Below, one piece after another: positions 1 through 64,000 of a DNA stretch of 64,000 nucleotides; positions within the stretch are counted from its first letter, which is position 1, and each line of letters starts with the position of its first letter. The notes under the pieces were generated by a model that ran no database searches, was not told where the DNA came from, and worked only from the letters and a program-made list of their open reading frames with translations. The position numbers and the translations under genes are program-made. Origin of the DNA: Butyrivibrio sp. (GTDB lineage Bacteria > Bacillota > Clostridia > Lachnospirales > Lachnospiraceae); contig NZ_JAGBLU010000137.1 of assembly GCF_017635265.1 (NCBI RefSeq), positions 1-64,000 on the forward strand, in the 5' to 3' direction.

Positions 1-109
1 ACAAAAGCTGCCTGATATCTAATTTGTCATTTTCAATGTGCTATAAATGAATTAGCTTTATTAAGGTTACCCAAAATGCAGGTAATGGCTAATTTCTAAC
101 ATTTTCAAT

Positions 110-949
110 TTACTCCTTGACATTTCTTAGCTGGACTTTATGATCTGAAAGGTTTTCTATGATCATGTTTATGAAAATAAAGATCATAAGAACAATTGAA
201 AGTCCACTTCCCAGGTGCCAGTCATAAAGCTGTGTAAATTCCTGTTCAATGATATTTCCGATAAGAAGTATCTTGGAACCACCAAGCATAGAGGAAATAG
301 CAAAGGTAGTCAGCGCAGGAATGAACACCATCGTCACACCGCTGATAACTCCCGGAAGAGAAAGCGGTAAAGTAATCTTAAGAAAAGTCTGTAATGAGTC
401 CGCACCTAAATCTCTTGCGGCATTTATGACATTTTCATCTATTTTGCTCAGTGAGTTGTAGATCGGAAGAATCATAAACGGCAAAAAGTTATACACCATA
501 CCAAGAACTATAGCGGATGGCGTATTGATTATGTTCATGGTTGGTAGATGAAAAGTTTCAAGTATGGTATTGATCACACCTTTTCCCTCTAAAAGGGTCA
601 TCCATGTAAGAGTTCTCAAAAGAAAGTTCATCCACATCGGAAGAATAAAAAGGGTAACTATATAGGTATTTCTGGTCAGTTTCATGGAAGATAAGATTAT
701 TCCAAGGGGGTATGATAAAAGTAAACATACCAAAGTACTGATAATAGCCAGTCTTAGTGATCTTATAAGCGCTTTCAGATATCCGGGTTTGGCAATTGTA
801 GCTATATTTTCAAAAGTAAGTTGTCCGTCTTCATTGGTAAAACCGTAGTATATAACCATGGCAAGAGGAACCAGAATAAAAATGAATGCCCATGCAATGT
901 ATGGTGATGATAGAAGAGGAGCAGTGTTTTTGTTTTTAAATAGTTTCAC
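110..949 (-). CDS. potB: Spermidine/putrescine ABC transporter permease PotB
   Basis: Inner-membrane permease subunit of a polyamine importer. I see about six hydrophobic segments and the permease EAA loop ([19 protein letters not shown]), which contacts the ATPase. I chose a GTG start at 949: GGAGG at 956-960 sits six bases upstream. A further-upstream ATG at 982 would overlap potA by 47 bases and has no better site. With the GTG start the gene overlaps the potA stop by 14 bases, so translation is probably coupled. The product is 279 residues, usual for PotB. A potC partner is expected next, but no reading frame for it opens in bases 1-109. Confidence 0.9.
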
Positions 950-2009
950 TGATGGCCTCCTCGTCTTCAGATTCAGGTACATTCATAATCTGAATATTGT
1001 AAGGATCTACATTTATTCCTACATTTGTTCCCACCGGGGAAAGTCTGGTCGAGTGTACAAGAAGTTCTCTGCCGTTAACTTCAACATCCATTTCGTAGTG
1101 AACACCTTTGAAAGTAAGACCGGTAACGACTCCTTTTAATGTTCCGTTTTCAGGTGATACCAGTTCTACATCTTCAGGTCTTATGACAACGTCAACAGGC
1201 TTATTTTCACCGAAACCTTTATCAACACATGCAAATTTGGAACCAAGGATTTCTACAAGTTCATCTCTTATCATTGTTGCTCTTATAATGTTGCTGTCGC
1301 CAATAAAGTCTGCGACAAACGCATTTTCAGGCTCATTATAAATTTTTTCCGGTGAACCTTCCTGTTGTATATAACCCTGATTCATAACTACGATATGATC
1401 AGACATTGTAAGAGCTTCTTCCTGGTCATGTGTAACATAAATAAATGTGATTCCAAGCTCTTCCTTTAACCTTTTTAGCTCGTACTGCATGTCCTGACGC
1501 ATTTTGAGGTCAAGAGCCCCTAAAGGTTCATCAAGTAAAAGAACTTTAGGTTCATTGACAATAGCTCTGGCAATTGCTATACGCTGCTGTTGGCCGCCTG
1601 ATAAAGATTCGGGACTTCTGTTTTCGTATCCTTCAAGGTTAACAAGCTTAAGGGCATATTTTATCTTATCCTTAATGTAGCTGTCGGATTTATTCTTGAT
1701 TTTAAGGCCAAAAGCTATATTTTCAGCTACAGTCATATGTGTAAAAAGAGCATACTTCTGAAAGACGGTATTAAGCTGTCTTTTGTTGGGAGAAAGGCTT
1801 GTAATATCTTTTCCATCGAAGATAACATGCCCCTTGTCGGGAGTTTCAAAACCTCCTATTATCCTAAGAGTCGTGGTTTTGCCGCAGCCGCTCGGACCTA
1901 AAAGTGTAACAAATGAATTTTCATATATAGAAAGACTAAGGTCGTCAAGAATTAACTGTCCGTCGAACGATTTGCTGATATGATCAAGGGTAATCAGGTC
2001 TTTACTCAT
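936..2009 (-). CDS. potA: Spermidine/putrescine ABC transporter ATP-binding protein PotA
   Basis: ATPase that powers polyamine import at the cytoplasmic face of the membrane. It carries Walker A ([10 protein letters not shown], near residue 38), the ABC signature LSGGQQQR, Walker B ([12 protein letters not shown]) and the H-loop (YVTHDQEEA), then a C-terminal TOBE-type regulatory region (about 230-345). At 357 residues it matches PotA. An AGGAG site lies eight bases before the ATG. It is the first gene of the potAB unit, with a good promoter just upstream. The substrate assignment rests on family resemblance; other small cationic or Fe substrates are possible for related systems. Confidence 0.92.
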
Positions 2010-2050
2010 TTTTGTGCTCCTAAATATTAAAAAAGTATAAATTGTAATCT

Positions 2051-2083
2051 ACTTTATTTTAATAAAGTTTAGAATAGTGTCAA
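2051..2083 (-). promoter_or_regulatory. potA promoter with a dyad over the -10
   Basis: On the minus strand there is TTGACA (2078-2083), a 16-base spacer and TAAAAT (2056-2061), 47 bases before the potA ATG. The -35 overlaps the stop codon of the neighbouring metallo-hydrolase gene. A perfect 8-base inverted repeat, ACTTTATT-tt-AATAAAGT (2051-2068), covers the -10 and could be a repressor site or just AT-rich symmetry. Confidence 0.6.
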
Positions 2084-2976
2084 TTACTTTTTTGCTCAGC
2101 TTTTATGCTATCTTCATTGCAATAAATAACTATGTTTCCGTAAGTGGTATCATATGTTTCTATATTCATGGAAGAAAGAAGTGCAGTAAGCTTTTCGTCG
2201 GCAGGTCTTTCGCCTGAAGTACTTATAACTGCAATTTCAGGTGAGACTGCACTAAGAAGTTGTTCGCTGTTTTTTTCATATCCTCCGTGGTGAGGCATTT
2301 TGATATAGTCAGCGCTTAAATCCAATTGTTCGTCCAAAAGCTGTTTAATTCTGTCTTTTTCAATATCTCCGGTAAAAAGAAATTTTTTACCGCCAAAGGT
2401 TATCATTGATACAAGAGACATGTTATTATCCATGTTTTTGGAATCTTCCAAAAGAGAATCAGGGTCAGATGCGGGATATAAATCTATATACAGATCTTCA
2501 TAGCCAAAAGACATGTTGTTATCAATGAAAAATACATTGTCTTTATTTTCTACTGCTTCCATCAGTCCGGCATAATATTCTTTTTGGCTTACGTAATCAG
2601 GAAGATAAATGCTTGATACTTCGTAAGAATTAAGTATGTTTACAGCGCTGCCGATATGATCCTGATCATAGTGAGTAAGGATCATAAAATCAATTTTCGA
2701 AATTGAATTATCTTTGAGGAATTTATCAATTGTCTCGAAAGCTTCATAAGTTCCGGCGTCTATCAGACCAACATAGTTTTTGTACTCTAAAACTGCGCAG
2801 TCAGCTTTCCCTACATTTAGATTTGTAATGACGAAAGAATCATTTTTTGATGTTGAGGTTATTTCATTTTCAGATGAATTGAAGCCTTTGGAAAAATACA
2901 ATGCTGCTATAAGGGCAAATAACAGTAACAATGTAAAAGGCAGTAAATAGTTTGTTTTCTTTTTATTATTATTCAT
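2080..2976 (-). CDS. Membrane-anchored metallo-beta-lactamase fold protein, ComEC C-terminal-like
   Basis: Predicted secreted or membrane-tethered hydrolase of unknown substrate. After a Lys/Asn-rich N-terminus there is one hydrophobic segment, then a metallo-beta-lactamase fold with the metal motif THYDQDHIG, a second metal-ligand region FLFTGD and the later MPHHGG motif. This set is typical of the stand-alone relatives of the ComEC DNA-uptake nuclease domain. There is no ComEC membrane channel region, so this is not ComEC itself. I start at the ATG at 2976 (GAAAGAAAG nine bases upstream); an ATG at 3024 has no ribosome site. It is divergent from the prs-like gene and precedes potA in the same direction. 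Confidence 0.7.
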   Translation of the reverse strand: MNNNKKKTNYLLPFTLLLLFALIAALYFSKGFNSSENEITSTSKNDSFVITNLNVGKADCAVLEYKNYVGLIDAGTYEAFETIDKFLKDNSISKIDFMILTHYDQDHIGSAVNILNSYEVSSIYLPDYVSQKEYYAGLMEAVENKDNVFFIDNNMSFGYEDLYIDLYPASDPDSLLEDSKNMDNNMSLVSMITFGGKKFLFTGDIEKDRIKQLLDEQLDLSADYIKMPHHGGYEKNSEQLLSAVSPEIAVISTSGERPADEKLTALLSSMNIETYDTTYGNIVIYCNEDSIKAEQKSN

Positions 2977-3158
2977 GTTTTTAATCTTTCTTTCATTTTT
3001 ATGTTTTTGTTTGAGTAATAACATTATGACATTATTATATGTTATTAGTGTTAAAAATTCATAAAGTGTACAGAAATAAGGTCAATAAGAGGAATCTTTG
3101 TTATATAATCTAAATGTAAACGTTCTGTTGCTAACTATTGGTTGGAAGGAATTAACTT

Positions 3159-4256
3159 ATGAACGAAAAACTTGGAATTATAGCACTTGAATCCTTTGCT
3201 GAGTCTGCTAAAAGAATAGATCAGATACTGTGCGAATGGAGAGGTGAGTCAGGTTTTTTGATTGAATGCTCCTGCCCAAGGTTCTCAAGCGGAGAAGGAA
3301 AGGCGATTATAAATGAATCAGTTCGAGACAGGGACATTTTTATATTGGTTGATGTCACCAACAGTTCTATAAAGTATAAATTTGACGGTGAGTATAACAG
3401 GATGTCTCCTGATGATCATTATCAGGATTTAAAACGGGTGATCTGCGCATGTAATGGTAAAGCGGCGAGTATTACTGTTGTTATGCCTTTTTTGTATGAG
3501 AGCAGGCAACATAGAAAAATTTTAAGAGAGTCGCTTGATTGTGCGATGATGTTAAGGGAGCTTGAAGCTATGGGCGTTCATAACCTGGTAACTTTTGATG
3601 CCCATGATCCCAGAATGCAAAATGTTGTTCCTCTTAACGGATTTGAAAATATTTCACCGTCTCTTCAGTTTACACAGGCTCTTTTAACTGAATATGAAGA
3701 TATTAAAATTGATCCAAAAAATATGATCATTATAGCACCTGATGAAGGAGCAACGGAGCGTGCGGTTTTTCTTTCTTCGGTATATGGAATAAATCTTGGA
3801 ATGTTTTATAAAAGAAGAGATTATAGCAGTATTGTTGATGGTTCCAATCCTATAGTTGCCCACGATTTTTGCGGCGGAAACATTGAAGGCATGGATGCTA
3901 TAGTAATTGACGATATGATAGTTTCCGGAAACAGTATGCTTGATGTGTGTGCACAGCTCAAGGAAAGAGGAGTGAAAAGAGTTTTTGTATTTGCAACATT
4001 CGGGTTGTTCTCCAAAGGTTTTTCAGAGTTTGATAAGGCATACGAAAAAGGCTGGTTCGAGAAGATTTTTACAACAAATCTGATTCATCAGAAAAAAGAA
4101 ATGCTGGAAAAAGAGTACTATTACAGTGTAAATATGAATCGATATGTAGCACTGGCTATAGATACCATCAGTAAGGGCGAATCAATGCATGAACTTTCAA
4201 GACCACAGTTAAAAATCAGGGAAATGATTGAAAAATATAATAAAAGTGGCATTTAA
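3159..4256 (+). CDS. prs: Divergent ribose-phosphate pyrophosphokinase (Prs paralogue)
   Basis: Probable PRPP synthase-family protein, making PRPP from ribose 5-phosphate and ATP if active. The N-terminal half shows the Prs pattern (ESVRDRDIFIL, then SRQHRK in place of YARQDRK), and the C-terminal phosphoribosyltransferase half has a PRPP loop written VIDDMIVSGNS, where typical enzymes have VDDMIDTAGT. The usual DLHxxQIQGFF stretch is DAHDPRMQNVVP. At 365 residues it is longer than canonical Prs (about 315). These substitutions mark a separate Clostridial subfamily; a changed substrate or reduced activity cannot be excluded. The start has AAGGAA about 11 bases upstream, and a TATAAT lies at 3104-3109. 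Confidence 0.7.
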   Translation: MNEKLGIIALESFAESAKRIDQILCEWRGESGFLIECSCPRFSSGEGKAIINESVRDRDIFILVDVTNSSIKYKFDGEYNRMSPDDHYQDLKRVICACNGKAASITVVMPFLYESRQHRKILRESLDCAMMLRELEAMGVHNLVTFDAHDPRMQNVVPLNGFENISPSLQFTQALLTEYEDIKIDPKNMIIIAPDEGATERAVFLSSVYGINLGMFYKRRDYSSIVDGSNPIVAHDFCGGNIEGMDAIVIDDMIVSGNSMLDVCAQLKERGVKRVFVFATFGLFSKGFSEFDKAYEKGWFEKIFTTNLIHQKKEMLEKEYYYSVNMNRYVALAIDTISKGESMHELSRPQLKIREMIEKYNKSGI

Positions 4257-4316
4257 AGTTTTATTTTCTTGTGATAAAATGTAGAAAATATGTGACTCTA
4301 GGAGGCAAACAGGCAA

Positions 4317-5375
4317 ATGGCTGGTAAGGATAAATATGTAGCATATGTTTCAAGCTATACATCAGGACTTGGAACAAAGTATGGAATAAGAATATATGAT
4401 GTTGATCTTGAGAACGGACGTCTATCCGAAAAACAGAAAGTTGAGATCACTAATTCTTCATATATTGGTATTTCACATGATAACAAAACTCTTTATTCCA
4501 TAACTGATGCAGGAGTTGAATCTTATCATATCCTAAAGGATGGAAGCTTGGAGTTTTTAAATGAGGCCTCAATAAACGGTATGCGTGGATGCTACCTTAA
4601 TATGGATCAGAGTGATAAGTTCCTTATTACTGCAGGTTACCATGATGGAAAGGTTACCATTTTAAGGCTTAATGAAGATGGCAGTATCGGAGAAATCACA
4701 GATGAAAAATATCACAAGGGACTTGGTACAGCGGCAGGACGAAACCATGTTCCTCATGTGCAGTGTATAAAAGTAACCAAGGATAATAAGTATCTTCTGG
4801 CAGCAGATCTTGGAATGGACAGAATCAATGTTTATTCACTTGATATGGAAACAGGTAAAATCAAGGAAGTGGATGTTATCCATTGTGATCAGGAATCTTC
4901 ACCAAGACATATGCAGTTCTCAAAGGAAGGTAAGTTTTTGTATGTATGCCTTGAACAGAAATGTTGCATAGAAGTATATTCTTATGAAGATAAGGACGGT
5001 GATCCCGAATTTGAAAAGATTCAGTCGGTTCCGACTTCAGAGGAGGCAGATTCAATCGGCGTTGCCAGCAGTGCCCTTACTTTTTCCGAAGATTACAACT
5101 ATCTTGTAAGCTCTACTGCAGGAGAAAACAATGCTCTTGTATTTAAGGTTGATAAAGAAACGGGGCTTATTACCAATAAGATTCAGCTTCCTGTTGCGGG
5201 AGAATATCCAAAGGATGCAGCTCTTTTTCCTGACAATAAGCACTTGGTTTCTCTGAATCATGAATCTGATTCGCTTACATTCTTTACAGTTGATATGGAT
5301 AAAGGAACCATGGTAATGAACGGACCGGAAATGCCGGTTTCAAGACCAAATTGTATTGTTTTTCATAAGCTTTAA
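4317..5375 (+). CDS. pgl: Lactonase family beta-propeller protein (6-phosphogluconolactonase-like)
   Basis: Predicted cytoplasmic seven-bladed propeller of the Pgl lactonase family, which hydrolyses 6-phosphogluconolactone in the pentose phosphate route in better-studied members. The 352-residue length fits. Family hallmarks visible are YVSSYTSG near the start, NHVPHVQCIKVTKDNKYLLAADLGMDRINVYS in the middle (quoted in parts: NHVPHVQ, LLAADLGMDRI), SPRHMQFSKEGKFLYV and the end motif RPNCIVF. An AGGAGG site lies ahead of the ATG. It follows the Prs paralogue by 60 bases, an arrangement consistent with pentose-phosphate metabolism, although no other genes of that pathway are present. Confidence 0.75.
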   Translation: MAGKDKYVAYVSSYTSGLGTKYGIRIYDVDLENGRLSEKQKVEITNSSYIGISHDNKTLYSITDAGVESYHILKDGSLEFLNEASINGMRGCYLNMDQSDKFLITAGYHDGKVTILRLNEDGSIGEITDEKYHKGLGTAAGRNHVPHVQCIKVTKDNKYLLAADLGMDRINVYSLDMETGKIKEVDVIHCDQESSPRHMQFSKEGKFLYVCLEQKCCIEVYSYEDKDGDPEFEKIQSVPTSEEADSIGVASSALTFSEDYNYLVSSTAGENNALVFKVDKETGLITNKIQLPVAGEYPKDAALFPDNKHLVSLNHESDSLTFFTVDMDKGTMVMNGPEMPVSRPNCIVFHKL

Positions 5376-5408
5376 TTCTGTAGACCTTTATGAGGGTGGA
5401 GGTGCAGG

Positions 5409-8400
5409 ATGAAAGGTGTAAACTTAAAAAAAATAATGGCTGTTGCAGTCATTGGGAGCATTGTGGTCGCTGCTATACTTGTATTGGGTATGGTATGGTC
5501 GGGACGAAGTGCCAGTAGAGATACAGAACAGGCAGTGCGCAATGTAAGTCTCCTTTATTTGGAAGAATTGGCAGGAAGAAGAGAACAGGTAGTTGCTTCG
5601 ACACTTAGCGACTATATAAGTGATCTTGATGTAGCTGTCGGACTTATTACTCCTGATGATTTGAGCAGCACCGAAAAACTCCAGGCTTATCAGCTGCGTA
5701 TGAAGCAACTCTATGGTCTGGAGAAATTTGCTTTTGTGGATGAAAATGGATTAATCTACACTTCCAGAGGTACCAGAACCGACATTGATCAGTATGGCTT
5801 TGACTATAAAACACTTTCAGAGCCGGAGATATCTTTAAAAAATGAAAATGGCGAAGATATTAAGGTGGTTGTTGCTATGCCGACAGATCAGCTTTCCTAT
5901 GAAGGGCAGCTCCTTGTTGTGTGCTTTATGGAGATTGATATACAGGAAATGCTTGATACTATATCTCTTCGGTCAGGTTCTAATAATACGACTTTTTGTA
6001 ATCTGTATACCAAGGATGGAATCTCTTTAACCAAAACTGTTCTCGGGGGACTTTCCAATGAAGAAAGTTTACTTACAGCGCTTAATAATGCGGAGTTTGA
6101 AAAAGGCTATAACATTGAAAATATAAAGAAGGATTTTTCAGTTGGTACTACCGGCGTTGCTTCTTTTACCTATAACAATATAAAAGAAACAATGTACTAT
6201 GTTCCTGTTCACAGAACTGATTGGATGCTTACTTATCTTATCAGAGAAAGTGTTATCAGCAGTCAGATTGATGCTATTTCAAAGGGAATCATTATGAGAA
6301 GCTTTGGAATGGCTCTTATTACTACACTTGTTCTGATAGGTGTTTTTACAGTAATGCTCATTCAGACAAGAAAAGCTGCAAAGCTTTCTGCGGAAAAGGA
6401 AACATCGGAAGTTATGCAGCAGGAGCTTGAAGAGAGAATTGCTTTGCAGGACGAACTTTTGGAGCAGGAAAAACAAAGAGCAAGACTTGACAAGATGATT
6501 AATGCTCTGGCTTCAGATTACAGAAGTGTTTATTATGTCAATTTGGATAAAGATATGGCTACATGTTTTAGAAAAGATTCTTCAGAAGGTGACAATGTGG
6601 CCAAAGATGATGTATTTTCTTTTTCCAAGGCATTTTCAGAATATGGAAATAGTTACGTTGCAGAAGACTATCGAAAGCAGTTCCTTGATTTTATCAAGCC
6701 CGAAAATATAAGAGAGGCTTTAAAAAGTAACTCAATAATTGCATTCAGATATCTGGTAAAAAAAGGCGACAATGAAAGCTATGAAATGCTTCGAATGGCG
6801 GATGTCAACAATAACGATAAACATACTGCAGATGTGATAAATGCTGTCGGTGTTGGATTTACAGATATAGACGAAGAGATGAGAGATTCTCTTGCCAAAA
6901 ATCAGGCTCTTTCAGATGCATTGAAAACCGCTGAAGAAGCAAGCCGGGCAAAAACAGTATTTCTTTCAAGTATGAGCCATGAGATCCGTACTCCTATGAA
7001 TGCTATAATAGGTCTCGATTCGCTGGCTCTGAATGAACCGGATATTTCTGAAACTACAAAAGATTATCTCGAAAAGATAGGCAGCAGTGCGCAGCATCTC
7101 CTTAGCCTTATAAATGATATTCTTGATATGTCGAGGATTGAGTCGGGACGCATGACCTTAAAGAATGAAGAGTTTGCTTTTTCTAAAATGCTGGAGCAGA
7201 TTAATGTTATTTTCAGCGGACAGTGTAAGGAAAAGGGACTCGAATATAATTGCAGGTTAAGCGGTCATCTTAATGATTATTATATTGGAGACAGTGTAAA
7301 GCTAAGGCAGGTACTTATAAATATTCTCGGGAATGCTGTAAAGTTTACGCCGGAGGGTGGCAAAATTGATTTCACCGTAGAAAAGAAAGGCGGCTTCAAC
7401 GGAAAAACCGCTCTTCAATTTAAAATAAGTGATACCGGCATCGGAATGAGCGAGGAATATCTTCCTAAGATTTTTGATACTTTCAGTCAGGAAAATGCAG
7501 GAAGCACCAATAAGTATGGCAGCTCCGGCCTTGGAATGGCTATTACCAAACGTATTGTAGATATGATGAACGGTGAAATATTGGTTGAGAGTGCCAAGGG
7601 TGTCGGAACTACATTTTATGTAAATGTTACGCTAAAGGATTCTGCCAGAAAGCTTGAAAGTGACAATGACACCGAAATTCATCCTAATGACATGAAGGTT
7701 TTGGTTATTGATGATGATCCTCTTGCCTGTGATCATGCAAAGCTTGTTATGTCTCAGGTTGGAATAGAAACTGATATTGCAAAATCGGGGAGTGAAGCTT
7801 TGGAGATGGTAAAGCTCTCTCAGGCAAGGCAGGAACCATATAATCTTATCATCGTCGATTGGCAAATGCCAGAAATGGACGGCCTTGAAACTACCAAACA
7901 GATAAGAGCTTTAATTGGACAGGATACGGCTGTTATTATACTTACGGCATATAACTGGGATGATATTTATGAGGAGGCAACACAGGCCGGTGTAGACAGC
8001 TTTATCGCCAAGCCGCTGTTTACCGAAAACCTCATAAATGAGTTTAAAAATGTGCTTCAGATGAAAAGAGAATTTGCCAAAGGAATAAAAACCAAGGCTG
8101 CTCTTGAAGGAAGACATATACTTTTGGCTGAAGATATTGAGGTCAATGCCCAGATTATGCTTAAAGTTTTGTCTATGCGCGGAATAGAAGCGGATCATGC
8201 AATCAACGGTAAGGCTGCTGTTGACCTTTATGATTCCAAACCTGAAGGATACTATGATGCCGTACTTATGGATATGAGGATGCCTTTGATGGATGGACTT
8301 ACAGCGTCCAAGATTATCCGTAGCAGAAATAAAGCAGATTCACTAACTATTCCTATTATTGCACTTACTGCAAACGCCTTTGATGAAGATGTTCAGCAAA

Positions 8401-8492
8401 GCCTTCAGGCAGGACTTAATGCGCATTTAAGTAAGCCTGTCGAACCGGCAGTTCTATTTGATACTCTCGAGAAACTGATTGACGCCGGTTGA
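5409..8492 (+). CDS. Hybrid sensor histidine kinase with two receiver domains
   Basis: Membrane signalling protein of 1027 residues. Order of parts: transmembrane helix 8-28; an extracytoplasmic sensor region of about 265 residues (Cache-like in size and position); second helix about 296-317; coiled coil 325-360; a PAS-like region; HisKA with SSMSHEIRTPMNAIIG (phospho-His H524); HATPase with N-box (NILGNAVKFTPEGG, about 637) and G boxes (DTGIGM, GSSGLGMAI); receiver 1 with D817 (DWQMPEMDG); receiver 2 with D955 (MDMRMPLMDG). No HPt domain and no DNA-binding response regulator is encoded beside it, so its output partner is elsewhere. The signal is unknown. A GGTGGAGG site precedes the ATG. Confidence 0.88.
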   Translation: MKGVNLKKIMAVAVIGSIVVAAILVLGMVWSGRSASRDTEQAVRNVSLLYLEELAGRREQVVASTLSDYISDLDVAVGLITPDDLSSTEKLQAYQLRMKQLYGLEKFAFVDENGLIYTSRGTRTDIDQYGFDYKTLSEPEISLKNENGEDIKVVVAMPTDQLSYEGQLLVVCFMEIDIQEMLDTISLRSGSNNTTFCNLYTKDGISLTKTVLGGLSNEESLLTALNNAEFEKGYNIENIKKDFSVGTTGVASFTYNNIKETMYYVPVHRTDWMLTYLIRESVISSQIDAISKGIIMRSFGMALITTLVLIGVFTVMLIQTRKAAKLSAEKETSEVMQQELEERIALQDELLEQEKQRARLDKMINALASDYRSVYYVNLDKDMATCFRKDSSEGDNVAKDDVFSFSKAFSEYGNSYVAEDYRKQFLDFIKPENIREALKSNSIIAFRYLVKKGDNESYEMLRMADVNNNDKHTADVINAVGVGFTDIDEEMRDSLAKNQALSDALKTAEEASRAKTVFLSSMSHEIRTPMNAIIGLDSLALNEPDISETTKDYLEKIGSSAQHLLSLINDILDMSRIESGRMTLKNEEFAFSKMLEQINVIFSGQCKEKGLEYNCRLSGHLNDYYIGDSVKLRQVLINILGNAVKFTPEGGKIDFTVEKKGGFNGKTALQFKISDTGIGMSEEYLPKIFDTFSQENAGSTNKYGSSGLGMAITKRIVDMMNGEILVESAKGVGTTFYVNVTLKDSARKLESDNDTEIHPNDMKVLVIDDDPLACDHAKLVMSQVGIETDIAKSGSEALEMVKLSQARQEPYNLIIVDWQMPEMDGLETTKQIRALIGQDTAVIILTAYNWDDIYEEATQAGVDSFIAKPLFTENLINEFKNVLQMKREFAKGIKTKAALEGRHILLAEDIEVNAQIMLKVLSMRGIEADHAINGKAAVDLYDSKPEGYYDAVLMDMRMPLMDGLTASKIIRSRNKADSLTIPIIALTANAFDEDVQQSLQAGLNAHLSKPVEPAVLFDTLEKLIDAG

Positions 8493-8540
8493 ATACATCT
8501 ATCTTTTGCTATAAAAATATATCTATTGCAAGAATGCCTG

Positions 8541-8549
8541 TGATATAAT
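8541..8549 (+). promoter_or_regulatory. Extended -10 promoter before aroC
   Basis: TGATATAAT is an extended -10 (TGn-TATAAT) 42 bases before the aroC start. The -35 position holds ATCTAT, a poor match, which is tolerated with extended -10 elements. Confidence 0.5.
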
Positions 8550-8590
8550 TTCTCTTGATTACTAAATTTACGTTTTCAGGGGATGATTAT

Positions 8591-9691
8591 ATGGCAGGCT
8601 CTATTTTTGGAAAAAATATTAAAATATCTACATGGGGAGAATCTCATGGAAGAGCTCTTGGAGTTGTGGTTGACGGATTTCCAGCAGGAATGGAGCTTTT
8701 TGAAAATGACGTACAAAAGTTCCTTGATCGCAGAAAGCCCGGTACTTCTGCGGCTACTACTTCCAGAAAAGAGGGGGATGAAGTAGAAATCCTTTCCGGA
8801 ATTTTTGAGGGAAAGACCACCGGAACTCCAATTTCAATGATGGTAAAAAACACATCCCAAAGATCAGGTGATTATAGCGAGATTGCCGGGTACTACAGGC
8901 CCGGACATGCGGATTTTGGTTTTGATGAAAAATTTGGTTTCAGGGACTACAGAGGAGGCGGACGTTCCTCCGGAAGAGAGACTATAGGAAGAGTTGCTGC
9001 AGGCGCGCTTTGCAGTAAACTCCTTAACGAGATGGGCATTAAAGTTATGGCATTTACCAGAGCAATCGGTGATGTCGAGATTGATGAAAAGAAATTTGAT
9101 GAAAAGAATATTCTTTTGACTCCGACAGCAATGCCTGATGCTGAAGCAGATAAAAGAGCGATGGAACTTATTTCCAAGTGTAAAGAAGAAATGGATTCTG
9201 TAGGTGGAGTGGTGGAATGCCATGTTACAGGTCTTCCTGCAGGGGTTGGAGAGCCTGTATTTGATAAGCTTGATGCTGTTATTGCTCATGCTGTTATGAG
9301 TATAGGCGCTGTTAAAGCAGTTGAAATAGGTGATGGAACCAGAGTTTCAAAGTATAAAGGCTCTGAAAATAACGATGAGTTTGTGATGAGAGATAGTTCT
9401 GTTGAAAAACAAACCAATCACGCAGGTGGTATTCTTGGTGGTATTTCTGATGGAAGCGAAATTGTATTCAGAGTTTATTTTAAGCCAACTCCGAGCATTG
9501 CCAAAACTCAGAATACTGTTAATAAGTCAGGAGAAAATATTCAGGTGAGTATCCATGGGCGACACGACCCTGTTGTGGTTCCAAGAGCTGTGGTAGTGGT
9601 GGAGAGTATGTGTGCTCTTTGTACACTGGATCTTTTGATGTCAAATATGCTTTCCAGAGCAGAGAATATAATTGGTTTTTATAAGAAATAA
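8591..9691 (+). CDS. aroC: Chorismate synthase
   Basis: Last step of the shikimate pathway: converts 5-enolpyruvylshikimate 3-phosphate to chorismate using reduced FMN, in the cytoplasm. It shows the family signatures WGESHG (H19 at the active site), RRKPGTS, GGRSSGRETIGRVAAGA and GGISDGSEI, and is 366 residues, the usual length. I use the ATG at 8591, which gives the typical MAGSIFGKNIKIST start and has AGGGGA seven bases upstream; the in-frame ATG at 8555 would add 12 unrelated residues. Monocistronic by appearance, with its own extended -10 and a weak terminator after it. Confidence 0.95.
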   Translation: MAGSIFGKNIKISTWGESHGRALGVVVDGFPAGMELFENDVQKFLDRRKPGTSAATTSRKEGDEVEILSGIFEGKTTGTPISMMVKNTSQRSGDYSEIAGYYRPGHADFGFDEKFGFRDYRGGGRSSGRETIGRVAAGALCSKLLNEMGIKVMAFTRAIGDVEIDEKKFDEKNILLTPTAMPDAEADKRAMELISKCKEEMDSVGGVVECHVTGLPAGVGEPVFDKLDAVIAHAVMSIGAVKAVEIGDGTRVSKYKGSENNDEFVMRDSSVEKQTNHAGGILGGISDGSEIVFRVYFKPTPSIAKTQNTVNKSGENIQVSIHGRHDPVVVPRAVVVVESMCALCTLDLLMSNMLSRAENIIGFYKK

Positions 9692-9712
9692 TCGGAAATA
9701 TAAAGTAAGAGG

Positions 9713-9752
9713 AGCCTTGTATCGTTATTCTCTTCCGGAGCCAGGCTTTTTT
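9713..9752 (+). terminator. Possible weak terminator after aroC
   Basis: AGCCTTG (9713-9719) can pair imperfectly with CCAGGCT (9741-9747), followed by a run of six T. One mismatch and a 21-base loop make it weak. The rest of the 282-base gap to the next gene holds a perfect 12-base palindrome GGAAATATTTCC (9790-9801) and a TATAAT at 9873-9878 that may serve the next gene. Confidence 0.4.
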
Positions 9753-9973
9753 ACGTCAGTTAAAGCACTATAATATCGGAACCTTTTAGGGAAATATTTC
9801 CTGTCTGATTCCCTGTTTCCCATGGATAAGATTTCTTCTAGAAAAAATAGTGAATTTTGTGTGAATAAGTTATATAATGATTTTTAGATGCTGAAGGAAA
9901 CGGACTTTAGCATATGTTTTACATCTATAGTATAGTCAGCGCTTGATATCTGAAATAAGAGGGGATTTCCGAT

Positions 9974-11113
9974 ATGAATGCCAGTAACTTGCAGAGAAAG
10001 TTATCTCATAAGGAAAAGATAATTTTCAATGTTCAAAAATTTAATAGAAAACATAAGGCTCTTTCCTTTTTAGGACTTGCCTATGCAGTAATATCAATTA
10101 CAGGCTACAACTTTTTGTTTTATTTCTATAGCAATGCAAAGAGATTTATAAGTCTTGCGTGCATCCTGCTTTTCTTTGTATCAAGTAGTAGTTTTTCTTA
10201 TCCTGCAATGTCTCTTAATATCAGCTTTGATTCTGATATGAATATTGATGGTTATACAGGTGAAAGTACAGACAATTTGTCAGCTCTTGTTGGTTATGAG
10301 TCACAGGCAGAGCTGTCTGTAACAACTGTGGATGAAACGCTTATTGAAGAGGCAATGGACAGTAACAATCCTGATGCAAATGAGGCAGAGCATACAGTTT
10401 CTGATAATATAGCAAATTTATCGGAAATTTTGGCTGCCACATCAGAGAGTAGTGAAGTAAGTGATGAGGAATCTATAATTTCATCTGAGGAAGTAGAACA
10501 GCAGGTTCCGCTTGCAGCTACAATGGCAGATTATTCTTTTGACAGTGATGACTGGCAGATTATTCTGGTAAATAAGCAGCATCCGATTCCAGATGATTAT
10601 GAAGTGCAGCTTGGAACCATTAGCGGCTCCATGCGCTGCGATGAGAGAATTATCTCGCCGCTTCTGGAGATGATGAGGGCAGCCAGTAAGGATGGCGTTA
10701 ATCTTATAATCTGCTCGCCCTACAGAGATATGGATCGTCAGACAATGCTTTTTACCAATAAGGTTGACAGGTACATGAATGGCGGTATGTCATATATGGA
10801 AGCTTATAATCTTGCGTCTCAGGCGGTTACTGTTCCGGGATCTTCTGAGCATCAGATAGGACTTGCTATTGATATTATTTGTGACGGATATTCCAGTCTT
10901 GATGAAGGTTTTGCTGATACAACAGCCGGTAAATGGCTTGCGGATAATAGTTATAAGTATGGATTTATATTAAGATATCCACTTGGTAAAGAGGATATTA
11001 CAAGCATTGAATTTGAGCCGTGGCACTTTAGATACGTTGGCGTTGATGCAGCAACTGTTATGTATGAAAATGATATCTGCCTGGAAGAGTTCTGGAGCAC
11101 TTATGTTGATTGA
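9974..11113 (+). CDS. D-alanyl-D-alanine carboxypeptidase, VanY / M15B family
   Basis: Membrane-anchored peptidoglycan carboxypeptidase expected to trim the terminal D-Ala from stem peptides outside the cell. The N-terminus has a Lys/Arg-rich stretch and hydrophobic segments (about 33-75), then an acidic Ser/Glu-rich linker (about 85-180), then the M15 domain. Zinc ligands are visible as SEHQIGLAIDI (H293, D300) and EPWHFRYVG (H351), with E348 the likely catalytic base. A GAGGGG site lies upstream of the ATG. It ends eight bases before tgt. VanY-like enzymes are widespread in Firmicutes, and no vanHAX genes are here, so this is a cell-wall remodelling enzyme rather than evidence of glycopeptide resistance. 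Confidence 0.85.
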   Translation: MNASNLQRKLSHKEKIIFNVQKFNRKHKALSFLGLAYAVISITGYNFLFYFYSNAKRFISLACILLFFVSSSSFSYPAMSLNISFDSDMNIDGYTGESTDNLSALVGYESQAELSVTTVDETLIEEAMDSNNPDANEAEHTVSDNIANLSEILAATSESSEVSDEESIISSEEVEQQVPLAATMADYSFDSDDWQIILVNKQHPIPDDYEVQLGTISGSMRCDERIISPLLEMMRAASKDGVNLIICSPYRDMDRQTMLFTNKVDRYMNGGMSYMEAYNLASQAVTVPGSSEHQIGLAIDIICDGYSSLDEGFADTTAGKWLADNSYKYGFILRYPLGKEDITSIEFEPWHFRYVGVDAATVMYENDICLEEFWSTYVD

Positions 11114-11121
11114 GGAAGTTT

Positions 11122-12303
11122 ATGTACAAAATATTAAAAAAGGATGGAAACGCCAAAAGAGCTGAATTTACAACTGTTCATGGCGTTATCCAGACTCCCG
11201 TATTTATGAATGTTGCCACAGTAGCAGCAATTAAAGGAGGAGTTTCTACAGAGGACCTTGAGGGGATTGATACTCAGGTTGTCCTTTCCAATACTTATCA
11301 TTTGCATTTAAGACCGGGGGATGAGCTAGTTTACAGAATGGGCGGACTGCATAAGTTTATGTCATGCAACAAGCCCATTTTGACGGATTCAGGCGGATTC
11401 CAGGTCTTTTCTCTTGCCAAGACCCGTAAGATAAGAGAAGAAGGTGTATATTTTCATTCTCACATAGACGGTCACAAGCTTTTTATGGGACCTGAACAGA
11501 GTATGAGGATTCAGTCGCATCTGGGCTCCACCATAGCAATGGCATTTGATGAATGTCCGTCAGCCAAGGCTGAGCATGAGTATGTTCAGATGTCGGTAGA
11601 CAGAACTACCAGATGGCTTCTTAGATGCAAAAAAGAGATGGAGAGATTAAACGGTCTTGAATACACGGTTAATCATGATCAAATGCTTTTTGGAATAAAT
11701 CAGGGTGCAATCTTTGATGATATAAGAATTGAGCATGCAAAGCGTATAAGTGAATTTGATCTTGACGGATATGCGGTAGGAGGACTTGCAGTTGGTGAGT
11801 CTCATGAGGAAATGTATCACGTGCTTGACACAGTAGTACCATTTCTTCCTGAGAATAAGCCTACTTATCTTATGGGTGTCGGGACCCCTGCAAATATATT
11901 GGAAGCTGTTGAAAGAGGCGTTGACTTCTTTGACTGTGTATATCCAAGCAGAAACGGTCGACATGGGCATCTTTATACGAACAGAGGGCATATCAATATT
12001 TTAAATGCCAGATATGAAATGGATGATACTCCGATTGAAGAGGGATGTGGCTGTCCTGCCTGCAGAAGGTATTCCAAAGCCTACATCAGACACCTTCTTA
12101 AGGCTGGTGAGATGCTTGGCATGAGACTTTGCGTTCTTCATAATCTTTATTTCTATAATCATATGATGACAGAGATAAGGCAGGCTATTGAAAAAGGTGA
12201 GTTTTCTGCTTATAAGAAGAGAAAGCTTGAAGGTATGCTTGAGTTTGATTCACAGCCCGTTTCGCAGGACTATAATATTGCGAGGAACTGGCGTAAAGGT
12301 TAA
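11122..12303 (+). CDS. tgt: Queuine tRNA-ribosyltransferase
   Basis: Exchanges guanine 34 of GUN-anticodon tRNAs for the queuosine precursor preQ1. Hallmarks are DSGGFQVFS, the nucleophile region FFDCVYPSRNGRHG, and a zinc site formed by CGCPAC with a downstream Cys and His (LCVLHNLYF). The 393-residue length is standard. I choose the ATG at 11122, with GAGGA five bases upstream; an upstream in-frame TTG at 11110 lies before that site. The next gene is yajC, a neighbourhood (tgt-yajC) that is conserved across many bacteria. Confidence 0.95.
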   Translation: MYKILKKDGNAKRAEFTTVHGVIQTPVFMNVATVAAIKGGVSTEDLEGIDTQVVLSNTYHLHLRPGDELVYRMGGLHKFMSCNKPILTDSGGFQVFSLAKTRKIREEGVYFHSHIDGHKLFMGPEQSMRIQSHLGSTIAMAFDECPSAKAEHEYVQMSVDRTTRWLLRCKKEMERLNGLEYTVNHDQMLFGINQGAIFDDIRIEHAKRISEFDLDGYAVGGLAVGESHEEMYHVLDTVVPFLPENKPTYLMGVGTPANILEAVERGVDFFDCVYPSRNGRHGHLYTNRGHINILNARYEMDDTPIEEGCGCPACRRYSKAYIRHLLKAGEMLGMRLCVLHNLYFYNHMMTEIRQAIEKGEFSAYKKRKLEGMLEFDSQPVSQDYNIARNWRKG

Positions 12304-12414
12304 GAAAAATCAAGTCCAAATTGATTTATCTTAATTGATGTTTTTATTTACTTGAATTTGAGTTTTCTTTTTAGTATTATTGTTTGGTATATATAACTAG
12401 TTTTGGAGGAAGGT

Positions 12415-12774
12415 ATGGGATTATTTTTAACTACTGAGGCTACCGGCACTTCTAGTACGGCATTTATAACAACTATTCTTATTTATGCTGTGTTCATGGT
12501 AGCTATCTACTTCTTGTTTATGCGCCCTAATAGAAAAGAGCAGAAGCAGAAAGCACAGGTGCTTGCTTCTCTTGCAGTTGGAGACAGCGTTAGAACAACA
12601 GGCGGTTTCATCGGCACAGTAATTGATATCAATGATGATATGGTAATCGTTGAATTTGGTAACAACAAGAACTGTCGTATTCCTATGGTTAAGGAAGCTA
12701 TTGTCGAAGTTGAGAAGCCTGAAGATGCAGTTGCTGCTGCAGCATCAGATAGTAAGGACTCAAAGAAAAAATAA
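12415..12774 (+). CDS. yajC: Preprotein translocase subunit YajC
   Basis: Small accessory subunit of the Sec-DF-YajC translocase complex. One transmembrane helix (about 17-38) is followed by the hallmark FMRPNRKEQK and a short soluble domain with VGDSVRTTGGFIGTV. The tail is rich in Ala, Asp and Lys. At 119 residues it is typical. The ATG at 12415 has GGAGG five bases upstream; the in-frame TTG at 12403 is part of that site. SecD and SecF are not in the window. Confidence 0.93.
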   Translation: MGLFLTTEATGTSSTAFITTILIYAVFMVAIYFLFMRPNRKEQKQKAQVLASLAVGDSVRTTGGFIGTVIDINDDMVIVEFGNNKNCRIPMVKEAIVEVEKPEDAVAAAASDSKDSKKK

Positions 12775-12785
12775 TTGACAGATTT

Positions 12786-12818
12786 AAGCCTGGCCAAGGT
12801 GCGCCCCTGGTCAGGCTT
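12786..12818 (+). terminator. Hairpin between yajC and leuB
   Basis: AAGCCTGGCCA (12786-12796) pairs with TGGTCAGGCTT (12808-12818), eleven pairs with one G-U, but the following bases are ATTCTATAAG, not a clean T run. It may be an inefficient terminator for tgt-yajC or a leader hairpin for the branched-chain amino acid genes. No leader peptide or T-box sequence is visible. Confidence 0.5.
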
Positions 12819-12854
12819 ATTCTATAAGCAAATATTTTACAAAGGAGCTAGGGG

Positions 12855-13952
12855 ATGAAGCTGAATATTACATGTATTCCGGGAGATGGAATCGGTCCTG
12901 AAATAGTAACAGAAGCAAAAAAGGTTCTTGATAAGGTATGTGAAAAGTATGGGCATGAAATAGTTTACAAGGATGTTCTTATGGGAGGATGTTCTATTGA
13001 TGCCTATGGTGTGCCGTTAACGGATGAAACGATAACTGCCTGTAAAAAAGCAGATGCGTGTCTTATGGGATCTATTGGCGGAGACACCAGTACGTCTCCA
13101 TGGTATAAGCTGGAGCCTTCAAAGAGGCCTGAAGCAGGACTTTTGGGGCTGCGTAAAGCACTTAATCTGTTTGCCAATTTAAGACCGGCATATCTTTATC
13201 CGGAGCTTAAGGAAGCTTGTCCTTTAAAAAAGGAAGAGGCTGAAAAGGGTTTTGACATGCTGATTATGAGAGAGCTTACAGGAGGCTTATACTTTGGTGA
13301 GAGATCTACCAGAGAAGTGGATGGAGAGCTTGTTGCCTGTGACAGTCTTGTATACAAAGAGAGCGAGATCAGACGTATTGCCATTAAGGCCTTTGAAGTG
13401 GCCAGGAAAAGACGTAAGTCGGTTATCAGTGTTGATAAGGCTAATGTCCTTGATTCTTCAAGACTTTGGAGAAAGGTTGTCAACGAAGTCAGAGAAGATT
13501 ATCCGGATGTGGAGCTTTCGCATATGCTTGTCGATAACTGTGCCATGCAGCTTGTAAAGAGCCCTTCTTCATTTGATGTGGTTCTTACAGAGAATATGTT
13601 TGGAGATATTTTATCTGATGAAGCCAGCATGATAACAGGTTCAATCGGAATGTTGCCAAGTGCTTCTTTAAATGATTCCAGCTTTGGATTGTATGAGCCA
13701 AGCCATGGAAGCGCACCTGATATTGCAGGAAAAGATATAGCCAATCCGATAGCTACAATTCTCTCGGCAGCTATGATGCTCAGGTATTCATTTAATCTTG
13801 ATAAAGAAGCCGATTCTATAGAAAATGCAGTTAAGCAGGTACTTAAAGAAGGCTACAGAACAAAGGATCTCTGCCTTAACGAGAAGGAATCTTTTGAGAT
13901 AGTCGGCTGCAGAAAAATGGGGGATCTGATTGCTGAACGAGTTAACAGTTGA
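12855..13952 (+). CDS. leuB: 3-isopropylmalate dehydrogenase
   Basis: Third committed step of leucine synthesis: NAD-dependent oxidative decarboxylation of 3-isopropylmalate. Visible family blocks include [37 protein letters not shown], the Lys/Asp region [41 protein letters not shown] and the nucleotide-binding end [16 protein letters not shown]. Length 365 is normal. AAAGGAG stands seven bases before the ATG. No leuA, leuC or leuD is adjacent, so the leucine pathway is dispersed. The last 23 bases overlap the following membrane-protein gene. Confidence 0.95.
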
Positions 13953-15624
13953 AAAAACAGAAAAGAAAATATATGACTTTTTGCCGCATGAGCCGGAAAC
14001 TATAGCCATGACTCTTTTGGTAATAGGTATGGGAGCATATTATTTGTGGAGGATGTTTGCCATAACGCCACAATATGATGAGCTTTATACTTATTACACA
14101 TTTATCAGTAAGGGACCTGTATACGCAGCAATTCATTGGCCGCTTCCCAATAATCATGTTGGATATTCTGTATTTTCAGCCATTATTGATCTGTTTGGAA
14201 ATTCATATTTTGGTCTAAGGGGAGTTTCTTTTGTCTGTGCTATAAGCAACCTGATTCTGGTCTATAGGATATGTAAGAGATTCTTTTCCCATTGGCTTCC
14301 ATTTGCAGCAGCATTACTCTATGCTTCAATGCAGGTTGTTAATGAATACAGTGTCCAGGGCAGGGGCTATACACTTGCTACATTATGTTTTTTGCTGTCG
14401 ATTTATTGTACTTGCCAGATATGCAGTCTGAATGAAAAAAAGAATTATTTGTATTTTTCATTATTTGGAGTACTTGTTATAGGTCTTTACACTGTTCCAA
14501 GCAGTGTTTACTGGGTTATACCAGTGGGACTGTCCGGAGCATTGTACTTATTTATAAATGCTTTTAGAAGTAAAAATGTATATGACAATAAGGCTGATAA
14601 TATCTATAGAAAGAAGCTGATAAAACTTATTTTTACCGGCATTATGGCAGCGCTTTTTACGTTGTTTTTATATTCTGTAATCTGGCTTGCCATAGGTTCT
14701 AATCTTTTGGTTAAGACAGAAGGAACTGAGTTTTATGGCTGGACTCATGGGGCAGTCCTTTTAAGAAGTCCTTTGAAGGCTCTTTTAACAGGCGTTAATT
14801 ATATGCTTTCACAGCCTTACATTCAAAGCCTTGAACCTGATGTGTTCTGGCAGAGATATATCGGATGGAATATGAGCATGTTAAACTATATGCTTCCCGG
14901 TCTTGTAGCAGTTCTTTTTATATTTATCATTGCGGGAATGGGATGCATGATATATGAATGCTTCAAGCATTTTGAATATAGCAGAACGGTTATCAATCTG
15001 GTTGCCATAGTTAATCTTTTGTTTATCGGCATAATGCTTATAGTTCAAAAGAAGCTCCCGTATCTCAGGGTTTTTGGTTACAGCAGTTTTATTGTTGTTT
15101 TGTGTATTTGTGCAACATTGGAAAGGCTTATAAATGTGACCATAAGATTGTATAACAGGAAAACTTCAGGTTTATCCGGTGATGCTATCCTTTCCAGGGA
15201 AACTGAAACAATTACCAGAAGAGAAAAGTGGTATTCGGGACTTGGAGTTTATATTCCAACAATAATTATAGCGGTTTTATTTGTATTCAGGGTTACAAGT
15301 TCTGATTTTAACTGTCAGCTTGGAAACAGGGAGAATGAGCTTTTTAACACACTTTATATAGCAGATGTGCTTAAAAAAAATAATCCGGCTGCACTTGACT
15401 GTGATCAGCAATATCTTATGAAATTCGGCTGGGATATAGACTGCACCAAGACAGATGTTGATGATGCAGACATGGTCATTATCGATAAAGATATGTTGCA
15501 AAGCGGATATAGTGGGGAAGATTTTTGGAAGTTTTACCAGACAAATGAGACGATCAATTGGGATTATCTTAAGACTATGCGAGTCATTTACGAAAGTGAA
15601 GACTTTGTATTATATGTAAAGTAA
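13930..15624 (+). CDS. Polytopic membrane protein, GT-C (ArnT/PMT-like) fold suspected
   Basis: Not confidently recognised. The 564-residue product has about ten to twelve hydrophobic segments over its first 450 residues. After the first helix the loop holds [10 protein letters not shown] with adjacent acidic residues D50-E51, and [12 protein letters not shown], which is how lipid-linked GT-C glycosyltransferases of the GT39/ArnT type begin. A soluble C-terminal part follows. I use the TTG at 13930, five bases after GGGGGA and overlapping leuB by 23 bases; the first ATG is at 14008. It lies inside the leuB-ilvD-ilvB run, 15 bases before ilvD, so it is co-transcribed with amino acid genes without an obvious functional link. 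Confidence 0.55.
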
Positions 15625-15639
15625 TAGGAGGAGAATATC

Positions 15640-17316
15640 ATGACAATGAACAGCGACAGAGTTATGAAAGGACTTCAGCAGGCACCTCACAGGAGTCTTT
15701 TTAATGCACTTGGTTTCACAGAAGAAGAGAGAAGAAAACCCTTAATTGGTATTGTCAGCTCTTACAATGAAATTGTTCCGGGCCACATGAATCTTGATAA
15801 GATCACTGAGGCAGTTAAGCTTGCAGTAGCAGAAGCCGGAGGAATGCCGGTTGTAGTACCTGCTATTGCTGTATGCGACGGAATTGCTATGGGACATATA
15901 GGAATGAAATATTCTCTGGTAACCAGAGACCTTATCGCAGACAGTACTGAATGTCTTGCAAAAGCTCATGCTTTCGATGGCATGGTGTGCATTCCGAACT
16001 GTGATAAAAATGTTCCCGGACTTTTGATGGCTGCAGCAAGAGTGAATATTCCTACTGTATTTGTTTCAGGTGGACCGATGATGGCAGGAAGAGTAGATGG
16101 ACATAAGACATCTCTTTCTTCAATGTTTGAGGCGGTTGGTAGTGTATCTGCAGGTAAAATGACTGAAGAAAAGCTTTGTGAGTATGAGGAAAAGGCATGT
16201 CCTACATGCGGTTCATGCTCCGGTATGTACACTGCCAATTCTATGAACTGTCTCACAGAGACAATCGGAATGGGACTTCCGGGAAATGGAACAATTCCTG
16301 CTGTATATTCAGCAAGAATCAGACTTGCTAAGCGCGCAGGATATGCTGTGATGGATCTTGTTAAAAAAGATATCAGACCAAAAGATATTATGACAAAAGA
16401 AGCTTTCATGAATGCTCTTACCATGGATATGGCACTTGGATGCTCAACAAATACAATGCTTCATTTGCCGGCCATTGCGCATGAAGCAGGTGTTGAACTT
16501 AACATGGAAATTGCCAATGAAGTTTCAAGCAGAACGCCGAATCTTTGTCATCTTGCTCCTGCCGGTCCTACATATATGGAAGACTTAAATGAAGCAGGTG
16601 GTGTTCTTGCCGTTATGTCTGAACTTGTTAAGAAAAACCTTCTTAATACAGATGTTATTACTGTTACTGGCAAAACAATAGCTGAAAATCTTGAGGGAGT
16701 AAAGAACCTAAACCCTGAAGTTATAAGACCTATTGAGAATCCATACATGCTCTCTGGCGGAATTGCTGTACTTAAGGGAAATATCGCGCCGGATACCGGT
16801 ATTGTAAAGAAATCTGCAGTAGTACCCGAAATGATGGTTCATGAAGGTCCTGCAAGAGTATTTGATTGTGAAGAAGATGCTATAGCAGCTATTCTTGGTG
16901 GTAAGATTGTTTCAGGCGATGTTGTTGTTATAAGGTATGAGGGACCAAAGGGTGGTCCCGGTATGAGAGAGATGCTTAATCCTACATCTGCAATTGCCGG
17001 AATGGGACTTGGCTCTTCCGTAGCGCTTATTACTGATGGAAGATTTTCCGGTGCAAGCCGTGGTGCTTCTATCGGTCATGTTTCTCCTGAAGCTGCTGTA
17101 GGCGGACCAATTGCTCTTATTGAAGAGGGAGATATCATAAGTATAGATATTCCAAATAATTCTCTTAATGTAAAGGTTTCAGATGAAGTACTTGCTGAGA
17201 GAAGAAAGAACTGGAAACCAAGAGAACCTAAGGTTACAACAGGATATCTTGCCCGTTACCGCGAACTTGTAACAAGTGGTAATCGCGGAGCTATCTTGGA
17301 AATTCCAAGATGTTGA
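15640..17316 (+). CDS. ilvD: Dihydroxy-acid dehydratase
   Basis: Fe-S dehydratase of valine and isoleucine synthesis, producing 2-keto acids from 2,3-dihydroxy acids. The cluster cysteines are seen in [15 protein letters not shown] and [16 protein letters not shown]; further blocks are [24 protein letters not shown] and [10 protein letters not shown]. At 558 residues it is standard. AGGAGGAG precedes the ATG by about seven bases. It is followed after 46 bases by ilvB. Confidence 0.95.
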
Positions 17317-17362
17317 TTAACTGAATAAAATATGGAAAACTACTGAATTAAGGAGCTTAATC

Positions 17363-19042
17363 ATGCAGTTAACAGGAGCACAGATTGTTTTAGAGTGTCT
17401 CAAGGAGCAGGGCGTTGATACCGTTTTTGGATATCCCGGTGGCACTATACTTAATATCTATGATGAATTATACAAACAGCAGAATGATTTTTTACATATC
17501 AGAACGTCACATGAGCAGGGAGCTGCTCATGCGGCAGATGGATATGCCAGATCAACCGGTAAAGTCGGAGTGTGCATGGCTACCAGCGGGCCGGGTTCCA
17601 CAAATCTTGTGACAGGCATTGCTACAGCATATATGGATTCTGTTCCGATGGTTGCTATAACATGTAATGTAAATTTGCCTTTGCTCGGTAAAGACTCTTT
17701 TCAGGAGGTGGATATTGCCGGAATTACGATGCCCATCACAAAACATGGCTACATTGTAAAAGATGTAAAAGAACTTGCAAGTACACTACGAAAAGCTTTT
17801 AAGATTGCAAAGAGCGGTCGTCCGGGACCTGTTCTTGTCGATATTACCAAAGATGTTACTCAGAAGAGCTGCGATTATAAGGCGGTAAAAATAGAAAATG
17901 AAAAGCCTGAAGCTTTATTTACACATGATGATATTCTTAATGCTGTAAAAATGATCAAGGCATCAAAAAGACCATACATTTATGTTGGTGGTGGTGCGGT
18001 CATATCGGGAGCTGCGGAGGAACTTAAGACCTTTGCGCACACTATTGATGCACCTGTGTGTGACACTTTGATGGGCAAGGGCGCTTTTGACGGTACAGAT
18101 GAGCTTTACACAGGCATGATCGGTATGCATGGAACAAAGACATCAAATTTTGGTGTCAGCGAGTGCGACCTTTTGATTACTTTGGGAGCAAGGTTTTCAG
18201 ACAGAGTAACCGGTAATGCCAAGACCTTTGCTTCGAAAGCCAAAATCCTTCAGATAGATATTGATGCGGCAGAGATCAATAAAAATATCAGAACAAATTT
18301 TGCGATTGTCGGTGATTTAAAGGAAGTTCTGGCAGGTATTAATGCCGAGATTTCACAGATGGATCATGCTGAATGGATTGCTAAGATTAATGATTATAAA
18401 AAGAAATATCCATTGAGCTATGAAACTGACAAGCTTACCTGTCCATATATTATTGAGGAGCTTGATAAGCTTACAAAAGGTGAAGCTATTATTTCTACAG
18501 ATGTTGGACAGCATCAGATGTGGGCAGCACAGTATTATAAGTTCAGACATCCAAGGACTTTTCTTACATCCGGTGGTCTTGGAACCATGGGATATGGCCT
18601 TGGTGCATGCATTGGTGCAAAAGCAGGCAATCCTGACAAGCTTTGTGTCAATGTAGCCGGTGATGGATGTTTTAGAATGAATATGAATGAACTTGCCACG
18701 GCTTCCAAGTATAACCTTCCTGTAATTGAAATCGTTATTAATAATAATGTGCTGGGAATGGTAAGACAGTGGCAGACTCTGTTTTACGAAAAGCATTATT
18801 CTCAGACAATTTTTGAGGATAAGGTCGATTATTGCAAAGTTGCTGAGGGCCTTGGCTGCGTTGCTTACAGGATAACCAAAAGGTCAGAAGTAGCATCTGT
18901 TCTAAAGAAAGCAATAAAATCCGACCGCCCGGTCGTTATTGATTGTATAATAGAAGAAGATGATAAGGTGTTCCCAATGGTTCCGGCAGGAGCATCTATC
19001 AGCGAGGCCTTTGATGCAGGTGATCTTGCTTCAAAGAAATAA
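17363..19042 (+). CDS. ilvB: Acetolactate synthase large (catalytic) subunit
   Basis: Thiamine-diphosphate enzyme joining two pyruvates, or pyruvate and 2-oxobutyrate, at the head of branched-chain amino acid synthesis. The cofactor-activating Glu is in TSHEQGAAHAADGYAR; the ThDP/Mg motif is GDGCFRMNMNELATA...NNN near residue 435-465. The FAD/quinone-like middle region and the length of 559 are typical. The regulatory small subunit gene ilvN, commonly adjacent, is missing here. SD AAGGAG is nine bases upstream. A catabolic AlsS-type enzyme is less likely, given the ilvD neighbour. Confidence 0.92.
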   Translation: MQLTGAQIVLECLKEQGVDTVFGYPGGTILNIYDELYKQQNDFLHIRTSHEQGAAHAADGYARSTGKVGVCMATSGPGSTNLVTGIATAYMDSVPMVAITCNVNLPLLGKDSFQEVDIAGITMPITKHGYIVKDVKELASTLRKAFKIAKSGRPGPVLVDITKDVTQKSCDYKAVKIENEKPEALFTHDDILNAVKMIKASKRPYIYVGGGAVISGAAEELKTFAHTIDAPVCDTLMGKGAFDGTDELYTGMIGMHGTKTSNFGVSECDLLITLGARFSDRVTGNAKTFASKAKILQIDIDAAEINKNIRTNFAIVGDLKEVLAGINAEISQMDHAEWIAKINDYKKKYPLSYETDKLTCPYIIEELDKLTKGEAIISTDVGQHQMWAAQYYKFRHPRTFLTSGGLGTMGYGLGACIGAKAGNPDKLCVNVAGDGCFRMNMNELATASKYNLPVIEIVINNNVLGMVRQWQTLFYEKHYSQTIFEDKVDYCKVAEGLGCVAYRITKRSEVASVLKKAIKSDRPVVIDCIIEEDDKVFPMVPAGASISEAFDAGDLASKK

Positions 19043-19069
19043 AAATGGAAAGTGATTTTGGGGGAGATC

Positions 19070-20596
19070 ATGAGTAAAGTTGTAAAGGGATTGTTGATTG
19101 TACTTGCTGCATCAGTTGCGGCATTTATAGCTGTTTATATAGGACTTGGATTTTATTATATGAATGGGTTCCCTTGCTTTACATGGATCAACGGTGTGTA
19201 TTGTACCGGAAAAAGTGTTGATGAAGTAAACGAAGAGCTCTGCCAAAAGTATCAGTATGATGGTATAAACGTCACTGATATTAGCGGAGCAGAGCTCTTT
19301 ATTTCTGCTAAGGATGCGGGTGTGAGTATAGACTTTACAAGTACTCTTGATTCGTATCTGTCTGATAAAAATCCTTTTGCCTGGGGCTATTATTTTTTTA
19401 AGGGCCTGGTTGCAAATTTTACTCCCGATGTTTCAATTGATGAAGAAAATGTAAAAAATATTATCTCTGATTGGGAAATTTTTCTCGATGGAGATAGTCT
19501 TGATATCAGTATAGAAAAAACAAAAGATAGTGGCTATGTGCTTAAAGACAATCTTAGCAAGGCTCCGGTAGAGGATAAGATAACTGAGGTTGTCACAGAT
19601 AGCATTATTTCGCTAAAAACAGACATTAAACTGTACAACTTTGACGGCTGCTATACGGATATTACGCTTAATGAAGAGCAGAAAAAGGTTATTGATCTTT
19701 TTGAGAAAATAGACGAAGTTCAGACTTGCGGTATCACTTATGAAATTGGAGAAGAGAAGCTGCAGATTGATAAGAACATTGCCGGTTCTTTTATTATGAC
19801 CGAAAGTGATATTGAAAGTGCAAAAGAAGAAAAAGTATCAAAAAACAAACCCGGCAGCGGATATTTTATTTTAGGTAATGAGGAACAGAAATTTCCTGAG
19901 GAGGAAGGCTTTTATAATATCTACGGGTTTCTTATTGATGAAAACGGAAATCTTATTCTGAGCGAAAACAAAATGTATGAGTGTTTATACAAAATGATGG
20001 CTGATCACGGTACTGAATGGGGGCTTAATCAGTATCAGGACGGCAATGAGAATGTAGATATTGCCATTAATAACAATAGTAAAGGCAATGGACTTGTTTA
20101 TGATATAAATTCTGAATTTGAGCATCTAAAAGAAGCATATATTTCAGGAAGTCAATCAAATGAAGAAGTAAGAAAACTGCAGTATCAGGATTCTGTAGTT
20201 TCTTATGATGCAAAAGAAAGTCTCGGAGAAACATATATAGAAGTAAACATGGGGAAACAGGAGCTGTCTTACTATGTTGATGGGAAACTCAATATGAATA
20301 TGCCTATAGTTACCGGAAATGTAAACAGGGGTAGAGGTACACCGACAGGAGTATTTCCGGTTTATAATAAACGATATCACACAAATCTTATCGGCGTGGA
20401 TTATGTTTCTTATGTAAATTATTGGCTTGGAGTTCACAAAGGAGTTGGCATTCACGATGCCACCTGGAGGTCAAAATTTGGAGAAGAAATATATAAAAGA
20501 GATGGCTCTCACGGCTGTATTAATTGTCCTCTTGATCAGGTTTCTCAGCTTTGGGAAGTTGTAGAAGTCGGGACTCCTGTGATTCTATATTACTGA
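19070..20596 (+). CDS. L,D-transpeptidase (YkuD domain) with peptidoglycan-binding region
   Basis: Cell-wall cross-linking enzyme anchored by one N-terminal helix (about 6-28). Residues about 30-330 resemble the repeated PG-binding module that precedes many Clostridial L,D-transpeptidases, and the C-terminal YkuD domain (about 385-508) ends in the catalytic motif SHGCINCP with H481 and C483, preceded by GIHDATW. It forms 3-3 cross-links or attaches proteins, and such enzymes resist most beta-lactams. I use the ATG at 19070 after GGGGGAG; a TTG at 19052 is upstream. A terminator follows. Confidence 0.85.
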   Translation: MSKVVKGLLIVLAASVAAFIAVYIGLGFYYMNGFPCFTWINGVYCTGKSVDEVNEELCQKYQYDGINVTDISGAELFISAKDAGVSIDFTSTLDSYLSDKNPFAWGYYFFKGLVANFTPDVSIDEENVKNIISDWEIFLDGDSLDISIEKTKDSGYVLKDNLSKAPVEDKITEVVTDSIISLKTDIKLYNFDGCYTDITLNEEQKKVIDLFEKIDEVQTCGITYEIGEEKLQIDKNIAGSFIMTESDIESAKEEKVSKNKPGSGYFILGNEEQKFPEEEGFYNIYGFLIDENGNLILSENKMYECLYKMMADHGTEWGLNQYQDGNENVDIAINNNSKGNGLVYDINSEFEHLKEAYISGSQSNEEVRKLQYQDSVVSYDAKESLGETYIEVNMGKQELSYYVDGKLNMNMPIVTGNVNRGRGTPTGVFPVYNKRYHTNLIGVDYVSYVNYWLGVHKGVGIHDATWRSKFGEEIYKRDGSHGCINCPLDQVSQLWEVVEVGTPVILYY

Positions 20597-20602
20597 TTCG
20601 GG

Positions 20603-20679
20603 CGGCAAAGAAGCCTTGATGAGTTAAGAATATGCCTTTTCATATCCTTATTTCATGTAACAAATCTTTGCCGGTTTTT
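20603..20679 (+). terminator. Terminator after the L,D-transpeptidase gene
   Basis: CGGCAAAGA (20603-20611) pairs perfectly with TCTTTGCCG (20665-20673), followed by GTTTTT. The 53-base loop holds a smaller hairpin (ATATG-cctttt-CATAT), giving a branched terminator. Confidence 0.7.
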
Positions 20680-20742
20680 CAATAAAAAATCCACAAATTC
20701 ATTTTTGAAAAATTAAATAACATTAATTATGGAATTGTATTC

Positions 20743-20770
20743 TTGACATTTTTTTTATCACGACTACAAT
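20743..20770 (+). promoter_or_regulatory. Strong sigma-A promoter for serC-serA
   Basis: TTGACA (20743-20748), 16-base spacer, TACAAT (20765-20770). Just downstream, at about +6, is a perfect 7-base inverted repeat TTGAATT-taac-AATTCAA (20783-20800), in operator or leader-hairpin position. The leader to the serC start is about 160 bases long. Confidence 0.8.
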
Positions 20771-20840
20771 GTATTTTAAGAGTTGAATTTAACAATTCAA
20801 ATCATTAAAGTGTTTGTTCGTTTTTACGAGAATGTAAATT

Positions 20841-20915
20841 CATAAGTTTGAGATTTTTATTAGTGGGATGCACATTGAAGGGACTTTCTGCTCGTATAAA
20901 AATCTCAAACTTATG
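20841..20915 (+). repeat. Perfect 20-bp inverted repeat in the serC leader
   Basis: The arm CATAAGTTTGAGATTTTTAT (20841-20860) is an exact reverse complement of 20896-20915, separated by 35 bases. The right arm ends 10 bases before the AAGGAGGAG ribosome site of serC. No T run follows, so it is not a plain terminator. It could be an RNA regulatory hairpin or a small mobile repeat. See findings. Confidence 0.85.
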
Positions 20916-20938
20916 TACACAGCTTAAGGAGGAGAAAG

Positions 20939-22021
20939 ATGTCAAGAGTTTATAATTTTAGTGCCGGACCAGCAGTGCTGCCGGAAGAAGTGCTTAAGCA
21001 GGCAGCTGCAGAGATGCTCGATTACAACGGATGCGGTATGTCAATCAACGAGATGAGCCATAGATCCAAGACCTTTGATAATGTCATTCAGACAGCCGAA
21101 CAGGATATCAGGGATCTCATGAATATTCCTGACAATTATAAGGTTCTCTTTTTACAGGGAGGCGCAAGCCAGCAGTTTGCAGCAGTTCCTCTGAACCTTA
21201 TGAAAAATGGCAAGGCAGCATATATTATCACAGGACAGTGGGCTAAAAAAGCATATCAGGAAGCGCAAAAGTATGGTGAAGCCATAGAAGTTGCTTCAAG
21301 TGCTGACAAAACTTTCTCCTATATTCCGGATTGCTCAGATCTTCCGATACCGGAAGATGCTGATTATGTTTATATCTGCGAGAATAACACAATTTATGGC
21401 ACCAAGTTTAAGACTCTGCCAAACACTAAAGGACATATTCTTGTTTCGGATGTTTCTTCATGTTTCTTATCTGAACCTGTTGATGTTACAAAGTACGGCG
21501 TTATTTATGGCGGTGTTCAAAAGAATGTCGGACCTGCCGGACTTGTTATCAGCATTATCAGAGAAGATCTTATCAGAGATGATGTTCCGTCATATACACC
21601 TACAATGCTCAAATGGAAAACTCAGGCAGATAACGGTTCTTTGTATAACACACCAAACTGCTGGAGTATTTATATGTGCGGTCTTGTGTTCAAATGGCTT
21701 AAGGCTCAGGGCGGACTTGAGGAAATGAAAAAGCGCAATGAGGAAAAGGCAGCAATTCTGTATGATTATCTTGACCAGAGCAAAATGTTTAAGGGTACCG
21801 TTCGCAAGGAAGACCGTTCACTTATGAATGTACCGTTTATTACTGATAGTGATGAACTTAATGCTGAATTCATTGCAGAAGCTACAAAAGCAGGATTTGT
21901 CAGTCTTAAGGGACATAGAACTGTTGGTGGTATGAGAGCAAGCATATATAACGCGATGCCTATAGAGGGCGTAAAGAAACTTGTTGAATTCATGGATAAA
22001 TTTGAAAAGGAGAGAGCCTGA
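20939..22021 (+). CDS. serC: Phosphoserine aminotransferase
   Basis: PLP enzyme transferring an amino group from glutamate to 3-phosphohydroxypyruvate to give phosphoserine. It starts with the typical NFSAGPAVLPEEVL-like block, and the PLP lysine is K195 in YGGVQKNVGPAG. The length of 360 is standard. AAGGAGGAG precedes the ATG by five bases. It is the first gene of serC-serA, three bases from serA, and has a long structured leader with a strong promoter. Confidence 0.96.
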   Translation: MSRVYNFSAGPAVLPEEVLKQAAAEMLDYNGCGMSINEMSHRSKTFDNVIQTAEQDIRDLMNIPDNYKVLFLQGGASQQFAAVPLNLMKNGKAAYIITGQWAKKAYQEAQKYGEAIEVASSADKTFSYIPDCSDLPIPEDADYVYICENNTIYGTKFKTLPNTKGHILVSDVSSCFLSEPVDVTKYGVIYGGVQKNVGPAGLVISIIREDLIRDDVPSYTPTMLKWKTQADNGSLYNTPNCWSIYMCGLVFKWLKAQGGLEEMKKRNEEKAAILYDYLDQSKMFKGTVRKEDRSLMNVPFITDSDELNAEFIAEATKAGFVSLKGHRTVGGMRASIYNAMPIEGVKKLVEFMDKFEKERA

Positions 22022-22024
22022 AGC

Positions 22025-23194
22025 ATGTATAAGTACAAATGTCTAAATCCTATCGCAAAGATTGGTCTTAATAATTTTACTGACAAATATGAAGCTGTCG
22101 ATAATGTTGACGATGCACAGGGGATTCTTGTCAGAAGCGCCAATATGCTTGAAATGGAGTTTTCCAAAAATCTTTTGGCTATAGCAAGAGCCGGCGCGGG
22201 AGTTAATAATATTCCGCTTGATAAGTGCGCAAAGGACGGTATTGTTGTTTTTAATACTCCGGGAGCCAATGCGAATGGCGTAAAAGAAATGGTTCTTGCT
22301 GCTATGCTCATTGCTTCAAGAGATATTATCGGTGGAACCGAGTGGGTTAAAGCAAATGCAGGTGATCCTGATATTGCAAAGCTTACAGAGAAGTCAAAAA
22401 AGAAATTTGCCGGAACTGAAATTTTTGGCAAAAAGCTCGGAATTATCGGTCTTGGTGCGATAGGTGTACGAGTTGCAAATGCTGCAAGACAGCTTGGAAT
22501 GGAAGTGTATGGATATGATCCTTATCTTTCAATTGATGCAGCATGGAGACTTTCTTCTGATGTTAAGCATGTTACTAATGTGGATGATATCTATTCTAAG
22601 TGTGATATTATCACAGTACATGTACCGGCTCTTGATTCCACAAAGGGAATGATCGGTCAGGAAGCTATTGCAAAGATGAAAAAAGGCGTTATCATCATAA
22701 ATCTTGCAAGAGACATTCTATGTGATGAAGTCGCAGTTTTGGCAGGAATCAATTCAGGAAAAATCAGAAAGTATGTTACTGATTTCCCTAATCCTACAAC
22801 AGCCGGACATGACGGATGCATTGTTATCCCTCATCTTGGAGCATCAACAGAGGAATCTGAAGATAACTGTGCTGTAAAGGCGGTTCTTGAGTTAAAAGAC
22901 TTCCTTGAAAATGGTAATATCAACAATTCGGTTAATTTCCCTAATTGTGATATGGGTGTTTGCAACAATCCGAGAATGGCTATTTATCACAAAAACATTG
23001 CCAACATGATCAGTCAGTTCACTACTGAAATAGGAGAGGCCGGTTATAATATTTCTGATATGACCAATAAGTCCCGTGGCGATTATGCGTATACTTTGAT
23101 TGACCTTGAAGATGGAATTGAAGATGCTCTTGTAAGTAAGCTTGAAAAGATAGATGGAGTTATAAGAGTAAGAGTTGTTAGAAAAGACGTATAA
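22025..23194 (+). CDS. serA: D-3-phosphoglycerate dehydrogenase
   Basis: First step of serine synthesis: NAD-dependent oxidation of 3-phosphoglycerate. A D-isomer 2-hydroxyacid dehydrogenase core is visible, with the nucleotide site GLGAIGVRVANAA, the catalytic Arg region NLARD and the HLGASTEES block (His-Glu pair). A short C-terminal ACT-like domain (about 320-389) follows, which in the family binds serine for feedback control. At 389 residues it belongs to the short class found in Clostridia. SD GGAGAG lies before the ATG, inside the serC end. Confidence 0.95.
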   Translation: MYKYKCLNPIAKIGLNNFTDKYEAVDNVDDAQGILVRSANMLEMEFSKNLLAIARAGAGVNNIPLDKCAKDGIVVFNTPGANANGVKEMVLAAMLIASRDIIGGTEWVKANAGDPDIAKLTEKSKKKFAGTEIFGKKLGIIGLGAIGVRVANAARQLGMEVYGYDPYLSIDAAWRLSSDVKHVTNVDDIYSKCDIITVHVPALDSTKGMIGQEAIAKMKKGVIIINLARDILCDEVAVLAGINSGKIRKYVTDFPNPTTAGHDGCIVIPHLGASTEESEDNCAVKAVLELKDFLENGNINNSVNFPNCDMGVCNNPRMAIYHKNIANMISQFTTEIGEAGYNISDMTNKSRGDYAYTLIDLEDGIEDALVSKLEKIDGVIRVRVVRKDV

Positions 23195-23214
23195 ATAAAA
23201 AGGTATTATAATAT

Positions 23215-23243
23215 CGGGTAGGAGTAAAATCCTACTCGATTTT
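23215..23243 (+). terminator. Attenuator-like hairpin between serA and the DUF1015 gene
   Basis: CGGGTAGGA (23215-23223) pairs with TCCTACTCG (23230-23238), nine pairs with one G-U and a six-base loop, then ATTTTAAT. The weak T run suggests partial termination, which would set DUF1015 expression below serCA. A TATAAT (23207-23212) overlaps the left flank but lacks a -35. Confidence 0.55.
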
Positions 23244-23263
23244 AATATATTGGAGGATGAAAA

Positions 23264-24517
23264 ATGGCTGACATAAGACCTTTTAGGGCATTTAGACCAA
23301 ATACGAATATAGTAAAGAAAAAAGCTGCACTTCCATACGATGTTTTTAGCAGAGAAGAAGCCTTCGAAGCGGTAAAAAACAATCCGGATTCTTTTCTTGC
23401 CATAGACAGGCCGGAAACGGGCTTTCCGAAAGACTATGATATGTATGCTCCTGAAGTGTACGAAAAAGCAAGGGATATGCTAAAAAAACAAATGGAAGAT
23501 GGCTCTTTTATTCAGGATGAGGAGAAGTGCTTTTATATTTATGAGCAGGTTTTTAAAGAAAGAAGCCAGACCGGAATCGTTGCATGTGCTTCTATAGATG
23601 ATTACCTTGGAGGAATTATTAAAAAGCATGAGAATACGAGAGCTGACAAGGAAGAAGACAGGATAAAGCATGTCTATACCTGCGATGCTCAGACCGGGCC
23701 GATATTTCTTTGCTACAGGAAAAACAGGCTTATTTCGGAGCTGGTTTCAAAGGTAAAAGAAGTGGATGAACCGGTTTATGATTTTGAATCAGAGGATGGA
23801 GTACATAATAAAGTCTGGGTTATTTCTGATGAAGATGAAGTAAATACTATCAGTAGAATTTTTACATCAATTAATTCCATTTATATTGCTGATGGACACC
23901 ACAGATGCGCGTCTGCGGTTAAAGTGGGACTAAAAAAGAGAGAGGAAAATGAAGGGAAAATAAGAGGAAAGCTCAAATCGGATTATTTTTTGTCGGTTCT
24001 TTTTCCTGATGATGAACTTGAAATAATGGACTACAACAGAATTGTTAAGGACTTAAATGGACTTTCTGTTTCTGATTTTTTGAAAACTGTTTCTGAAAAG
24101 TTTGATATAGATAGAGAAAATGAGGCGGTTAAACCGGATCACAAGGGACAGTTTGGTATGTATCTAGATGGAGTATGGTACAGGCTTGAAGCTAAAGACA
24201 GTGTAAAAAAAGATGATGCTGTAGAAGGGCTTGATGTTTCTGTTCTTCAGAATGAGATTCTTTCAAAGGTTCTTGGCATTGACGATCCTAAAACCGATAA
24301 AAGAATAGATTTTATAGGAGGTATAAGGGGACTTTCTGAAATAGAAAGAAGGTGTCAAAATGGCTATGCCGTTGGATTTTCCATGTACCCTACTTCCATA
24401 GGTGAACTCTTTAGAGTGGCAGACTCGGGACGCCTTATGCCGCCTAAGTCAACCTGGTTTGAACCAAAACTCCTGAGCGGTTTATTTATTCATGATATCT
24501 GTGGTACAATAATATAG
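23264..24517 (+). CDS. DUF1015 family protein
   Basis: Cytoplasmic protein of 417 residues with the DUF1015 pattern: N-terminal RPFRAFRP and ALPYDVFSREEA, central HENTRADKEEDRIKH and the signature IADGHHRCASAV (D210, H212, H213, R214), then the C-terminal RLMPPKSTWFEPKL. The biochemical role is not established in what I can see. The DGHHR motif resembles the short catalytic motif of ParB/sulfiredoxin-fold proteins, a fold that includes free-serine kinases, and the gene sits 69 bases behind serC-serA. A serine or phosphoserine role is an inference. GGAGG lies ahead of the ATG. Confidence 0.75.
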   Translation: MADIRPFRAFRPNTNIVKKKAALPYDVFSREEAFEAVKNNPDSFLAIDRPETGFPKDYDMYAPEVYEKARDMLKKQMEDGSFIQDEEKCFYIYEQVFKERSQTGIVACASIDDYLGGIIKKHENTRADKEEDRIKHVYTCDAQTGPIFLCYRKNRLISELVSKVKEVDEPVYDFESEDGVHNKVWVISDEDEVNTISRIFTSINSIYIADGHHRCASAVKVGLKKREENEGKIRGKLKSDYFLSVLFPDDELEIMDYNRIVKDLNGLSVSDFLKTVSEKFDIDRENEAVKPDHKGQFGMYLDGVWYRLEAKDSVKKDDAVEGLDVSVLQNEILSKVLGIDDPKTDKRIDFIGGIRGLSEIERRCQNGYAVGFSMYPTSIGELFRVADSGRLMPPKSTWFEPKLLSGLFIHDICGTII

Positions 24518-24555
24518 TAATTTACACGTATAAATTACCCAATGGGGAGGGAGAC

Positions 24556-27036
24556 ATGAATAATAAGTTATATAAGATGATGAACTGGCCGGAAATTGAG
24601 GAGATTATTTACTCTGATGGCGATAATCCTCATAGAATTCTCGGGGCTCATAAGGTTGGTGCCAATTACCTTATTCAGGCCTTTTATCCTGATGCAAAAG
24701 AGGTAAGTGTTCTGGTTGAAAACACTAAAAAGACTTATCCTATGGAATTGGCGGATGAGGCCGGTTTTTATGCGGTTATTGTTCCGTATATAGAGAAACT
24801 TAAATATAAGCTGATAATTACAGATGTCGAGGGAAATGAAAAAGCTGTTGATGATCCTTATGCCTTCGGACCATATATGGACAGAGAGGATTTTATAAAG
24901 CTTGGAAGTGGCATCCATTACCATATTTATGAGAAGCTTGGTGCACATCCTATGAAAAGAGGAACTGTGCAGGGAACATTGTTTGCTGTATGGGCGCCGT
25001 CTGCTGCAAGAGTCAGTGTTATTGGCGATTTTAACAACTGGGATGGCAGGATTTGCCAGATGCACAGATTGGATCCAATGGGAGTATTCGAGATTTTTGT
25101 TCCGGGAGCCAAAGAAAATGACGGATATCAGTTTGAGATAAAAACCAGAAGCGGACTTATTTTTAAACGCCCTGATCCATATGCTATGCAGAGTCGTGGT
25201 GAAAATGGGATTATTTCTGTTATATGCTCCCGAAAATCAATTGTATGGAATGACTCCAAGTGGCTTGCTCAGAGAAGAAAATTTGAACTTGATGAAGCAC
25301 CGCTTTCAATATGCGAAATATCTTTGGAAGCTTTTACGGGGCGTCATGCCGAAAGAAGTTCCATAGAGGAGATTACATCTGACATTTTGGAATATGTTCA
25401 GAACCATGGGTTTAATACAATTGAACTTATGCCGGTTATGAAACATGTTCCGGGACATTTTTATCATATTTTGGATTTCTTTGCGCTTGATGATGCGAAC
25501 GGCTCTCCTGAAGAGTTCATGAAATTTATTGATGCCTGCCATGGTGCAGGAATAAGAGTGTTGCTTGACTGGGTTCCGACCTTTTTCCCGAAATCCTCCT
25601 GCGGACTTAACAGTTTTGATGGCAAGTGCCTGTATGAATATGAGGATCCAAGGATTGGCGTACATCCAAAGTCCGGCGATCTGATTTTTGATTATGGTCG
25701 CAAGGAAGTTACAAATTTCCTTATTTCCAATGCACTTTACTGGATAGAGACTTTTCATGTTGATGGTCTTAGAACCTCTGATATATCCAAGATTCTCTAT
25801 CTGGATTATGACAGAAAACCGGGTGAATGGATAACTAACATCTATGGCGGCAATGAAAATTTAGAAGCTTTGGAATTTCTTAAGCAGCTAAATACCGTTA
25901 TACATAAGAGCAATCCCGGCGTTATTATGCTCACAAAAGAGACGGCATGCTGGCCGCAGGTTACAGATACTGTTGATGATGGCGGACTTGGATTTGATTA
26001 CAAGTGGAACAACGGATGGACAAGAGATTTCTTATCTTACATGCAAAATGATCCTCTGTTCAGAGCCGGACATCATGATGAGCTTACATTTAGTATTATC
26101 TACAGCTATACAGAGAGATTTGTTTTGGGCTTTACACACGAAGAGCTTGAAAAGGGACTTGAAGGATTGTATTATCTGATGCCCGGTGACTCATCTCAGA
26201 AAATGGCAAATCTTCGTCTGGCAATAAGCTATATGATGGTTCATCCGGGGAGAAAACATCTTTATATGGAGCCGGATGCCCTTACTGTCGATCAGTCCAT
26301 TTTTGTAGAAAATATGCTTTCAAAGCTTAATAAGCTGTATTATGATCACGAAGCGCTTCATCAGCTTGACAGTTCTGACAGTGGTTTTGAATGGATAAAC
26401 AATATGGCTTCCGATGAGTGCATGCTTTCATTTGTCAGAAAAAGCAGTGATTCCAAGGAAATGCTTCTTGTAATAGCCAATATGGCCGGCGTTGAAAGGG
26501 AAATTGAGATAGGAGTTCCCGCAGACGGCAGATATACTGAAATTTTTAACAGTGATGATGTTTCTTATGGAGGAAGCGGAGTTTTAAATACCGGTAAAAA
26601 GGAAGCCAGAAGAAAAGAAGTTGATGGCAGGGATTATTCTCTTTCTGTCAGGATTGGGGCTGTTTCACTATGTATTTTCAGTTATGTTCCTTATACTGAA
26701 CAGGAAAAGAAAATACGTGCCATAAAGGAAGAGGAAGAGAACAAGAAAGAAGCTGAGCGTCAGGAAAAACTTGCTGCTCTGAAAGAAAAGCAGAGTCAGG
26801 AAGAAGAGAGACTTTTAAAAGAACTGAAAGAAAAATATGAAAGAGAACTTTTGGAGCAGGAAAAAGCTATAGAAGAAAAGTATGAGAAGATTGAGGAGGA
26901 GAGGATTCTTGGAATTGTGTCAGCTGATGCAATAAAGAGTATTTCAACCAAAAAGAAAAGTTCAACTAAATCTTCAAACGCTTCAGGTAAAGCCTCAACA
27001 AAAACAACTTCCAAAAACACAAAAAAGAAAAAGTAA
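24556..27036 (+). CDS. Glycogen branching enzyme homologue, probably catalytically inactive, with coiled-coil tail
   Basis: The 826-residue protein aligns by eye with GlgB (GH13): N-terminal module and CBM48 (about 20-220, FAVWAPSAARVSVIGDFNNWDG), then a barrel with YGGNENLEALEFL and GGLGFDYKWNNGWTRD. Yet the GH13 catalytic positions are changed: nucleophile Asp is S408 (GLRTSDIS for GLRVDAVA), acid/base Glu is K461 (LTKETACWP for IAEESTAWP), transition-state Asp is E529 (THEEL for SHDEV), and the region-I His is F343 (DWVPTFF). Residues about 710-785 are a charged coiled coil and the last 30 are Lys/Ser/Thr-rich. A glycogen-binding or scaffold role is inferred; it should not be called an active branching enzyme. 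Confidence 0.8.
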   Translation: MNNKLYKMMNWPEIEEIIYSDGDNPHRILGAHKVGANYLIQAFYPDAKEVSVLVENTKKTYPMELADEAGFYAVIVPYIEKLKYKLIITDVEGNEKAVDDPYAFGPYMDREDFIKLGSGIHYHIYEKLGAHPMKRGTVQGTLFAVWAPSAARVSVIGDFNNWDGRICQMHRLDPMGVFEIFVPGAKENDGYQFEIKTRSGLIFKRPDPYAMQSRGENGIISVICSRKSIVWNDSKWLAQRRKFELDEAPLSICEISLEAFTGRHAERSSIEEITSDILEYVQNHGFNTIELMPVMKHVPGHFYHILDFFALDDANGSPEEFMKFIDACHGAGIRVLLDWVPTFFPKSSCGLNSFDGKCLYEYEDPRIGVHPKSGDLIFDYGRKEVTNFLISNALYWIETFHVDGLRTSDISKILYLDYDRKPGEWITNIYGGNENLEALEFLKQLNTVIHKSNPGVIMLTKETACWPQVTDTVDDGGLGFDYKWNNGWTRDFLSYMQNDPLFRAGHHDELTFSIIYSYTERFVLGFTHEELEKGLEGLYYLMPGDSSQKMANLRLAISYMMVHPGRKHLYMEPDALTVDQSIFVENMLSKLNKLYYDHEALHQLDSSDSGFEWINNMASDECMLSFVRKSSDSKEMLLVIANMAGVEREIEIGVPADGRYTEIFNSDDVSYGGSGVLNTGKKEARRKEVDGRDYSLSVRIGAVSLCIFSYVPYTEQEKKIRAIKEEEENKKEAERQEKLAALKEKQSQEEERLLKELKEKYERELLEQEKAIEEKYEKIEEERILGIVSADAIKSISTKKKSSTKSSNASGKASTKTTSKNTKKKK

Positions 27037-27047
27037 TATCTAAATAA

Positions 27048-27085
27048 AAAAGCTGTGAGAAGAAAAAAATCTTTTCACAGCTTTT
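27048..27085. terminator. Bidirectional terminator between the glgB-like gene and tRNA-Thr
   Basis: AAAAGCTGTGA (27048-27058) pairs perfectly with TCACAGCTTTT (27075-27085). Read on the plus strand it ends in TTTT; on the minus strand it ends in six T, so it probably stops both converging transcripts. Confidence 0.85.
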
Positions 27086-27097
27086 GATATATCGGAA

Positions 27098-27170
27098 AGC
27101 TGGAAATGGGACTCGAACCCACGACCTACTGATTACGAATCAGTTGCGCTACCAACTGCGCTATTCCAGC
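27098..27170 (-). tRNA. tRNA-Thr (anticodon CGU)
   Basis: On the minus strand the acceptor stem GCTGGAA pairs with TTCCAGC, the D arm is GCGC-AGTTGGTA-GCGC, the anticodon stem-loop is ACTGA-TTCGTAA-TCAGT with anticodon CGT, and the T arm contains GGGTTCGAGTCCC. CCA is not encoded. It decodes ACG threonine codons. Confidence 0.96.
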
Positions 27171-27191
27171 CTGCTACAAAGCACAAGTTTT

Positions 27192-27220
27192 ATTATACAA
27201 GTACCCGGGATGATTTACAA
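27192..27220 (-). promoter_or_regulatory. Promoter of tRNA-Thr
   Basis: Minus-strand TTGTAA (27215-27220), 17-base spacer, TATAAT (27192-27197), 22 bases from the tRNA 5' end. Confidence 0.7.
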
Positions 27221-27260
27221 GTAAAAAAGAATAAATATTTGTGTTAAAGTGCAGTATTTG

Positions 27261-27269
27261 TGCTATAAT
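27261..27269 (+). promoter_or_regulatory. Extended -10 promoter before apt
   Basis: TGCTATAAT is a full extended -10 element, 40 bases before the apt ATG; the -35 (GTGTTA at a 17-base spacing) is poor. It would drive the apt-relA-MBL run. Confidence 0.55.
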
Positions 27270-27308
27270 TCTAAATTGAAGTATTGTTTTTATCAGAGAG
27301 GATCAAAT

Positions 27309-27833
27309 ATGAAAGAACTAAAAGATTACGTTAGAACCATTCCTAACTTCCCTGAAGAAGGAATTATGTTCAGGGATATAACATCTGTTTTGCAGGATCC
27401 GGACGGATTCAAACTTGCAATTGATGAGATGACAAGACTTGTTTCTGACCTTGATTTTGATGTTGTACTCGGTGCTGAGTCAAGAGGATTTATTTTCAGT
27501 GCTCCAATTGCGTATTCAAGAGGCAAGGCTCTTGTTCCGGTTCGTAAGAAAGGTAAGCTTCCATGCGATACAATCGAGGTTGAGTATGATCTTGAGTATG
27601 GTAAAGCTGTTCTAGAAATTCATAAGGACGCTATTAAACCGGGCCAGAAGGTACTTCTTGTTGATGATCTTATGGCAACAGGCGGAACAATCGAAGCTAT
27701 GATTAAGCTTGTTGAGAAGCTCGGCGGAGAGGTTGCCGGACTTCTTGTTCTTATGGAACTTAAGGGTCTTAAGGGAAGAGAAAGACTTAGCAAGTACAGA
27801 CTTGATGCAGCTATTAGCTACGAAGGGAAGTAA
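27309..27833 (+). CDS. apt: Adenine phosphoribosyltransferase
   Basis: Purine salvage enzyme making AMP from adenine and PRPP. It has the typical start LKDYVRTIPNFPEEGIMFRDIT (seen as RTIPNFPEEGI), the SRGFIFSAP block and the PRPP loop VLLVDDLMATGGT. The ATG at 27309 gives the normal 174-residue protein and has AGAGGA upstream; in-frame codons upstream of it have no ribosome site. relA begins three bases after the stop. The pairing apt-relA is common in Gram-positives and links purine salvage with the ppGpp system. Confidence 0.95.
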   Translation: MKELKDYVRTIPNFPEEGIMFRDITSVLQDPDGFKLAIDEMTRLVSDLDFDVVLGAESRGFIFSAPIAYSRGKALVPVRKKGKLPCDTIEVEYDLEYGKAVLEIHKDAIKPGQKVLLVDDLMATGGTIEAMIKLVEKLGGEVAGLLVLMELKGLKGRERLSKYRLDAAISYEGK

Positions 27834-27836
27834 TCT

Positions 27837-30116
27837 ATGGCACAAAACTTTGACGACGGAAAAATTGAGGCCATAGAGGAGTTTCAGTCACCGGATGTGC
27901 TTTACGAAGGGCTGATTCAAAGAGTAAGAAAATATCATCCATCAGATGATATTTCTCTTATTGAAAAAGCATATCAGATGGCCGCAGAAGCTCATAAGGA
28001 CCAGAGACGTAAATCGGGTGAACCATATATAATTCACCCTCTTTGTGTTGCAATAATACTGGCTGATTTGGAACTTGACAAAGAGACTCTGGCGGCAGGT
28101 CTTTTACATGATGTTGTCGAAGATACTATTTGTACCAAAGAGGAAATCGAGGAGAAGTTTGGTGAAGATGTAGCTCTTTTGGTAGACGGAGTTACTAAAC
28201 TGACTGCTTTACAGCTTACTACTGACAGCGCCGGAAAAACTCAGGAGCAGCTTGATATTCAGGCTCAGAACCTGCGCAAGATGTTTCTTGCCATGGCCAA
28301 GGATATCAGAGTTATACTGATAAAACTTGCAGACAGACTTCACAATATGAGAACATTATCTCATATGCCTCCGGAAAAGCAGTCAAGGATTGCACAGGAG
28401 ACGCTGGATATTTATTCTCCTATAGCCGGAAGGCTCGGTATCAGCCGAATTAAAGTTGAACTTGACGATCTTTCTCTTAAATATCTTAAACCGGATGTAT
28501 ATTATGATCTGGTTGAAAAGGTGGCTACCAGAAAAAGCGAGAGAGAAAAATATGTAGAAGATATATGCGAGCATGTTCGAGGTGCTATTTCCGTTGCGGG
28601 AATTTCCGGTGAGGTAAATGGCAGAGTTAAGCATTTCTTTAGCATATATAAAAAGATGCGTAATCAGAATAAGACACTTGACCAGATTTACGATCTTTTT
28701 GCCATAAGGATTATTGTGGCGACTGTAAAAGATTGTTATGCAGCTCTTGGTGTAATTCATGAACTGTATAAACCTATTCCCGGCAGGTTTAAGGATTATA
28801 TCGCCATGCCTAAACCTAACATGTATCAGTCGTTACATACCACACTTATCGGTCAGACAGGACAGCCGTTTGAAATTCAGATACGTACTTATGACATGCA
28901 CCGTGCAGCTGAGTATGGTATTGCTGCCCATTGGAAGTATAAAGAGGCATCCGATGGTAAAAAGTCTGAAAGTGGTGAGGAGGAGAAGCTCATTTGGCTC
29001 CGTCAGATACTTGAATGGCAACAGGATATGTCTGATAATCAGGAGTTTATGAATCTTTTAAAGAGTGATCTTAATCTCTTTTCTGAGGATGTATATTGCT
29101 TTACTCCTACAGGAGATGTCAAGAATCTTCCTGCCGGATCTACGCCTATTGATTTTGCTTACAGCATACACAGTGCTGTTGGTAACAAGATGATCGGTGC
29201 CAAGGTCAACGGGAAACTTGTTCCTATTGACTACAAGATACAAAACGGTGACAGGATTGAAGTTATCACCAGCCAGAATTCCCGCGGACCCAGCAGAGAC
29301 TGGCTTGCAATAGCCAAATCCACATCTACCAAGAATAAGATTAATCAGTGGTTTAGAAATGAGCTTAAGGAAGAGAATATTGTAAAAGGTCGTGAGCTTC
29401 TTATTGAGTATTGCAGGAGTAAAGGAATAGATCTTTTCTCAATTTCAAAACCTGAGTTTCAGAATATTGTTATAAAAAAATACGGATTCCATGACTGGAA
29501 TGCTGTGCTTGCAGCTGTAGGACACGGCGGACTTAAAGAAGGTCAGATTGTAAATAAGATGCTTGAGCTAAATGACAAAGAGCACAAGCGTAATATTACA
29601 GATGAAGAAGTCCTTGCGGCAGTTGCTGAATCAAATGTTACTCCGCAGGTTTCCGGTTCCGATAATGCCATTATCGTAAAGGGAGTTCATGATGTTGCGG
29701 TAAGATTTTCAAAGTGCTGTAATCCTGTACCCGGAGATGATATTTGCGGCTTTGTTACAAGAGGCCGTGGTGTGTCCATACATAGAAGAGACTGTGTCAA
29801 TGTAATAAAAATGCAGGAAGAGGACAGAACAAGGCTTATTGAAGCAAGATGGCAGTCTGATTCTCTTTCAAGCGGTAAATATGCAGCAACGATCAAAATA
29901 TTTGCCAATAACAGAAATGGTCTTTTGGCAGATATTTCAAGAGCTCTTACCGAGAAGAATATTGACATTATCTCAATGAACACAAGAACAAGTAAACAGG
30001 GGCTTGCAACGATGGAAACTTCATTTAGGGTTTCTTCAAGAAATCAGCTCCGTGAAATTGTTGACAAGATCAGGCAGATTGATAGTGTCATTGATATTGA
30101 GAGGACGACCGGTTGA
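27837..30116 (+). CDS. relA: Bifunctional (p)ppGpp synthetase/hydrolase Rel
   Basis: Stringent-response enzyme of 759 residues. Order: HD hydrolase domain (about 50-200) with an intact HDVVEDT motif, synthetase domain (about 240-360, with FKDYIAMPKPNMYQSLHTT), TGS domain (about 410-470), helical and zinc-finger-like region with CCNPVPGD, and a C-terminal ACT domain (about 680-755). An intact HD motif indicates the single bifunctional Rel usual in Firmicutes. The ATG is three bases after apt. The last bases overlap the start of the next gene (TGATG), implying coupled translation. Confidence 0.95.
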   Translation: MAQNFDDGKIEAIEEFQSPDVLYEGLIQRVRKYHPSDDISLIEKAYQMAAEAHKDQRRKSGEPYIIHPLCVAIILADLELDKETLAAGLLHDVVEDTICTKEEIEEKFGEDVALLVDGVTKLTALQLTTDSAGKTQEQLDIQAQNLRKMFLAMAKDIRVILIKLADRLHNMRTLSHMPPEKQSRIAQETLDIYSPIAGRLGISRIKVELDDLSLKYLKPDVYYDLVEKVATRKSEREKYVEDICEHVRGAISVAGISGEVNGRVKHFFSIYKKMRNQNKTLDQIYDLFAIRIIVATVKDCYAALGVIHELYKPIPGRFKDYIAMPKPNMYQSLHTTLIGQTGQPFEIQIRTYDMHRAAEYGIAAHWKYKEASDGKKSESGEEEKLIWLRQILEWQQDMSDNQEFMNLLKSDLNLFSEDVYCFTPTGDVKNLPAGSTPIDFAYSIHSAVGNKMIGAKVNGKLVPIDYKIQNGDRIEVITSQNSRGPSRDWLAIAKSTSTKNKINQWFRNELKEENIVKGRELLIEYCRSKGIDLFSISKPEFQNIVIKKYGFHDWNAVLAAVGHGGLKEGQIVNKMLELNDKEHKRNITDEEVLAAVAESNVTPQVSGSDNAIIVKGVHDVAVRFSKCCNPVPGDDICGFVTRGRGVSIHRRDCVNVIKMQEEDRTRLIEARWQSDSLSSGKYAATIKIFANNRNGLLADISRALTEKNIDIISMNTRTSKQGLATMETSFRVSSRNQLREIVDKIRQIDSVIDIERTTG

Positions 30117-30772
30117 TGAATAATAAGCTTTCTGTTGGGATGTTTACCCTTGGAATGTTAGGGACAAATTGCTATTTTATTTATGATCCTGATGCAGAAT
30201 GTAATTCAGGGGAGTGCAAGCATGTTATTGTCTTTGACCCGGCTGATCAGGGGGCAAAAATATTTGAAAAGCTGACTGAAAAAGGCTTTGTGATAGACCT
30301 GATTTTACTTACTCATGCTCATTTTGATCATATAGGCGGAGCGCAAGAGCTAAGAGAACTTTCTAATGCACGGATTTATTGCTATGAAAAGGAACGTGCC
30401 ATGTGCTCTGATGCGTATCTTAATCTTTCAAATGATTACGGAATGCATCTGAAAATATCACCTGATGGTTTTTGTGAGGATGGAGAAATTATAACTGCTG
30501 CAGGTATGAGTTGTAAGCTTATAGCAACTCCGGGACATACATCAGGAAGTTGCTGTTATTACTTTGAAGACGGTGGGATACTCGTAAGCGGAGATACGCT
30601 ATTTGAAGAATCGGTTGGAAGAACAGATTTTCCGACGGGATCTACAAGCGAGCTTATCCGTTCGGTTAAGGAAAAGATTTTTCCACTTCCCGATGAAACG
30701 ATTGTTTATCCGGGACATGGCGAATTAACTACAGTAGGACATGAGAAAATGTATAATCCCTTTGTAATTTAA
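30116..30772 (+). CDS. MBL-fold metallo-hydrolase (glyoxalase II-like)
   Basis: Cytoplasmic zinc hydrolase of 218 residues, substrate unknown; small members of this group act on thioesters. Metal motifs: LTHAHFDHIGG, then TPGHTSGSCCYY, SGDTLF and the final YPGHGELTT. I use the ATG at 30116, whose A is the last base of the relA stop, with AGAGGA about nine bases upstream. The gene is part of apt-relA-MBL-hemZ, an order found in related Clostridia. A transcription terminator folds over its last codons. Confidence 0.85.
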   Translation: MNNKLSVGMFTLGMLGTNCYFIYDPDAECNSGECKHVIVFDPADQGAKIFEKLTEKGFVIDLILLTHAHFDHIGGAQELRELSNARIYCYEKERAMCSDAYLNLSNDYGMHLKISPDGFCEDGEIITAAGMSCKLIATPGHTSGSCCYYFEDGGILVSGDTLFEESVGRTDFPTGSTSELIRSVKEKIFPLPDETIVYPGHGELTTVGHEKMYNPFVI

Positions 30773-30792
30773 TGCGGATTATACATTTTTTT
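30746..30792 (+). terminator. Terminator overlapping the end of the MBL gene
   Basis: AAAATGTATAATCC (30746-30759) pairs perfectly with GGATTATACATTTT (30776-30789), 14 pairs, followed by T to 30792. The left arm is coding sequence and the stop codon (30770-30772) is in the loop. hemZ starts only 29 bases later, so its transcripts must read through or arise from inside this element. Confidence 0.85.
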
Positions 30793-30820
30793 GCGGTCAA
30801 TAAGTTATTGGAGTTTTATT

Positions 30821-32257
30821 ATGCAAATTGTTTTAATAAAAGAAGATAAGTATTTATATGATATTCATTCTCTTTATAAGGCTTTTTATCCGGAACAGGA
30901 TGTGAAAGTTCTTTTGACGAGTGATACAGAGAAGTGTAAGGAAGTAATGGATGCAAATCCGGATGCTGAAATTTCCGAAGTGGACGTAAGTGTTTCAAAA
31001 AATCAGCTGAAAAAAGATACTTATCTAAAATTATCAGAAAAGACAGGAAAAAAGTTACCTTGGGGTAATCTGACGGGAATAAGACCTACCAGAATTATTA
31101 TGAATCTCATTGAAGAAGGCAAAAGCGACAAAGAGATTATTGATCACATGAGGAATCAGTACTGCGTTTCTGATGAGAAAATAGATCTCAGCCTTAAGAT
31201 TGCCCATAGAGAAAAAGATATTTTAAAGGATATAGATTATAAAAACGGTTACAGCCTGTATATAGGGATTCCATTTTGCCCGACAACGTGTCTGTACTGT
31301 TCTTTTACGTCTTATCCAATAGGGGCTTTTTCAGGGATTGTTGATGATTATATTTCCTGTCTTGAAAAAGAAATTGATTATGTTGCAGAGGAATTTAAAG
31401 GAAAGACTCTGGATACTGTCTATATAGGTGGCGGAACACCTACAACTCTTGAACCGAATCAACTTGAGAGACTTATTGGCTATTTAAAGGATAAACTTGA
31501 TTTTTCAAAAGTAAAGGAATTTACGGTTGAATCAGGAAGACCTGATTCTATAACCAGAGATAAGCTTAAAGTTATGAAAAAAATGGGGGTTACAAGAATA
31601 TCGGTAAACCCTCAGACAATGCGGGATGAAACATTAAAACTCATTGGGCGAAGACATACGGTTGATCAGCTTGTCAGTTCCTTCAATATGGCAAGAGAAG
31701 AGGGTTTTGATAATATCAATATGGATATAATTCTGGGACTTCCGGGGGAAGGAGCTTCTGATGTTGCCTATACCATGTCTAAAATAGCAGAACTTGCGCC
31801 TGATGATTTAACGGTTCATTCACTTGCTATTAAAAGAGGATCAAAACTTGCAGAGATTATGGATCAGACCAGGCAGAGAACCAAAAATAATTTGTCTGAT
31901 TCCAATAATAGTGAAACAGGGTACCTTGATGAAATCAATAATACTGTGGAAATGATGGAAATTGCCTCAAAAGGCGCAAGAGATATGGGACTCGAACCAT
32001 ATTATCTTTACAGGCAAAAAAATATTTCCGGTAATTTTGAAAATACCGGTTTTGCAAGAAAAGGGAAAGCAGGCATTTATAATATTTTGATCAACGAAGA
32101 AGTTCAGTCTATTGTTGCACTTGGCGCAGGAACTGTTACTAAGAGAGTTTACGGATTTGACGGACGTATAGAGCGCTGTGATAATGTAAAAGATGTTAAG
32201 CTCTATATGGAACAGGTTGATGAAATGATAAAAAGAAAATGGAAACTCTTTTTATAA
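30821..32257 (+). CDS. hemZ: Oxygen-independent coproporphyrinogen III oxidase-like radical SAM protein HemZ
   Basis: Radical SAM enzyme of 478 residues with the cluster motif CPTTCLYC (C153, C157, C160) in GIPFCPTTCLYCSF, GGGTPT, and a C-terminal HemN-like region. The N-terminal 140 residues, including the NLTGIRPTRI block, are characteristic of HemZ rather than HemN. It is thought to oxidise coproporphyrinogen III to protoporphyrinogen; no other heme genes are nearby, so a different substrate is possible. I use the ATG at 30821 with GGAG nine bases upstream; an in-frame TTG at 30791 lies inside the terminator. Confidence 0.88.
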   Translation: MQIVLIKEDKYLYDIHSLYKAFYPEQDVKVLLTSDTEKCKEVMDANPDAEISEVDVSVSKNQLKKDTYLKLSEKTGKKLPWGNLTGIRPTRIIMNLIEEGKSDKEIIDHMRNQYCVSDEKIDLSLKIAHREKDILKDIDYKNGYSLYIGIPFCPTTCLYCSFTSYPIGAFSGIVDDYISCLEKEIDYVAEEFKGKTLDTVYIGGGTPTTLEPNQLERLIGYLKDKLDFSKVKEFTVESGRPDSITRDKLKVMKKMGVTRISVNPQTMRDETLKLIGRRHTVDQLVSSFNMAREEGFDNINMDIILGLPGEGASDVAYTMSKIAELAPDDLTVHSLAIKRGSKLAEIMDQTRQRTKNNLSDSNNSETGYLDEINNTVEMMEIASKGARDMGLEPYYLYRQKNISGNFENTGFARKGKAGIYNILINEEVQSIVALGAGTVTKRVYGFDGRIERCDNVKDVKLYMEQVDEMIKRKWKLFL

Positions 32258-32297
32258 AATATAGTGCCCCAATTTGCATTAAATTGGATAAAATATA

Positions 32298-32326
32298 TTG
32301 TAATTAATTGTGCAATATGCTATCAT
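32298..32326 (+). promoter_or_regulatory. Promoter of the DUF5692-hypBA-oxidoreductase run
   Basis: TTGTAA (32298-32303), 17-base spacer ending in TGC, and TATCAT (32321-32326), an extended -10. The leader to the ATG is about 57 bases and ends in AAAGGAGG. Confidence 0.65.
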
Positions 32327-32389
32327 ATTGATAATAAAATGACGATGTTGCTAATAAAAATATAAAAGCAATATCAAAGGAGGTTTTTT

Positions 32390-33508
32390 ATGTTATTCCA
32401 ACTTTATAGCAACCATGCAGCTATGCAGCTAATTGGATGGGTGTTGGTATTCTGTGGTCTTATTCTTATGAATGAGATCGGTCGTAGGACCAAAGCAGGC
32501 GGAATTCTCGTATTCGTAGTAATTCCATGTATCTTAACTGTTTATTTTATTCTGGCGCATTTAGGAATGTTCGGGGGTTCTTCCAATCCAACTGTAGCAT
32601 TCATGGATGGTTGGTTCCACTACTTTAAGCTTTATGCTGCTGATATCGGCTGTGTGGGCTTCATGATGATCAAGTATAAATGGGGCATTGGCAAAGAAAA
32701 ATGGTTTGCATGGTTCCCGTGGCTTATTGTTGCAGCAAACATCATGATCGCAAATGTTTCGGATATGGAATCTGCACTTGCAGCTTTCTCAATTACAGGA
32801 AACTTAAGCGGTGCATGGTGGGCATCCAATGAAGGCGTATTCATCTACGGCGGATGGTGGAACGTTGTAAACGCACTTGCCGGACTTATCAACATCTTCT
32901 GTATGACGGGTTGCGTTCACCTTTACACATCAAAGGACAAAAACGAGTCAGATATGCTCTGGCCTGATATGACAATCTGGTTTATCCTGGCATATGACGT
33001 CTGGAATTTTGAGTATACTTATCTTAATCTTCCTACTCATTCATGGTATTGCGGTGTTGCACTTCTTCTTGCTCCTACATTTGCAAATGCATTCTGGAAT
33101 AAGGGCGCATGGATTCAGAATCGTGCCAATACACTTGCAATCTGGTGCATGTGGGCACAGGTTGTACCAGCATTCCAGCTTAGTTCAAAATTTGCGGCAG
33201 CACTTCCTTCAATTTATGGTGGAGCTACAGCAAACGGCATTACAACAATGGATCTTTATGATAAGGCTATTAACCTTTACAATTCAGGTGCCGGCAAGAC
33301 AGCTCAGGCAGGTGAGATCATTGCAAGCATGGGCATAACAGCTGATCCAAGAGCGCAGGGTGTTGTAGCTATTCTTGCAATCGCAATCAATGTTGTTTGC
33401 ATTGCAGAAATCATCAAGAGATCTGTTAAACTCGGTAAGAATCCTTACGCTAACGAAGTATTCGGCGATACCAAGGACTTCAAACTTGCAATGGAGCGTG
33501 CTAAATAA
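32390..33508 (+). CDS. Polytopic membrane protein, DUF5692-like
   Basis: Integral membrane protein of 372 residues, about nine hydrophobic helices, unusually rich in Trp, Tyr and Met. I associate it with family DUF5692 from memory; function unknown. Notable loops include GGWWNVVNALAG, the helix-flanking DVWNFEYTYLNLPTHSWYCGV and a C-terminal cytoplasmic tail (KRSVKLGKNPYANEVFGD). The stop codon overlaps the hypB start (TAATG), so the two are translationally coupled. The context with nickel chaperones and a multi-cluster oxidoreductase suggests a role in metal supply or membrane redox chemistry; this is inference. AAAGGAGG is a strong ribosome site. Confidence 0.6.
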   Translation: MLFQLYSNHAAMQLIGWVLVFCGLILMNEIGRRTKAGGILVFVVIPCILTVYFILAHLGMFGGSSNPTVAFMDGWFHYFKLYAADIGCVGFMMIKYKWGIGKEKWFAWFPWLIVAANIMIANVSDMESALAAFSITGNLSGAWWASNEGVFIYGGWWNVVNALAGLINIFCMTGCVHLYTSKDKNESDMLWPDMTIWFILAYDVWNFEYTYLNLPTHSWYCGVALLLAPTFANAFWNKGAWIQNRANTLAIWCMWAQVVPAFQLSSKFAAALPSIYGGATANGITTMDLYDKAINLYNSGAGKTAQAGEIIASMGITADPRAQGVVAILAIAINVVCIAEIIKRSVKLGKNPYANEVFGDTKDFKLAMERAK

Positions 33509-34176
33509 TGGATAATGTTAGAGTTATAGAAGTAAAACGCAGCATTTTTGAAAGCAATGATAAAGATGCAGATAAGCTTCGTCAGGAGCTCAGGGAGAGT
33601 AAGACATTTCTTTTAAATCTTATGTCTTCTCCCGGATCAGGAAAAACAACTACTTTAAAAAAGACTATTGAGCTCTTAAAGGATAAGTATCGCATCGGTG
33701 TAATGGAAGCCGATATTGATTCTGATGTTGATGCTAAGGCTATAGCAGCAACAGGAGTTAAGGCTATCCAGCTTCATACCGGTGGGATGTGTCATCTTGA
33801 CGCTGACATGACAAGACAGGGAATAAGAGAACTTGATACAAGTGATGTTGATTTCGCTATTTTGGAGAATGTCGGAAACCTTGTTTGTCCGGCTGAATTT
33901 GATACCGGAAGCACCAGGAATGCTATGATTCTTTCTGTTCCGGAAGGTCATGACAAGCCGCTTAAATATCCTTTGATGTTTTCAATTTGCGATGTTGTTC
34001 TAATAAATAAAATTGACGTTATGCCTTATTTTGACTTTGATCTTGATAAAGTTAAGGAAAACATCCTGTATAGAAATCCTAATGCTAAGATTATTCCTAT
34101 CTGCGCAAAAACAGGTGAAGGAATGCAGGAGTGGGCTGACTGGCTATCGGCTCAGATTGATGAAGCTATAAAATAA
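33508..34176 (+). CDS. hypB: Nickel incorporation GTPase HypB
   Basis: GTPase that helps load nickel into [NiFe] hydrogenases or other Ni enzymes. The P-loop is SSPGSGKTT (K46); the G-domain metal site is intact with C95-H96 (GMCHLD) and C127 (NLVCPAEFD); NKID is the guanine-specificity motif. It lacks the N-terminal His-rich or CxxCGC extension, so it is the short form of 222 residues. The start overlaps the preceding stop codon by one base. No hydrogenase structural gene is in the window, so its client is elsewhere or is unusual. Confidence 0.92.
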   Translation: MDNVRVIEVKRSIFESNDKDADKLRQELRESKTFLLNLMSSPGSGKTTTLKKTIELLKDKYRIGVMEADIDSDVDAKAIAATGVKAIQLHTGGMCHLDADMTRQGIRELDTSDVDFAILENVGNLVCPAEFDTGSTRNAMILSVPEGHDKPLKYPLMFSICDVVLINKIDVMPYFDFDLDKVKENILYRNPNAKIIPICAKTGEGMQEWADWLSAQIDEAIK

Positions 34177-34195
34177 TTGGCAATAACTAAATGTG

Positions 34196-34222
34196 GATGC
34201 CAGGCGTATTTCGCCCGGCATC
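34196..34222 (+). other. Hairpin between hypB and hypA
   Basis: GATGCC-a-GGCG-tattt-CGCC-c-GGCATC forms ten G-C-rich pairs with one A/C mismatch. No T run follows (TTCTTGGG), so it is more likely an mRNA processing or stability hairpin than a terminator; hypA starts 20 bases later. Confidence 0.6.
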
Positions 34223-34242
34223 TTCTTGGGTAAAGGATAAAT

Positions 34243-34587
34243 ATGCACGAGTTAGGCGTTGTTTTTCGCATAATTGATGACCTTACGGAAGTTGGAAAAG
34301 AAAATGAAATTGAGAAAATTCATTCTGTGACATTACAGCTTGGTGAGGTTTCCGGAGTTGTTCCGCATCTTTTGACGGATGCATGGAAGTGGGCTTCGGA
34401 CAGGACAGAGCTTATGAAAGACTCTGAACTTATTATTGAAACTCTTCCGGCAGTTACATTTTGTGAGAATTGCAAGAGTGAATACGAAACTGTAGCTCAT
34501 GGTAAAATCTGCCCTAACTGCGGCAGTGAACATACATATCTCTTAAGAGGCAATGAATTTATGATAAAAGAGATAGCGGCTACTTAA
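34243..34587 (+). CDS. hypA: Nickel chaperone HypA
   Basis: Small metallochaperone that delivers nickel with HypB. The nickel-binding N-terminus MHE is intact (H2), and the structural zinc site is C74/C77 (CENC) with C90/C93 (CPNC). The length of 114 residues is typical. AAAGGA lies five bases before the ATG. It is followed after 34 bases by the large oxidoreductase. Confidence 0.95.
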   Translation: MHELGVVFRIIDDLTEVGKENEIEKIHSVTLQLGEVSGVVPHLLTDAWKWASDRTELMKDSELIIETLPAVTFCENCKSEYETVAHGKICPNCGSEHTYLLRGNEFMIKEIAAT

Positions 34588-34621
34588 TGTTATTGGTTTT
34601 TAGAAAGATGATGGTAGAGAG

Positions 34622-37483
34622 ATGAATATGAACGAGATGGATATGAAAGATTTGACACTTCCATATTCCCTGGATCCCGGCCGTAACAAGGTTGATCCAA
34701 GAGCGGGAATCATCCCTGAATGGGTTGATATGGATGCGCCTTTCCGTGAACCACTGGCAAAGTTTGCGAAGGTAGTTACCGACAGAAAAAATATTAAACT
34801 TGGTATTGAAAAGATAACAAAAGAAAGTCCTGAATATTGGGGGCTTTACAATCTCATTACTGATGCACAGTGTGAGATTGCACTTAAGATGGAAAAACGT
34901 AAACCTAAGACATTTGAAGAAATTGCAGCTCTTTGTCCTGAGTATTCCAAGGATGAACTTCAAAAACAGCTTGATGAAATGTCTTTTAACGGTGTTATAG
35001 AGTGGAACTACGAAAATGAGAGACGCGAAAAACAGTATGTTCTTCCTATGTATGTTCCGGGTTCTGCTGAGTTCGGTAACATGAACTCAAAAGTAATCGA
35101 AAAACACCCTGAAGTGGGACCTTTCTTTGAAAGAATGAGCCGTATTCCTCTTGAAGGGCTTACACATATGGTGCCAATGGGAGGCGCCGGTGTAGGTATG
35201 CATGTAATTCCTGTTGAGAAAGCTATTGAAATGCAGGGCGAGTCAATTGACCTTGAGCACATTTCATATTGGCTTGACTATTATGAGGGAAAATATGCAG
35301 CTTCACCTTGCTCATGCAGAAGATCAAGAAAGACATTCGATCAGGGATGCGCTGATGACCCTGAGGGATGGTGTATTGCCGTTGGAGATATGGCTGACTA
35401 TGTTGTTGAAACACAGAAGGACGGTCGTTATATCACTAAGGAAGAAGCTCTTGAAATATTCAAGCAGGCTGAAGATAACGGTTTTGTTCACCAGATAACA
35501 AACATTGACGGTCAGCATAAGATTTTTGCTATTTGTAACTGTAATGTTAATGTATGTTATGCGCTCCGTACATCGCAGTTATTTAATACCCCAAATATGT
35601 CACGTTCTGCTTATATTGCACACGTTGACAAGGAAAAATGCGTTGCCTGCGGAAGATGTGTTGAAGTTTGTCCTGCCGGCGCAGCAACTCTTGGACAGAA
35701 GCTTTGCAAGAAAGATGGAAGCGAAGTTGTTTATCCTAAGATGCCTCTTCCTACAGAAAAGAAATGGTCTCAGGATATGTGGACCGAGGATTATCGCGAT
35801 ATTAACCGTATCAATACACACAAGACAGGTACTGCTCCTTGTAAGACTGCTTGTCCTGCTCATATTCCTGTTCAGGGCTATATTAAGATGGCTTCTCAGG
35901 GAAGATATGAGGAAGCACTTGCACTTATCAAAAAGTACAATCCACTTCCGGCTGTTTGTGGTCACGTATGTAACAGACGCTGTGAGGATGCATGTACAAG
36001 AGGAACAATTGACCAGGCCCTTGCTATCGATGAAGTAAAAAAATTCGTTGCAATGCGCGATTTAAATTCAGATACACGCTATATTCCTAAAAAGACAATC
36101 CCTAAGATTGGTGGCGGTTTCGATGAAAAGATTGCAATTATCGGTGCAGGTCCTGCCGGTATTTCATGTGCATATTATCTGGCTCTTAAGGGATATAAGC
36201 CAACAATTTTTGAAAAGAACAAGAAAGTCGGAGGTATGGTTACTTACGGCATTCCTTCATTTGTTCTTGAAAAAGATGTTGTTGAAGCAGAAGTTGATGT
36301 ATTGAGAGAACTTGGCGTAGATATTCGTCTTGGTGTTGAAGTTGGTAAGGATATCACACTCAAAGAACTCAGAAGCCAGGGATATAAGGCTTTCTATCTT
36401 GCTATCGGATGTCAGGGCGGACGCGGTGTTAATGTTCCCGGTGAAGATGCAATTGGAGTACTTAAGGGCGTTGATATTCTTCATGATGTAATTGATGATG
36501 AGAATTATAAACTTAACGGAGATACAGTTGTAATCGGTGGCGGAAACGTTGCTATTGATGTAAGCCGTACTGCAATCCGCTGTGGCTCACCTAAGATCAC
36601 TCAGGTTTCGCTTGAGACCCGTGATATTATGCCTGCTCTTCCTGAAGAAATTGAAATTGCCGAATCTGAAGGAATTGAGTTCAAGGGCGGTTGGGGACCA
36701 AAAGAAATCCTCACTGAAAATGGAAAAGTTAAGGGCATTGTATTCAAGAAGTGTACACAGGTTAAGAATGCAGAAGGAAAGTTTGATCCTAAGTATGATG
36801 AGAACGAGACAATGGAAATTGCTTGTTCGAATGTAATTTTATCAGTTGGTCAGGCTACTGTCTGGGGAGATCTTCTTAAGGATGAGAATGTAGAATTCAG
36901 AGGACCTGCTCCGGTAGCTGATAAGGTAACATTCCAGACAACAGTTAAGGATATCTTCGTTGGTGGAGATATGTTCTATGGACCCAGATTTGCAATTGAT
37001 GCTATTGCCTGTGGTAAAGAAGGTGCTGAGTCGATACATAGATTTGTTCAGCCACATTCTTCACTTACAATTGGCCGTGATCCTAATTTCTTTATTGAAC
37101 TTGATAAGGATGATATATCTGTTAAAGATTATGATCATGTCGGACGTCAGCAGGCAGGTGTTAAAGAAACCGCAGACGGTAAGCTTTCATTCCGCGATAC
37201 AAAGCTTGTATTCACGGAAGAACAGGTTAAAGCAGAGACATCACGTTGTCTCGGATGCGGTGCATCAATCGTAGATCCTAACAAGTGTGTAGGCTGCGGA
37301 CTTTGTACAACACGTTGTGAATTTGATGCTATCAAGCTTACAAGAGATAATCCGGATTGCTCAACTATGAGAAAAGCAGAAGATAAGCTTAAATACATTC
37401 TTCCAAATGGTCTTAAACAGGCTGTTTGCAGACCGTTTGTAAAGAAAACTCCTAAAGAGACAGCATGGCTTTCAGAAAAGTAA
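34622..37483 (+). CDS. Multi-domain Fe-S FAD-dependent oxidoreductase (GltD/NfnB-like core)
   Basis: 953 residues. Residues 1-390: a winged-helix-like segment, then Cys-rich motifs CSCRRSR, CNCNVNVC and a 4Fe-4S motif CVACGRCVEVCP (C340, C343, C346, C350). Residues about 400-860: a glutamate-synthase-small-subunit-like flavoprotein with its own N-terminal cysteines (CKTACPAHIPVQGY, CGHVCNRRCEDAC), FAD site IGAGPAGISCAYYLA (about 506) and NAD(P) site VIGGGNVAIDVSRTA (about 637). C-terminus: RCLGCG and CVGCGLCTTRC (C889, C892, C895, C899). This is an electron-transfer flavoprotein; partners and substrate are unknown. Co-directional with hypBA. ATGs at 34622 and 34628 are both possible starts. 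Confidence 0.8.
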   Translation: MNMNEMDMKDLTLPYSLDPGRNKVDPRAGIIPEWVDMDAPFREPLAKFAKVVTDRKNIKLGIEKITKESPEYWGLYNLITDAQCEIALKMEKRKPKTFEEIAALCPEYSKDELQKQLDEMSFNGVIEWNYENERREKQYVLPMYVPGSAEFGNMNSKVIEKHPEVGPFFERMSRIPLEGLTHMVPMGGAGVGMHVIPVEKAIEMQGESIDLEHISYWLDYYEGKYAASPCSCRRSRKTFDQGCADDPEGWCIAVGDMADYVVETQKDGRYITKEEALEIFKQAEDNGFVHQITNIDGQHKIFAICNCNVNVCYALRTSQLFNTPNMSRSAYIAHVDKEKCVACGRCVEVCPAGAATLGQKLCKKDGSEVVYPKMPLPTEKKWSQDMWTEDYRDINRINTHKTGTAPCKTACPAHIPVQGYIKMASQGRYEEALALIKKYNPLPAVCGHVCNRRCEDACTRGTIDQALAIDEVKKFVAMRDLNSDTRYIPKKTIPKIGGGFDEKIAIIGAGPAGISCAYYLALKGYKPTIFEKNKKVGGMVTYGIPSFVLEKDVVEAEVDVLRELGVDIRLGVEVGKDITLKELRSQGYKAFYLAIGCQGGRGVNVPGEDAIGVLKGVDILHDVIDDENYKLNGDTVVIGGGNVAIDVSRTAIRCGSPKITQVSLETRDIMPALPEEIEIAESEGIEFKGGWGPKEILTENGKVKGIVFKKCTQVKNAEGKFDPKYDENETMEIACSNVILSVGQATVWGDLLKDENVEFRGPAPVADKVTFQTTVKDIFVGGDMFYGPRFAIDAIACGKEGAESIHRFVQPHSSLTIGRDPNFFIELDKDDISVKDYDHVGRQQAGVKETADGKLSFRDTKLVFTEEQVKAETSRCLGCGASIVDPNKCVGCGLCTTRCEFDAIKLTRDNPDCSTMRKAEDKLKYILPNGLKQAVCRPFVKKTPKETAWLSEK

Positions 37484-37508
37484 TGAAGAAAAAAATAGTG
37501 TAAAACAC

Positions 37509-37555
37509 TAAAGATTAAGTCAAGTGCATAATAAGAGCACTTGACTTAATCTTTA
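37509..37555. terminator. Perfect 19-bp inverted repeat after the oxidoreductase gene
   Basis: TAAAGATTAAGTCAAGTGC (37509-37527) is the exact reverse complement of 37537-37555, with a nine-base loop. T bases after the stem are few (the stem itself ends CTTTA, then AAAATG), so it is an atypical terminator, or a palindromic repeat that ends transcription by stem strength. Confidence 0.65.
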
Positions 37556-37621
37556 AAAATGTTTATTAATAAGAAAGTTGAAATAAAATTTAAATTTTTT
37601 ATGAAGGGGTAGATTATCCTA

Positions 37622-39724
37622 ATGGCAACAAGTAAAAAGACATCGGAAAAGAAAACATCACTTCTTATAGTTGAGTCACCGACCAAGGTTAAGGCTATTA
37701 AGAAGTTTCTCGGCTCAGGCTATGAGGTGGCAGCGTCAAACGGACATGTCCGTGATCTTCCAAGAAGTCAGATGGGTGTTGACGTAAACAATGATTTTGA
37801 GCCTAAATATATAACAATTCGCGGCAAAGGCGATGTACTCGCGGCTCTTCGCAGACAGGTAAAAAAAGCCGATAAAGTTTATCTTGCAACTGACCCGGAC
37901 CGTGAAGGAGAAGCTATTTCCTGGCATCTTATTTCTGCACTGAAATTAGATCAGGCTGATGCCAAGGTTCAGAGAGTAACATTCAATGAGATTACTAAAA
38001 ATGCTGTTAAAGAAGCGATGAAGCATCCAAGAGATATTGATATGAATCTTGTGGACGCCCAGCAGGCAAGAAGAGTTCTCGACAGAATGGTGGGATACAG
38101 TATTTCTCCACTTCTTTGGAACAAAATAAAAAGAGGTCTTAGTGCAGGAAGAGTGCAGTCTGTTGCTCTTAGGATTATTGCAGACAGAGAGGAAGAGATA
38201 GATTCTTTCATTCCAAAGGAATATTGGTCATTGGATGTGAATCTTAAAGTTCAGGGAGAAAAGAAGCCTTTGGTTGCTCATTACTACGGAAATGGTAATG
38301 AAAAAAAAGAAATCGAGAGCAAGGAAGAACTTCAGAAAATTATAGATTCCCTGGAAGACGCTAAATATGTTATTTCTGATGTGAAAAAAGGTGAGAGGAC
38401 CAAGAAAGCCCCCCTTCCTTTTACCACATCAACTCTTCAGCAGGAAGCATCAAAATCTCTTAATTTCTCAACTCAGAAGACTATGCGTGTAGCGCAGCAG
38501 CTTTATGAAGGAATAGATCTTGGAAGTCAGGGAACAGTTGGTCTTATTACTTACTTGAGAACAGATTCAACAAGAGTATCAGATGAAGCGGTTGCTTCTG
38601 CCAATGATTACATTTTAGAGAATTTTGGAAAAGAATATCTTGCACAGGGTACTACATCTAAAAAGAACGATGCCAAGATACAGGATGCTCATGAAGCAAT
38701 CAGGCCTTCAATTATTACCAATACTCCTGTCAAGGTAAAAGACTTCCTTTCAAGGGATCAGTTCAGATTATATCAGCTGATTTGGAGAAGATTTATGGCA
38801 AGCCGCATGGCTGCAGCCAAATATGAGACTACATCTGTTAAGATTGATGCAGGTGACAACAGATTTACTGTTTCTGCTTCAAAGACAGTATTTGATGGAT
38901 TTTTAAATGTATATACGGATGAGGATGATCAGATTGAAAAGAATGTTCTCATGAAGAATCTTGATACAAATACTGTACTTAAATTTGATTCCTTTGAGAG
39001 CGCCCAGCATTTTACTCAGCCGGCACCTCATTATACGGAAGCATCTCTTGTTCATGATCTTGAGGCTCTTGGAATTGGAAGACCAAGTACATATGCTCCT
39101 ACAATTTCAACAATTATGGCAAGACATTATATTACAAAGGAAAATAAGAGCCTTTACATAACAGAACTCGGTCAGGCAGTTAACAAAATGATGATTGATG
39201 CATTTCCTCAGATTGTTGATGTGAACTTCACATCTAACATGGAAGCTCTTTTAGATGGAATTGCTGATGGAGAAGTTAAATGGAAGACTGTTATAGAGAA
39301 CTTTTACCCTGATCTTAATGAGGCAGTACTTGCTGCTGAAAAAGAAATGGAGAAGATTCAGGTTCAGGACGAAGTGACCGATGAAATTTGTGATAATTGC
39401 GGCCGAAACATGGTGATTAAATATGGTCCTCACGGCAAATTCCTTGCTTGTCCCGGATTTCCTGAATGTAAGAACACCAAGCCGTATTATGAGAAGATTG
39501 GTGTTGCTTGTCCTAAGTGCGGTAAGGATATTGTACTAAAAAGAACAAGAAAAGGTCGTATGTTCTATGGATGTATAGATAATCCTGATTGTGATTTTAT
39601 GTCCTGGGCAAAGCCTGTAGCTGAAAAGTGTCCTAAATGCGGAGGGCTTATGGTTGCAAAGAGCAGTAAAGTCACATGTACCAATACTGATTGCGGATAT
39701 GTTGGAGAGTTAAAAAATAAATAG
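37622..39724 (+). CDS. topA: DNA topoisomerase I
   Basis: Type IA topoisomerase relaxing negative supercoils. The Toprim domain is at the start (LLIVESPTKVKAI, TDPDREGEAISWH), the catalytic tyrosine is Y311 in TYLRTDSTRVS, and three C-terminal zinc fingers follow (CDNCGRNM, CPKCGKDI, CPKCGGLM with their partner cysteines). Length 700 is normal. It precedes codY, as in many Clostridia and Bacilli, with a terminator between them. Confidence 0.97.
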   Translation: MATSKKTSEKKTSLLIVESPTKVKAIKKFLGSGYEVAASNGHVRDLPRSQMGVDVNNDFEPKYITIRGKGDVLAALRRQVKKADKVYLATDPDREGEAISWHLISALKLDQADAKVQRVTFNEITKNAVKEAMKHPRDIDMNLVDAQQARRVLDRMVGYSISPLLWNKIKRGLSAGRVQSVALRIIADREEEIDSFIPKEYWSLDVNLKVQGEKKPLVAHYYGNGNEKKEIESKEELQKIIDSLEDAKYVISDVKKGERTKKAPLPFTTSTLQQEASKSLNFSTQKTMRVAQQLYEGIDLGSQGTVGLITYLRTDSTRVSDEAVASANDYILENFGKEYLAQGTTSKKNDAKIQDAHEAIRPSIITNTPVKVKDFLSRDQFRLYQLIWRRFMASRMAAAKYETTSVKIDAGDNRFTVSASKTVFDGFLNVYTDEDDQIEKNVLMKNLDTNTVLKFDSFESAQHFTQPAPHYTEASLVHDLEALGIGRPSTYAPTISTIMARHYITKENKSLYITELGQAVNKMMIDAFPQIVDVNFTSNMEALLDGIADGEVKWKTVIENFYPDLNEAVLAAEKEMEKIQVQDEVTDEICDNCGRNMVIKYGPHGKFLACPGFPECKNTKPYYEKIGVACPKCGKDIVLKRTRKGRMFYGCIDNPDCDFMSWAKPVAEKCPKCGGLMVAKSSKVTCTNTDCGYVGELKNK

Positions 39725-39725
39725 T

Positions 39726-39740
39726 AATTTTCAGAAAACT
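39726..39740 (+). promoter_or_regulatory. CodY-box-like operator
   Basis: AATTTTCAGAAAACT matches the published CodY consensus AATTTTCWGAAAATT at 14 of 15 positions. It lies one base after the topA stop codon, upstream of the topA terminator and 148 bases before codY, suggesting CodY acts on this region. Confidence 0.6.
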
Positions 39741-39760
39741 TTACCTTTTTTTCATAATTG

Positions 39761-39794
39761 TAGGCGCTTCAAGGTTTGAAGCGCCTATTTTTTT
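39761..39794 (+). terminator. Terminator after topA
   Basis: TAGGCGCTTCAA (39761-39772) pairs perfectly with TTGAAGCGCCTA (39776-39787) around a three-base loop, then seven T. A textbook intrinsic terminator. Confidence 0.92.
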
Positions 39795-39887
39795 ATGATA
39801 AGATAACAATAGTGTAATTGCAATATTGACGGAATAACGTTTATTGATTCAGTTACGGGAGGAAAATTTCTTAAAAGGAGAAGTGCA

Positions 39888-40667
39888 ATGAGTAGTGTGC
39901 AGCTACTGGATAAAACCCGAAAAATAGGAAAACTTTTGCACAACAGTAATTCCGGAAAGGTTGTTTTTAACGACATTTGCAGAGTTCTGTGCGACATCTT
40001 ATCATCTAACATGTTTGTTATCAGTAAAAAGGGTAAGGTGCTGGGAATTGGTGAAACAGTTGGAGTAGAGTCTTTAAGTGACCTTTTGGTTGACAATGTA
40101 GGCTCTTTCATCGATCCTATGCTTAATGAAAGACTTCTTACCATACTTTCAACAAAAGAAAACGTCAATCTTGAAACTCTTGGTTTTGAAGGAATTGATT
40201 CATCAAAGTTTCAGGCAATAATTACTCCTATTGAGATTGCCGGTGAGAGACTTGGAACTTTATTTATTTATAAGACGGATGTTCCGTATGATATTGATGA
40301 TATTATTCTTTGCGAGTATGGAACAACAGTTGTAGGACTTGAAATGCTTCGCGCCGTTAATGAAGAAAATGCAGAGGAAAGCAGAAAGCTTGCAGTTGTA
40401 AAATCAGCAATCAGCACCCTTTCTTTTTCAGAAATGCAGGCAATTATTCATATTTTTGATGAACTTAATGGTATGGAAGGCGTGCTTGTGGCAAGTAAGA
40501 TTGCCGATAGGGTTGGAATTACCAGAAGTGTTATTGTAAATGCCCTTAGAAAGTTTGAAAGCGCCGGCGTTATAGAATCGAGATCTTCCGGAATGAAGGG
40601 AACTTATATCAAGGTTACAAATGATGTAGTTTTTTCTGAAATAAAAAAATTAAAGCAGGAAATATAA
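39888..40667 (+). CDS. codY: GTP- and branched-chain-amino-acid-sensing repressor CodY
   Basis: Global nutritional regulator of low-GC Gram-positives. The N-terminal GAF-type domain (about 1-155) senses isoleucine, leucine and valine; the C-terminal winged helix (about 180-259) holds VLVASKIADRVGITRSVIVNALRKFESAGVIESRS (seen as ASKIADRVGITRSVIVNAL), the DNA-reading helix. Length 259 is exact. GGAGAAG lies ahead of the ATG. A near-consensus CodY box is about 150 bases upstream. It directly precedes the flagellar operon, as in Bacillus; CodY represses motility genes in several species. Confidence 0.96.
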   Translation: MSSVQLLDKTRKIGKLLHNSNSGKVVFNDICRVLCDILSSNMFVISKKGKVLGIGETVGVESLSDLLVDNVGSFIDPMLNERLLTILSTKENVNLETLGFEGIDSSKFQAIITPIEIAGERLGTLFIYKTDVPYDIDDIILCEYGTTVVGLEMLRAVNEENAEESRKLAVVKSAISTLSFSEMQAIIHIFDELNGMEGVLVASKIADRVGITRSVIVNALRKFESAGVIESRSSGMKGTYIKVTNDVVFSEIKKLKQEI

Positions 40668-40823
40668 AAGCCTAAATGAGTGTAAATGAATGATTCCCTG
40701 AAAGTACATAGTTTGCAGGATAGCCATGTTGATAAAGGATTTATCTGATATAGGTAGATCCTCTTTGTTTACCTCATTTTGTATAAATGAACTAATATTA
40801 ACACAATATGAAGTATATTTTAC

Positions 40824-40852
40824 TTGTATTTTGTACATAAAAATCATATTAT
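40824..40852 (+). promoter_or_regulatory. Probable sigma-A promoter of the flagellar operon
   Basis: TTGTAT (40824-40829), 17-base spacer, TATTAT (40847-40852), 52 bases before flgB. No sigma-28 motif is seen here, consistent with an early promoter. The upstream part of the 237-base gap holds only a weak imperfect hairpin after codY. Confidence 0.5.
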
Positions 40853-40904
40853 TAATATATAAGTTAAATTGACCGTATTGTGTTCTGTATTGTAAGGAGG
40901 CTCT

Positions 40905-41300
40905 ATGATCAATAGTAATGTTTTTGATTATATCAATGTTTTGGACAAGGCTGCTGATGCGTCTTGGACCAGAAATGAAATTATTTCCAACAATATCGCT
41001 AATGTGGACACACCCGGTTATAAACGTCAGGATCTGAATTTTGAAGATGAGCTTGAAAGAGCACTTGGAAACTCCAGATACAAAAGCATGGATGCAAAGG
41101 TTTCCGATCTTAAGGATAAGCATTTAGAGGCACGCGTAGTAAATGACTACTCTAATTTCTCGTATAGATACGATAAGAACAACGTAGACATTGACACAGA
41201 AAATGTTATGCTTGCCGCAAATCAGCTTAAATATCAGGGACTCATGGAGGGATTAAAATCTGAGTTTACTAATTTGCAGTCTGTTATGAAGTCATCATAA
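40905..41300 (+). CDS. flgB: Flagellar proximal rod protein FlgB
   Basis: Rod subunit exported through the flagellar apparatus. The rod-family N-terminus is visible as RNEIISNNIANVDTPGYKRQDLNFE, seen in part as NNIANVDTPGYKR. The length of 131 residues is typical. TAAGGAGG precedes the ATG. First gene of the fla operon; flgC follows after 12 bases. Confidence 0.95.
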   Translation: MINSNVFDYINVLDKAADASWTRNEIISNNIANVDTPGYKRQDLNFEDELERALGNSRYKSMDAKVSDLKDKHLEARVVNDYSNFSYRYDKNNVDIDTENVMLAANQLKYQGLMEGLKSEFTNLQSVMKSS

Positions 41301-41312
41301 AGGAGGTAATGT

Positions 41313-41759
41313 ATGAGCATATTTGACTCTTTTAATATTAACTCATCAGGTATGACCGCACAGCGTTTTAGAATGGACATCATTTCTGAGAATATTGCAA
41401 ATGCCAATACTACCAGAACAGAAGATGGAACTCCCTATGTAAGAAAGGTCGTTACTTTTGCAGAAAAAGGTTCGCAGACACCTTTTTCGAGAATTCTTAA
41501 TGAAAAGCTTGATCATTATTCAGGTAGAGGCGTTAAAGTTACCAAAGTACAAGATGATACATGGACACAGATGAATGTGGTTTATGATCCTTCTCATCCC
41601 GATGCTGATGCAAATGGATATGTCACTTACCCTAACGTTAACACAGTTACCGAAATGACCAACCTGATAGATGCAAGCAGATCATATGAAGCTAATGCAA
41701 CTGCGTTTAATGCAAGTAAGAACCTGGCCAGCAGGGGGCTAGAGCTTAGTCAGGTATAA
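41313..41759 (+). CDS. flgC: Flagellar proximal rod protein FlgC
   Basis: Second rod subunit. It has FNINSSGMTAQRFRMD and ISENIANANTTR at the N-terminus and the C-terminal coiled-coil motif LIDASRSYEANATAFNASK typical of rod and hook proteins. Length 148 is standard. AAGGAGG precedes the ATG; fliE follows after 12 bases. Confidence 0.95.
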   Translation: MSIFDSFNINSSGMTAQRFRMDIISENIANANTTRTEDGTPYVRKVVTFAEKGSQTPFSRILNEKLDHYSGRGVKVTKVQDDTWTQMNVVYDPSHPDADANGYVTYPNVNTVTEMTNLIDASRSYEANATAFNASKNLASRGLELSQV

Positions 41760-41771
41760 GGAGGATAAAAC

Positions 41772-42116
41772 ATGGCATCTCTTGATATTTCCGAGCTTCG
41801 TAATGTAACATCTGGAGCTGTAAAAAATGCAGAAAAGCTAAATAGTACTGTATACAATGTGCTCGGTGAAGATGAAGAAGGAAATGAGCAGGCTTTTTCA
41901 ATCATATTTGATAAAGCTATAGAAAATATTCATACCACTAATGCATATTTATCTGATGCGGAAAATGAAGAAATCAAATGGTCACTTGGTCAGACTGATA
42001 ATACACATGACCTGTCAATTGCTCTTCAAAAGGCACAGACAGCGCTTCAATACACAGTAGCTGTCAGGGACCGTATCATTTCTGCATATAGAGAAATTAC
42101 TCAAATGCAGATCTGA
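41772..42116 (+). CDS. fliE: Flagellar hook-basal body complex protein FliE
   Basis: Adaptor joining the MS ring to the rod. The 114-residue length and the C-terminal block SIALQKAQTALQYTVAVRDRIISAYREI (seen as QKAQTALQYTVAVRDRI) identify it. TAAGGAGG lies ahead. Its stop codon TGA is the first part of the closing stem of a large structured element that separates it from fliF. Confidence 0.93.
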   Translation: MASLDISELRNVTSGAVKNAEKLNSTVYNVLGEDEEGNEQAFSIIFDKAIENIHTTNAYLSDAENEEIKWSLGQTDNTHDLSIALQKAQTALQYTVAVRDRIISAYREITQMQI

Positions 42117-42271
42117 GCGATATAGGGATTCAAGTGCATATAAATCTGTGCTTGCACTAAGATTTATATGGATTTGAAGACCGAACGTACATGAAGATGG
42201 AGAGCGAAAGCTCGGAATCTGAATGTACGTAGGATTGCGAGAGCGAAGCGGAGCAATCCGTATATCGCTCA
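42114..42271 (+). other. Structured element between fliE and fliF (candidate RNA or palindromic repeat)
   Basis: Closing stem TGAGCGATATA (42114-42124) pairs perfectly with TATATCGCTCA (42261-42271). Inside are three hairpins: A at 42131-42176 (CATATAAATC with GATTTATATG); B at 42185-42230 (ACGTACAT, AGAT and GAGC pairing with GCTC, ATCT and ATGTACGT, capped by a GAAA tetraloop); C at 42232-42259 (GGATTGC with GCAATCC). B, C and the right closing arm are one base apart, as in a stacked junction. No gene is encoded here. Confidence 0.8.
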
Positions 42272-42292
42272 ATATACCGGAGCAATCCGTAT
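42249..42292 (+). repeat. 15-bp direct repeat before fliF
   Basis: CGGAGCAATCCGTAT occurs at 42249-42263 and again at 42278-42292, 29 bases apart. The first copy is the 3' side of hairpin C and part of the closing stem; the second lies in a small TACCG...CGGTA stem (42275-42302). The fliF SD (GGGGAGGGAG) follows. Confidence 0.85.
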
Positions 42293-42332
42293 TTTCGCGG
42301 TACATGTTTTAATATATGGGGAGGGAGAATAC

Positions 42333-43952
42333 ATGGCTGATAGATTTAAAGCCTTGTCGCAAAAAATTCTCGACTGGTGGAATCAGTTTACTGCCAAGCA
42401 AAAAACGCTCATTGTAGGGGCAGGGTCAGTAATACTGCTTACCATCATCATTTTAGTATCTGTATTAAATCAGCCTCAATATGTTCTTTTGGTTAATGCC
42501 AATTCTACAAAAGAAGCTTCGGAGATAAAAGAGCTTCTTGATTCTAATGCAATCAACTATAAAATGTCGGATGATGGTCTTGAATTTAAGGTCTTGAAAA
42601 AAGATCAGGGAAATGCAAGCCTTCTTTTGGGGGCTAATGATATCCAGTCTTACACATATAGTATTGACAATGTTACGGATGGAAGCTTTTCCACTACAGA
42701 ATCTGATAAACAAAAAAAATACGTCTTATATTTGGAAAGTCGGCTGGAGTCGGATTTTATAAGTCGATTTGAAGATATAAAGAGTGCAAAGGTACAGCTT
42801 CATATTCCTGATAATGACGGAACACTTATAGGAAATCAGGAAGAAGCTTCGGCCAGTATATTGCTGGAGCTTTCAGACAATGCTACTTTTAATGAAGATA
42901 ATGCAGCGTTCCTTGCAAGAGCTGTGGCAAAGGCTATTGGTAATTCAACTGTTGAAGAAATAGTTATTCTTGATACAAACGGAAACATGCTTTTTGCAGG
43001 AGATGAGGACGGCACTATATCCGGTATGGCAAGTACTCAGTTGTCCTTAAAAGCCAAAGCAGAGCAGCTTGTAAAGAGTGAAGTCAAGAAAGTTCTTTTG
43101 GGAACAAAACTTTATGACAATATTGAAGTCGCAAGTAATCTTGTGATGGATTTTTCACATGAGGAGACAACAGAACATAATTACACACCTGCAGAGGATC
43201 AGACACAGGGCGTTCTTTCTCATGAAGATACCTATACTGCTGAAAATGTAAATGGGATCAGTGGTATACCGGGTACAGATACAAATGCAGATGATGAGAC
43301 AACCTACGTGACGCAGGATAACACAAATTCCACATCTACTATTGCTGAAGAATCACGAGATTATCTGCCAAATGAAAAGATTACAACAAGAACTAACCAA
43401 CCCGGTGCAATTCAATATGACAGCTCATCAATTTCTGTAACAGCCATAAATTATGTAGTAGTAAAAGAAGAAGATTATGACAGTGCTGCAAATAACAATA
43501 TGGCATGGAATGAGTATAAACTGGCGAATGCTGAACCGGTTGTACAGACTGTTCCGGCCGAAGTTATAGAAGTGGTTTCCAAAGCAACTGGAATAGGTAC
43601 TGAAAATGTAGCTATGGCAGCTTATACCGAGTATGTGTTTTTTGACAGAGAAGGTACAAGCATTTCTATGACAGATGTTTTGCAGATTGTGATGATTCTT
43701 ATTATCCTCGGACTTCTTGCATTCATTATCGTAAGAAGCATGTGGACAAAGAAACAGACACAGGAAGAAGCAGAACCGGAGCCTCTTTCTGTTGAACAGC
43801 TTTTGGAATCTCAGCCGGAGGAATCTCTTGAAAACATTGAGATGGATACCGGTTCTGAAACCAAGAGACTTATTGAGAAGTTTGTGGATGAAAACCCGGA
43901 AGCTGCTGCAGTTCTCTTACGCAACTGGCTCAATGAAGATTATGGCATATAA
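42333..43952 (+). CDS. fliF: Flagellar MS-ring protein FliF
   Basis: Forms the membrane-embedded MS ring on which the flagellum is built. Transmembrane helices near 25-45 and 455-475 bracket the periplasmic ring-building domains, with YVLYLESRLESDF and LVMDFSHEE in the middle; the C-terminal tail (about 510-539, EAAAVLRNWLNED-like) is the FliG-binding segment. Length 539 is typical. GGGAGGGAG lies ahead of the ATG. Confidence 0.95.
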   Translation: MADRFKALSQKILDWWNQFTAKQKTLIVGAGSVILLTIIILVSVLNQPQYVLLVNANSTKEASEIKELLDSNAINYKMSDDGLEFKVLKKDQGNASLLLGANDIQSYTYSIDNVTDGSFSTTESDKQKKYVLYLESRLESDFISRFEDIKSAKVQLHIPDNDGTLIGNQEEASASILLELSDNATFNEDNAAFLARAVAKAIGNSTVEEIVILDTNGNMLFAGDEDGTISGMASTQLSLKAKAEQLVKSEVKKVLLGTKLYDNIEVASNLVMDFSHEETTEHNYTPAEDQTQGVLSHEDTYTAENVNGISGIPGTDTNADDETTYVTQDNTNSTSTIAEESRDYLPNEKITTRTNQPGAIQYDSSSISVTAINYVVVKEEDYDSAANNNMAWNEYKLANAEPVVQTVPAEVIEVVSKATGIGTENVAMAAYTEYVFFDREGTSISMTDVLQIVMILIILGLLAFIIVRSMWTKKQTQEEAEPEPLSVEQLLESQPEESLENIEMDTGSETKRLIEKFVDENPEAAAVLLRNWLNEDYGI

Positions 43953-43968
43953 CTAGAGAGGATTGGGA

Positions 43969-45009
43969 ATGATGGATACTGAAGTAAACGCCGGTGGAAA
44001 TAGCTTGACTGGGGGATTTACCGGCATACAGAAAGCAGCAATTCTTCTGATCGCTTTAGGACCAGAAAAATCATCTGCCATATTTAAGCATCTTAAGGAT
44101 GAGGAAATTGAAGAACTTACCTTGGAGATTGCCAATACAAGAAGTGTAACTTCGCAGATAAAAGAAGCTGTTTTAGAAGAATTTTATGGTGTATGCCTTG
44201 CACAACAGTATATTGCAGAAGGTGGTATTGGTTATGCCAAAGAGCTTCTTGAAAAAGCTCTTGGTGAGGACAAAGCGCTTGACGTTATCAGTAAGCTTAC
44301 CGCATCTCTTCAGGTTAAACCTTTTGAATTTATCAGAAAAACAGAACCGTCTCAGATACTTACATTCATACAGGATGAGCATCCACAGACTATTGCTCTT
44401 GTAATGTCTTATATGTCGCCTTCTCAAAGTGCTCTTATATTATCAGCACTTCCACCGGACAGACAGGCAGATGTTGCAAAGCGTATTGCGGCTATGGATA
44501 GAACCAGCCCGGATACAATAAAGGAAGTTGAAAAAGTGTTGGAATCAAAGCTTGCTTCTTTGGTAAATCAGGACTTCACAATTATCGGTGGCGTAGATGC
44601 TGTAGTAGAAATTTTGAATACTGTAGATCGTGCAACCGAGAAGCATATTATGGAGACACTCGAAATCGAAGAGCCGGAACTTGCGGACGAGATCAGAAAG
44701 AAAATGTTTGTATTCGAAGATGTTCTTCTTCTGGACGACAGATCTATTCAGAGAGTGTTGCGTGAAGTTGAAAATGCAGATCTTGGACTTGCTCTTAAGG
44801 GTGCAACAGAAAATGTTCAGGCTGCCATATTTAACAATTTGTCTAAACGTCTGGCAGCTATGATCAAGGAAGATATGGATTTCATGGGACCTGTCCGTAT
44901 GAAGGATGTTGAGGAAGCTCAGCAGAAGATTGTTAATGTTATAAGAAAGCTTGAAGATTCTGGTGAGATTGTAATCTCCAGAGGTGGAGGTGATGAGCTG
45001 ATTGTCTAA
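43969..45009 (+). CDS. fliG: Flagellar motor switch protein FliG
   Basis: C-ring protein that receives torque from the stator. The blocks FTGIQKAAILLIALGPE, EHPQTIALVMSYM, FVFEDVLLLDDRSIQRVLREV and the charged torque helix of FliG-C (NLSKRLAAMIKEDMDFMGPVR, seen as RLAAMIKEDMDFMGPV) are intact. Product 346 residues. The start is the ATG at 43969, six bases after GAGAGGA; a TTG at 43963 is less likely. Confidence 0.95.
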   Translation: MMDTEVNAGGNSLTGGFTGIQKAAILLIALGPEKSSAIFKHLKDEEIEELTLEIANTRSVTSQIKEAVLEEFYGVCLAQQYIAEGGIGYAKELLEKALGEDKALDVISKLTASLQVKPFEFIRKTEPSQILTFIQDEHPQTIALVMSYMSPSQSALILSALPPDRQADVAKRIAAMDRTSPDTIKEVEKVLESKLASLVNQDFTIIGGVDAVVEILNTVDRATEKHIMETLEIEEPELADEIRKKMFVFEDVLLLDDRSIQRVLREVENADLGLALKGATENVQAAIFNNLSKRLAAMIKEDMDFMGPVRMKDVEEAQQKIVNVIRKLEDSGEIVISRGGGDELIV

Positions 45010-45877
45010 TCTTTTTAAAGGGGCTTTTATAAGCTTTGACGGAAATGAGACCAGAATAATTGATAATAATGAGCTTGCCAACAAGAAGATTGAAGAATTT
45101 CAGGAGCTTGAGCAAAAAAGACAAAGAGCTCTTATGAATGAAGAAGATGTTTCCATGGGGGATGAGCCGGGTGATTTTATACCCGGAATCGACATGGAGC
45201 AGTTGGGTAATATCTTCGAAGATCAAAGTGTAATTGGTACTCCGGATGAAGATCCACAGTTTGATATGGAAGCCATGCAGGCAGAAATTGATTTTAAACT
45301 TCAGCAGGCTAATGAGCAGGCTCAGATGATAATAAATGATGCTCAGAATCAGGCTGATGAAATCAGGGCAGGGGCTGTAGAAAAGGGACATCAGGAAGGC
45401 TATGACGCAGGTTATCAGGAAGGTCTTGCTGCTGCGGAAAGCTTAAAAGCCGATATTGAAGCCCAACGTGATGGACTTGAAAAGGAATATCAGATGCTTG
45501 TAGATGAGCTTGAGCCTGAAATGGTTGATGTTTTGACTCAAATTTATGAGCATGTATTTGATGTTAAATTTAGAGAAGATAAGAGTATCATTCTTCATCT
45601 TTTAAAGAATACTCTTTCCAGAATAGAACCCGGTAATGATCTTATTGTTCATGTATCATCAGATGATTATGACAATGTTATGGATGAAAAAGAGGCTCTT
45701 AATGCATGCATTACATCTCCGAATACTACAATGGAGATCATAGAGGATTCACTTTTGAAAGAAAATGAATGTATGATCGAATCCGACAGTGGAGTTTTTG
45801 ATTGCAGTCTTGGCGTTGAGCTTTCTGAATTATCAAGAAAACTGCGGCTTTTGTCTTTTGACAGAAAGAAGAGATAA
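45002..45877 (+). CDS. fliH: Flagellar export apparatus stator FliH
   Basis: Regulator of the FliI ATPase. Charged N-terminal half, then a coiled coil with AQMIINDAQNQADEIRAGA and GHQEGYDAGYQEGLAAAE repeats (GxxxG-like spacing typical of FliH), and a conserved C-terminal domain. It starts with TTG at 45002, inside the end of fliG (8-base overlap), with GGAGG 11 bases upstream. 291 residues. Sequence is poorly conserved, so position in the operon adds weight. Confidence 0.9.
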   Translation: MSNLFKGAFISFDGNETRIIDNNELANKKIEEFQELEQKRQRALMNEEDVSMGDEPGDFIPGIDMEQLGNIFEDQSVIGTPDEDPQFDMEAMQAEIDFKLQQANEQAQMIINDAQNQADEIRAGAVEKGHQEGYDAGYQEGLAAAESLKADIEAQRDGLEKEYQMLVDELEPEMVDVLTQIYEHVFDVKFREDKSIILHLLKNTLSRIEPGNDLIVHVSSDDYDNVMDEKEALNACITSPNTTMEIIEDSLLKENECMIESDSGVFDCSLGVELSELSRKLRLLSFDRKKR

Positions 45878-45879
45878 GG

Positions 45880-47238
45880 ATGTTAGTATCTTCAGTAGAT
45901 TTGTCAAAATATAAAAAAATGCAAAATGCTCCGTTTTACCGAATGAGAGGTAAGGTGGTAAATGTTATTGGGCTTACCATCGAGTCAGCCGGTCCGGACG
46001 CTAAACTTGGCGATATCTGCCTTATTTATCCCAAGAAAAAAGAATCATATGTGGGAACTGAACGAAGACTTAAGCCTGCAATGGCTGAGGTTGTTGGATT
46101 TAAGGACAATCATGTTCAGCTTATGCCATATGAAAATACCAGCGGAATTGGGAATGGCTCAATTGTTGAAAATACCGATTCTCCGCTTAGGGTTAATGTG
46201 GGCGAAGGACTATTGGGTAAGACGCTGGATGGACTTGGCAGAATTGATGGCACCAGCTATGGAAAAGGTGTGGCGCTGGAAGGCGGAGTTGCGTATTCTG
46301 TTGAAAATCAGCCGCCGGATCCTATGACAAGAGATCCTATTTCTGATGTTTTGCCTTTGGGTGTGAAGGCTGTTGACGGGCTTCTTACAGTAGGAAAAGG
46401 ACAGAGAATTGGGATTTTTGCCGGTTCAGGTGTAGGTAAATCCACTCTCCTTGGTATGTTTGCCAGAAATACACAGGCAGATATAAATGTAATCGCACTT
46501 ATTGGAGAGCGAGGAAGAGAAGTTCGTGAGTTTATCGAGAGAGACCTTGGCGAAGAAGGTATGAGAAGATCCATTGTTGTCTGCGCGACTTCTGACAAGC
46601 CTGCTCTTGAGCGACTTAAGGCTGCAAAGACAGCAACTTCAATTGCGGAGTATTTTAGAGATAAAGGAAAAGATGTTCTTCTCATGATGGATTCGCTGAC
46701 GCGTTTTTCAATGGCTCAAAGAGAAATCGGGCTTGCCAGCGGAGAACCGCCTGTATCACGAGGATATCCGCCAAGTGTTTATGCAGAGATGCCAAAACTT
46801 CTTGAGAGAGCAGGAAAGTCAAGGAAAGGTTCAATCACAGGTCTTTATACTGTTTTAGTAGATGGTGATGATATGAATGAACCTATAACAGATACTGCCA
46901 GAGGTATTTTGGATGGGCATATAGTTTTGAGCCGAAAGCTTGCTCAAAAGAATCATTATCCTGCCGTTGATGTACTTGCAAGTATTTCAAGATGTATGTC
47001 TGCTATAGCAGATCCTGAGCATAAAAAAGCTGCGGGAAAACTAAAAAATGTACTTGCTACATATAATGATGCGGAAGATCTTATTAATATAGGCGCTTAT
47101 CGAAGCGGTGCAAATAAGAATATAGATTATGCTATTTCAAAAATAGAACTTGTTAACTCTTTTCTCATGCAGGAGACAGATGAGAAATTTTCTTTTGAAG
47201 AAATCAGGCAGACTTTAATTGATATCTTTAAGGACTGA
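45880..47238 (+). CDS. fliI: Flagellum-specific ATPase FliI
   Basis: Export ATPase related to the F1 beta subunit. Walker A is GIFAGSGVGKSTLLG (K187), Walker B LLMMDSLTRFSMAQREIG, and YPPSVYAEMPKLLERAG is diagnostic. Length 452. It starts two bases after fliH and provides energy for unfolding or loading export substrates at the base of the flagellum. Confidence 0.96.
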   Translation: MLVSSVDLSKYKKMQNAPFYRMRGKVVNVIGLTIESAGPDAKLGDICLIYPKKKESYVGTERRLKPAMAEVVGFKDNHVQLMPYENTSGIGNGSIVENTDSPLRVNVGEGLLGKTLDGLGRIDGTSYGKGVALEGGVAYSVENQPPDPMTRDPISDVLPLGVKAVDGLLTVGKGQRIGIFAGSGVGKSTLLGMFARNTQADINVIALIGERGREVREFIERDLGEEGMRRSIVVCATSDKPALERLKAAKTATSIAEYFRDKGKDVLLMMDSLTRFSMAQREIGLASGEPPVSRGYPPSVYAEMPKLLERAGKSRKGSITGLYTVLVDGDDMNEPITDTARGILDGHIVLSRKLAQKNHYPAVDVLASISRCMSAIADPEHKKAAGKLKNVLATYNDAEDLINIGAYRSGANKNIDYAISKIELVNSFLMQETDEKFSFEEIRQTLIDIFKD

Positions 47239-47245
47239 TTAGCCA

Positions 47246-47704
47246 ATGGCGAGATTTAACTATCGAATGCAAAGCGTTTTAAATATCAAGCAAAAGACTG
47301 AAGGGCAGGTTAAGATGGAATTTGCTTCTGCACAGTCTGAGCTTAATAAGCAGCTTGATATTTTGGATGGATATATTAAACGAAAAGAGCATTACCTGAT
47401 TGAAGCAGAAAAACTTAGGAATGAAGAAAGCCTTAAGCTTCAGGATATTCTTGATAATCAATATGCTACAGCTCAGATGGATGTTATGATTTCTTCCCAG
47501 GCTAAGGTTATAAAAGAATGTGAAAACAAAGTCGAAAGAGTTAGAGTGAGGCTCACCCGTGCTATTCAGGAGAGAAAAATGCAGGAAAAACTCAGGGATA
47601 GAGCTTATGCAGAATTTTTAGAAGAGGAAAAACAGGAAGAAGCTAAAGAAAACGATCAGCGTACAAGCTTTACCTATGGACAAAGAGGAGCTAATACAAA
47701 ATAA
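47246..47704 (+). CDS. fliJ: Flagellar export chaperone FliJ
   Basis: Small, almost wholly coiled-coil protein (152 residues) starting FNYRMQSVLNIKQKTEGQ, the typical FliJ opening. It stimulates the export ATPase and escorts chaperones. No strong SD is visible; it lies seven bases after fliI. Its stop codon overlaps the next start (TAATG). Confidence 0.9.
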   Translation: MARFNYRMQSVLNIKQKTEGQVKMEFASAQSELNKQLDILDGYIKRKEHYLIEAEKLRNEESLKLQDILDNQYATAQMDVMISSQAKVIKECENKVERVRVRLTRAIQERKMQEKLRDRAYAEFLEEEKQEEAKENDQRTSFTYGQRGANTK

Positions 47705-48642
47705 TGGCTGATAACAAAATGATTATGTCGCCTGAAGACCCAAAGGCGGCCAAGAAAAAACTTGCGGCTGATAAAAAAGAATATAAGAAAAAGCTAAAGC
47801 AACAGAGGAAAGAACAAAAGGAGAAAGAACTTGAGTTTGCGGAGCGAACTGCGGAGATAAATGGTGATAATGCCGGAGGACTGGCAACGCTTGTTATTTC
47901 TTTTCTCATTATTCTGATCTGGCTTGCAATAATGGCTCTTTTGATTAAGCTTGATGTTGGACATTTTGGATCGGAGATACTTGCTCCACTTTTGAAGGAT
48001 GTTCCTTATGTCAATCTGCTATTGCCGGAAGGATCTGTTCAGACACAAACTATTGAATCAACGGTTGATTATAGTAATGCCGGATCAAGTAGCGCCGGTA
48101 TCGAAAGCTTAGATGATGCCAACGCATATATAAAAAGACTTGAGCAGGCTCTTCAGGCTGAAATGGAACAAAACAGCAGCTATGCATCTTCAATTGAAAA
48201 ATTGCAGGCAGAGGTTGCAAGACTTGAACCTTTTGAGCAGCAACAGAAGACTTTCTATGAAGAGAGAGCTTCGTTCTATGAGAGTGTAGTTTATGGAGAT
48301 TATGCTCCTGATGCATCTGCTTATGCTTCTTACTACGCTATGATAGACCCCGATACTGCAGCTTCAATATATCAAAAGGTAGTTCAGGGTGAAGTTGATG
48401 ATGCTGCCATTAAAGCTTTTGCAACTACCTATTCCGGTATGAAGGCAAAAGAAGCCGGAGCCATTTTTGATGAAATGGTGGCCGAGAATCAGATAGAGCT
48501 TGTAGCCAAAATTCTTGCTCAAATGAGCGTAGAGAATCGAGGTGATATATTGGCGGTTATGAAAGAAGAAAATGCTGCTAAACTTACGCAGCTTCTTGAA
48601 CCAAATGCACTTGAACAGAAAACTACAAAAGTTACGGGATAA
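47704..48642 (+). CDS. MotE-like flagellar protein with MgtE-N-type domain
   Basis: A 312-residue protein with a very basic Lys-rich cytoplasmic start (1-50), one transmembrane helix (about 60-83), a coiled coil (about 135-180) and a C-terminal helical repeat domain of the MgtE intracellular N type (KEAGAIFDEMVAENQIELVAKIL, seen as AGAIFDEM and LVAKILAQM). This matches YlxF/MotE-type proteins found after fliJ, thought to chaperone or link stator components. Start overlaps the fliJ stop. Followed by a strong terminator. Confidence 0.75.
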   Translation: MADNKMIMSPEDPKAAKKKLAADKKEYKKKLKQQRKEQKEKELEFAERTAEINGDNAGGLATLVISFLIILIWLAIMALLIKLDVGHFGSEILAPLLKDVPYVNLLLPEGSVQTQTIESTVDYSNAGSSSAGIESLDDANAYIKRLEQALQAEMEQNSSYASSIEKLQAEVARLEPFEQQQKTFYEERASFYESVVYGDYAPDASAYASYYAMIDPDTAASIYQKVVQGEVDDAAIKAFATTYSGMKAKEAGAIFDEMVAENQIELVAKILAQMSVENRGDILAVMKEENAAKLTQLLEPNALEQKTTKVTG

Positions 48643-48665
48643 GGCCTGTTGGTCTTATCTTCAGA

Positions 48666-48693
48666 CAGCAGGTTCTGAGCCTGCTGTTTTTTT
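48666..48693 (+). terminator. Intrinsic terminator inside the flagellar cluster
   Basis: CAGCAGG (48666-48672) pairs with CCTGCTG (48680-48686), then seven T. It probably divides the early part (flgB to motE) from the part that starts at fliK. Confidence 0.85.
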
Positions 48694-48766
48694 GCGTTAT
48701 GCACTAAATTATTATCAAAAGAAATTGTGTGTAGCTAACTCTTATTAAAAAATATATCTGCTTCGA

Positions 48767-48793
48767 TTAATTATTTTTTAATTATGCCGATAT
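48767..48793 (+). promoter_or_regulatory. Sigma-28 (FliA/SigD)-like promoter before fliK
   Basis: GCCGATAT (48786-48793) is identical to the SigD -10 consensus; 14-15 bases upstream is TTAAT (48767-48771), a partial match to TAAA. It sits between the terminator and fliK, 80 bases before the ATG. Confidence 0.6.
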
Positions 48794-48873
48794 ATGTTGT
48801 GAGAGTCTTTGGATGTTTATGCTCACGTAAAAAAAGCAAATACATCAGTTAAAAAAATGAAAGGAGGAATTTA

Positions 48874-50388
48874 ATGAGCAGTACATTCAACAGTGTAGGT
48901 GCGATGCTCACTTACATGTCACAAAGTGCTGCAGCGGTTAACACTTCATCTTCTCCAAAAAACGGAAACAGTAGTAAAAGTGCTTCAACTAGTTTTAATG
49001 ACATTTTCAACAAGACCACGGATATTAAGAAAAAACCGGAAGAAGTATCTACTTTCGATGATTTTGCTAAAAAGTCAGATATTTCTGATAAGCTGTATCA
49101 ATTAAAAGAAAATGATAGCTTTAATAAAGGCGGTAATGAAAATGTTGCGGAAATAGATTACGAAGCCCCAGATAGTCTTCCGGAATTGGAACCGGATATA
49201 AACTTTGATGTTGATATTTCCCATATAGATGAAGGCGAAGTATATTGCATGGAGGCAGATGATAAGCTGCAGGAAGCTGTTTTGGAAGCCGGAAAGGAAC
49301 TTGTTTCTAAAATAGCAAAAGAACTTGAGATCAATGAAGAAGATATATATACTGCGATGGAAACGTTGGGACTTATGGCAACGGATCTTTTAAAACCTGA
49401 AAATATACAATTACTTGTAACAGACATAATTGGTGAGGATAAGACGCTTGATCTGTTAACAGATTCAGATCTATATACTTCGATGCAGGACCTCTGCGAG
49501 GATGCTGACAGTATGAGGAGCGAACTTATGAATGAGTTTAGCTTATCCGATAAAGACTTTGAATCATTGCTTGTTGAAAAACACGATAATTTTGGTGATT
49601 TCAGAAAAGAAATAAATGACGTATCTCTTTTACCTGAAGAAAAAAGACCGGAAATTATAGTGAATGAGGCGGGTGAAGATATATCAAAGGATATCAGGGC
49701 ATCACAGTCTAAAGAGCAGCCACTTGAAATTCAAGTGGAAGCAGAATCAGAAGAAATAAATACCAAAGAGTTTAAACCAATAGTAGAGTTAAATGAAACT
49801 CACCGTGATTATAAGGGAACAAACGGTGAGATGGCTTCAAATCTGTTAAAACAGTTCGTTGATAATATGGCCGATGCTGTAGATTTAAGTTCCGACAGCA
49901 TGACAAGTTACACGGACAGGGCGCAGATGGAGGATATTGTCAGACAGATTACTGATAAGATTACATTATCTACAGGAAATGGTGAGTCATCAATGGAACT
50001 TCAGCTCCATCCGGCGCATCTTGGTAATGTAAATATTCTTCTTACCAGTACAAAAGATGGAATAGTTGCCAAGTTTACTGCACAGAACGAAATTGTCAAA
50101 GAAGCTGTCGAAAGCCAAATGGTGCAGTTACAGCAGAAATTTGATGAACAGGGAGTAAAGGTTACAGCAATTGAAGTTACAATTGCCAGTCATGCATTTG
50201 AACAAAATTTTCAGCAGGATAATAAGAATCAGAGCTTTGAGCAGGAAAAGGAAAGACCAAGGAAAACACTTAGAAGATTAAACCTTTCTGAACTTGGAGA
50301 TGTTGCTGATGAAGAACTGTCGGATGCAGATATGGTTGCGGCAAAAGTAATGGAAATGAATGGTAATTCGGTTGATTACAGCGCATGA
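48874..50388 (+). CDS. fliK: Flagellar hook-length control protein FliK
   Basis: Molecular ruler for the hook. The first 350 residues are low-complexity, acidic and Ser-rich; the conserved Flg_hook domain is at about 365-445 with MELQLHPAHLGNVNI and LQQKFDEQGVKVTAIEVTI. Length 504. AAAGGAGG stands six bases ahead of the ATG. The N-terminal part is not conserved between species, so the assignment rests on the C-terminal domain and position before flgD. Confidence 0.9.
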   Translation: MSSTFNSVGAMLTYMSQSAAAVNTSSSPKNGNSSKSASTSFNDIFNKTTDIKKKPEEVSTFDDFAKKSDISDKLYQLKENDSFNKGGNENVAEIDYEAPDSLPELEPDINFDVDISHIDEGEVYCMEADDKLQEAVLEAGKELVSKIAKELEINEEDIYTAMETLGLMATDLLKPENIQLLVTDIIGEDKTLDLLTDSDLYTSMQDLCEDADSMRSELMNEFSLSDKDFESLLVEKHDNFGDFRKEINDVSLLPEEKRPEIIVNEAGEDISKDIRASQSKEQPLEIQVEAESEEINTKEFKPIVELNETHRDYKGTNGEMASNLLKQFVDNMADAVDLSSDSMTSYTDRAQMEDIVRQITDKITLSTGNGESSMELQLHPAHLGNVNILLTSTKDGIVAKFTAQNEIVKEAVESQMVQLQQKFDEQGVKVTAIEVTIASHAFEQNFQQDNKNQSFEQEKERPRKTLRRLNLSELGDVADEELSDADMVAAKVMEMNGNSVDYSA

Positions 50389-50395
50389 TTTTTAA

Positions 50396-50414
50396 GGGCT
50401 GGTCATTCCAGCCC
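50396..50414 (+). other. Hairpin just before the flgD ribosome site
   Basis: GGGCTGG (50396-50402) pairs with CCAGCCC (50408-50414) around TCATT, and the GGAGG of flgD begins one base later. No T run, so not a terminator; it may affect flgD translation or protect processed mRNA. Confidence 0.6.
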
Positions 50415-50427
50415 CGGAGGATAAAAA

Positions 50428-51108
50428 ATGTCAGATTTAAATTCAGTTCAAGCAATTATAGAAAATGGTAAAGTGGTAAATGCAAATTCAAATACCAGTA
50501 GTTCTAAAAGTACAACTCCGGCCGGCTATGACAAGGATTCTTTTATGCAGATACTGGTTGCACAGATGAAATATCAGGATCCTATGGAACCAACATCCAA
50601 CACGGAATACATATCTCAATATGCAACATTTACGCAGGTTGAACAATTAAGCAATATGGCAAATGCCATGTCTATGTCCAGAGCATCTGAAATGGTAGGA
50701 AAGACGGTAGTTATTTCGCAGACTAATTCAGAAACCGGAAAAACAACAGAGGTTCAGGGTGTTGTTGACTTTGTAACTTACTCCGGAAATAAAGCATATC
50801 TGAATGTGAACGGAACTAATTATAGTGCAGATGATGTTACTCAGGTTCTTTCGGATGACTACACTAATGCCATTAAGTCGGCAGAGGATTTCCAGAAGAG
50901 TATAGATAAACTTCCGAATCTTGAGCTTATAACAGATGAAGCTCATGGTGAAACCATCGATGCGATGTATGAGTACTATATGAATTATATGGATGATAAG
51001 GCAAAAGGAATGATGGACAATAGTTATGTTACATCACTTCTTCAGTATGTTAACAGAATTGATGACATCAGAGGAGATGATAAGAGGACTCTTACAGAGA
51101 CCACTTGA
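50428..51108 (+). CDS. flgD: Flagellar hook assembly (capping) protein FlgD
   Basis: Scaffold cap for hook polymerisation. The conserved N-terminal block DSFMQILVAQMKYQDPMEPT followed by YISQYATFTQVEQLSNM is diagnostic. Length 226. SD GGAGG. TIGR02530-type and flgE genes follow, the usual Firmicute order. Confidence 0.94.
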   Translation: MSDLNSVQAIIENGKVVNANSNTSSSKSTTPAGYDKDSFMQILVAQMKYQDPMEPTSNTEYISQYATFTQVEQLSNMANAMSMSRASEMVGKTVVISQTNSETGKTTEVQGVVDFVTYSGNKAYLNVNGTNYSADDVTQVLSDDYTNAIKSAEDFQKSIDKLPNLELITDEAHGETIDAMYEYYMNYMDDKAKGMMDNSYVTSLLQYVNRIDDIRGDDKRTLTETT

Positions 51109-51150
51109 TTGGCTTTTGCCGAAAATATTTTGTGAAAGGAGGGAAATGAA

Positions 51151-51591
51151 ATGACAATAGACGACAGGCAGTTTCTGTCTTTAAATCAGATGAATGATCG
51201 GATAAACAATGCCAATAAGACAGAACTTTCGTCTAATGGTAAGCTATCCGGAAATAATAATGCAGCTGTCGGTGAATATTCTTTTGCCAATATTCTAAAT
51301 AAAATAAAGGAATCAACCGATAATACTATTAGTTCAAATGAACTAAAGTTTTCCAAGCATGCCGTAAACAGACTTCAGAACAGAAATATATCCCTTACTG
51401 ATGAACAGATGGCAAGGCTTAATTTAGGAAAACAGGAAGCGGGCGAAAAGGGCATTAAAGACTCTCTTATACTTGTAGATCAGCTTGCTTTTATTGTAAA
51501 CATTCCCAATAACACAGTTGTTACAGCTATGGATCAGACAGAGAATAAAAATAATGTTTTTACAAATATTGACGGAGCAGTGATAGCATAA
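51151..51591 (+). CDS. Flagellar operon protein (TIGR02530-like)
   Basis: Small soluble protein of 146 residues found between flgD and flgE in many Clostridia and Bacilli. The recognisable region is FSKHAVNRLQNRNISLTDEQ followed by GIKDSLILVDQLAFIVNI and NTVVTAMDQ. The biochemical role is not established; position suggests hook assembly. AAAGGAGGG lies before the ATG. The 146 bases after it hold a TACAAT at about 51705 but no convincing promoter. Confidence 0.8.
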   Translation: MTIDDRQFLSLNQMNDRINNANKTELSSNGKLSGNNNAAVGEYSFANILNKIKESTDNTISSNELKFSKHAVNRLQNRNISLTDEQMARLNLGKQEAGEKGIKDSLILVDQLAFIVNIPNNTVVTAMDQTENKNNVFTNIDGAVIA

Positions 51592-51737
51592 GGATTGGAC
51601 CGAAGTGGTTTAATGCCATCAGGAAATCTTTATTTCCCGAATGATTGAAGGAAATATCTGCAATTCATTCATCCGTACAAAATCCAACGTTATGAAGTAC
51701 AATTGTGTATTAATTTAAAATTGGAGGACTTTGTCTT

Positions 51738-53147
51738 ATGATGAGATCACTTTATTCTGGTGTGGCAGGACTTCGAACACATCAGACAAAGATGGACGTA
51801 CTTGGTAATAATATTGCCAATGTTAATACCACATCTTTCAAATCACAGTCAATTACTTTTTCTGACTTAATGTATCAGACAACTCAGGCAGCTTCAGGTG
51901 CGACAGAGACCAAGGGTGGTGTCAATGCCAGACAGATCGGTCTTGGTGCTAAGTCAGGCGCTATTGCTACAGCAATTGAGTCACAGGGCGCTACTCAGAC
52001 TACAAACAACCCTTTTGATATCATGATTACAGGTAAGGCTTTCTTTGTTGTAAATAATGGTCAGGAAAATCTTTATACAAGAGATGGTTCTTTTTATGTA
52101 GATGGAGCCGGAAATCTGGCAATGCAAAGCAATGGTTATTATGTAATGGGCTGGCAGGCTACAGTTGATGAGGAGACAGGAGAGAGAAAGATTGATATGA
52201 ATAGTGGACTCCAAAATCTCCCTATCATGACAGCTGATAATATGACATATGCTCCTGCATCTACTACTGCAGCACTATTTAGCGGAAATATTGATGATAA
52301 TGATACAAATATAAATTCTGATAATGGTAAAACCATAACACTGGAATTCTATGACAATAAGGGATATCTTTATACAGCAAAGTTTACACTTATGAATGAT
52401 GATACTGATCCCGATTTATTTACTTTGACTTTATCAGATATTTTAGACTCATCAGGAAAATCCATTGGAACTACTCTTTTGGAAGGAGTAAACTTTGAAA
52501 CTTCTGATGGAACAGAGACAAAGACTATAACTTTGGACTTTGATGCTGCCACAGGTGCGATTTCTTCTGCCGGAGGATATACTTCTTCATTTATTGTTAA
52601 TTTGATGTTTGATCAAAGTGTAGAAGGACTTGAGCCGTTTGGTTATCAAAAGGCAACAACTGATCAGACTACAAACCAGGCCGGACAGCTGGCGGTAGAT
52701 TTTTCAACGGTAACCAATTATAACACTAATGGATCAGCCACCATTAAAGCCACAAAAGGTGATAAGAAATCAAATAACACCGGTCGTATGGTTGGTGAGA
52801 TGAATGGAATTAATATTTCAACGGATGGCCAGATTAATGCAACATATTCAAATGGTCAGACAAAGCTTCTGGGACAGATTGCATCTGCTGAATTTGCTAA
52901 TGCCTCAGGTCTTGCAAAAGAAGGAGATAATTTATATTCATCAACTCTTAACTCAGGTGATGCCACAATTCAGGATATAACAACTGATGGTGGATATATG
53001 AACACCGGTGTTTTGGAAATGTCAAATGTAGACCTTTCAAAAGAATTTACCGAGATGATCACAACACAGCGTGGCTTCCAGGCTAACAGCCGAATTATTA
53101 CAGTATCAGATACACTTCTTGAAGAACTCACAAACCTTAAGAGATAA
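51738..53147 (+). CDS. flgE: Flagellar hook protein FlgE
   Basis: Structural protein of the hook. The rod/hook N-terminus SLYSGVAGLRTHQTKMDVLGNNIANVNTTSFK (seen as DVLGNNIANVNTTSFKSQ) and the C-terminus FTEMITTQRGFQANSRIITVSDTLLEEL (seen as MITTQRGFQANSR) are intact around a variable middle. Length 469. Two ATGs in tandem at 51738 and 51741 follow TGGAGG. A terminator follows. Confidence 0.95.
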   Translation: MMRSLYSGVAGLRTHQTKMDVLGNNIANVNTTSFKSQSITFSDLMYQTTQAASGATETKGGVNARQIGLGAKSGAIATAIESQGATQTTNNPFDIMITGKAFFVVNNGQENLYTRDGSFYVDGAGNLAMQSNGYYVMGWQATVDEETGERKIDMNSGLQNLPIMTADNMTYAPASTTAALFSGNIDDNDTNINSDNGKTITLEFYDNKGYLYTAKFTLMNDDTDPDLFTLTLSDILDSSGKSIGTTLLEGVNFETSDGTETKTITLDFDAATGAISSAGGYTSSFIVNLMFDQSVEGLEPFGYQKATTDQTTNQAGQLAVDFSTVTNYNTNGSATIKATKGDKKSNNTGRMVGEMNGINISTDGQINATYSNGQTKLLGQIASAEFANASGLAKEGDNLYSSTLNSGDATIQDITTDGGYMNTGVLEMSNVDLSKEFTEMITTQRGFQANSRIITVSDTLLEELTNLKR

Positions 53148-53175
53148 TTATTGTTACATCATAAGATAAAGAATC

Positions 53176-53203
53176 AGCCCCACTGTAGCAGCAGTGGGGC
53201 TTT
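53176..53203 (+). terminator. Terminator after flgE
   Basis: AGCCCCACTG (53176-53185) pairs with CAGTGGGGCT (53192-53201) around TAGCAG, then TTTGCG. Strong stem, short T run. Confidence 0.75.
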
Positions 53204-53541
53204 GCGCTGATACGTTCATAAAAAAACGCATAATAGCGCTATTTTTTTTAAATGATACTGTTATTAATAAAAATGTTGTGCTAAAATAAATTTATTACCA
53301 CAATATGTTGTATCACTGTGTGATTCGTATTTTGTGAGAATGCTGTGAAGTATAATTGTAAAATAGTTTCAATATTAACTAAAAATAGTGCAATTAATTT
53401 GCGGATATGTCCAAAATGTGAACAAAAAAATGATTATTTGTATTTATAAAGTGGTAAAATATATTCAGTTAGAAAAAAAATTTCAAAAAAGATCTCATTT
53501 ATATGAAACAATGAAATTTTTAGATGTTGATGGGGTGATAG
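53204..53541 (+). promoter_or_regulatory. AT-rich regulatory gap before flbD
   Basis: No gene is seen in the 394 bases from flgE to flbD. It contains short dyads, AATAAATTTATT (53285-53296) and ATCAC-tgt-GTGAT (53312-53324), a TATAAT (53351-53356) without a good -35, and TAAA (53380-53383) 17 bases before GCGGATAT (53401-53408), a 7/8 match to the SigD -10 with slightly long spacing. A promoter for flbD-motAB is likely here but I cannot say which. Confidence 0.4.
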
Positions 53542-53721
53542 ATGTCTAAAAGTATTATTGAATTAACTAAAATGGATACGAGGAAATTTCTTCTTAATGT
53601 TTCATCTATTGAAACGGTCGAAGCAAATCCTGATACCGTTATCATACTAAGAAGCGGGCGGAAGCTTATAGTGAAGGAAACTCCAGCGGAAATATATGAG
53701 ATTATAGAAAAGCAAACATAG
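53542..53721 (+). CDS. flbD: Flagellar FlbD/SwrD family protein
   Basis: Small protein of 59 residues beginning MSKSIIELTKMDTRKFLLN, with VEANPDTVIILRSGRKLIV in the middle. This matches FlbD/SwrD, the short protein between flgE and motA in Firmicutes, which in Bacillus subtilis raises flagellar power by supporting MotAB function. GGGGTGAT lies two to eight bases ahead of the ATG. The apparent minus-strand frame over the same bases is a shadow. motA follows after 58 bases. Confidence 0.88.
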   Translation: MSKSIIELTKMDTRKFLLNVSSIETVEANPDTVIILRSGRKLIVKETPAEIYEIIEKQT

Positions 53722-53779
53722 AGATAAAAACTAACATATAACAAATAACGGCATTATTTTATATGAAGGGGAAATTAGT

Positions 53780-54580
53780 ATGGATATAGCGTCTTTACTT
53801 GGTGTAGGTCTTTGTTTTCTATTCATGATCCTGAGTATTGTCTTTTCAGCCGGAATTACCGGTGTTGTTTATTTCTTGGATGCACCGTCTGCCATGATTA
53901 CGTTCGGTGGAGCTTTCATGGCGGTTTTGGCTTCAAGAAGTATGCCAAGTTTCATTAGTGGTTTAAAATCTTATACTTTAATTTTTAAAATGCCTGCGGA
54001 TGACACAAAGGGTACCATAAAACAGATTATTGATCTTTCTAACACTGCTCGAAAAGAAGGCCTTTTGGCACTTGAAGAGGCGGCCAGTAATCTTGAAGAT
54101 GCCTTTATGAAAAAAGGTGTCGGACTTATTGTTGACGGTACGGAGCCTGAACTTGTAAAAAGTATTTTGGAGGCAGAAATTGATGCCATGTCTGAAAGAC
54201 ATAAGGAAAATTACTCCTTTTTCGGTGATGTTGCAGGTATGGGTCCTTCCTGGGGTATGATCGGAACACTTCTCGGACTGGTTCTTATGCTTCAGAACAT
54301 GTCAGATCCTTCATCAATCGGTCCGTCCATGGCCGTTGCTCTTATTACAACGTTCTATGGTTCAGTTTTGGCTAACTGGTTCTGCTATCCGGCTGAAAAT
54401 AAATTGAAAGCCAGAAGCAATGCCGAATACATGGCAAAAAGTATTGTTATTGAGGGGCTTTTGTCTATACAGGCAGGAGAGAACCCTCGTGTTACAGAAG
54501 AAAAGCTTAAATCATTCCTGTCACCTAGTGACAGAGCAGCTTATGAAGCAGAGAATGGTTCAGGTGATGGAGGAGAATAA
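53780..54580 (+). CDS. motA: Flagellar motor stator protein MotA
   Basis: Proton (or sodium) channel subunit of the stator, with four transmembrane helices (about 5-27, 33-50, 148-168, 178-200) and the cytoplasmic torque loop between helices 2 and 3. GMGPSWGMIGTLLGLVLML and AVALITTFYGSVLANWF are typical. Length 266. The stop codon overlaps the motB start (TAATG). Confidence 0.95.
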   Translation: MDIASLLGVGLCFLFMILSIVFSAGITGVVYFLDAPSAMITFGGAFMAVLASRSMPSFISGLKSYTLIFKMPADDTKGTIKQIIDLSNTARKEGLLALEEAASNLEDAFMKKGVGLIVDGTEPELVKSILEAEIDAMSERHKENYSFFGDVAGMGPSWGMIGTLLGLVLMLQNMSDPSSIGPSMAVALITTFYGSVLANWFCYPAENKLKARSNAEYMAKSIVIEGLLSIQAGENPRVTEEKLKSFLSPSDRAAYEAENGSGDGGE

Positions 54581-55413
54581 TGGCTAAGAAACCTGAGGAA
54601 ATTAAACCCGGACTACCGGCCTGGCAGGGTACCTTCGGTGATCTGATGAACCTGCTCCTTTGTTTCTTCGTTTTGCTTTTCTCTATGGCTACAATGGATG
54701 CTGCTAAATTTGAAGAGGTTGCTGCATCTTTTAGTTCAGCATTTGGTATTTTCAACGGTGGAGAAATGGCTTTAGGAAAGGGAGCACTTATAGGTGATGG
54801 TGTGTCACAGCTTACTGAACTTTCCAGTTATATTACATCCATGGGTCTTGCACAGACAGGAGCTGATTCGGATTCAGAGCAGGCTGATGTGGGCGATATG
54901 AATGAAGAAGAGCTTATGGAAGCGGCAGAAGAAGCTCAAATGGAAGCTTCCACTGAATTGGCTCAAAAAATTGAGAAGGCTCTTGAAGAGGCAGAAATAG
55001 AAAATGAAGTTTCTCTAAATTACACCAGCCAATATGTTCAACTTACTATTCAAGGTTCAATATTATTTGATTCAGGTAAAACCGATATTAAAGAAGACGT
55101 TCTTCCTGTTCTTGAAAAAGTCGGTCAGATACTCGAATCATATGCAGGAGGTACTATTGAAATAGAAGGTCACACAGATAATGTTCCGATGTCTTCCGGC
55201 GGAAAGTATGCAAACAACGATGAACTTTCGTCAGGAAGAGCTTTGGCTATATTTTATTATCTTTGTGAGAACACCAGCCTTGATCCCTCAAATATTGTTC
55301 ATACAGGCAGAGGCGAGTACGATCCTATAGCAGACAATTCAACAGATGAGGGAAGAGCCCGCAACAGAAGAGTTGAGATTAAGATATACAATCCATTAAG
55401 TTCATCATATTAA
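54580..55413 (+). CDS. motB: Flagellar motor stator protein MotB
   Basis: Stator subunit that anchors to peptidoglycan. The ion-binding Asp is D21 in FGDLMNLLLCFFVLLFSMA; the C-terminal OmpA-like domain has IEGHTDNVPM and GRARNRRVEIKI. Length 277. Between them is an acidic, Glu-rich linker (about 105-135). It is coupled to motA by a one-base overlap. Confidence 0.95.
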   Translation: MAKKPEEIKPGLPAWQGTFGDLMNLLLCFFVLLFSMATMDAAKFEEVAASFSSAFGIFNGGEMALGKGALIGDGVSQLTELSSYITSMGLAQTGADSDSEQADVGDMNEEELMEAAEEAQMEASTELAQKIEKALEEAEIENEVSLNYTSQYVQLTIQGSILFDSGKTDIKEDVLPVLEKVGQILESYAGGTIEIEGHTDNVPMSSGGKYANNDELSSGRALAIFYYLCENTSLDPSNIVHTGRGEYDPIADNSTDEGRARNRRVEIKIYNPLSSSY

Positions 55414-55430
55414 GAGGGGGATATCTTTAA

Positions 55431-55967
55431 ATGAAAAAGAATTTATTATCAATTATTATTCTGGCACTACTTGTGGTTAATCTGGCTATGAACGGTTTTA
55501 TGCTTCTTAGCGTTATGACTACCAATTCTCAGACTGCAAAGCTTATTTCTGACATTGCGGCTGCTTTGGAGCTTGAAGCCAGCGGCGGGGCAGGCGGAGG
55601 CTTTTCAGGATCTTCATCAGGAACTGTAGGAGTTGCCAATCTTGCAACCTTTGGCTATACAGGCGACAACAATCTTACAATTTCACTTAAGCCTGGGGCT
55701 GACGGCAAGGCACACTATATGGTTGCCGAGGTACTGTTTTCTATGAATACTGCTTCTGCAGATTATGCTACCTACGGAACATCGGATTCTCTTGCAGGCA
55801 TGAGTGACATTATTAAGTCAAAAGTTATTGATACTCTTTCGGGTTACACGCTTGAAGAACTTCAGGCGGATTTGCAGCCTGCCAAAGACACAATTCTGGA
55901 AGAAATTCAGGAACTTTACGGATCTAACTTTATTTATGATGTTAGTATTACTGCTATTTATCAGTAA
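55431..55967 (+). CDS. fliL: Flagellar basal body-associated protein FliL
   Basis: Single-helix membrane protein (helix about 5-27) surrounding the stator near the basal body. After a Gly/Ser-rich linker the C-terminal FliL domain contains the block IIKSKVIDTLSGYTLEEL. 178 residues. AGAGGGGG precedes the ATG. Position between motB and fliM supports the call; primary sequence conservation is low. Confidence 0.85.
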   Translation: MKKNLLSIIILALLVVNLAMNGFMLLSVMTTNSQTAKLISDIAAALELEASGGAGGGFSGSSSGTVGVANLATFGYTGDNNLTISLKPGADGKAHYMVAEVLFSMNTASADYATYGTSDSLAGMSDIIKSKVIDTLSGYTLEELQADLQPAKDTILEEIQELYGSNFIYDVSITAIYQ

Positions 55968-56059
55968 TTTTAGTACTTTTGAAACATTAGTTAAGTATAT
56001 TACTTATTATTGTAAGTGCTAAGACATAAGCACGTAAACTAAAGGAAAGGAGATCCATT

Positions 56060-57043
56060 TTGAGTGAAGTACTGTCACAAAGTGAAATAGATGGTCTGTT
56101 GGCAGCGCTAAGCAGCGGTGAACTTGATGTGGATCAGATGCAGGCAACCGACGAGAAGAAAGTCAAAGACTATGACTTTAAGCGGCCGGCCAAATTCTCC
56201 AAAGAGCACCTTCGAACATTGGAGATGATCTACGAACATTATGGAAGATTGTTATCGACAACTTTGCCATTATACTTGCGCAAGAATGTTACAGTATCGG
56301 TAGCTAACTCAGAGACTGTTACTTATTCAGAATTTAGTAATGCACTTTCAAATCCTGTTATTCTGGGAGTAATTTCTTTTCTTCCGTTACAGGGGACTAT
56401 TATTTTGGAATTGCAGGCCAATATTGGTTTTTCTTTTATCGACCGTATGCTTGGTGGTGAAGGCGGAACACTTGATAAACCAAGACCATTTACAGACATT
56501 GAGATGCCACTGATAGAAAAACTTGTAACCATATGTATGCAGCTTATGGTTGAGCCATGGCAAAGTGTGGTGGCGATAAATCCGGTAATGGAAAGAATCG
56601 AGACTAATCCACAGTTTGCCCAGGTTATTTCTCCGACGGATATGATTGCTATCGTCACTTTGAATATAAAGATAGGCGATACTGAAGGACTGATGAACGT
56701 ATGCCTTCCGTACTTTACCTTAGAGAGTGTAATGGACAAGCTCAACACAAAGTTCTGGTTTTCTACTATGCAGAAAAATGCAGACGAAGATTTCCATGAT
56801 ACTTTGGAGACAATGGTAAAACATGTTGATGTTCCTGTTAAAGCAATTCTCGGAAAATGTAATGTTTCGGTAAGTGATATTGTTCATCTTCAGGCAGGCG
56901 ACATAATAAGACTTGATAACAGAGTTAATACAGATATGCAAATTTATGTAGGAAATATTTATAAGTTTACTGCGTTACCCGGCACAGCGAAAGATAAGTA
57001 TGCTGTAAGAATAACGTCAATTGTCAGAGAGGAGGAAGAGTAG
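56060..57043 (+). CDS. fliM: Flagellar motor switch protein FliM
   Basis: C-ring protein that binds phospho-CheY through its N-terminus (VLSQSEIDGLLAAL). The CheC-like middle domain (about 45-230) and C-terminal SpoA domain (about 245-320) are intact. Start is TTG at 56060, six bases after GGAGA; no ATG is nearby. Length 327. fliY begins five bases after the stop. Confidence 0.95.
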   Translation: MSEVLSQSEIDGLLAALSSGELDVDQMQATDEKKVKDYDFKRPAKFSKEHLRTLEMIYEHYGRLLSTTLPLYLRKNVTVSVANSETVTYSEFSNALSNPVILGVISFLPLQGTIILELQANIGFSFIDRMLGGEGGTLDKPRPFTDIEMPLIEKLVTICMQLMVEPWQSVVAINPVMERIETNPQFAQVISPTDMIAIVTLNIKIGDTEGLMNVCLPYFTLESVMDKLNTKFWFSTMQKNADEDFHDTLETMVKHVDVPVKAILGKCNVSVSDIVHLQAGDIIRLDNRVNTDMQIYVGNIYKFTALPGTAKDKYAVRITSIVREEEE

Positions 57044-57047
57044 GAGC

Positions 57048-57851
57048 ATGGATGGAATGTTGTCACAGGACGAAATTAATGCATTGCTAGCCGGTATGGA
57101 TAATTCTGGCGGATCAGATTCATCTGCAGACGCTCCTTCCGATTCCGGGGGAGAAGCCCCAGCAGATGCAGCTACAGCGCCTGCAAGCGGAAGTGTAATT
57201 GATGAGTCACTTCTTACTGATGCAGAAAAAGATGCAATCGGTGAAGTGGCGAATATCAGCATGGGATCATCGGCTACAACGCTGTATTCCCTTGTTAATC
57301 AGAAAGTTAGTATCACAACACCTCAGGTTGAACTTGCCAACTGGGAAAATGTGATAAATAACTATGAGAGACCTTGTGTATTTATTCAGATTAAGTACAC
57401 GGTCGGCCTTGATGGAACAAATATCCTTATTTTGAAAGAACATGATGTTATGGTCATCACTGACCTTATGATGGGCGGTGATGGAACAAATGCAGATGGT
57501 GAGGTCGGTGAGCTTCAGCTTTCGGCTATTTCCGAAGCTATGAATCAGATGATGGGAGCTGCTGCCACATCTCTTTCTACAATGATCAATCAAAAGGTAG
57601 ATATCAGCCCGCCACAGGCAACTCTTTTGGATATGATAAATGATGATCCGTCTGATATAGCAGATTTCCTTACAGGTACGTTTGTAAAGATTTCTTTCAA
57701 GATGCAGGTTGGTGAACTTGTGGATTCAACCCTTATGCAGTTATATCCTGTTGATTTTGCAAAAACTCTTAAGGATACCGTTATTTCAGGTGATTCAGGC
57801 GGGAAACAGGCTTCTGAACCTGCACCTGCACCTGCTCCTGCTCCTGCATAA
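57048..57851 (+). CDS. fliY: FliY N-terminal part: switch/CheY-P phosphatase domains, ended by an in-frame TAA
   Basis: Begins with the phospho-CheY-binding peptide MLSQDEINALLAGM, then an acidic Ser/Ala linker, then a CheC-like domain with both phosphatase motifs (EVANISMGSSA and EAMNQMMGAAA), and ends in a Pro/Ala repeat. The ochre codon at 57849-57851 interrupts what is otherwise one open frame running to 58298, where the FliN domain lies. The 267-residue product therefore lacks the C-ring-forming SpoA domain. A GAA-to-TAA change would explain it. Either the two halves are made separately or this is a mutation or base-call error. ATG 57048 follows AGGAG closely; ATG 57057 is an alternative. 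Confidence 0.85.
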   Translation: MDGMLSQDEINALLAGMDNSGGSDSSADAPSDSGGEAPADAATAPASGSVIDESLLTDAEKDAIGEVANISMGSSATTLYSLVNQKVSITTPQVELANWENVINNYERPCVFIQIKYTVGLDGTNILILKEHDVMVITDLMMGGDGTNADGEVGELQLSAISEAMNQMMGAAATSLSTMINQKVDISPPQATLLDMINDDPSDIADFLTGTFVKISFKMQVGELVDSTLMQLYPVDFAKTLKDTVISGDSGGKQASEPAPAPAPAPA

Positions 57852-57869
57852 GAACCAACTCCGGCACCT

Positions 57870-58298
57870 ATGCCTCAGATGGATCCTTCTATGATGCAGG
57901 GACAGCCTATGCCGCAAATGGGAATGGGAATGCCTCAGATGGGAATGCCGCAAATGGGAATGGGAATGGGAATGCCACAGATGATGGCTCCACAAATGAT
58001 GAATATGAATGTTCAGCCGGCTCAGTTCCAGAATTTTTCCGGTGGTACAACTATTATGGCCGGAGGGGAAAATATCGGTATTATCAAAGATGTTCCTCTT
58101 GAGGTTACGGTTGAACTTGGAAGAACTGCAAAGCCAATTGCCGATATCCTTGATTTTGCTCCGGGAACTATCATAGAACTTGATAAGGTTGCAGGTGAGC
58201 CTGTTGATGTCCTTGTCAATGGTAAGTTCGTTGCAAAAGGTGAAGTTGTAGTAATTGAAGAAAGTTTTGGAGTTCGTGTAACTGAAATCGTTCAGTAG
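57870..58298 (+). CDS. fliN: FliN-type C-terminal (SpoA) domain of split FliY
   Basis: In the same frame as fliY, beyond its TAA. It opens with a Met/Gly/Gln/Pro-rich low-complexity segment (about 1-55), then a complete SpoA domain (DVPLEVTVELGRTAKPIADIL, seen as PLEVTVELGRT, and VLVNGKFVAKGEVVVIEESFGVRV, seen as GKFVAKGEVVVI). The first ATG after the stop is 57870 but lacks a ribosome site; the ATG at 57909 has AGGGA six bases upstream and is a better internal start. A stand-alone FliN of about 130-140 residues would be functional in other bacteria. fliO follows nine bases later. Confidence 0.8.
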   Translation: MPQMDPSMMQGQPMPQMGMGMPQMGMPQMGMGMGMPQMMAPQMMNMNVQPAQFQNFSGGTTIMAGGENIGIIKDVPLEVTVELGRTAKPIADILDFAPGTIIELDKVAGEPVDVLVNGKFVAKGEVVVIEESFGVRVTEIVQ

Positions 58299-58307
58299 GA
58301 TAAAAAT

Positions 58308-58649
58308 ATGACTGCAGATTCATACATTCAATTCGTTTCTGTCTTACTTATTTTTGTTGTTGTTTTGGCTGTAACTTACTATGTTACCAAGTATCTTTCA
58401 GGTTATCAGAAGGAAAGAAACGCTTTAGGCAACATTGAAATAATTGAGACAGGACGGATTACCACAGGCAAGTATATTCAGATTGTCAGGATTGGGAACA
58501 AGTATCTGTGTATTGCTGTTGGTAAAGATGAAATAACGGCTCTTGGTGAAGTTGACAAGGATTCTCTTAAGCTGGCCGATGATAGTGATATAAAAACTGA
58601 CAGCTTTAAGGAAATATTTGACAAATTCAAAAGCGAGATAAAAAAGTAA
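58308..58649 (+). CDS. fliO: Flagellar export apparatus assembly protein FliO
   Basis: Small membrane protein of 113 residues: one N-terminal helix (about 8-27) with TYYVTKYLSGYQKER after it, then a short beta domain (IEIIETGRITTGKYIQIVRIGNKYL, seen as GKYIQIVRIGNKYL). It assists FliP assembly. A cheY gene, found at this point in Bacillus, is absent. fliP starts directly after the stop codon. Confidence 0.88.
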   Translation: MTADSYIQFVSVLLIFVVVLAVTYYVTKYLSGYQKERNALGNIEIIETGRITTGKYIQIVRIGNKYLCIAVGKDEITALGEVDKDSLKLADDSDIKTDSFKEIFDKFKSEIKK

Positions 58650-59594
58650 ATGGCAAAAAGATGGGGAGATAGAAAAAAAATAATAGTCCAAAAAGGCAGT
58701 ATCAGAAGATTTATATTAGCTGCTTTTATTTCTGTTATCTTAATATCTTTATTCTCTATTTCTGTTCCACTTAAAGCAGAGGCTACTGAGGAAGTAGTAA
58801 TTGACAATGAGTCTACAGATCCAACAAGATCTACAGAATCACATCTGACAGGTTCGCAGGAAGAGAGGACCAATATAAATCCTCCGGGATCTTCAGAGGA
58901 TTCAGAGGATTTGAAAGAACTCAATATAGCCAATACTGTTACCGTTACGTATGATAATGGCAATGGTTCTGTTAATGGTGCTCTCAGGATTCTCATAACA
59001 CTTACACTTTTGACTTTGGCACCAACACTCCTTGTAATGATGACTTCTTTTACAAGGATTATTGTTGTACTTCATTTTACCAGAACTGCCATTGGTACCC
59101 AAACATCACCGCCTAACCAGGTGATGATTGGGATTGCTTTGTTTATGACGCTTTTTATAATGCAGCCAACCTTGACAGAAGCGTATAACACTGCTGTAGT
59201 TCCGTTTGAGGAAGGGCAGATAGATCAGACTGAGTTTTTTGAGACAGCTATGAAGCCTTTCAGGCAGTTTATGTATGGACAGACTCAGAAAAAGGACGTA
59301 CTGCTTTTCATGCAGATTGATGGCATTGAGTGGGACGGTGAGCTGGACAGTATTCCAAATGTTGTGCTTGTTCCAAGTTTTATAATCAGTGAGCTGAGAA
59401 CTGCATTTATAATAGGATTTTTAATTTATATTCCGTTCATTGTTATAGATATGGTTGTGGCTTCGGTTCTTATGAGTATGGGTATGATGATGCTTCCTCC
59501 AACCACGATTTCCATGCCGTTCAAGATACTTTTATTTGTTCTTGCGGATGGATGGAGCCTGATCATTGGTAATCTTGTAAAGTCGTTCTACTAA
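58650..59594 (+). CDS. fliP: Flagellar export gate protein FliP
   Basis: Core of the export gate. The conserved part (about 105-314) has LTLAPTLLVMMTSFTRIIVV, TSPPNQVMIGIALFMTLFIM and MGMMMLPPTTISMPFKI. Ahead of it is a signal-like helix (about 20-42) followed by a 55-residue Ser/Thr/Glu/Asp-rich stretch absent from textbook FliP. Total 314 residues versus about 220-250. The ATG is adjacent to the fliO stop, without a clear SD. Confidence 0.94.
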   Translation: MAKRWGDRKKIIVQKGSIRRFILAAFISVILISLFSISVPLKAEATEEVVIDNESTDPTRSTESHLTGSQEERTNINPPGSSEDSEDLKELNIANTVTVTYDNGNGSVNGALRILITLTLLTLAPTLLVMMTSFTRIIVVLHFTRTAIGTQTSPPNQVMIGIALFMTLFIMQPTLTEAYNTAVVPFEEGQIDQTEFFETAMKPFRQFMYGQTQKKDVLLFMQIDGIEWDGELDSIPNVVLVPSFIISELRTAFIIGFLIYIPFIVIDMVVASVLMSMGMMMLPPTTISMPFKILLFVLADGWSLIIGNLVKSFY

Positions 59595-59607
59595 AAGAGG
59601 AGTACGT

Positions 59608-59880
59608 ATGATCACATTGTCGGATATAAATACCATAATGAATAGTGCACTTTTTCTTGTAATAAAAATGTCGCTGCCTGTTCTTTTGACATCGATGGTT
59701 ATCGGACTTGTAATTTCGATATTTCAAACGGTTACTTCTATACAGGAACAGACACTTACTTTTGTTCCCAAAGTAATCGGAGTTTTTATAATGATTATGC
59801 TTATTGGAAACTGGATGCTGACTGAACTATCAGGATATATCATTGATTTGTGGTCTGATTTTTCCATGTATGTTAGGTAG
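59608..59880 (+). CDS. fliQ: Flagellar export gate protein FliQ
   Basis: Ninety-residue, two-helix gate subunit. SLPVLLTSMVIGLVISIFQTVTSIQEQTLTFVPK (seen as VISIFQTVTSIQEQTLTFVPK in shorter pieces) is characteristic, including the EQTLTFVPK block. AGAGGAG precedes the ATG. fliR follows after eight bases. Confidence 0.95.
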   Translation: MITLSDINTIMNSALFLVIKMSLPVLLTSMVIGLVISIFQTVTSIQEQTLTFVPKVIGVFIMIMLIGNWMLTELSGYIIDLWSDFSMYVR

Positions 59881-59888
59881 AGGATTTC

Positions 59889-60674
59889 ATGATAGATTAT
59901 TCCTTTAGTTATGGTGATTTAGAAATTTTCTTACTGGTCGTCGTAAGAGTTACAAGTTTCATATTCGTTTGTCCGTTTTTTGGAGGAAGACAGTCACCAA
60001 ACCTTGTAAAAGTCGGATTCGGGCTTTTACTGTCCATAATGATTTATGGCGCAGTTCCTTTTAATCCTCCAAGTTATAACACTACCATTGGTTATACGGT
60101 AATTGTGTTAAAAGAAGTTATGGCAGGTTTTTTGCTGGGATATGCGGTGCTTATCAGTACGCTGATAGTAAATTTTGCAGGTACTATTGTGGATATGCAG
60201 ATAGGACTTTCGATGGTAAACCTTTTTGATCCCAACACTAATGAACAGTCTACGATCACAGGTACATTTTATTCACAGGTACTTACAATGATGCTTATTT
60301 TATCCGGAATGTACCATTTTATCTTAAAGGCTTTAGCAGATTCTTTTAACCTGATTCCAATTAATGGAATAGTTATAAATTCAGATAAAATGCTGAATGC
60401 AGTAGTTTCATTTTTAAGAGATTACATTGTTATCGGGTTTAGGATTTCACTTCCGATTTTTATAATCACATTTATTACAAACGTAGTATTGGGAATTTTG
60501 GCAAAAGTTTCACCTCAGATGAACATGTTCTCTGTTGGTATTCAGATAAAAATCATAATAGGTCTGGCGGTCATGCTTGTTACGGTGACAATGCTGGGAA
60601 ATGCTTCAAATTTCATCTATATGAATATAAAGGAGCTAATGAACGAGTTTGTTTACAGTATGCAAAGCGGCTGA
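59889..60674 (+). CDS. fliR: Flagellar export gate protein FliR
   Basis: Third gate subunit, 261 residues, about six helices. Early RVTSFIFVCPFFGGRQSPNLVKVG (seen as CPFFGGRQSPNLVKVGF), middle MQIGLSMVNLFDPN and late VSPQMNMFSVGIQIKI are typical. TAGAGGA lies six bases before the ATG. Its end overlaps the TTG start of flhB by 26 bases. Confidence 0.95.
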   Translation: MIDYSFSYGDLEIFLLVVVRVTSFIFVCPFFGGRQSPNLVKVGFGLLLSIMIYGAVPFNPPSYNTTIGYTVIVLKEVMAGFLLGYAVLISTLIVNFAGTIVDMQIGLSMVNLFDPNTNEQSTITGTFYSQVLTMMLILSGMYHFILKALADSFNLIPINGIVINSDKMLNAVVSFLRDYIVIGFRISLPIFIITFITNVVLGILAKVSPQMNMFSVGIQIKIIIGLAVMLVTVTMLGNASNFIYMNIKELMNEFVYSMQSG

Positions 60675-61797
60675 ATATAAGCCCTTATTAATTGCATATA
60701 ACCTTCAATTTTTTGCAGAAGATGCCAATGGTGCTGAAAAAACAGAACAGCCTACTGCCAAAAAAATTGATGATGCAAGAAAAGAAGGTCAGGTGGCTAA
60801 AAGCCAGGAAGTGGCGATAGCATTTAGTCTGCTTGCTCTCTTTGTGATACTGAAATTTGTTTATGGCTTCATGGGAGACATTTTTAGCAGCACATTTGAA
60901 TTTGTCTATAATTCAATTCCTGATGTGGCCAGAACTTATGATGGAAGGTTGCCGTTTGCATTTATCAGTAGTCTGGTAGTACATGCCATGCTTGTGCTTT
61001 TGCTTTTATGTGCGCCATTTTTTGCAGTCGGTTTTTTGGTGGCTTTGATTTGTGATATTGTGCAGGTTGGATTTAAGCCCACAACAAAACCTCTTGAACC
61101 CAAATTATCAAAGCTTAACCCAATATCCGGTATGAAAAAGATTTTTTCTACCAGAAAATTGTTTGAACTTTTAAAGTCTATTTTAAAACTTGCCATTATG
61201 ACAGTTGTTATCTTCACTTTTTTTTCAGGAAGAAAAGAATCACTGTTTTTGCTTTATGATATCCCGTTAAAACAGGCCATTGGTCTTATGGGAAATCTCA
61301 TAATTGAGCTTGGGCTTAGGATAGCGGCGGCCTATATGATAATAGCGTTTGCCGATCTTATTTATCAGAAGCGAAGATTTACCAAGGATATGATGATGAC
61401 CAAGCAGGAAGTAAAAGATGAGTATAAGAATTCTGAAGGTAATCCCGAGATCAAAGGTGCTCAAAAGAGAAGAATGATGCAGGCTTCTCAGAGAAGAATG
61501 ATGCAAAATCTGCCAAAGGCAGATGTGGTCATTACAAACCCTACGCATTACGCTGTTGCCATAAGGTATGATGCGGATGAAGCGGATGCTCCTGTGGTTG
61601 TTGCAAAGGGTGCGGATTATCTTGCTCAGAAGATAAAAGAAGTTGCTAAAGAAAATGATGTTGAAATTGTTGAGAATAAACCTTTGGCCAGAATGCTTTA
61701 TGCAAATGTAGAAGTGGGTGAAAAGGTACCTCCTGAACTGTACAAAGCAGTTGCTGAAGTTTTGGCATATGTCTACCATTTAAAGGGTAAAATATAA
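60649..61797 (+). CDS. flhB: Flagellar export switch protein FlhB
   Basis: Export-gate protein with four helices and a self-cleaving cytoplasmic domain that switches export from hook to filament. EKTEQPTAKKIDDARKEGQVAKS is the standard opening (quoted in part: PTAKKIDDARKEGQ) and the autocleavage site NPTH is present (VVITNPTHYAVAIRYD). I give the TTG at 60649, 13 bases after AAGGAG; no ATG is available before the conserved region, so the exact start is unsure. Length 382. Confidence 0.92.
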   Translation: MFTVCKAAEYKPLLIAYNLQFFAEDANGAEKTEQPTAKKIDDARKEGQVAKSQEVAIAFSLLALFVILKFVYGFMGDIFSSTFEFVYNSIPDVARTYDGRLPFAFISSLVVHAMLVLLLLCAPFFAVGFLVALICDIVQVGFKPTTKPLEPKLSKLNPISGMKKIFSTRKLFELLKSILKLAIMTVVIFTFFSGRKESLFLLYDIPLKQAIGLMGNLIIELGLRIAAAYMIIAFADLIYQKRRFTKDMMMTKQEVKDEYKNSEGNPEIKGAQKRRMMQASQRRMMQNLPKADVVITNPTHYAVAIRYDADEADAPVVVAKGADYLAQKIKEVAKENDVEIVENKPLARMLYANVEVGEKVPPELYKAVAEVLAYVYHLKGKI

Positions 61798-61880
61798 TAA
61801 ATTATATGGTTTTAAAATACCGGTTTAGTTGTTTGGTTAAGTTAATATAAAACAGCTGCACCGGGGAAAGGAGTAATGGC

Positions 61881-63938
61881 ATGAATTTATCTATGATTAA
61901 AAACAGAGTCTATGATTATGGTCTGGCGCTGTACATTGTAGCTGCTATTGTAATGCTTATTATTCCTCTTCCGGACTGGTTGCTGGATATACTTTTGGCA
62001 TTTGATATGTCTTTGTCATTTGTCATCATGTTTACTGCGATGTTTGCAACAGAAGTTCTTCAAATGTCTTTTTTTCCAACTATTTTATTGTTTACTACAA
62101 TATTCAGGATTGCTCTGAATGTTTCATCTACAAGACTTATCCTTACTCAGGGAAGTGCGGGACAGGTCATAGAAGTGTTTGGTTCATTTGTAGGTGGTGG
62201 TGACCTTATTGTAGGAGCTATTGTCTATGTGATTTTAATCATTGTTCAGCTCATGGTCATAAATAAAGGTTCCGAACGTGTAGCTGAAGTATCAGCCCGA
62301 TTTACTTTGGACGCTATGCCCGGTAAACAGATGGCTATTGATGCGGATTTAAATACCGGAGCCATAACCGATGCCGAGGCTAAAGAGAGAAGAAACAAGA
62401 TTCAGGAAGAAGCCAGCTTCTTTGGTGCTATGGATGGTGCTACCAAATACGTAAAGGGAGACTCTACAGCAGGTCTTATTATTACGGCAGTCAACCTGAT
62501 TGGCGGTATTGCCATGGGCGTACTTAGAATGGGAATGGATGTTAATACAGCCATTAATACCTATTCAATCCTTACAATGGGTGATGGTCTTGTTAGTTCA
62601 ATTCCTTCATTGATGATATCAATGTCAACAGGTATTCTTGTAACGAAGGGATCGAAAGAGGCAGATTTTGGACATGTGCTTATTGGGCAGCTGTTTGGAA
62701 TGCCAAAGACACTTTATCTGGTTGGCGGAGTAGTAGCAGGACTTGGCATTTTTTCTCCGCTTCCGACACTGCTTTATGTTTCCTTCGGAGCAGGCTTTGT
62801 GCTGCTTGGAAGAGTTGCAAGCCAGACTATAGAAGAGGTTCAAACAGAGTCTGAAGTCGCATCTTCTGAAGAAGCTCAGGCCGAAGAAATCAGACAGCCT
62901 GAAAATGTAACCAGTCTTTTACAGGTTGATCCTATTGAACTTGAATTCGGTTACGGAATTATTCCTCTTGCAGACGTCAATCAAGGCGGAGATCTCCTTG
63001 ATCGAGTTGTTATGATAAGACGTCAGGTTGCCCTTGAACTTGGTACTGTAGTTCCTATAATTCGACTTCGAGATAATATACAGTTGAATCCCAATCAATA
63101 TATCATTAAAATTAAAGGTATACAGGTAAGTGACGGAGAAATATTATTTGATCACTACATGGCAATGAATCCGGGACATGTTGAGGATGAGATAACCGGT
63201 ATCCCCACATTTGAGCCTTCTTTCCATCTGCCTGCCATCTGGATTACGGAAGGTCAGCGTGAAAGAGCGGAGAGCCTGGGATATACGGTTGTTGATCCAC
63301 CGTCCATCATTGCTACACACCTTACCGAGATAATCAGAGAACACATTTCTGAGCTGATGACCAGACAGGATGTGCAGAATCTTGTTGATAATCTTAAAGA
63401 GAACAATCCTGCCCTTGTAGATGAGCTTGTTCCTAAGCTTATGAGCCTTGGTGAAATTGAGAAGGTTCTTCAGAATCTGTTAAAAGAAGGTATTTCTATA
63501 AGAGACCTTGTTACTGTATTTGAAACTTTAGCAGATTTTGCACCTTCGACACATGATCCTGACATACTTACCGAATATGTAAGACAGTCATTAAAAAGGG
63601 CTATTTCCAATAAGTTTTTTATGCTTGGTGAAACTACAAGTGTAGTGACGCTTGATCCCAAGATAGAGCAGGAGATTATGAGCAGCATTAAACAAACCGA
63701 GACCGGCGCCTATTTGACACTTGATCCTGAAAGAACAAAAGCAATTCTTAATTCGGTAGGCGAACAGGTTAGAAAACTTGAAGAGTCCGGTAAACAGGCC
63801 ATTATTATGGCGTCACCGATTGTTCGAATGTATTTTAAGAAGATGACAGAGGATTATTATAAAGATTTAGTTGTTATCTCGTATAATGAAGTTGAGGCAA
63901 ACATTGAATTACAATCTGTGGGGATGGTAACTGCATAA
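61881..63938 (+). CDS. flhA: Flagellar export gate protein FlhA
   Basis: Ion-driven engine of the export gate, 685 residues. Eight helices in the first 310 residues, with RIALNVSSTRLIL and the conserved cytoplasmic loop RFTLDAMPGKQMAIDADLN (FHIPEP-like) near 150; the large cytoplasmic domain (about 340-685) docks chaperones. AAAGGAG precedes the ATG. flhF begins one base after its stop, so the two are coupled. Confidence 0.96.
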   Translation: MNLSMIKNRVYDYGLALYIVAAIVMLIIPLPDWLLDILLAFDMSLSFVIMFTAMFATEVLQMSFFPTILLFTTIFRIALNVSSTRLILTQGSAGQVIEVFGSFVGGGDLIVGAIVYVILIIVQLMVINKGSERVAEVSARFTLDAMPGKQMAIDADLNTGAITDAEAKERRNKIQEEASFFGAMDGATKYVKGDSTAGLIITAVNLIGGIAMGVLRMGMDVNTAINTYSILTMGDGLVSSIPSLMISMSTGILVTKGSKEADFGHVLIGQLFGMPKTLYLVGGVVAGLGIFSPLPTLLYVSFGAGFVLLGRVASQTIEEVQTESEVASSEEAQAEEIRQPENVTSLLQVDPIELEFGYGIIPLADVNQGGDLLDRVVMIRRQVALELGTVVPIIRLRDNIQLNPNQYIIKIKGIQVSDGEILFDHYMAMNPGHVEDEITGIPTFEPSFHLPAIWITEGQRERAESLGYTVVDPPSIIATHLTEIIREHISELMTRQDVQNLVDNLKENNPALVDELVPKLMSLGEIEKVLQNLLKEGISIRDLVTVFETLADFAPSTHDPDILTEYVRQSLKRAISNKFFMLGETTSVVTLDPKIEQEIMSSIKQTETGAYLTLDPERTKAILNSVGEQVRKLEESGKQAIIMASPIVRMYFKKMTEDYYKDLVVISYNEVEANIELQSVGMVTA

Positions 63939-63939
63939 T

Positions 63940-64000
63940 ATGATTATTAAAAAGTATGTTGGAAAAACTGAGAGTGAGGCAACAGAAGAAGCACGAAAGG
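63940..64000 (+). CDS. flhF: Flagellar biosynthesis GTPase FlhF (start only, cut by window end)
   Basis: Only 20 codons are visible: MIIKKYVGKTESEATEEARK, the usual FlhF N-terminus. The SRP-type GTPase domain lies beyond the window. FlhF sets flagellar number and position, and it is the expected gene after flhA. Confidence 0.85.
   Translation, partial: MIIKKYVGKTESEATEEARK

Follow-up and report, generated by a model that had tools for sequence, protein, structure and literature searches.

The window, the whole 64,000-nucleotide stretch of DNA analysed here, is part of contig C115 in a draft Butyrivibrio genome (4.15 Mb, 151 contigs, 88% complete) and encodes GlgB2, a homologue of the glycogen branching enzyme GlgB in which the catalytic triad has been replaced. 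At the level of sequence, the protein retains the domains and fold of GlgB, carries newly fixed residues, evolves under purifying selection and coexists with a second GlgB, GlgB1, whose triad is intact; related genes in the Lachnospiraceae have lost the triad repeatedly. On balance, we think it probable that GlgB2 of Butyrivibrio is a non-catalytic paralogue kept by selection, which would bind alpha-glucan and assist GlgB1 and other glycogen enzymes as their partner or scaffold.

GlgB2 retains the architecture of a branching enzyme

The glgB2 gene (24556..27036; this and all features below lie on the + strand) is an open reading frame of 826 amino acids, and the first-pass annotation was right to call it intact and long. 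Homology to GlgB extends over the full length, with CBM48, GH13 barrel and all-beta C-domain all present. From the N terminus, the protein contains a GlgB_N domain (residues 11-102; 24586..24861; Pfam, 109.9 bits), which is the part not covered by the catalytic GlgB1; a CBM48 domain (residues 127-210; 24934..25185; Pfam, 102.1 bits), the one previously described as a retained CBM48-like domain; a (beta/alpha)8 barrel (approximately residues 240-600; 25273..26355), of which the Pfam Alpha-amylase model recognises residues 276-341 only; and a C-terminal all-beta domain (residues 613-709; 26392..26682; Pfam, 59.6 bits). These are followed by a long charged helix (residues 715-787; 26698..26916), rich in i/i+4 Glu-Lys/Arg pairs, and by a basic Lys/Ser/Thr tail (residues 788-826; 26917..27033) with a net charge of +11 and low model confidence.

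The median length of the tail is 122 residues in Butyrivibrio-type proteins versus 60 in intact relatives; the tails of intact Lachnospiraceae relatives are often Lys-rich. A coiled-coil reading of this region was rejected, as the heptad value of residues 715-787 (0.50) was reached or exceeded in 1955 of 2000 shuffles in a crude test, and the segment is therefore termed a charged helix. By a likewise crude test, opposite charges at i/i+4 number 20 in this helix versus a shuffle mean of 12.5, with 5 of 2000 shuffles reaching 20.

Two NCBIfam cut-offs for GlgB are passed by the protein (TIGR01515, 607.6 versus 463.95; NF008967, 627 versus 577), while that of the top-scoring GlgB model is not (NF003811, 649 versus 741). 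Since two cut-offs are passed, automatic annotation would probably name glgB2 a branching enzyme, as had been predicted.

The catalytic triad is replaced in GlgB2

Catalytic positions were located by alignment to the Cyanothece GlgB entry 5GQZ, a mutant altered at sites other than those compared, and to GlgB1 of the same genome. The aligned positions, which we take to be the nucleophile Asp, the acid/base Glu, the transition-state Asp and the region-I His, are occupied in GlgB2 by S408 (25777..25779), K461 (25936..25938), E529 (26140..26142) and F343 (25582..25584), respectively. These four replacements, first read from the letters, were confirmed against both references; the Asp/Glu/Asp triad absent from GlgB2 is intact in GlgB1. 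The nucleophile position is followed by a new Asp, D409 (25780..25782), at a place where 149 of 152 intact GlgBs have Ala, and K461 is flanked by a new T460, a kept E462 and a new T463. The earlier statement that every GH13 catalytic position is replaced thus holds for the triad and the region-I His but not for D338, R406 and H528, which are kept.

K461 and E529 are present in 62 out of 62 distinct Butyrivibrio-clade sequences read, which are a subset of the 75 Butyrivibrio genomes with a match. Residue 408 is S in 46 of these sequences, A in 10, P in 3 and T in 3. The alignment around the active site had been described as gapless, which is correct for the motif blocks only: the Butyrivibrio clade is without two stretches that intact relatives have, a Trp-Gly following residue 302 and 16 columns of a barrel loop following residue 574 (gap at 26275..26280). 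The barrel loop is kept in roughly 6-7 out of 10 dead sequences outside this clade, 'dead' being applied to any sequence that departs from D/E/D at one or more triad positions. The cleft residues of GlgB2 are partly lost (the 16-column loop, Trp-Gly, Y308 and W373), and its cleft may therefore no longer be able to hold glucan.

GlgB2 coexists with an intact GlgB1

A second, catalytic glgB, for which the first-pass annotation had suggested a search, was found in the same genome. This GlgB1 (C14:20829-22766; 646 aa) has an intact D/E/D triad and matches the window protein only from approximately residue 107-112 onwards; it is therefore without the GlgB_N part. Of 79 Butyrivibrio genomes, 78 gave a GlgB1 match, which is split in two in one of them. 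The glgA gene scored above the family cut-off in 71 of the 79, the other eight being 60-87% complete.

Among 36 genomes with a dead GlgB2, another GlgB match was found in 35, a count that includes four in which the GlgB1 match is in pieces (G088, G215, G558 and G565); no other GlgB was found in the remaining one, G562. Two of the 36 (the genomes of L115 and L117) appear to be the Butyrivibrio genomes G040 and G049, with the same coordinates and bit scores. By comparison, 20 of the 119 genomes with an intact GlgB2-type gene gave no other match at E <= 1e-60. The catalytic residues were intact in all 13 GlgB1-type sequences in which they were read; seven of these sequences come from genomes that also carry a dead GlgB2. 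This pattern, seen in genomes that are related and hence non-independent, is as expected if the dead form were tolerated only beside an active enzyme.

The triad has been lost repeatedly in the Lachnospiraceae

The family was sampled with 299 genomes, nearly one per genus, and matches were listed down to approximately E 1e-171, so that low-scoring relatives are absent. From this draw, 148 loci in 144 genomes were read, four genomes giving two intact loci each. Among the matches listed, besides Butyrivibrio, 119 genomes have an intact gene and 25 a dead one. The 257 loci with a match were reduced to 224 distinct sequences by merging those identical over residues 50-600 (L002 was dropped and L003 had no match). 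All 59 sequences with more than 54% identity to the window protein are of the Butyrivibrio type, and the named relatives that reach 92% identity belong to Butyrivibrio. In other Lachnospiraceae genera, full-length relatives share approximately 37-48% identity with it and are mostly intact (127 sequences), some of those counted as intact relatives being possibly nearer to GlgB1 than to GlgB2.

The search for like substitutions, which had been proposed at the outset, yielded 34 dead sequences beyond Butyrivibrio. By hand count, 14 of these are without one triad residue, 15 without two and 5 without all three; some of the 14 with a single loss may still be active. Butyrivibrio are rumen bacteria, and the other dead forms occur in related gut bacteria. 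Outside the Lachnospiraceae, 10 out of 10 sequences read are intact, and most genomes of other families in the order-level draw have one match at E <= 1e-100. GlgB2 appears, from these comparisons and from the gene neighbourhood described below, to derive from a glgB that was originally active and stood at a locus common to part of the family.

A FastTree tree of 212 sequences contained 13 all-dead clades and required at least 10 changes, and an IQ-TREE tree of 86 sequences, built with the motif columns left out, contained 17 clades and required at least 12; an earlier small tree with only 10 intact sequences had given 9 changes. The clade count is method-dependent (13 versus 17), and one of the 17 clades, with four sequences, has a support of 47. 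A single common clade of all dead forms was rejected, as this constraint costs 214 log-likelihood units (p-AU 0.00036). Fast-evolving dead sequences can attract each other, and long branches may distort details of the tree; such attraction would be expected to lower, not raise, the numbers of clades and changes.

New residues are fixed at the former active site

At thirteen positions, one residue is at least 95% conserved among intact relatives and a different one reaches at least 95% in the Butyrivibrio clade. Seven of them lie, by sequence, in or beside catalytic motifs (T342, D409, T460, K461, T463, C465 and E529), the other six being I156, Q192, R205, F286, D419 and N486. Judged from these alignments, the catalytic motifs of GlgB2 have not simply drifted but have taken on new, fixed residues.

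Residue 409, which is Asp in the Butyrivibrio clade, is Asp or Glu in none of the 152 intact sequences and in 17 of the 34 dead sequences outside that clade. On the tree, the dead sequences with Asp or Glu at 409 fall into nine separate clades, Butyrivibrio being one of them; in another (L135 and four more) Asp is kept at the nucleophile place too. L135, L137, L138, L211 and L238 are a separate dead lineage, with a D/Q/R triad plus Asp at 409. Lys at 461 requires three changes on the same tree. Outside Butyrivibrio, L218 and L255 have Lys at the acid/base position (AKET and AKEN, respectively), apparently gained separately. Convergence of this kind argues for a shared new demand on the site or for a shared structural compensation. 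More tentatively, the 13-17 separate losses within one family, with dead forms converging on a new motif layout (residue 409 in nine clades, Lys-461 three times), might reflect more than simple loss, an enzyme having turned, time and again, into a protein that reads a glucan or ligand through a pocket with a shared new function; we regard this as possible rather than probable.

Gene neighbourhood of glgB2

No glg genes lie beside glgB2 in the window. Upstream of it are genes for a serC-like class-V aminotransferase (20939..22021) and a serA-like 2-hydroxyacid dehydrogenase (22025..23194), and a DUF1015 gene (23264..24517), a frequent neighbour of glgB2 in Lachnospiraceae; the successive gaps, up to the start of glgB2, are 3, 69 and 38 bp. 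Several loci of relatives retain serC and serA as well. Among loci with enough upstream sequence, DUF1015 occurs no more than 600 bp upstream at 50 of 61 Butyrivibrio-clade loci, compared with 12 of the 25 other dead loci and 41 of the 124 intact ones. Eleven Butyrivibrio-clade loci (L096-L100, L103, L104, L107, L110, L112 and L119) have nearby none of the seven window neighbours compared (serC, serA, DUF1015, apt, relA and two more). In L097, the dead glgB2 is followed by genes that, from their translations, we take to be mechanosensitive-channel-like and argininosuccinate-lyase-like. Elsewhere in the window (42333-63938) lies a probable flagellar cluster, where FliF-, FlgE/F/G- and FHIPEP-type proteins account for three of the ten scanned by Pfam.

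This neighbourhood bears on a role of GlgB2 outside glycogen metabolism, in which the dead barrel would sense another ligand or play a structural part for it. The ligand might, for example, be a small charged metabolite bound near the new Lys, Thr, Asp and Glu, and the serC-serA-DUF1015-glgB2 order might link the protein to serine biosynthesis. We consider such a role rather unlikely. The short gaps and the frequency of DUF1015 upstream are in its favour, but the same order is found beside intact, presumably branching relatives and therefore predates the catalytic loss, and the eleven Butyrivibrio-clade loci are without these neighbours. The new polar residues fixed in the catalytic motifs would also suit another ligand; against this, GlgB_N and CBM48 are kept and constrained.

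Conserved carboxylates near the old triad

The first-pass annotation had raised D409 and E462 as members of a shifted triad. Both residues exist. They and E529 are conserved carboxylates that occupy or adjoin the former triad positions, and the three could form a relocated site. Only D409 is new, however: E462, although nearly invariant, is present in intact, active-type GlgBs too, beside the real acid/base, and alone it is therefore no substitute for that residue. A relocated active site, with D409, E462 and E529 (or residue 530) as shifted carboxylates in glucan cleavage or transfer or in some new chemistry, is in our judgement improbable. The recurrence of Asp or Glu at 409 in dead forms and its absence from intact ones would fit such a site, but Lys stands at the acid/base place, the region-I His is lost and loops are deleted. 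Moreover, R406 is kept in register in the Butyrivibrio clade, so that D409 lies three residues away from it instead of two.

GlgB2 is maintained by purifying selection

The dN/dS of GlgB2 was 0.025 and 0.033 against two near species, with synonymous sites near saturation; a third species pair was saturated, and the estimate rests on the two near pairs. In this comparison, constraint on the barrel is similar to that on CBM48. In the same species pairs, GlgB2 evolves faster than GlgB1 (dN of 0.053 and 0.060 versus 0.014 and 0.027, respectively). A GlgB2 match with at least 50% identity is present in 75 of 79 Butyrivibrio genomes, and the remaining four are 60-72% complete. At 36 positions, GlgB2 has a residue that is at least 97% conserved yet differs from the one most common in intact relatives.

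A decaying gene, having lost catalysis under relaxed selection and now on its way out, is a very remote prospect: the higher dN of GlgB2 points that way, but the low dN/dS with near-saturated synonymous sites, the retention across the genus and the newly conserved positions refute decay as far as sequence can tell. Sequencing or assembly error, to which a draft genome of 151 contigs is open, can be dismissed because relatives, including named isolates such as B. proteoclasticus P18 and B. hungatei strains, carry identical replacements; close homologues with intact triads had been named beforehand as the sign of such base errors. The original proposal of a selectively maintained pseudoenzyme accompanying a true GlgB agrees with the invariance of K461 and E529, the dN/dS values and the intact GlgB1; the glycogen binding, scaffolding or regulation suggested with it would be plausible roles.

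Discussion

We propose that GlgB2 descends from a Lachnospiraceae glgB whose counterparts in most other genera have stayed intact, and that it kept the glucan-binding scaffold (GlgB_N, CBM48, barrel and C-domain) while the residues of GH13 chemistry were lost. With the retained modules, it would bind alpha-glucan without cutting it. Serving GlgB1 and other glycogen enzymes as partner or scaffold, it could influence where or how branches are set, and the charged helical arm and basic tail might act as spacer and tether. The partial loss of cleft residues, the absence of glg genes beside glgB2 and the possible relocated site of D409, E462 and E529 speak against this proposal.

Compared with GlgB of family GH13 (solved examples, 5GQU from Cyanothece and 1M7X from E. 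coli), GlgB2 differs by its replaced nucleophile, acid/base, transition-state Asp and region-I His, by the missing Trp-Gly and 16-column loop, and by its long charged helix and basic tail. With intact Lachnospiraceae relatives it shares the N-terminal domain and, in part, the gene order (DUF1015 upstream in a third of the intact loci), whereas their triad is intact and their tail shorter. PTST-type starch scaffolds combine a CBM48 with a coiled coil; GlgB2 has the CBM48 in common with them, but its helix is without heptad excess in the crude test. GlgD of Firmicutes is a non-catalytic partner of GlgC and belongs to the same pathway; like GlgB2, it is a paralogue thought to act through an active partner, although fold and step are unrelated.

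The nearest precedent for GlgB2 as a partner or scaffold of GlgB1, which is the best supported mechanism, is plant ISA2 (GH13_11). PMC12510319 describes ISA2 as a noncatalytic isoamylase paralogue that binds to ISA1 and influences the relative amounts of glucan forms. Like GlgB2, the ISA2 described there is a GH13 paralogue with catalytic residues replaced across a large clade, has a catalytic paralogue alongside, evolves faster, and carries a CBM48 as well as an N-terminal domain absent from its partner. The two differ in that ISA2 belongs to a debranching family and GlgB2 to a branching one, and in that the loss occurred in one common ancestor for ISA2, whereas GlgB2-type losses are many and separate. 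Likewise, the N-terminal domain of ISA2 is new, whereas that of GlgB2 is already present in intact GlgB relatives. Complex formation is reported in PMC12510319 for ISA2; for GlgB2 and GlgB1, we infer it. In bacteria, the branching domain of a GlgA-GlgB fusion of Criblamydiaceae and Waddliaceae is reported inactive in an excerpt of PMC11046441. This bacterial branching-enzyme module parallels the presumed inactivity of GlgB2, but it is part of a glgA-glgB fusion, whereas glgB2 is a stand-alone gene with point replacements and a complete GlgB1 alongside.

A glgB of B. fibrisolvens has been reported (Rumbak 1991, as cited in an excerpt of PMC9960391), and a published B. hungatei genome paper gives an 824-aa glgB2 as a branching enzyme; by name and length, this is probably the same gene as glgB2 of the window. 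Non-catalytic GH13 paralogues are already known, and no description of these GlgB forms as non-catalytic was found among the open-licence PubMed Central papers listed.

A gene that passes two GlgB cut-offs, and is probably the one listed as a branching enzyme in B. hungatei, is without the triad, and its annotation is corrected here. Strong preservation of a dead copy, together with repeated losses and like changes in related gut bacteria, suggests a useful non-catalytic job, probably in glycogen handling. Non-catalytic GH13 paralogues are best known in plants, through ISA2; apparently the same principle operates in a bacterial glycogen pathway, many times over and in culturable organisms. The separate losses provide natural replicates for asking why pathways keep a dead copy of an enzyme and what converges once an active site has been given up.
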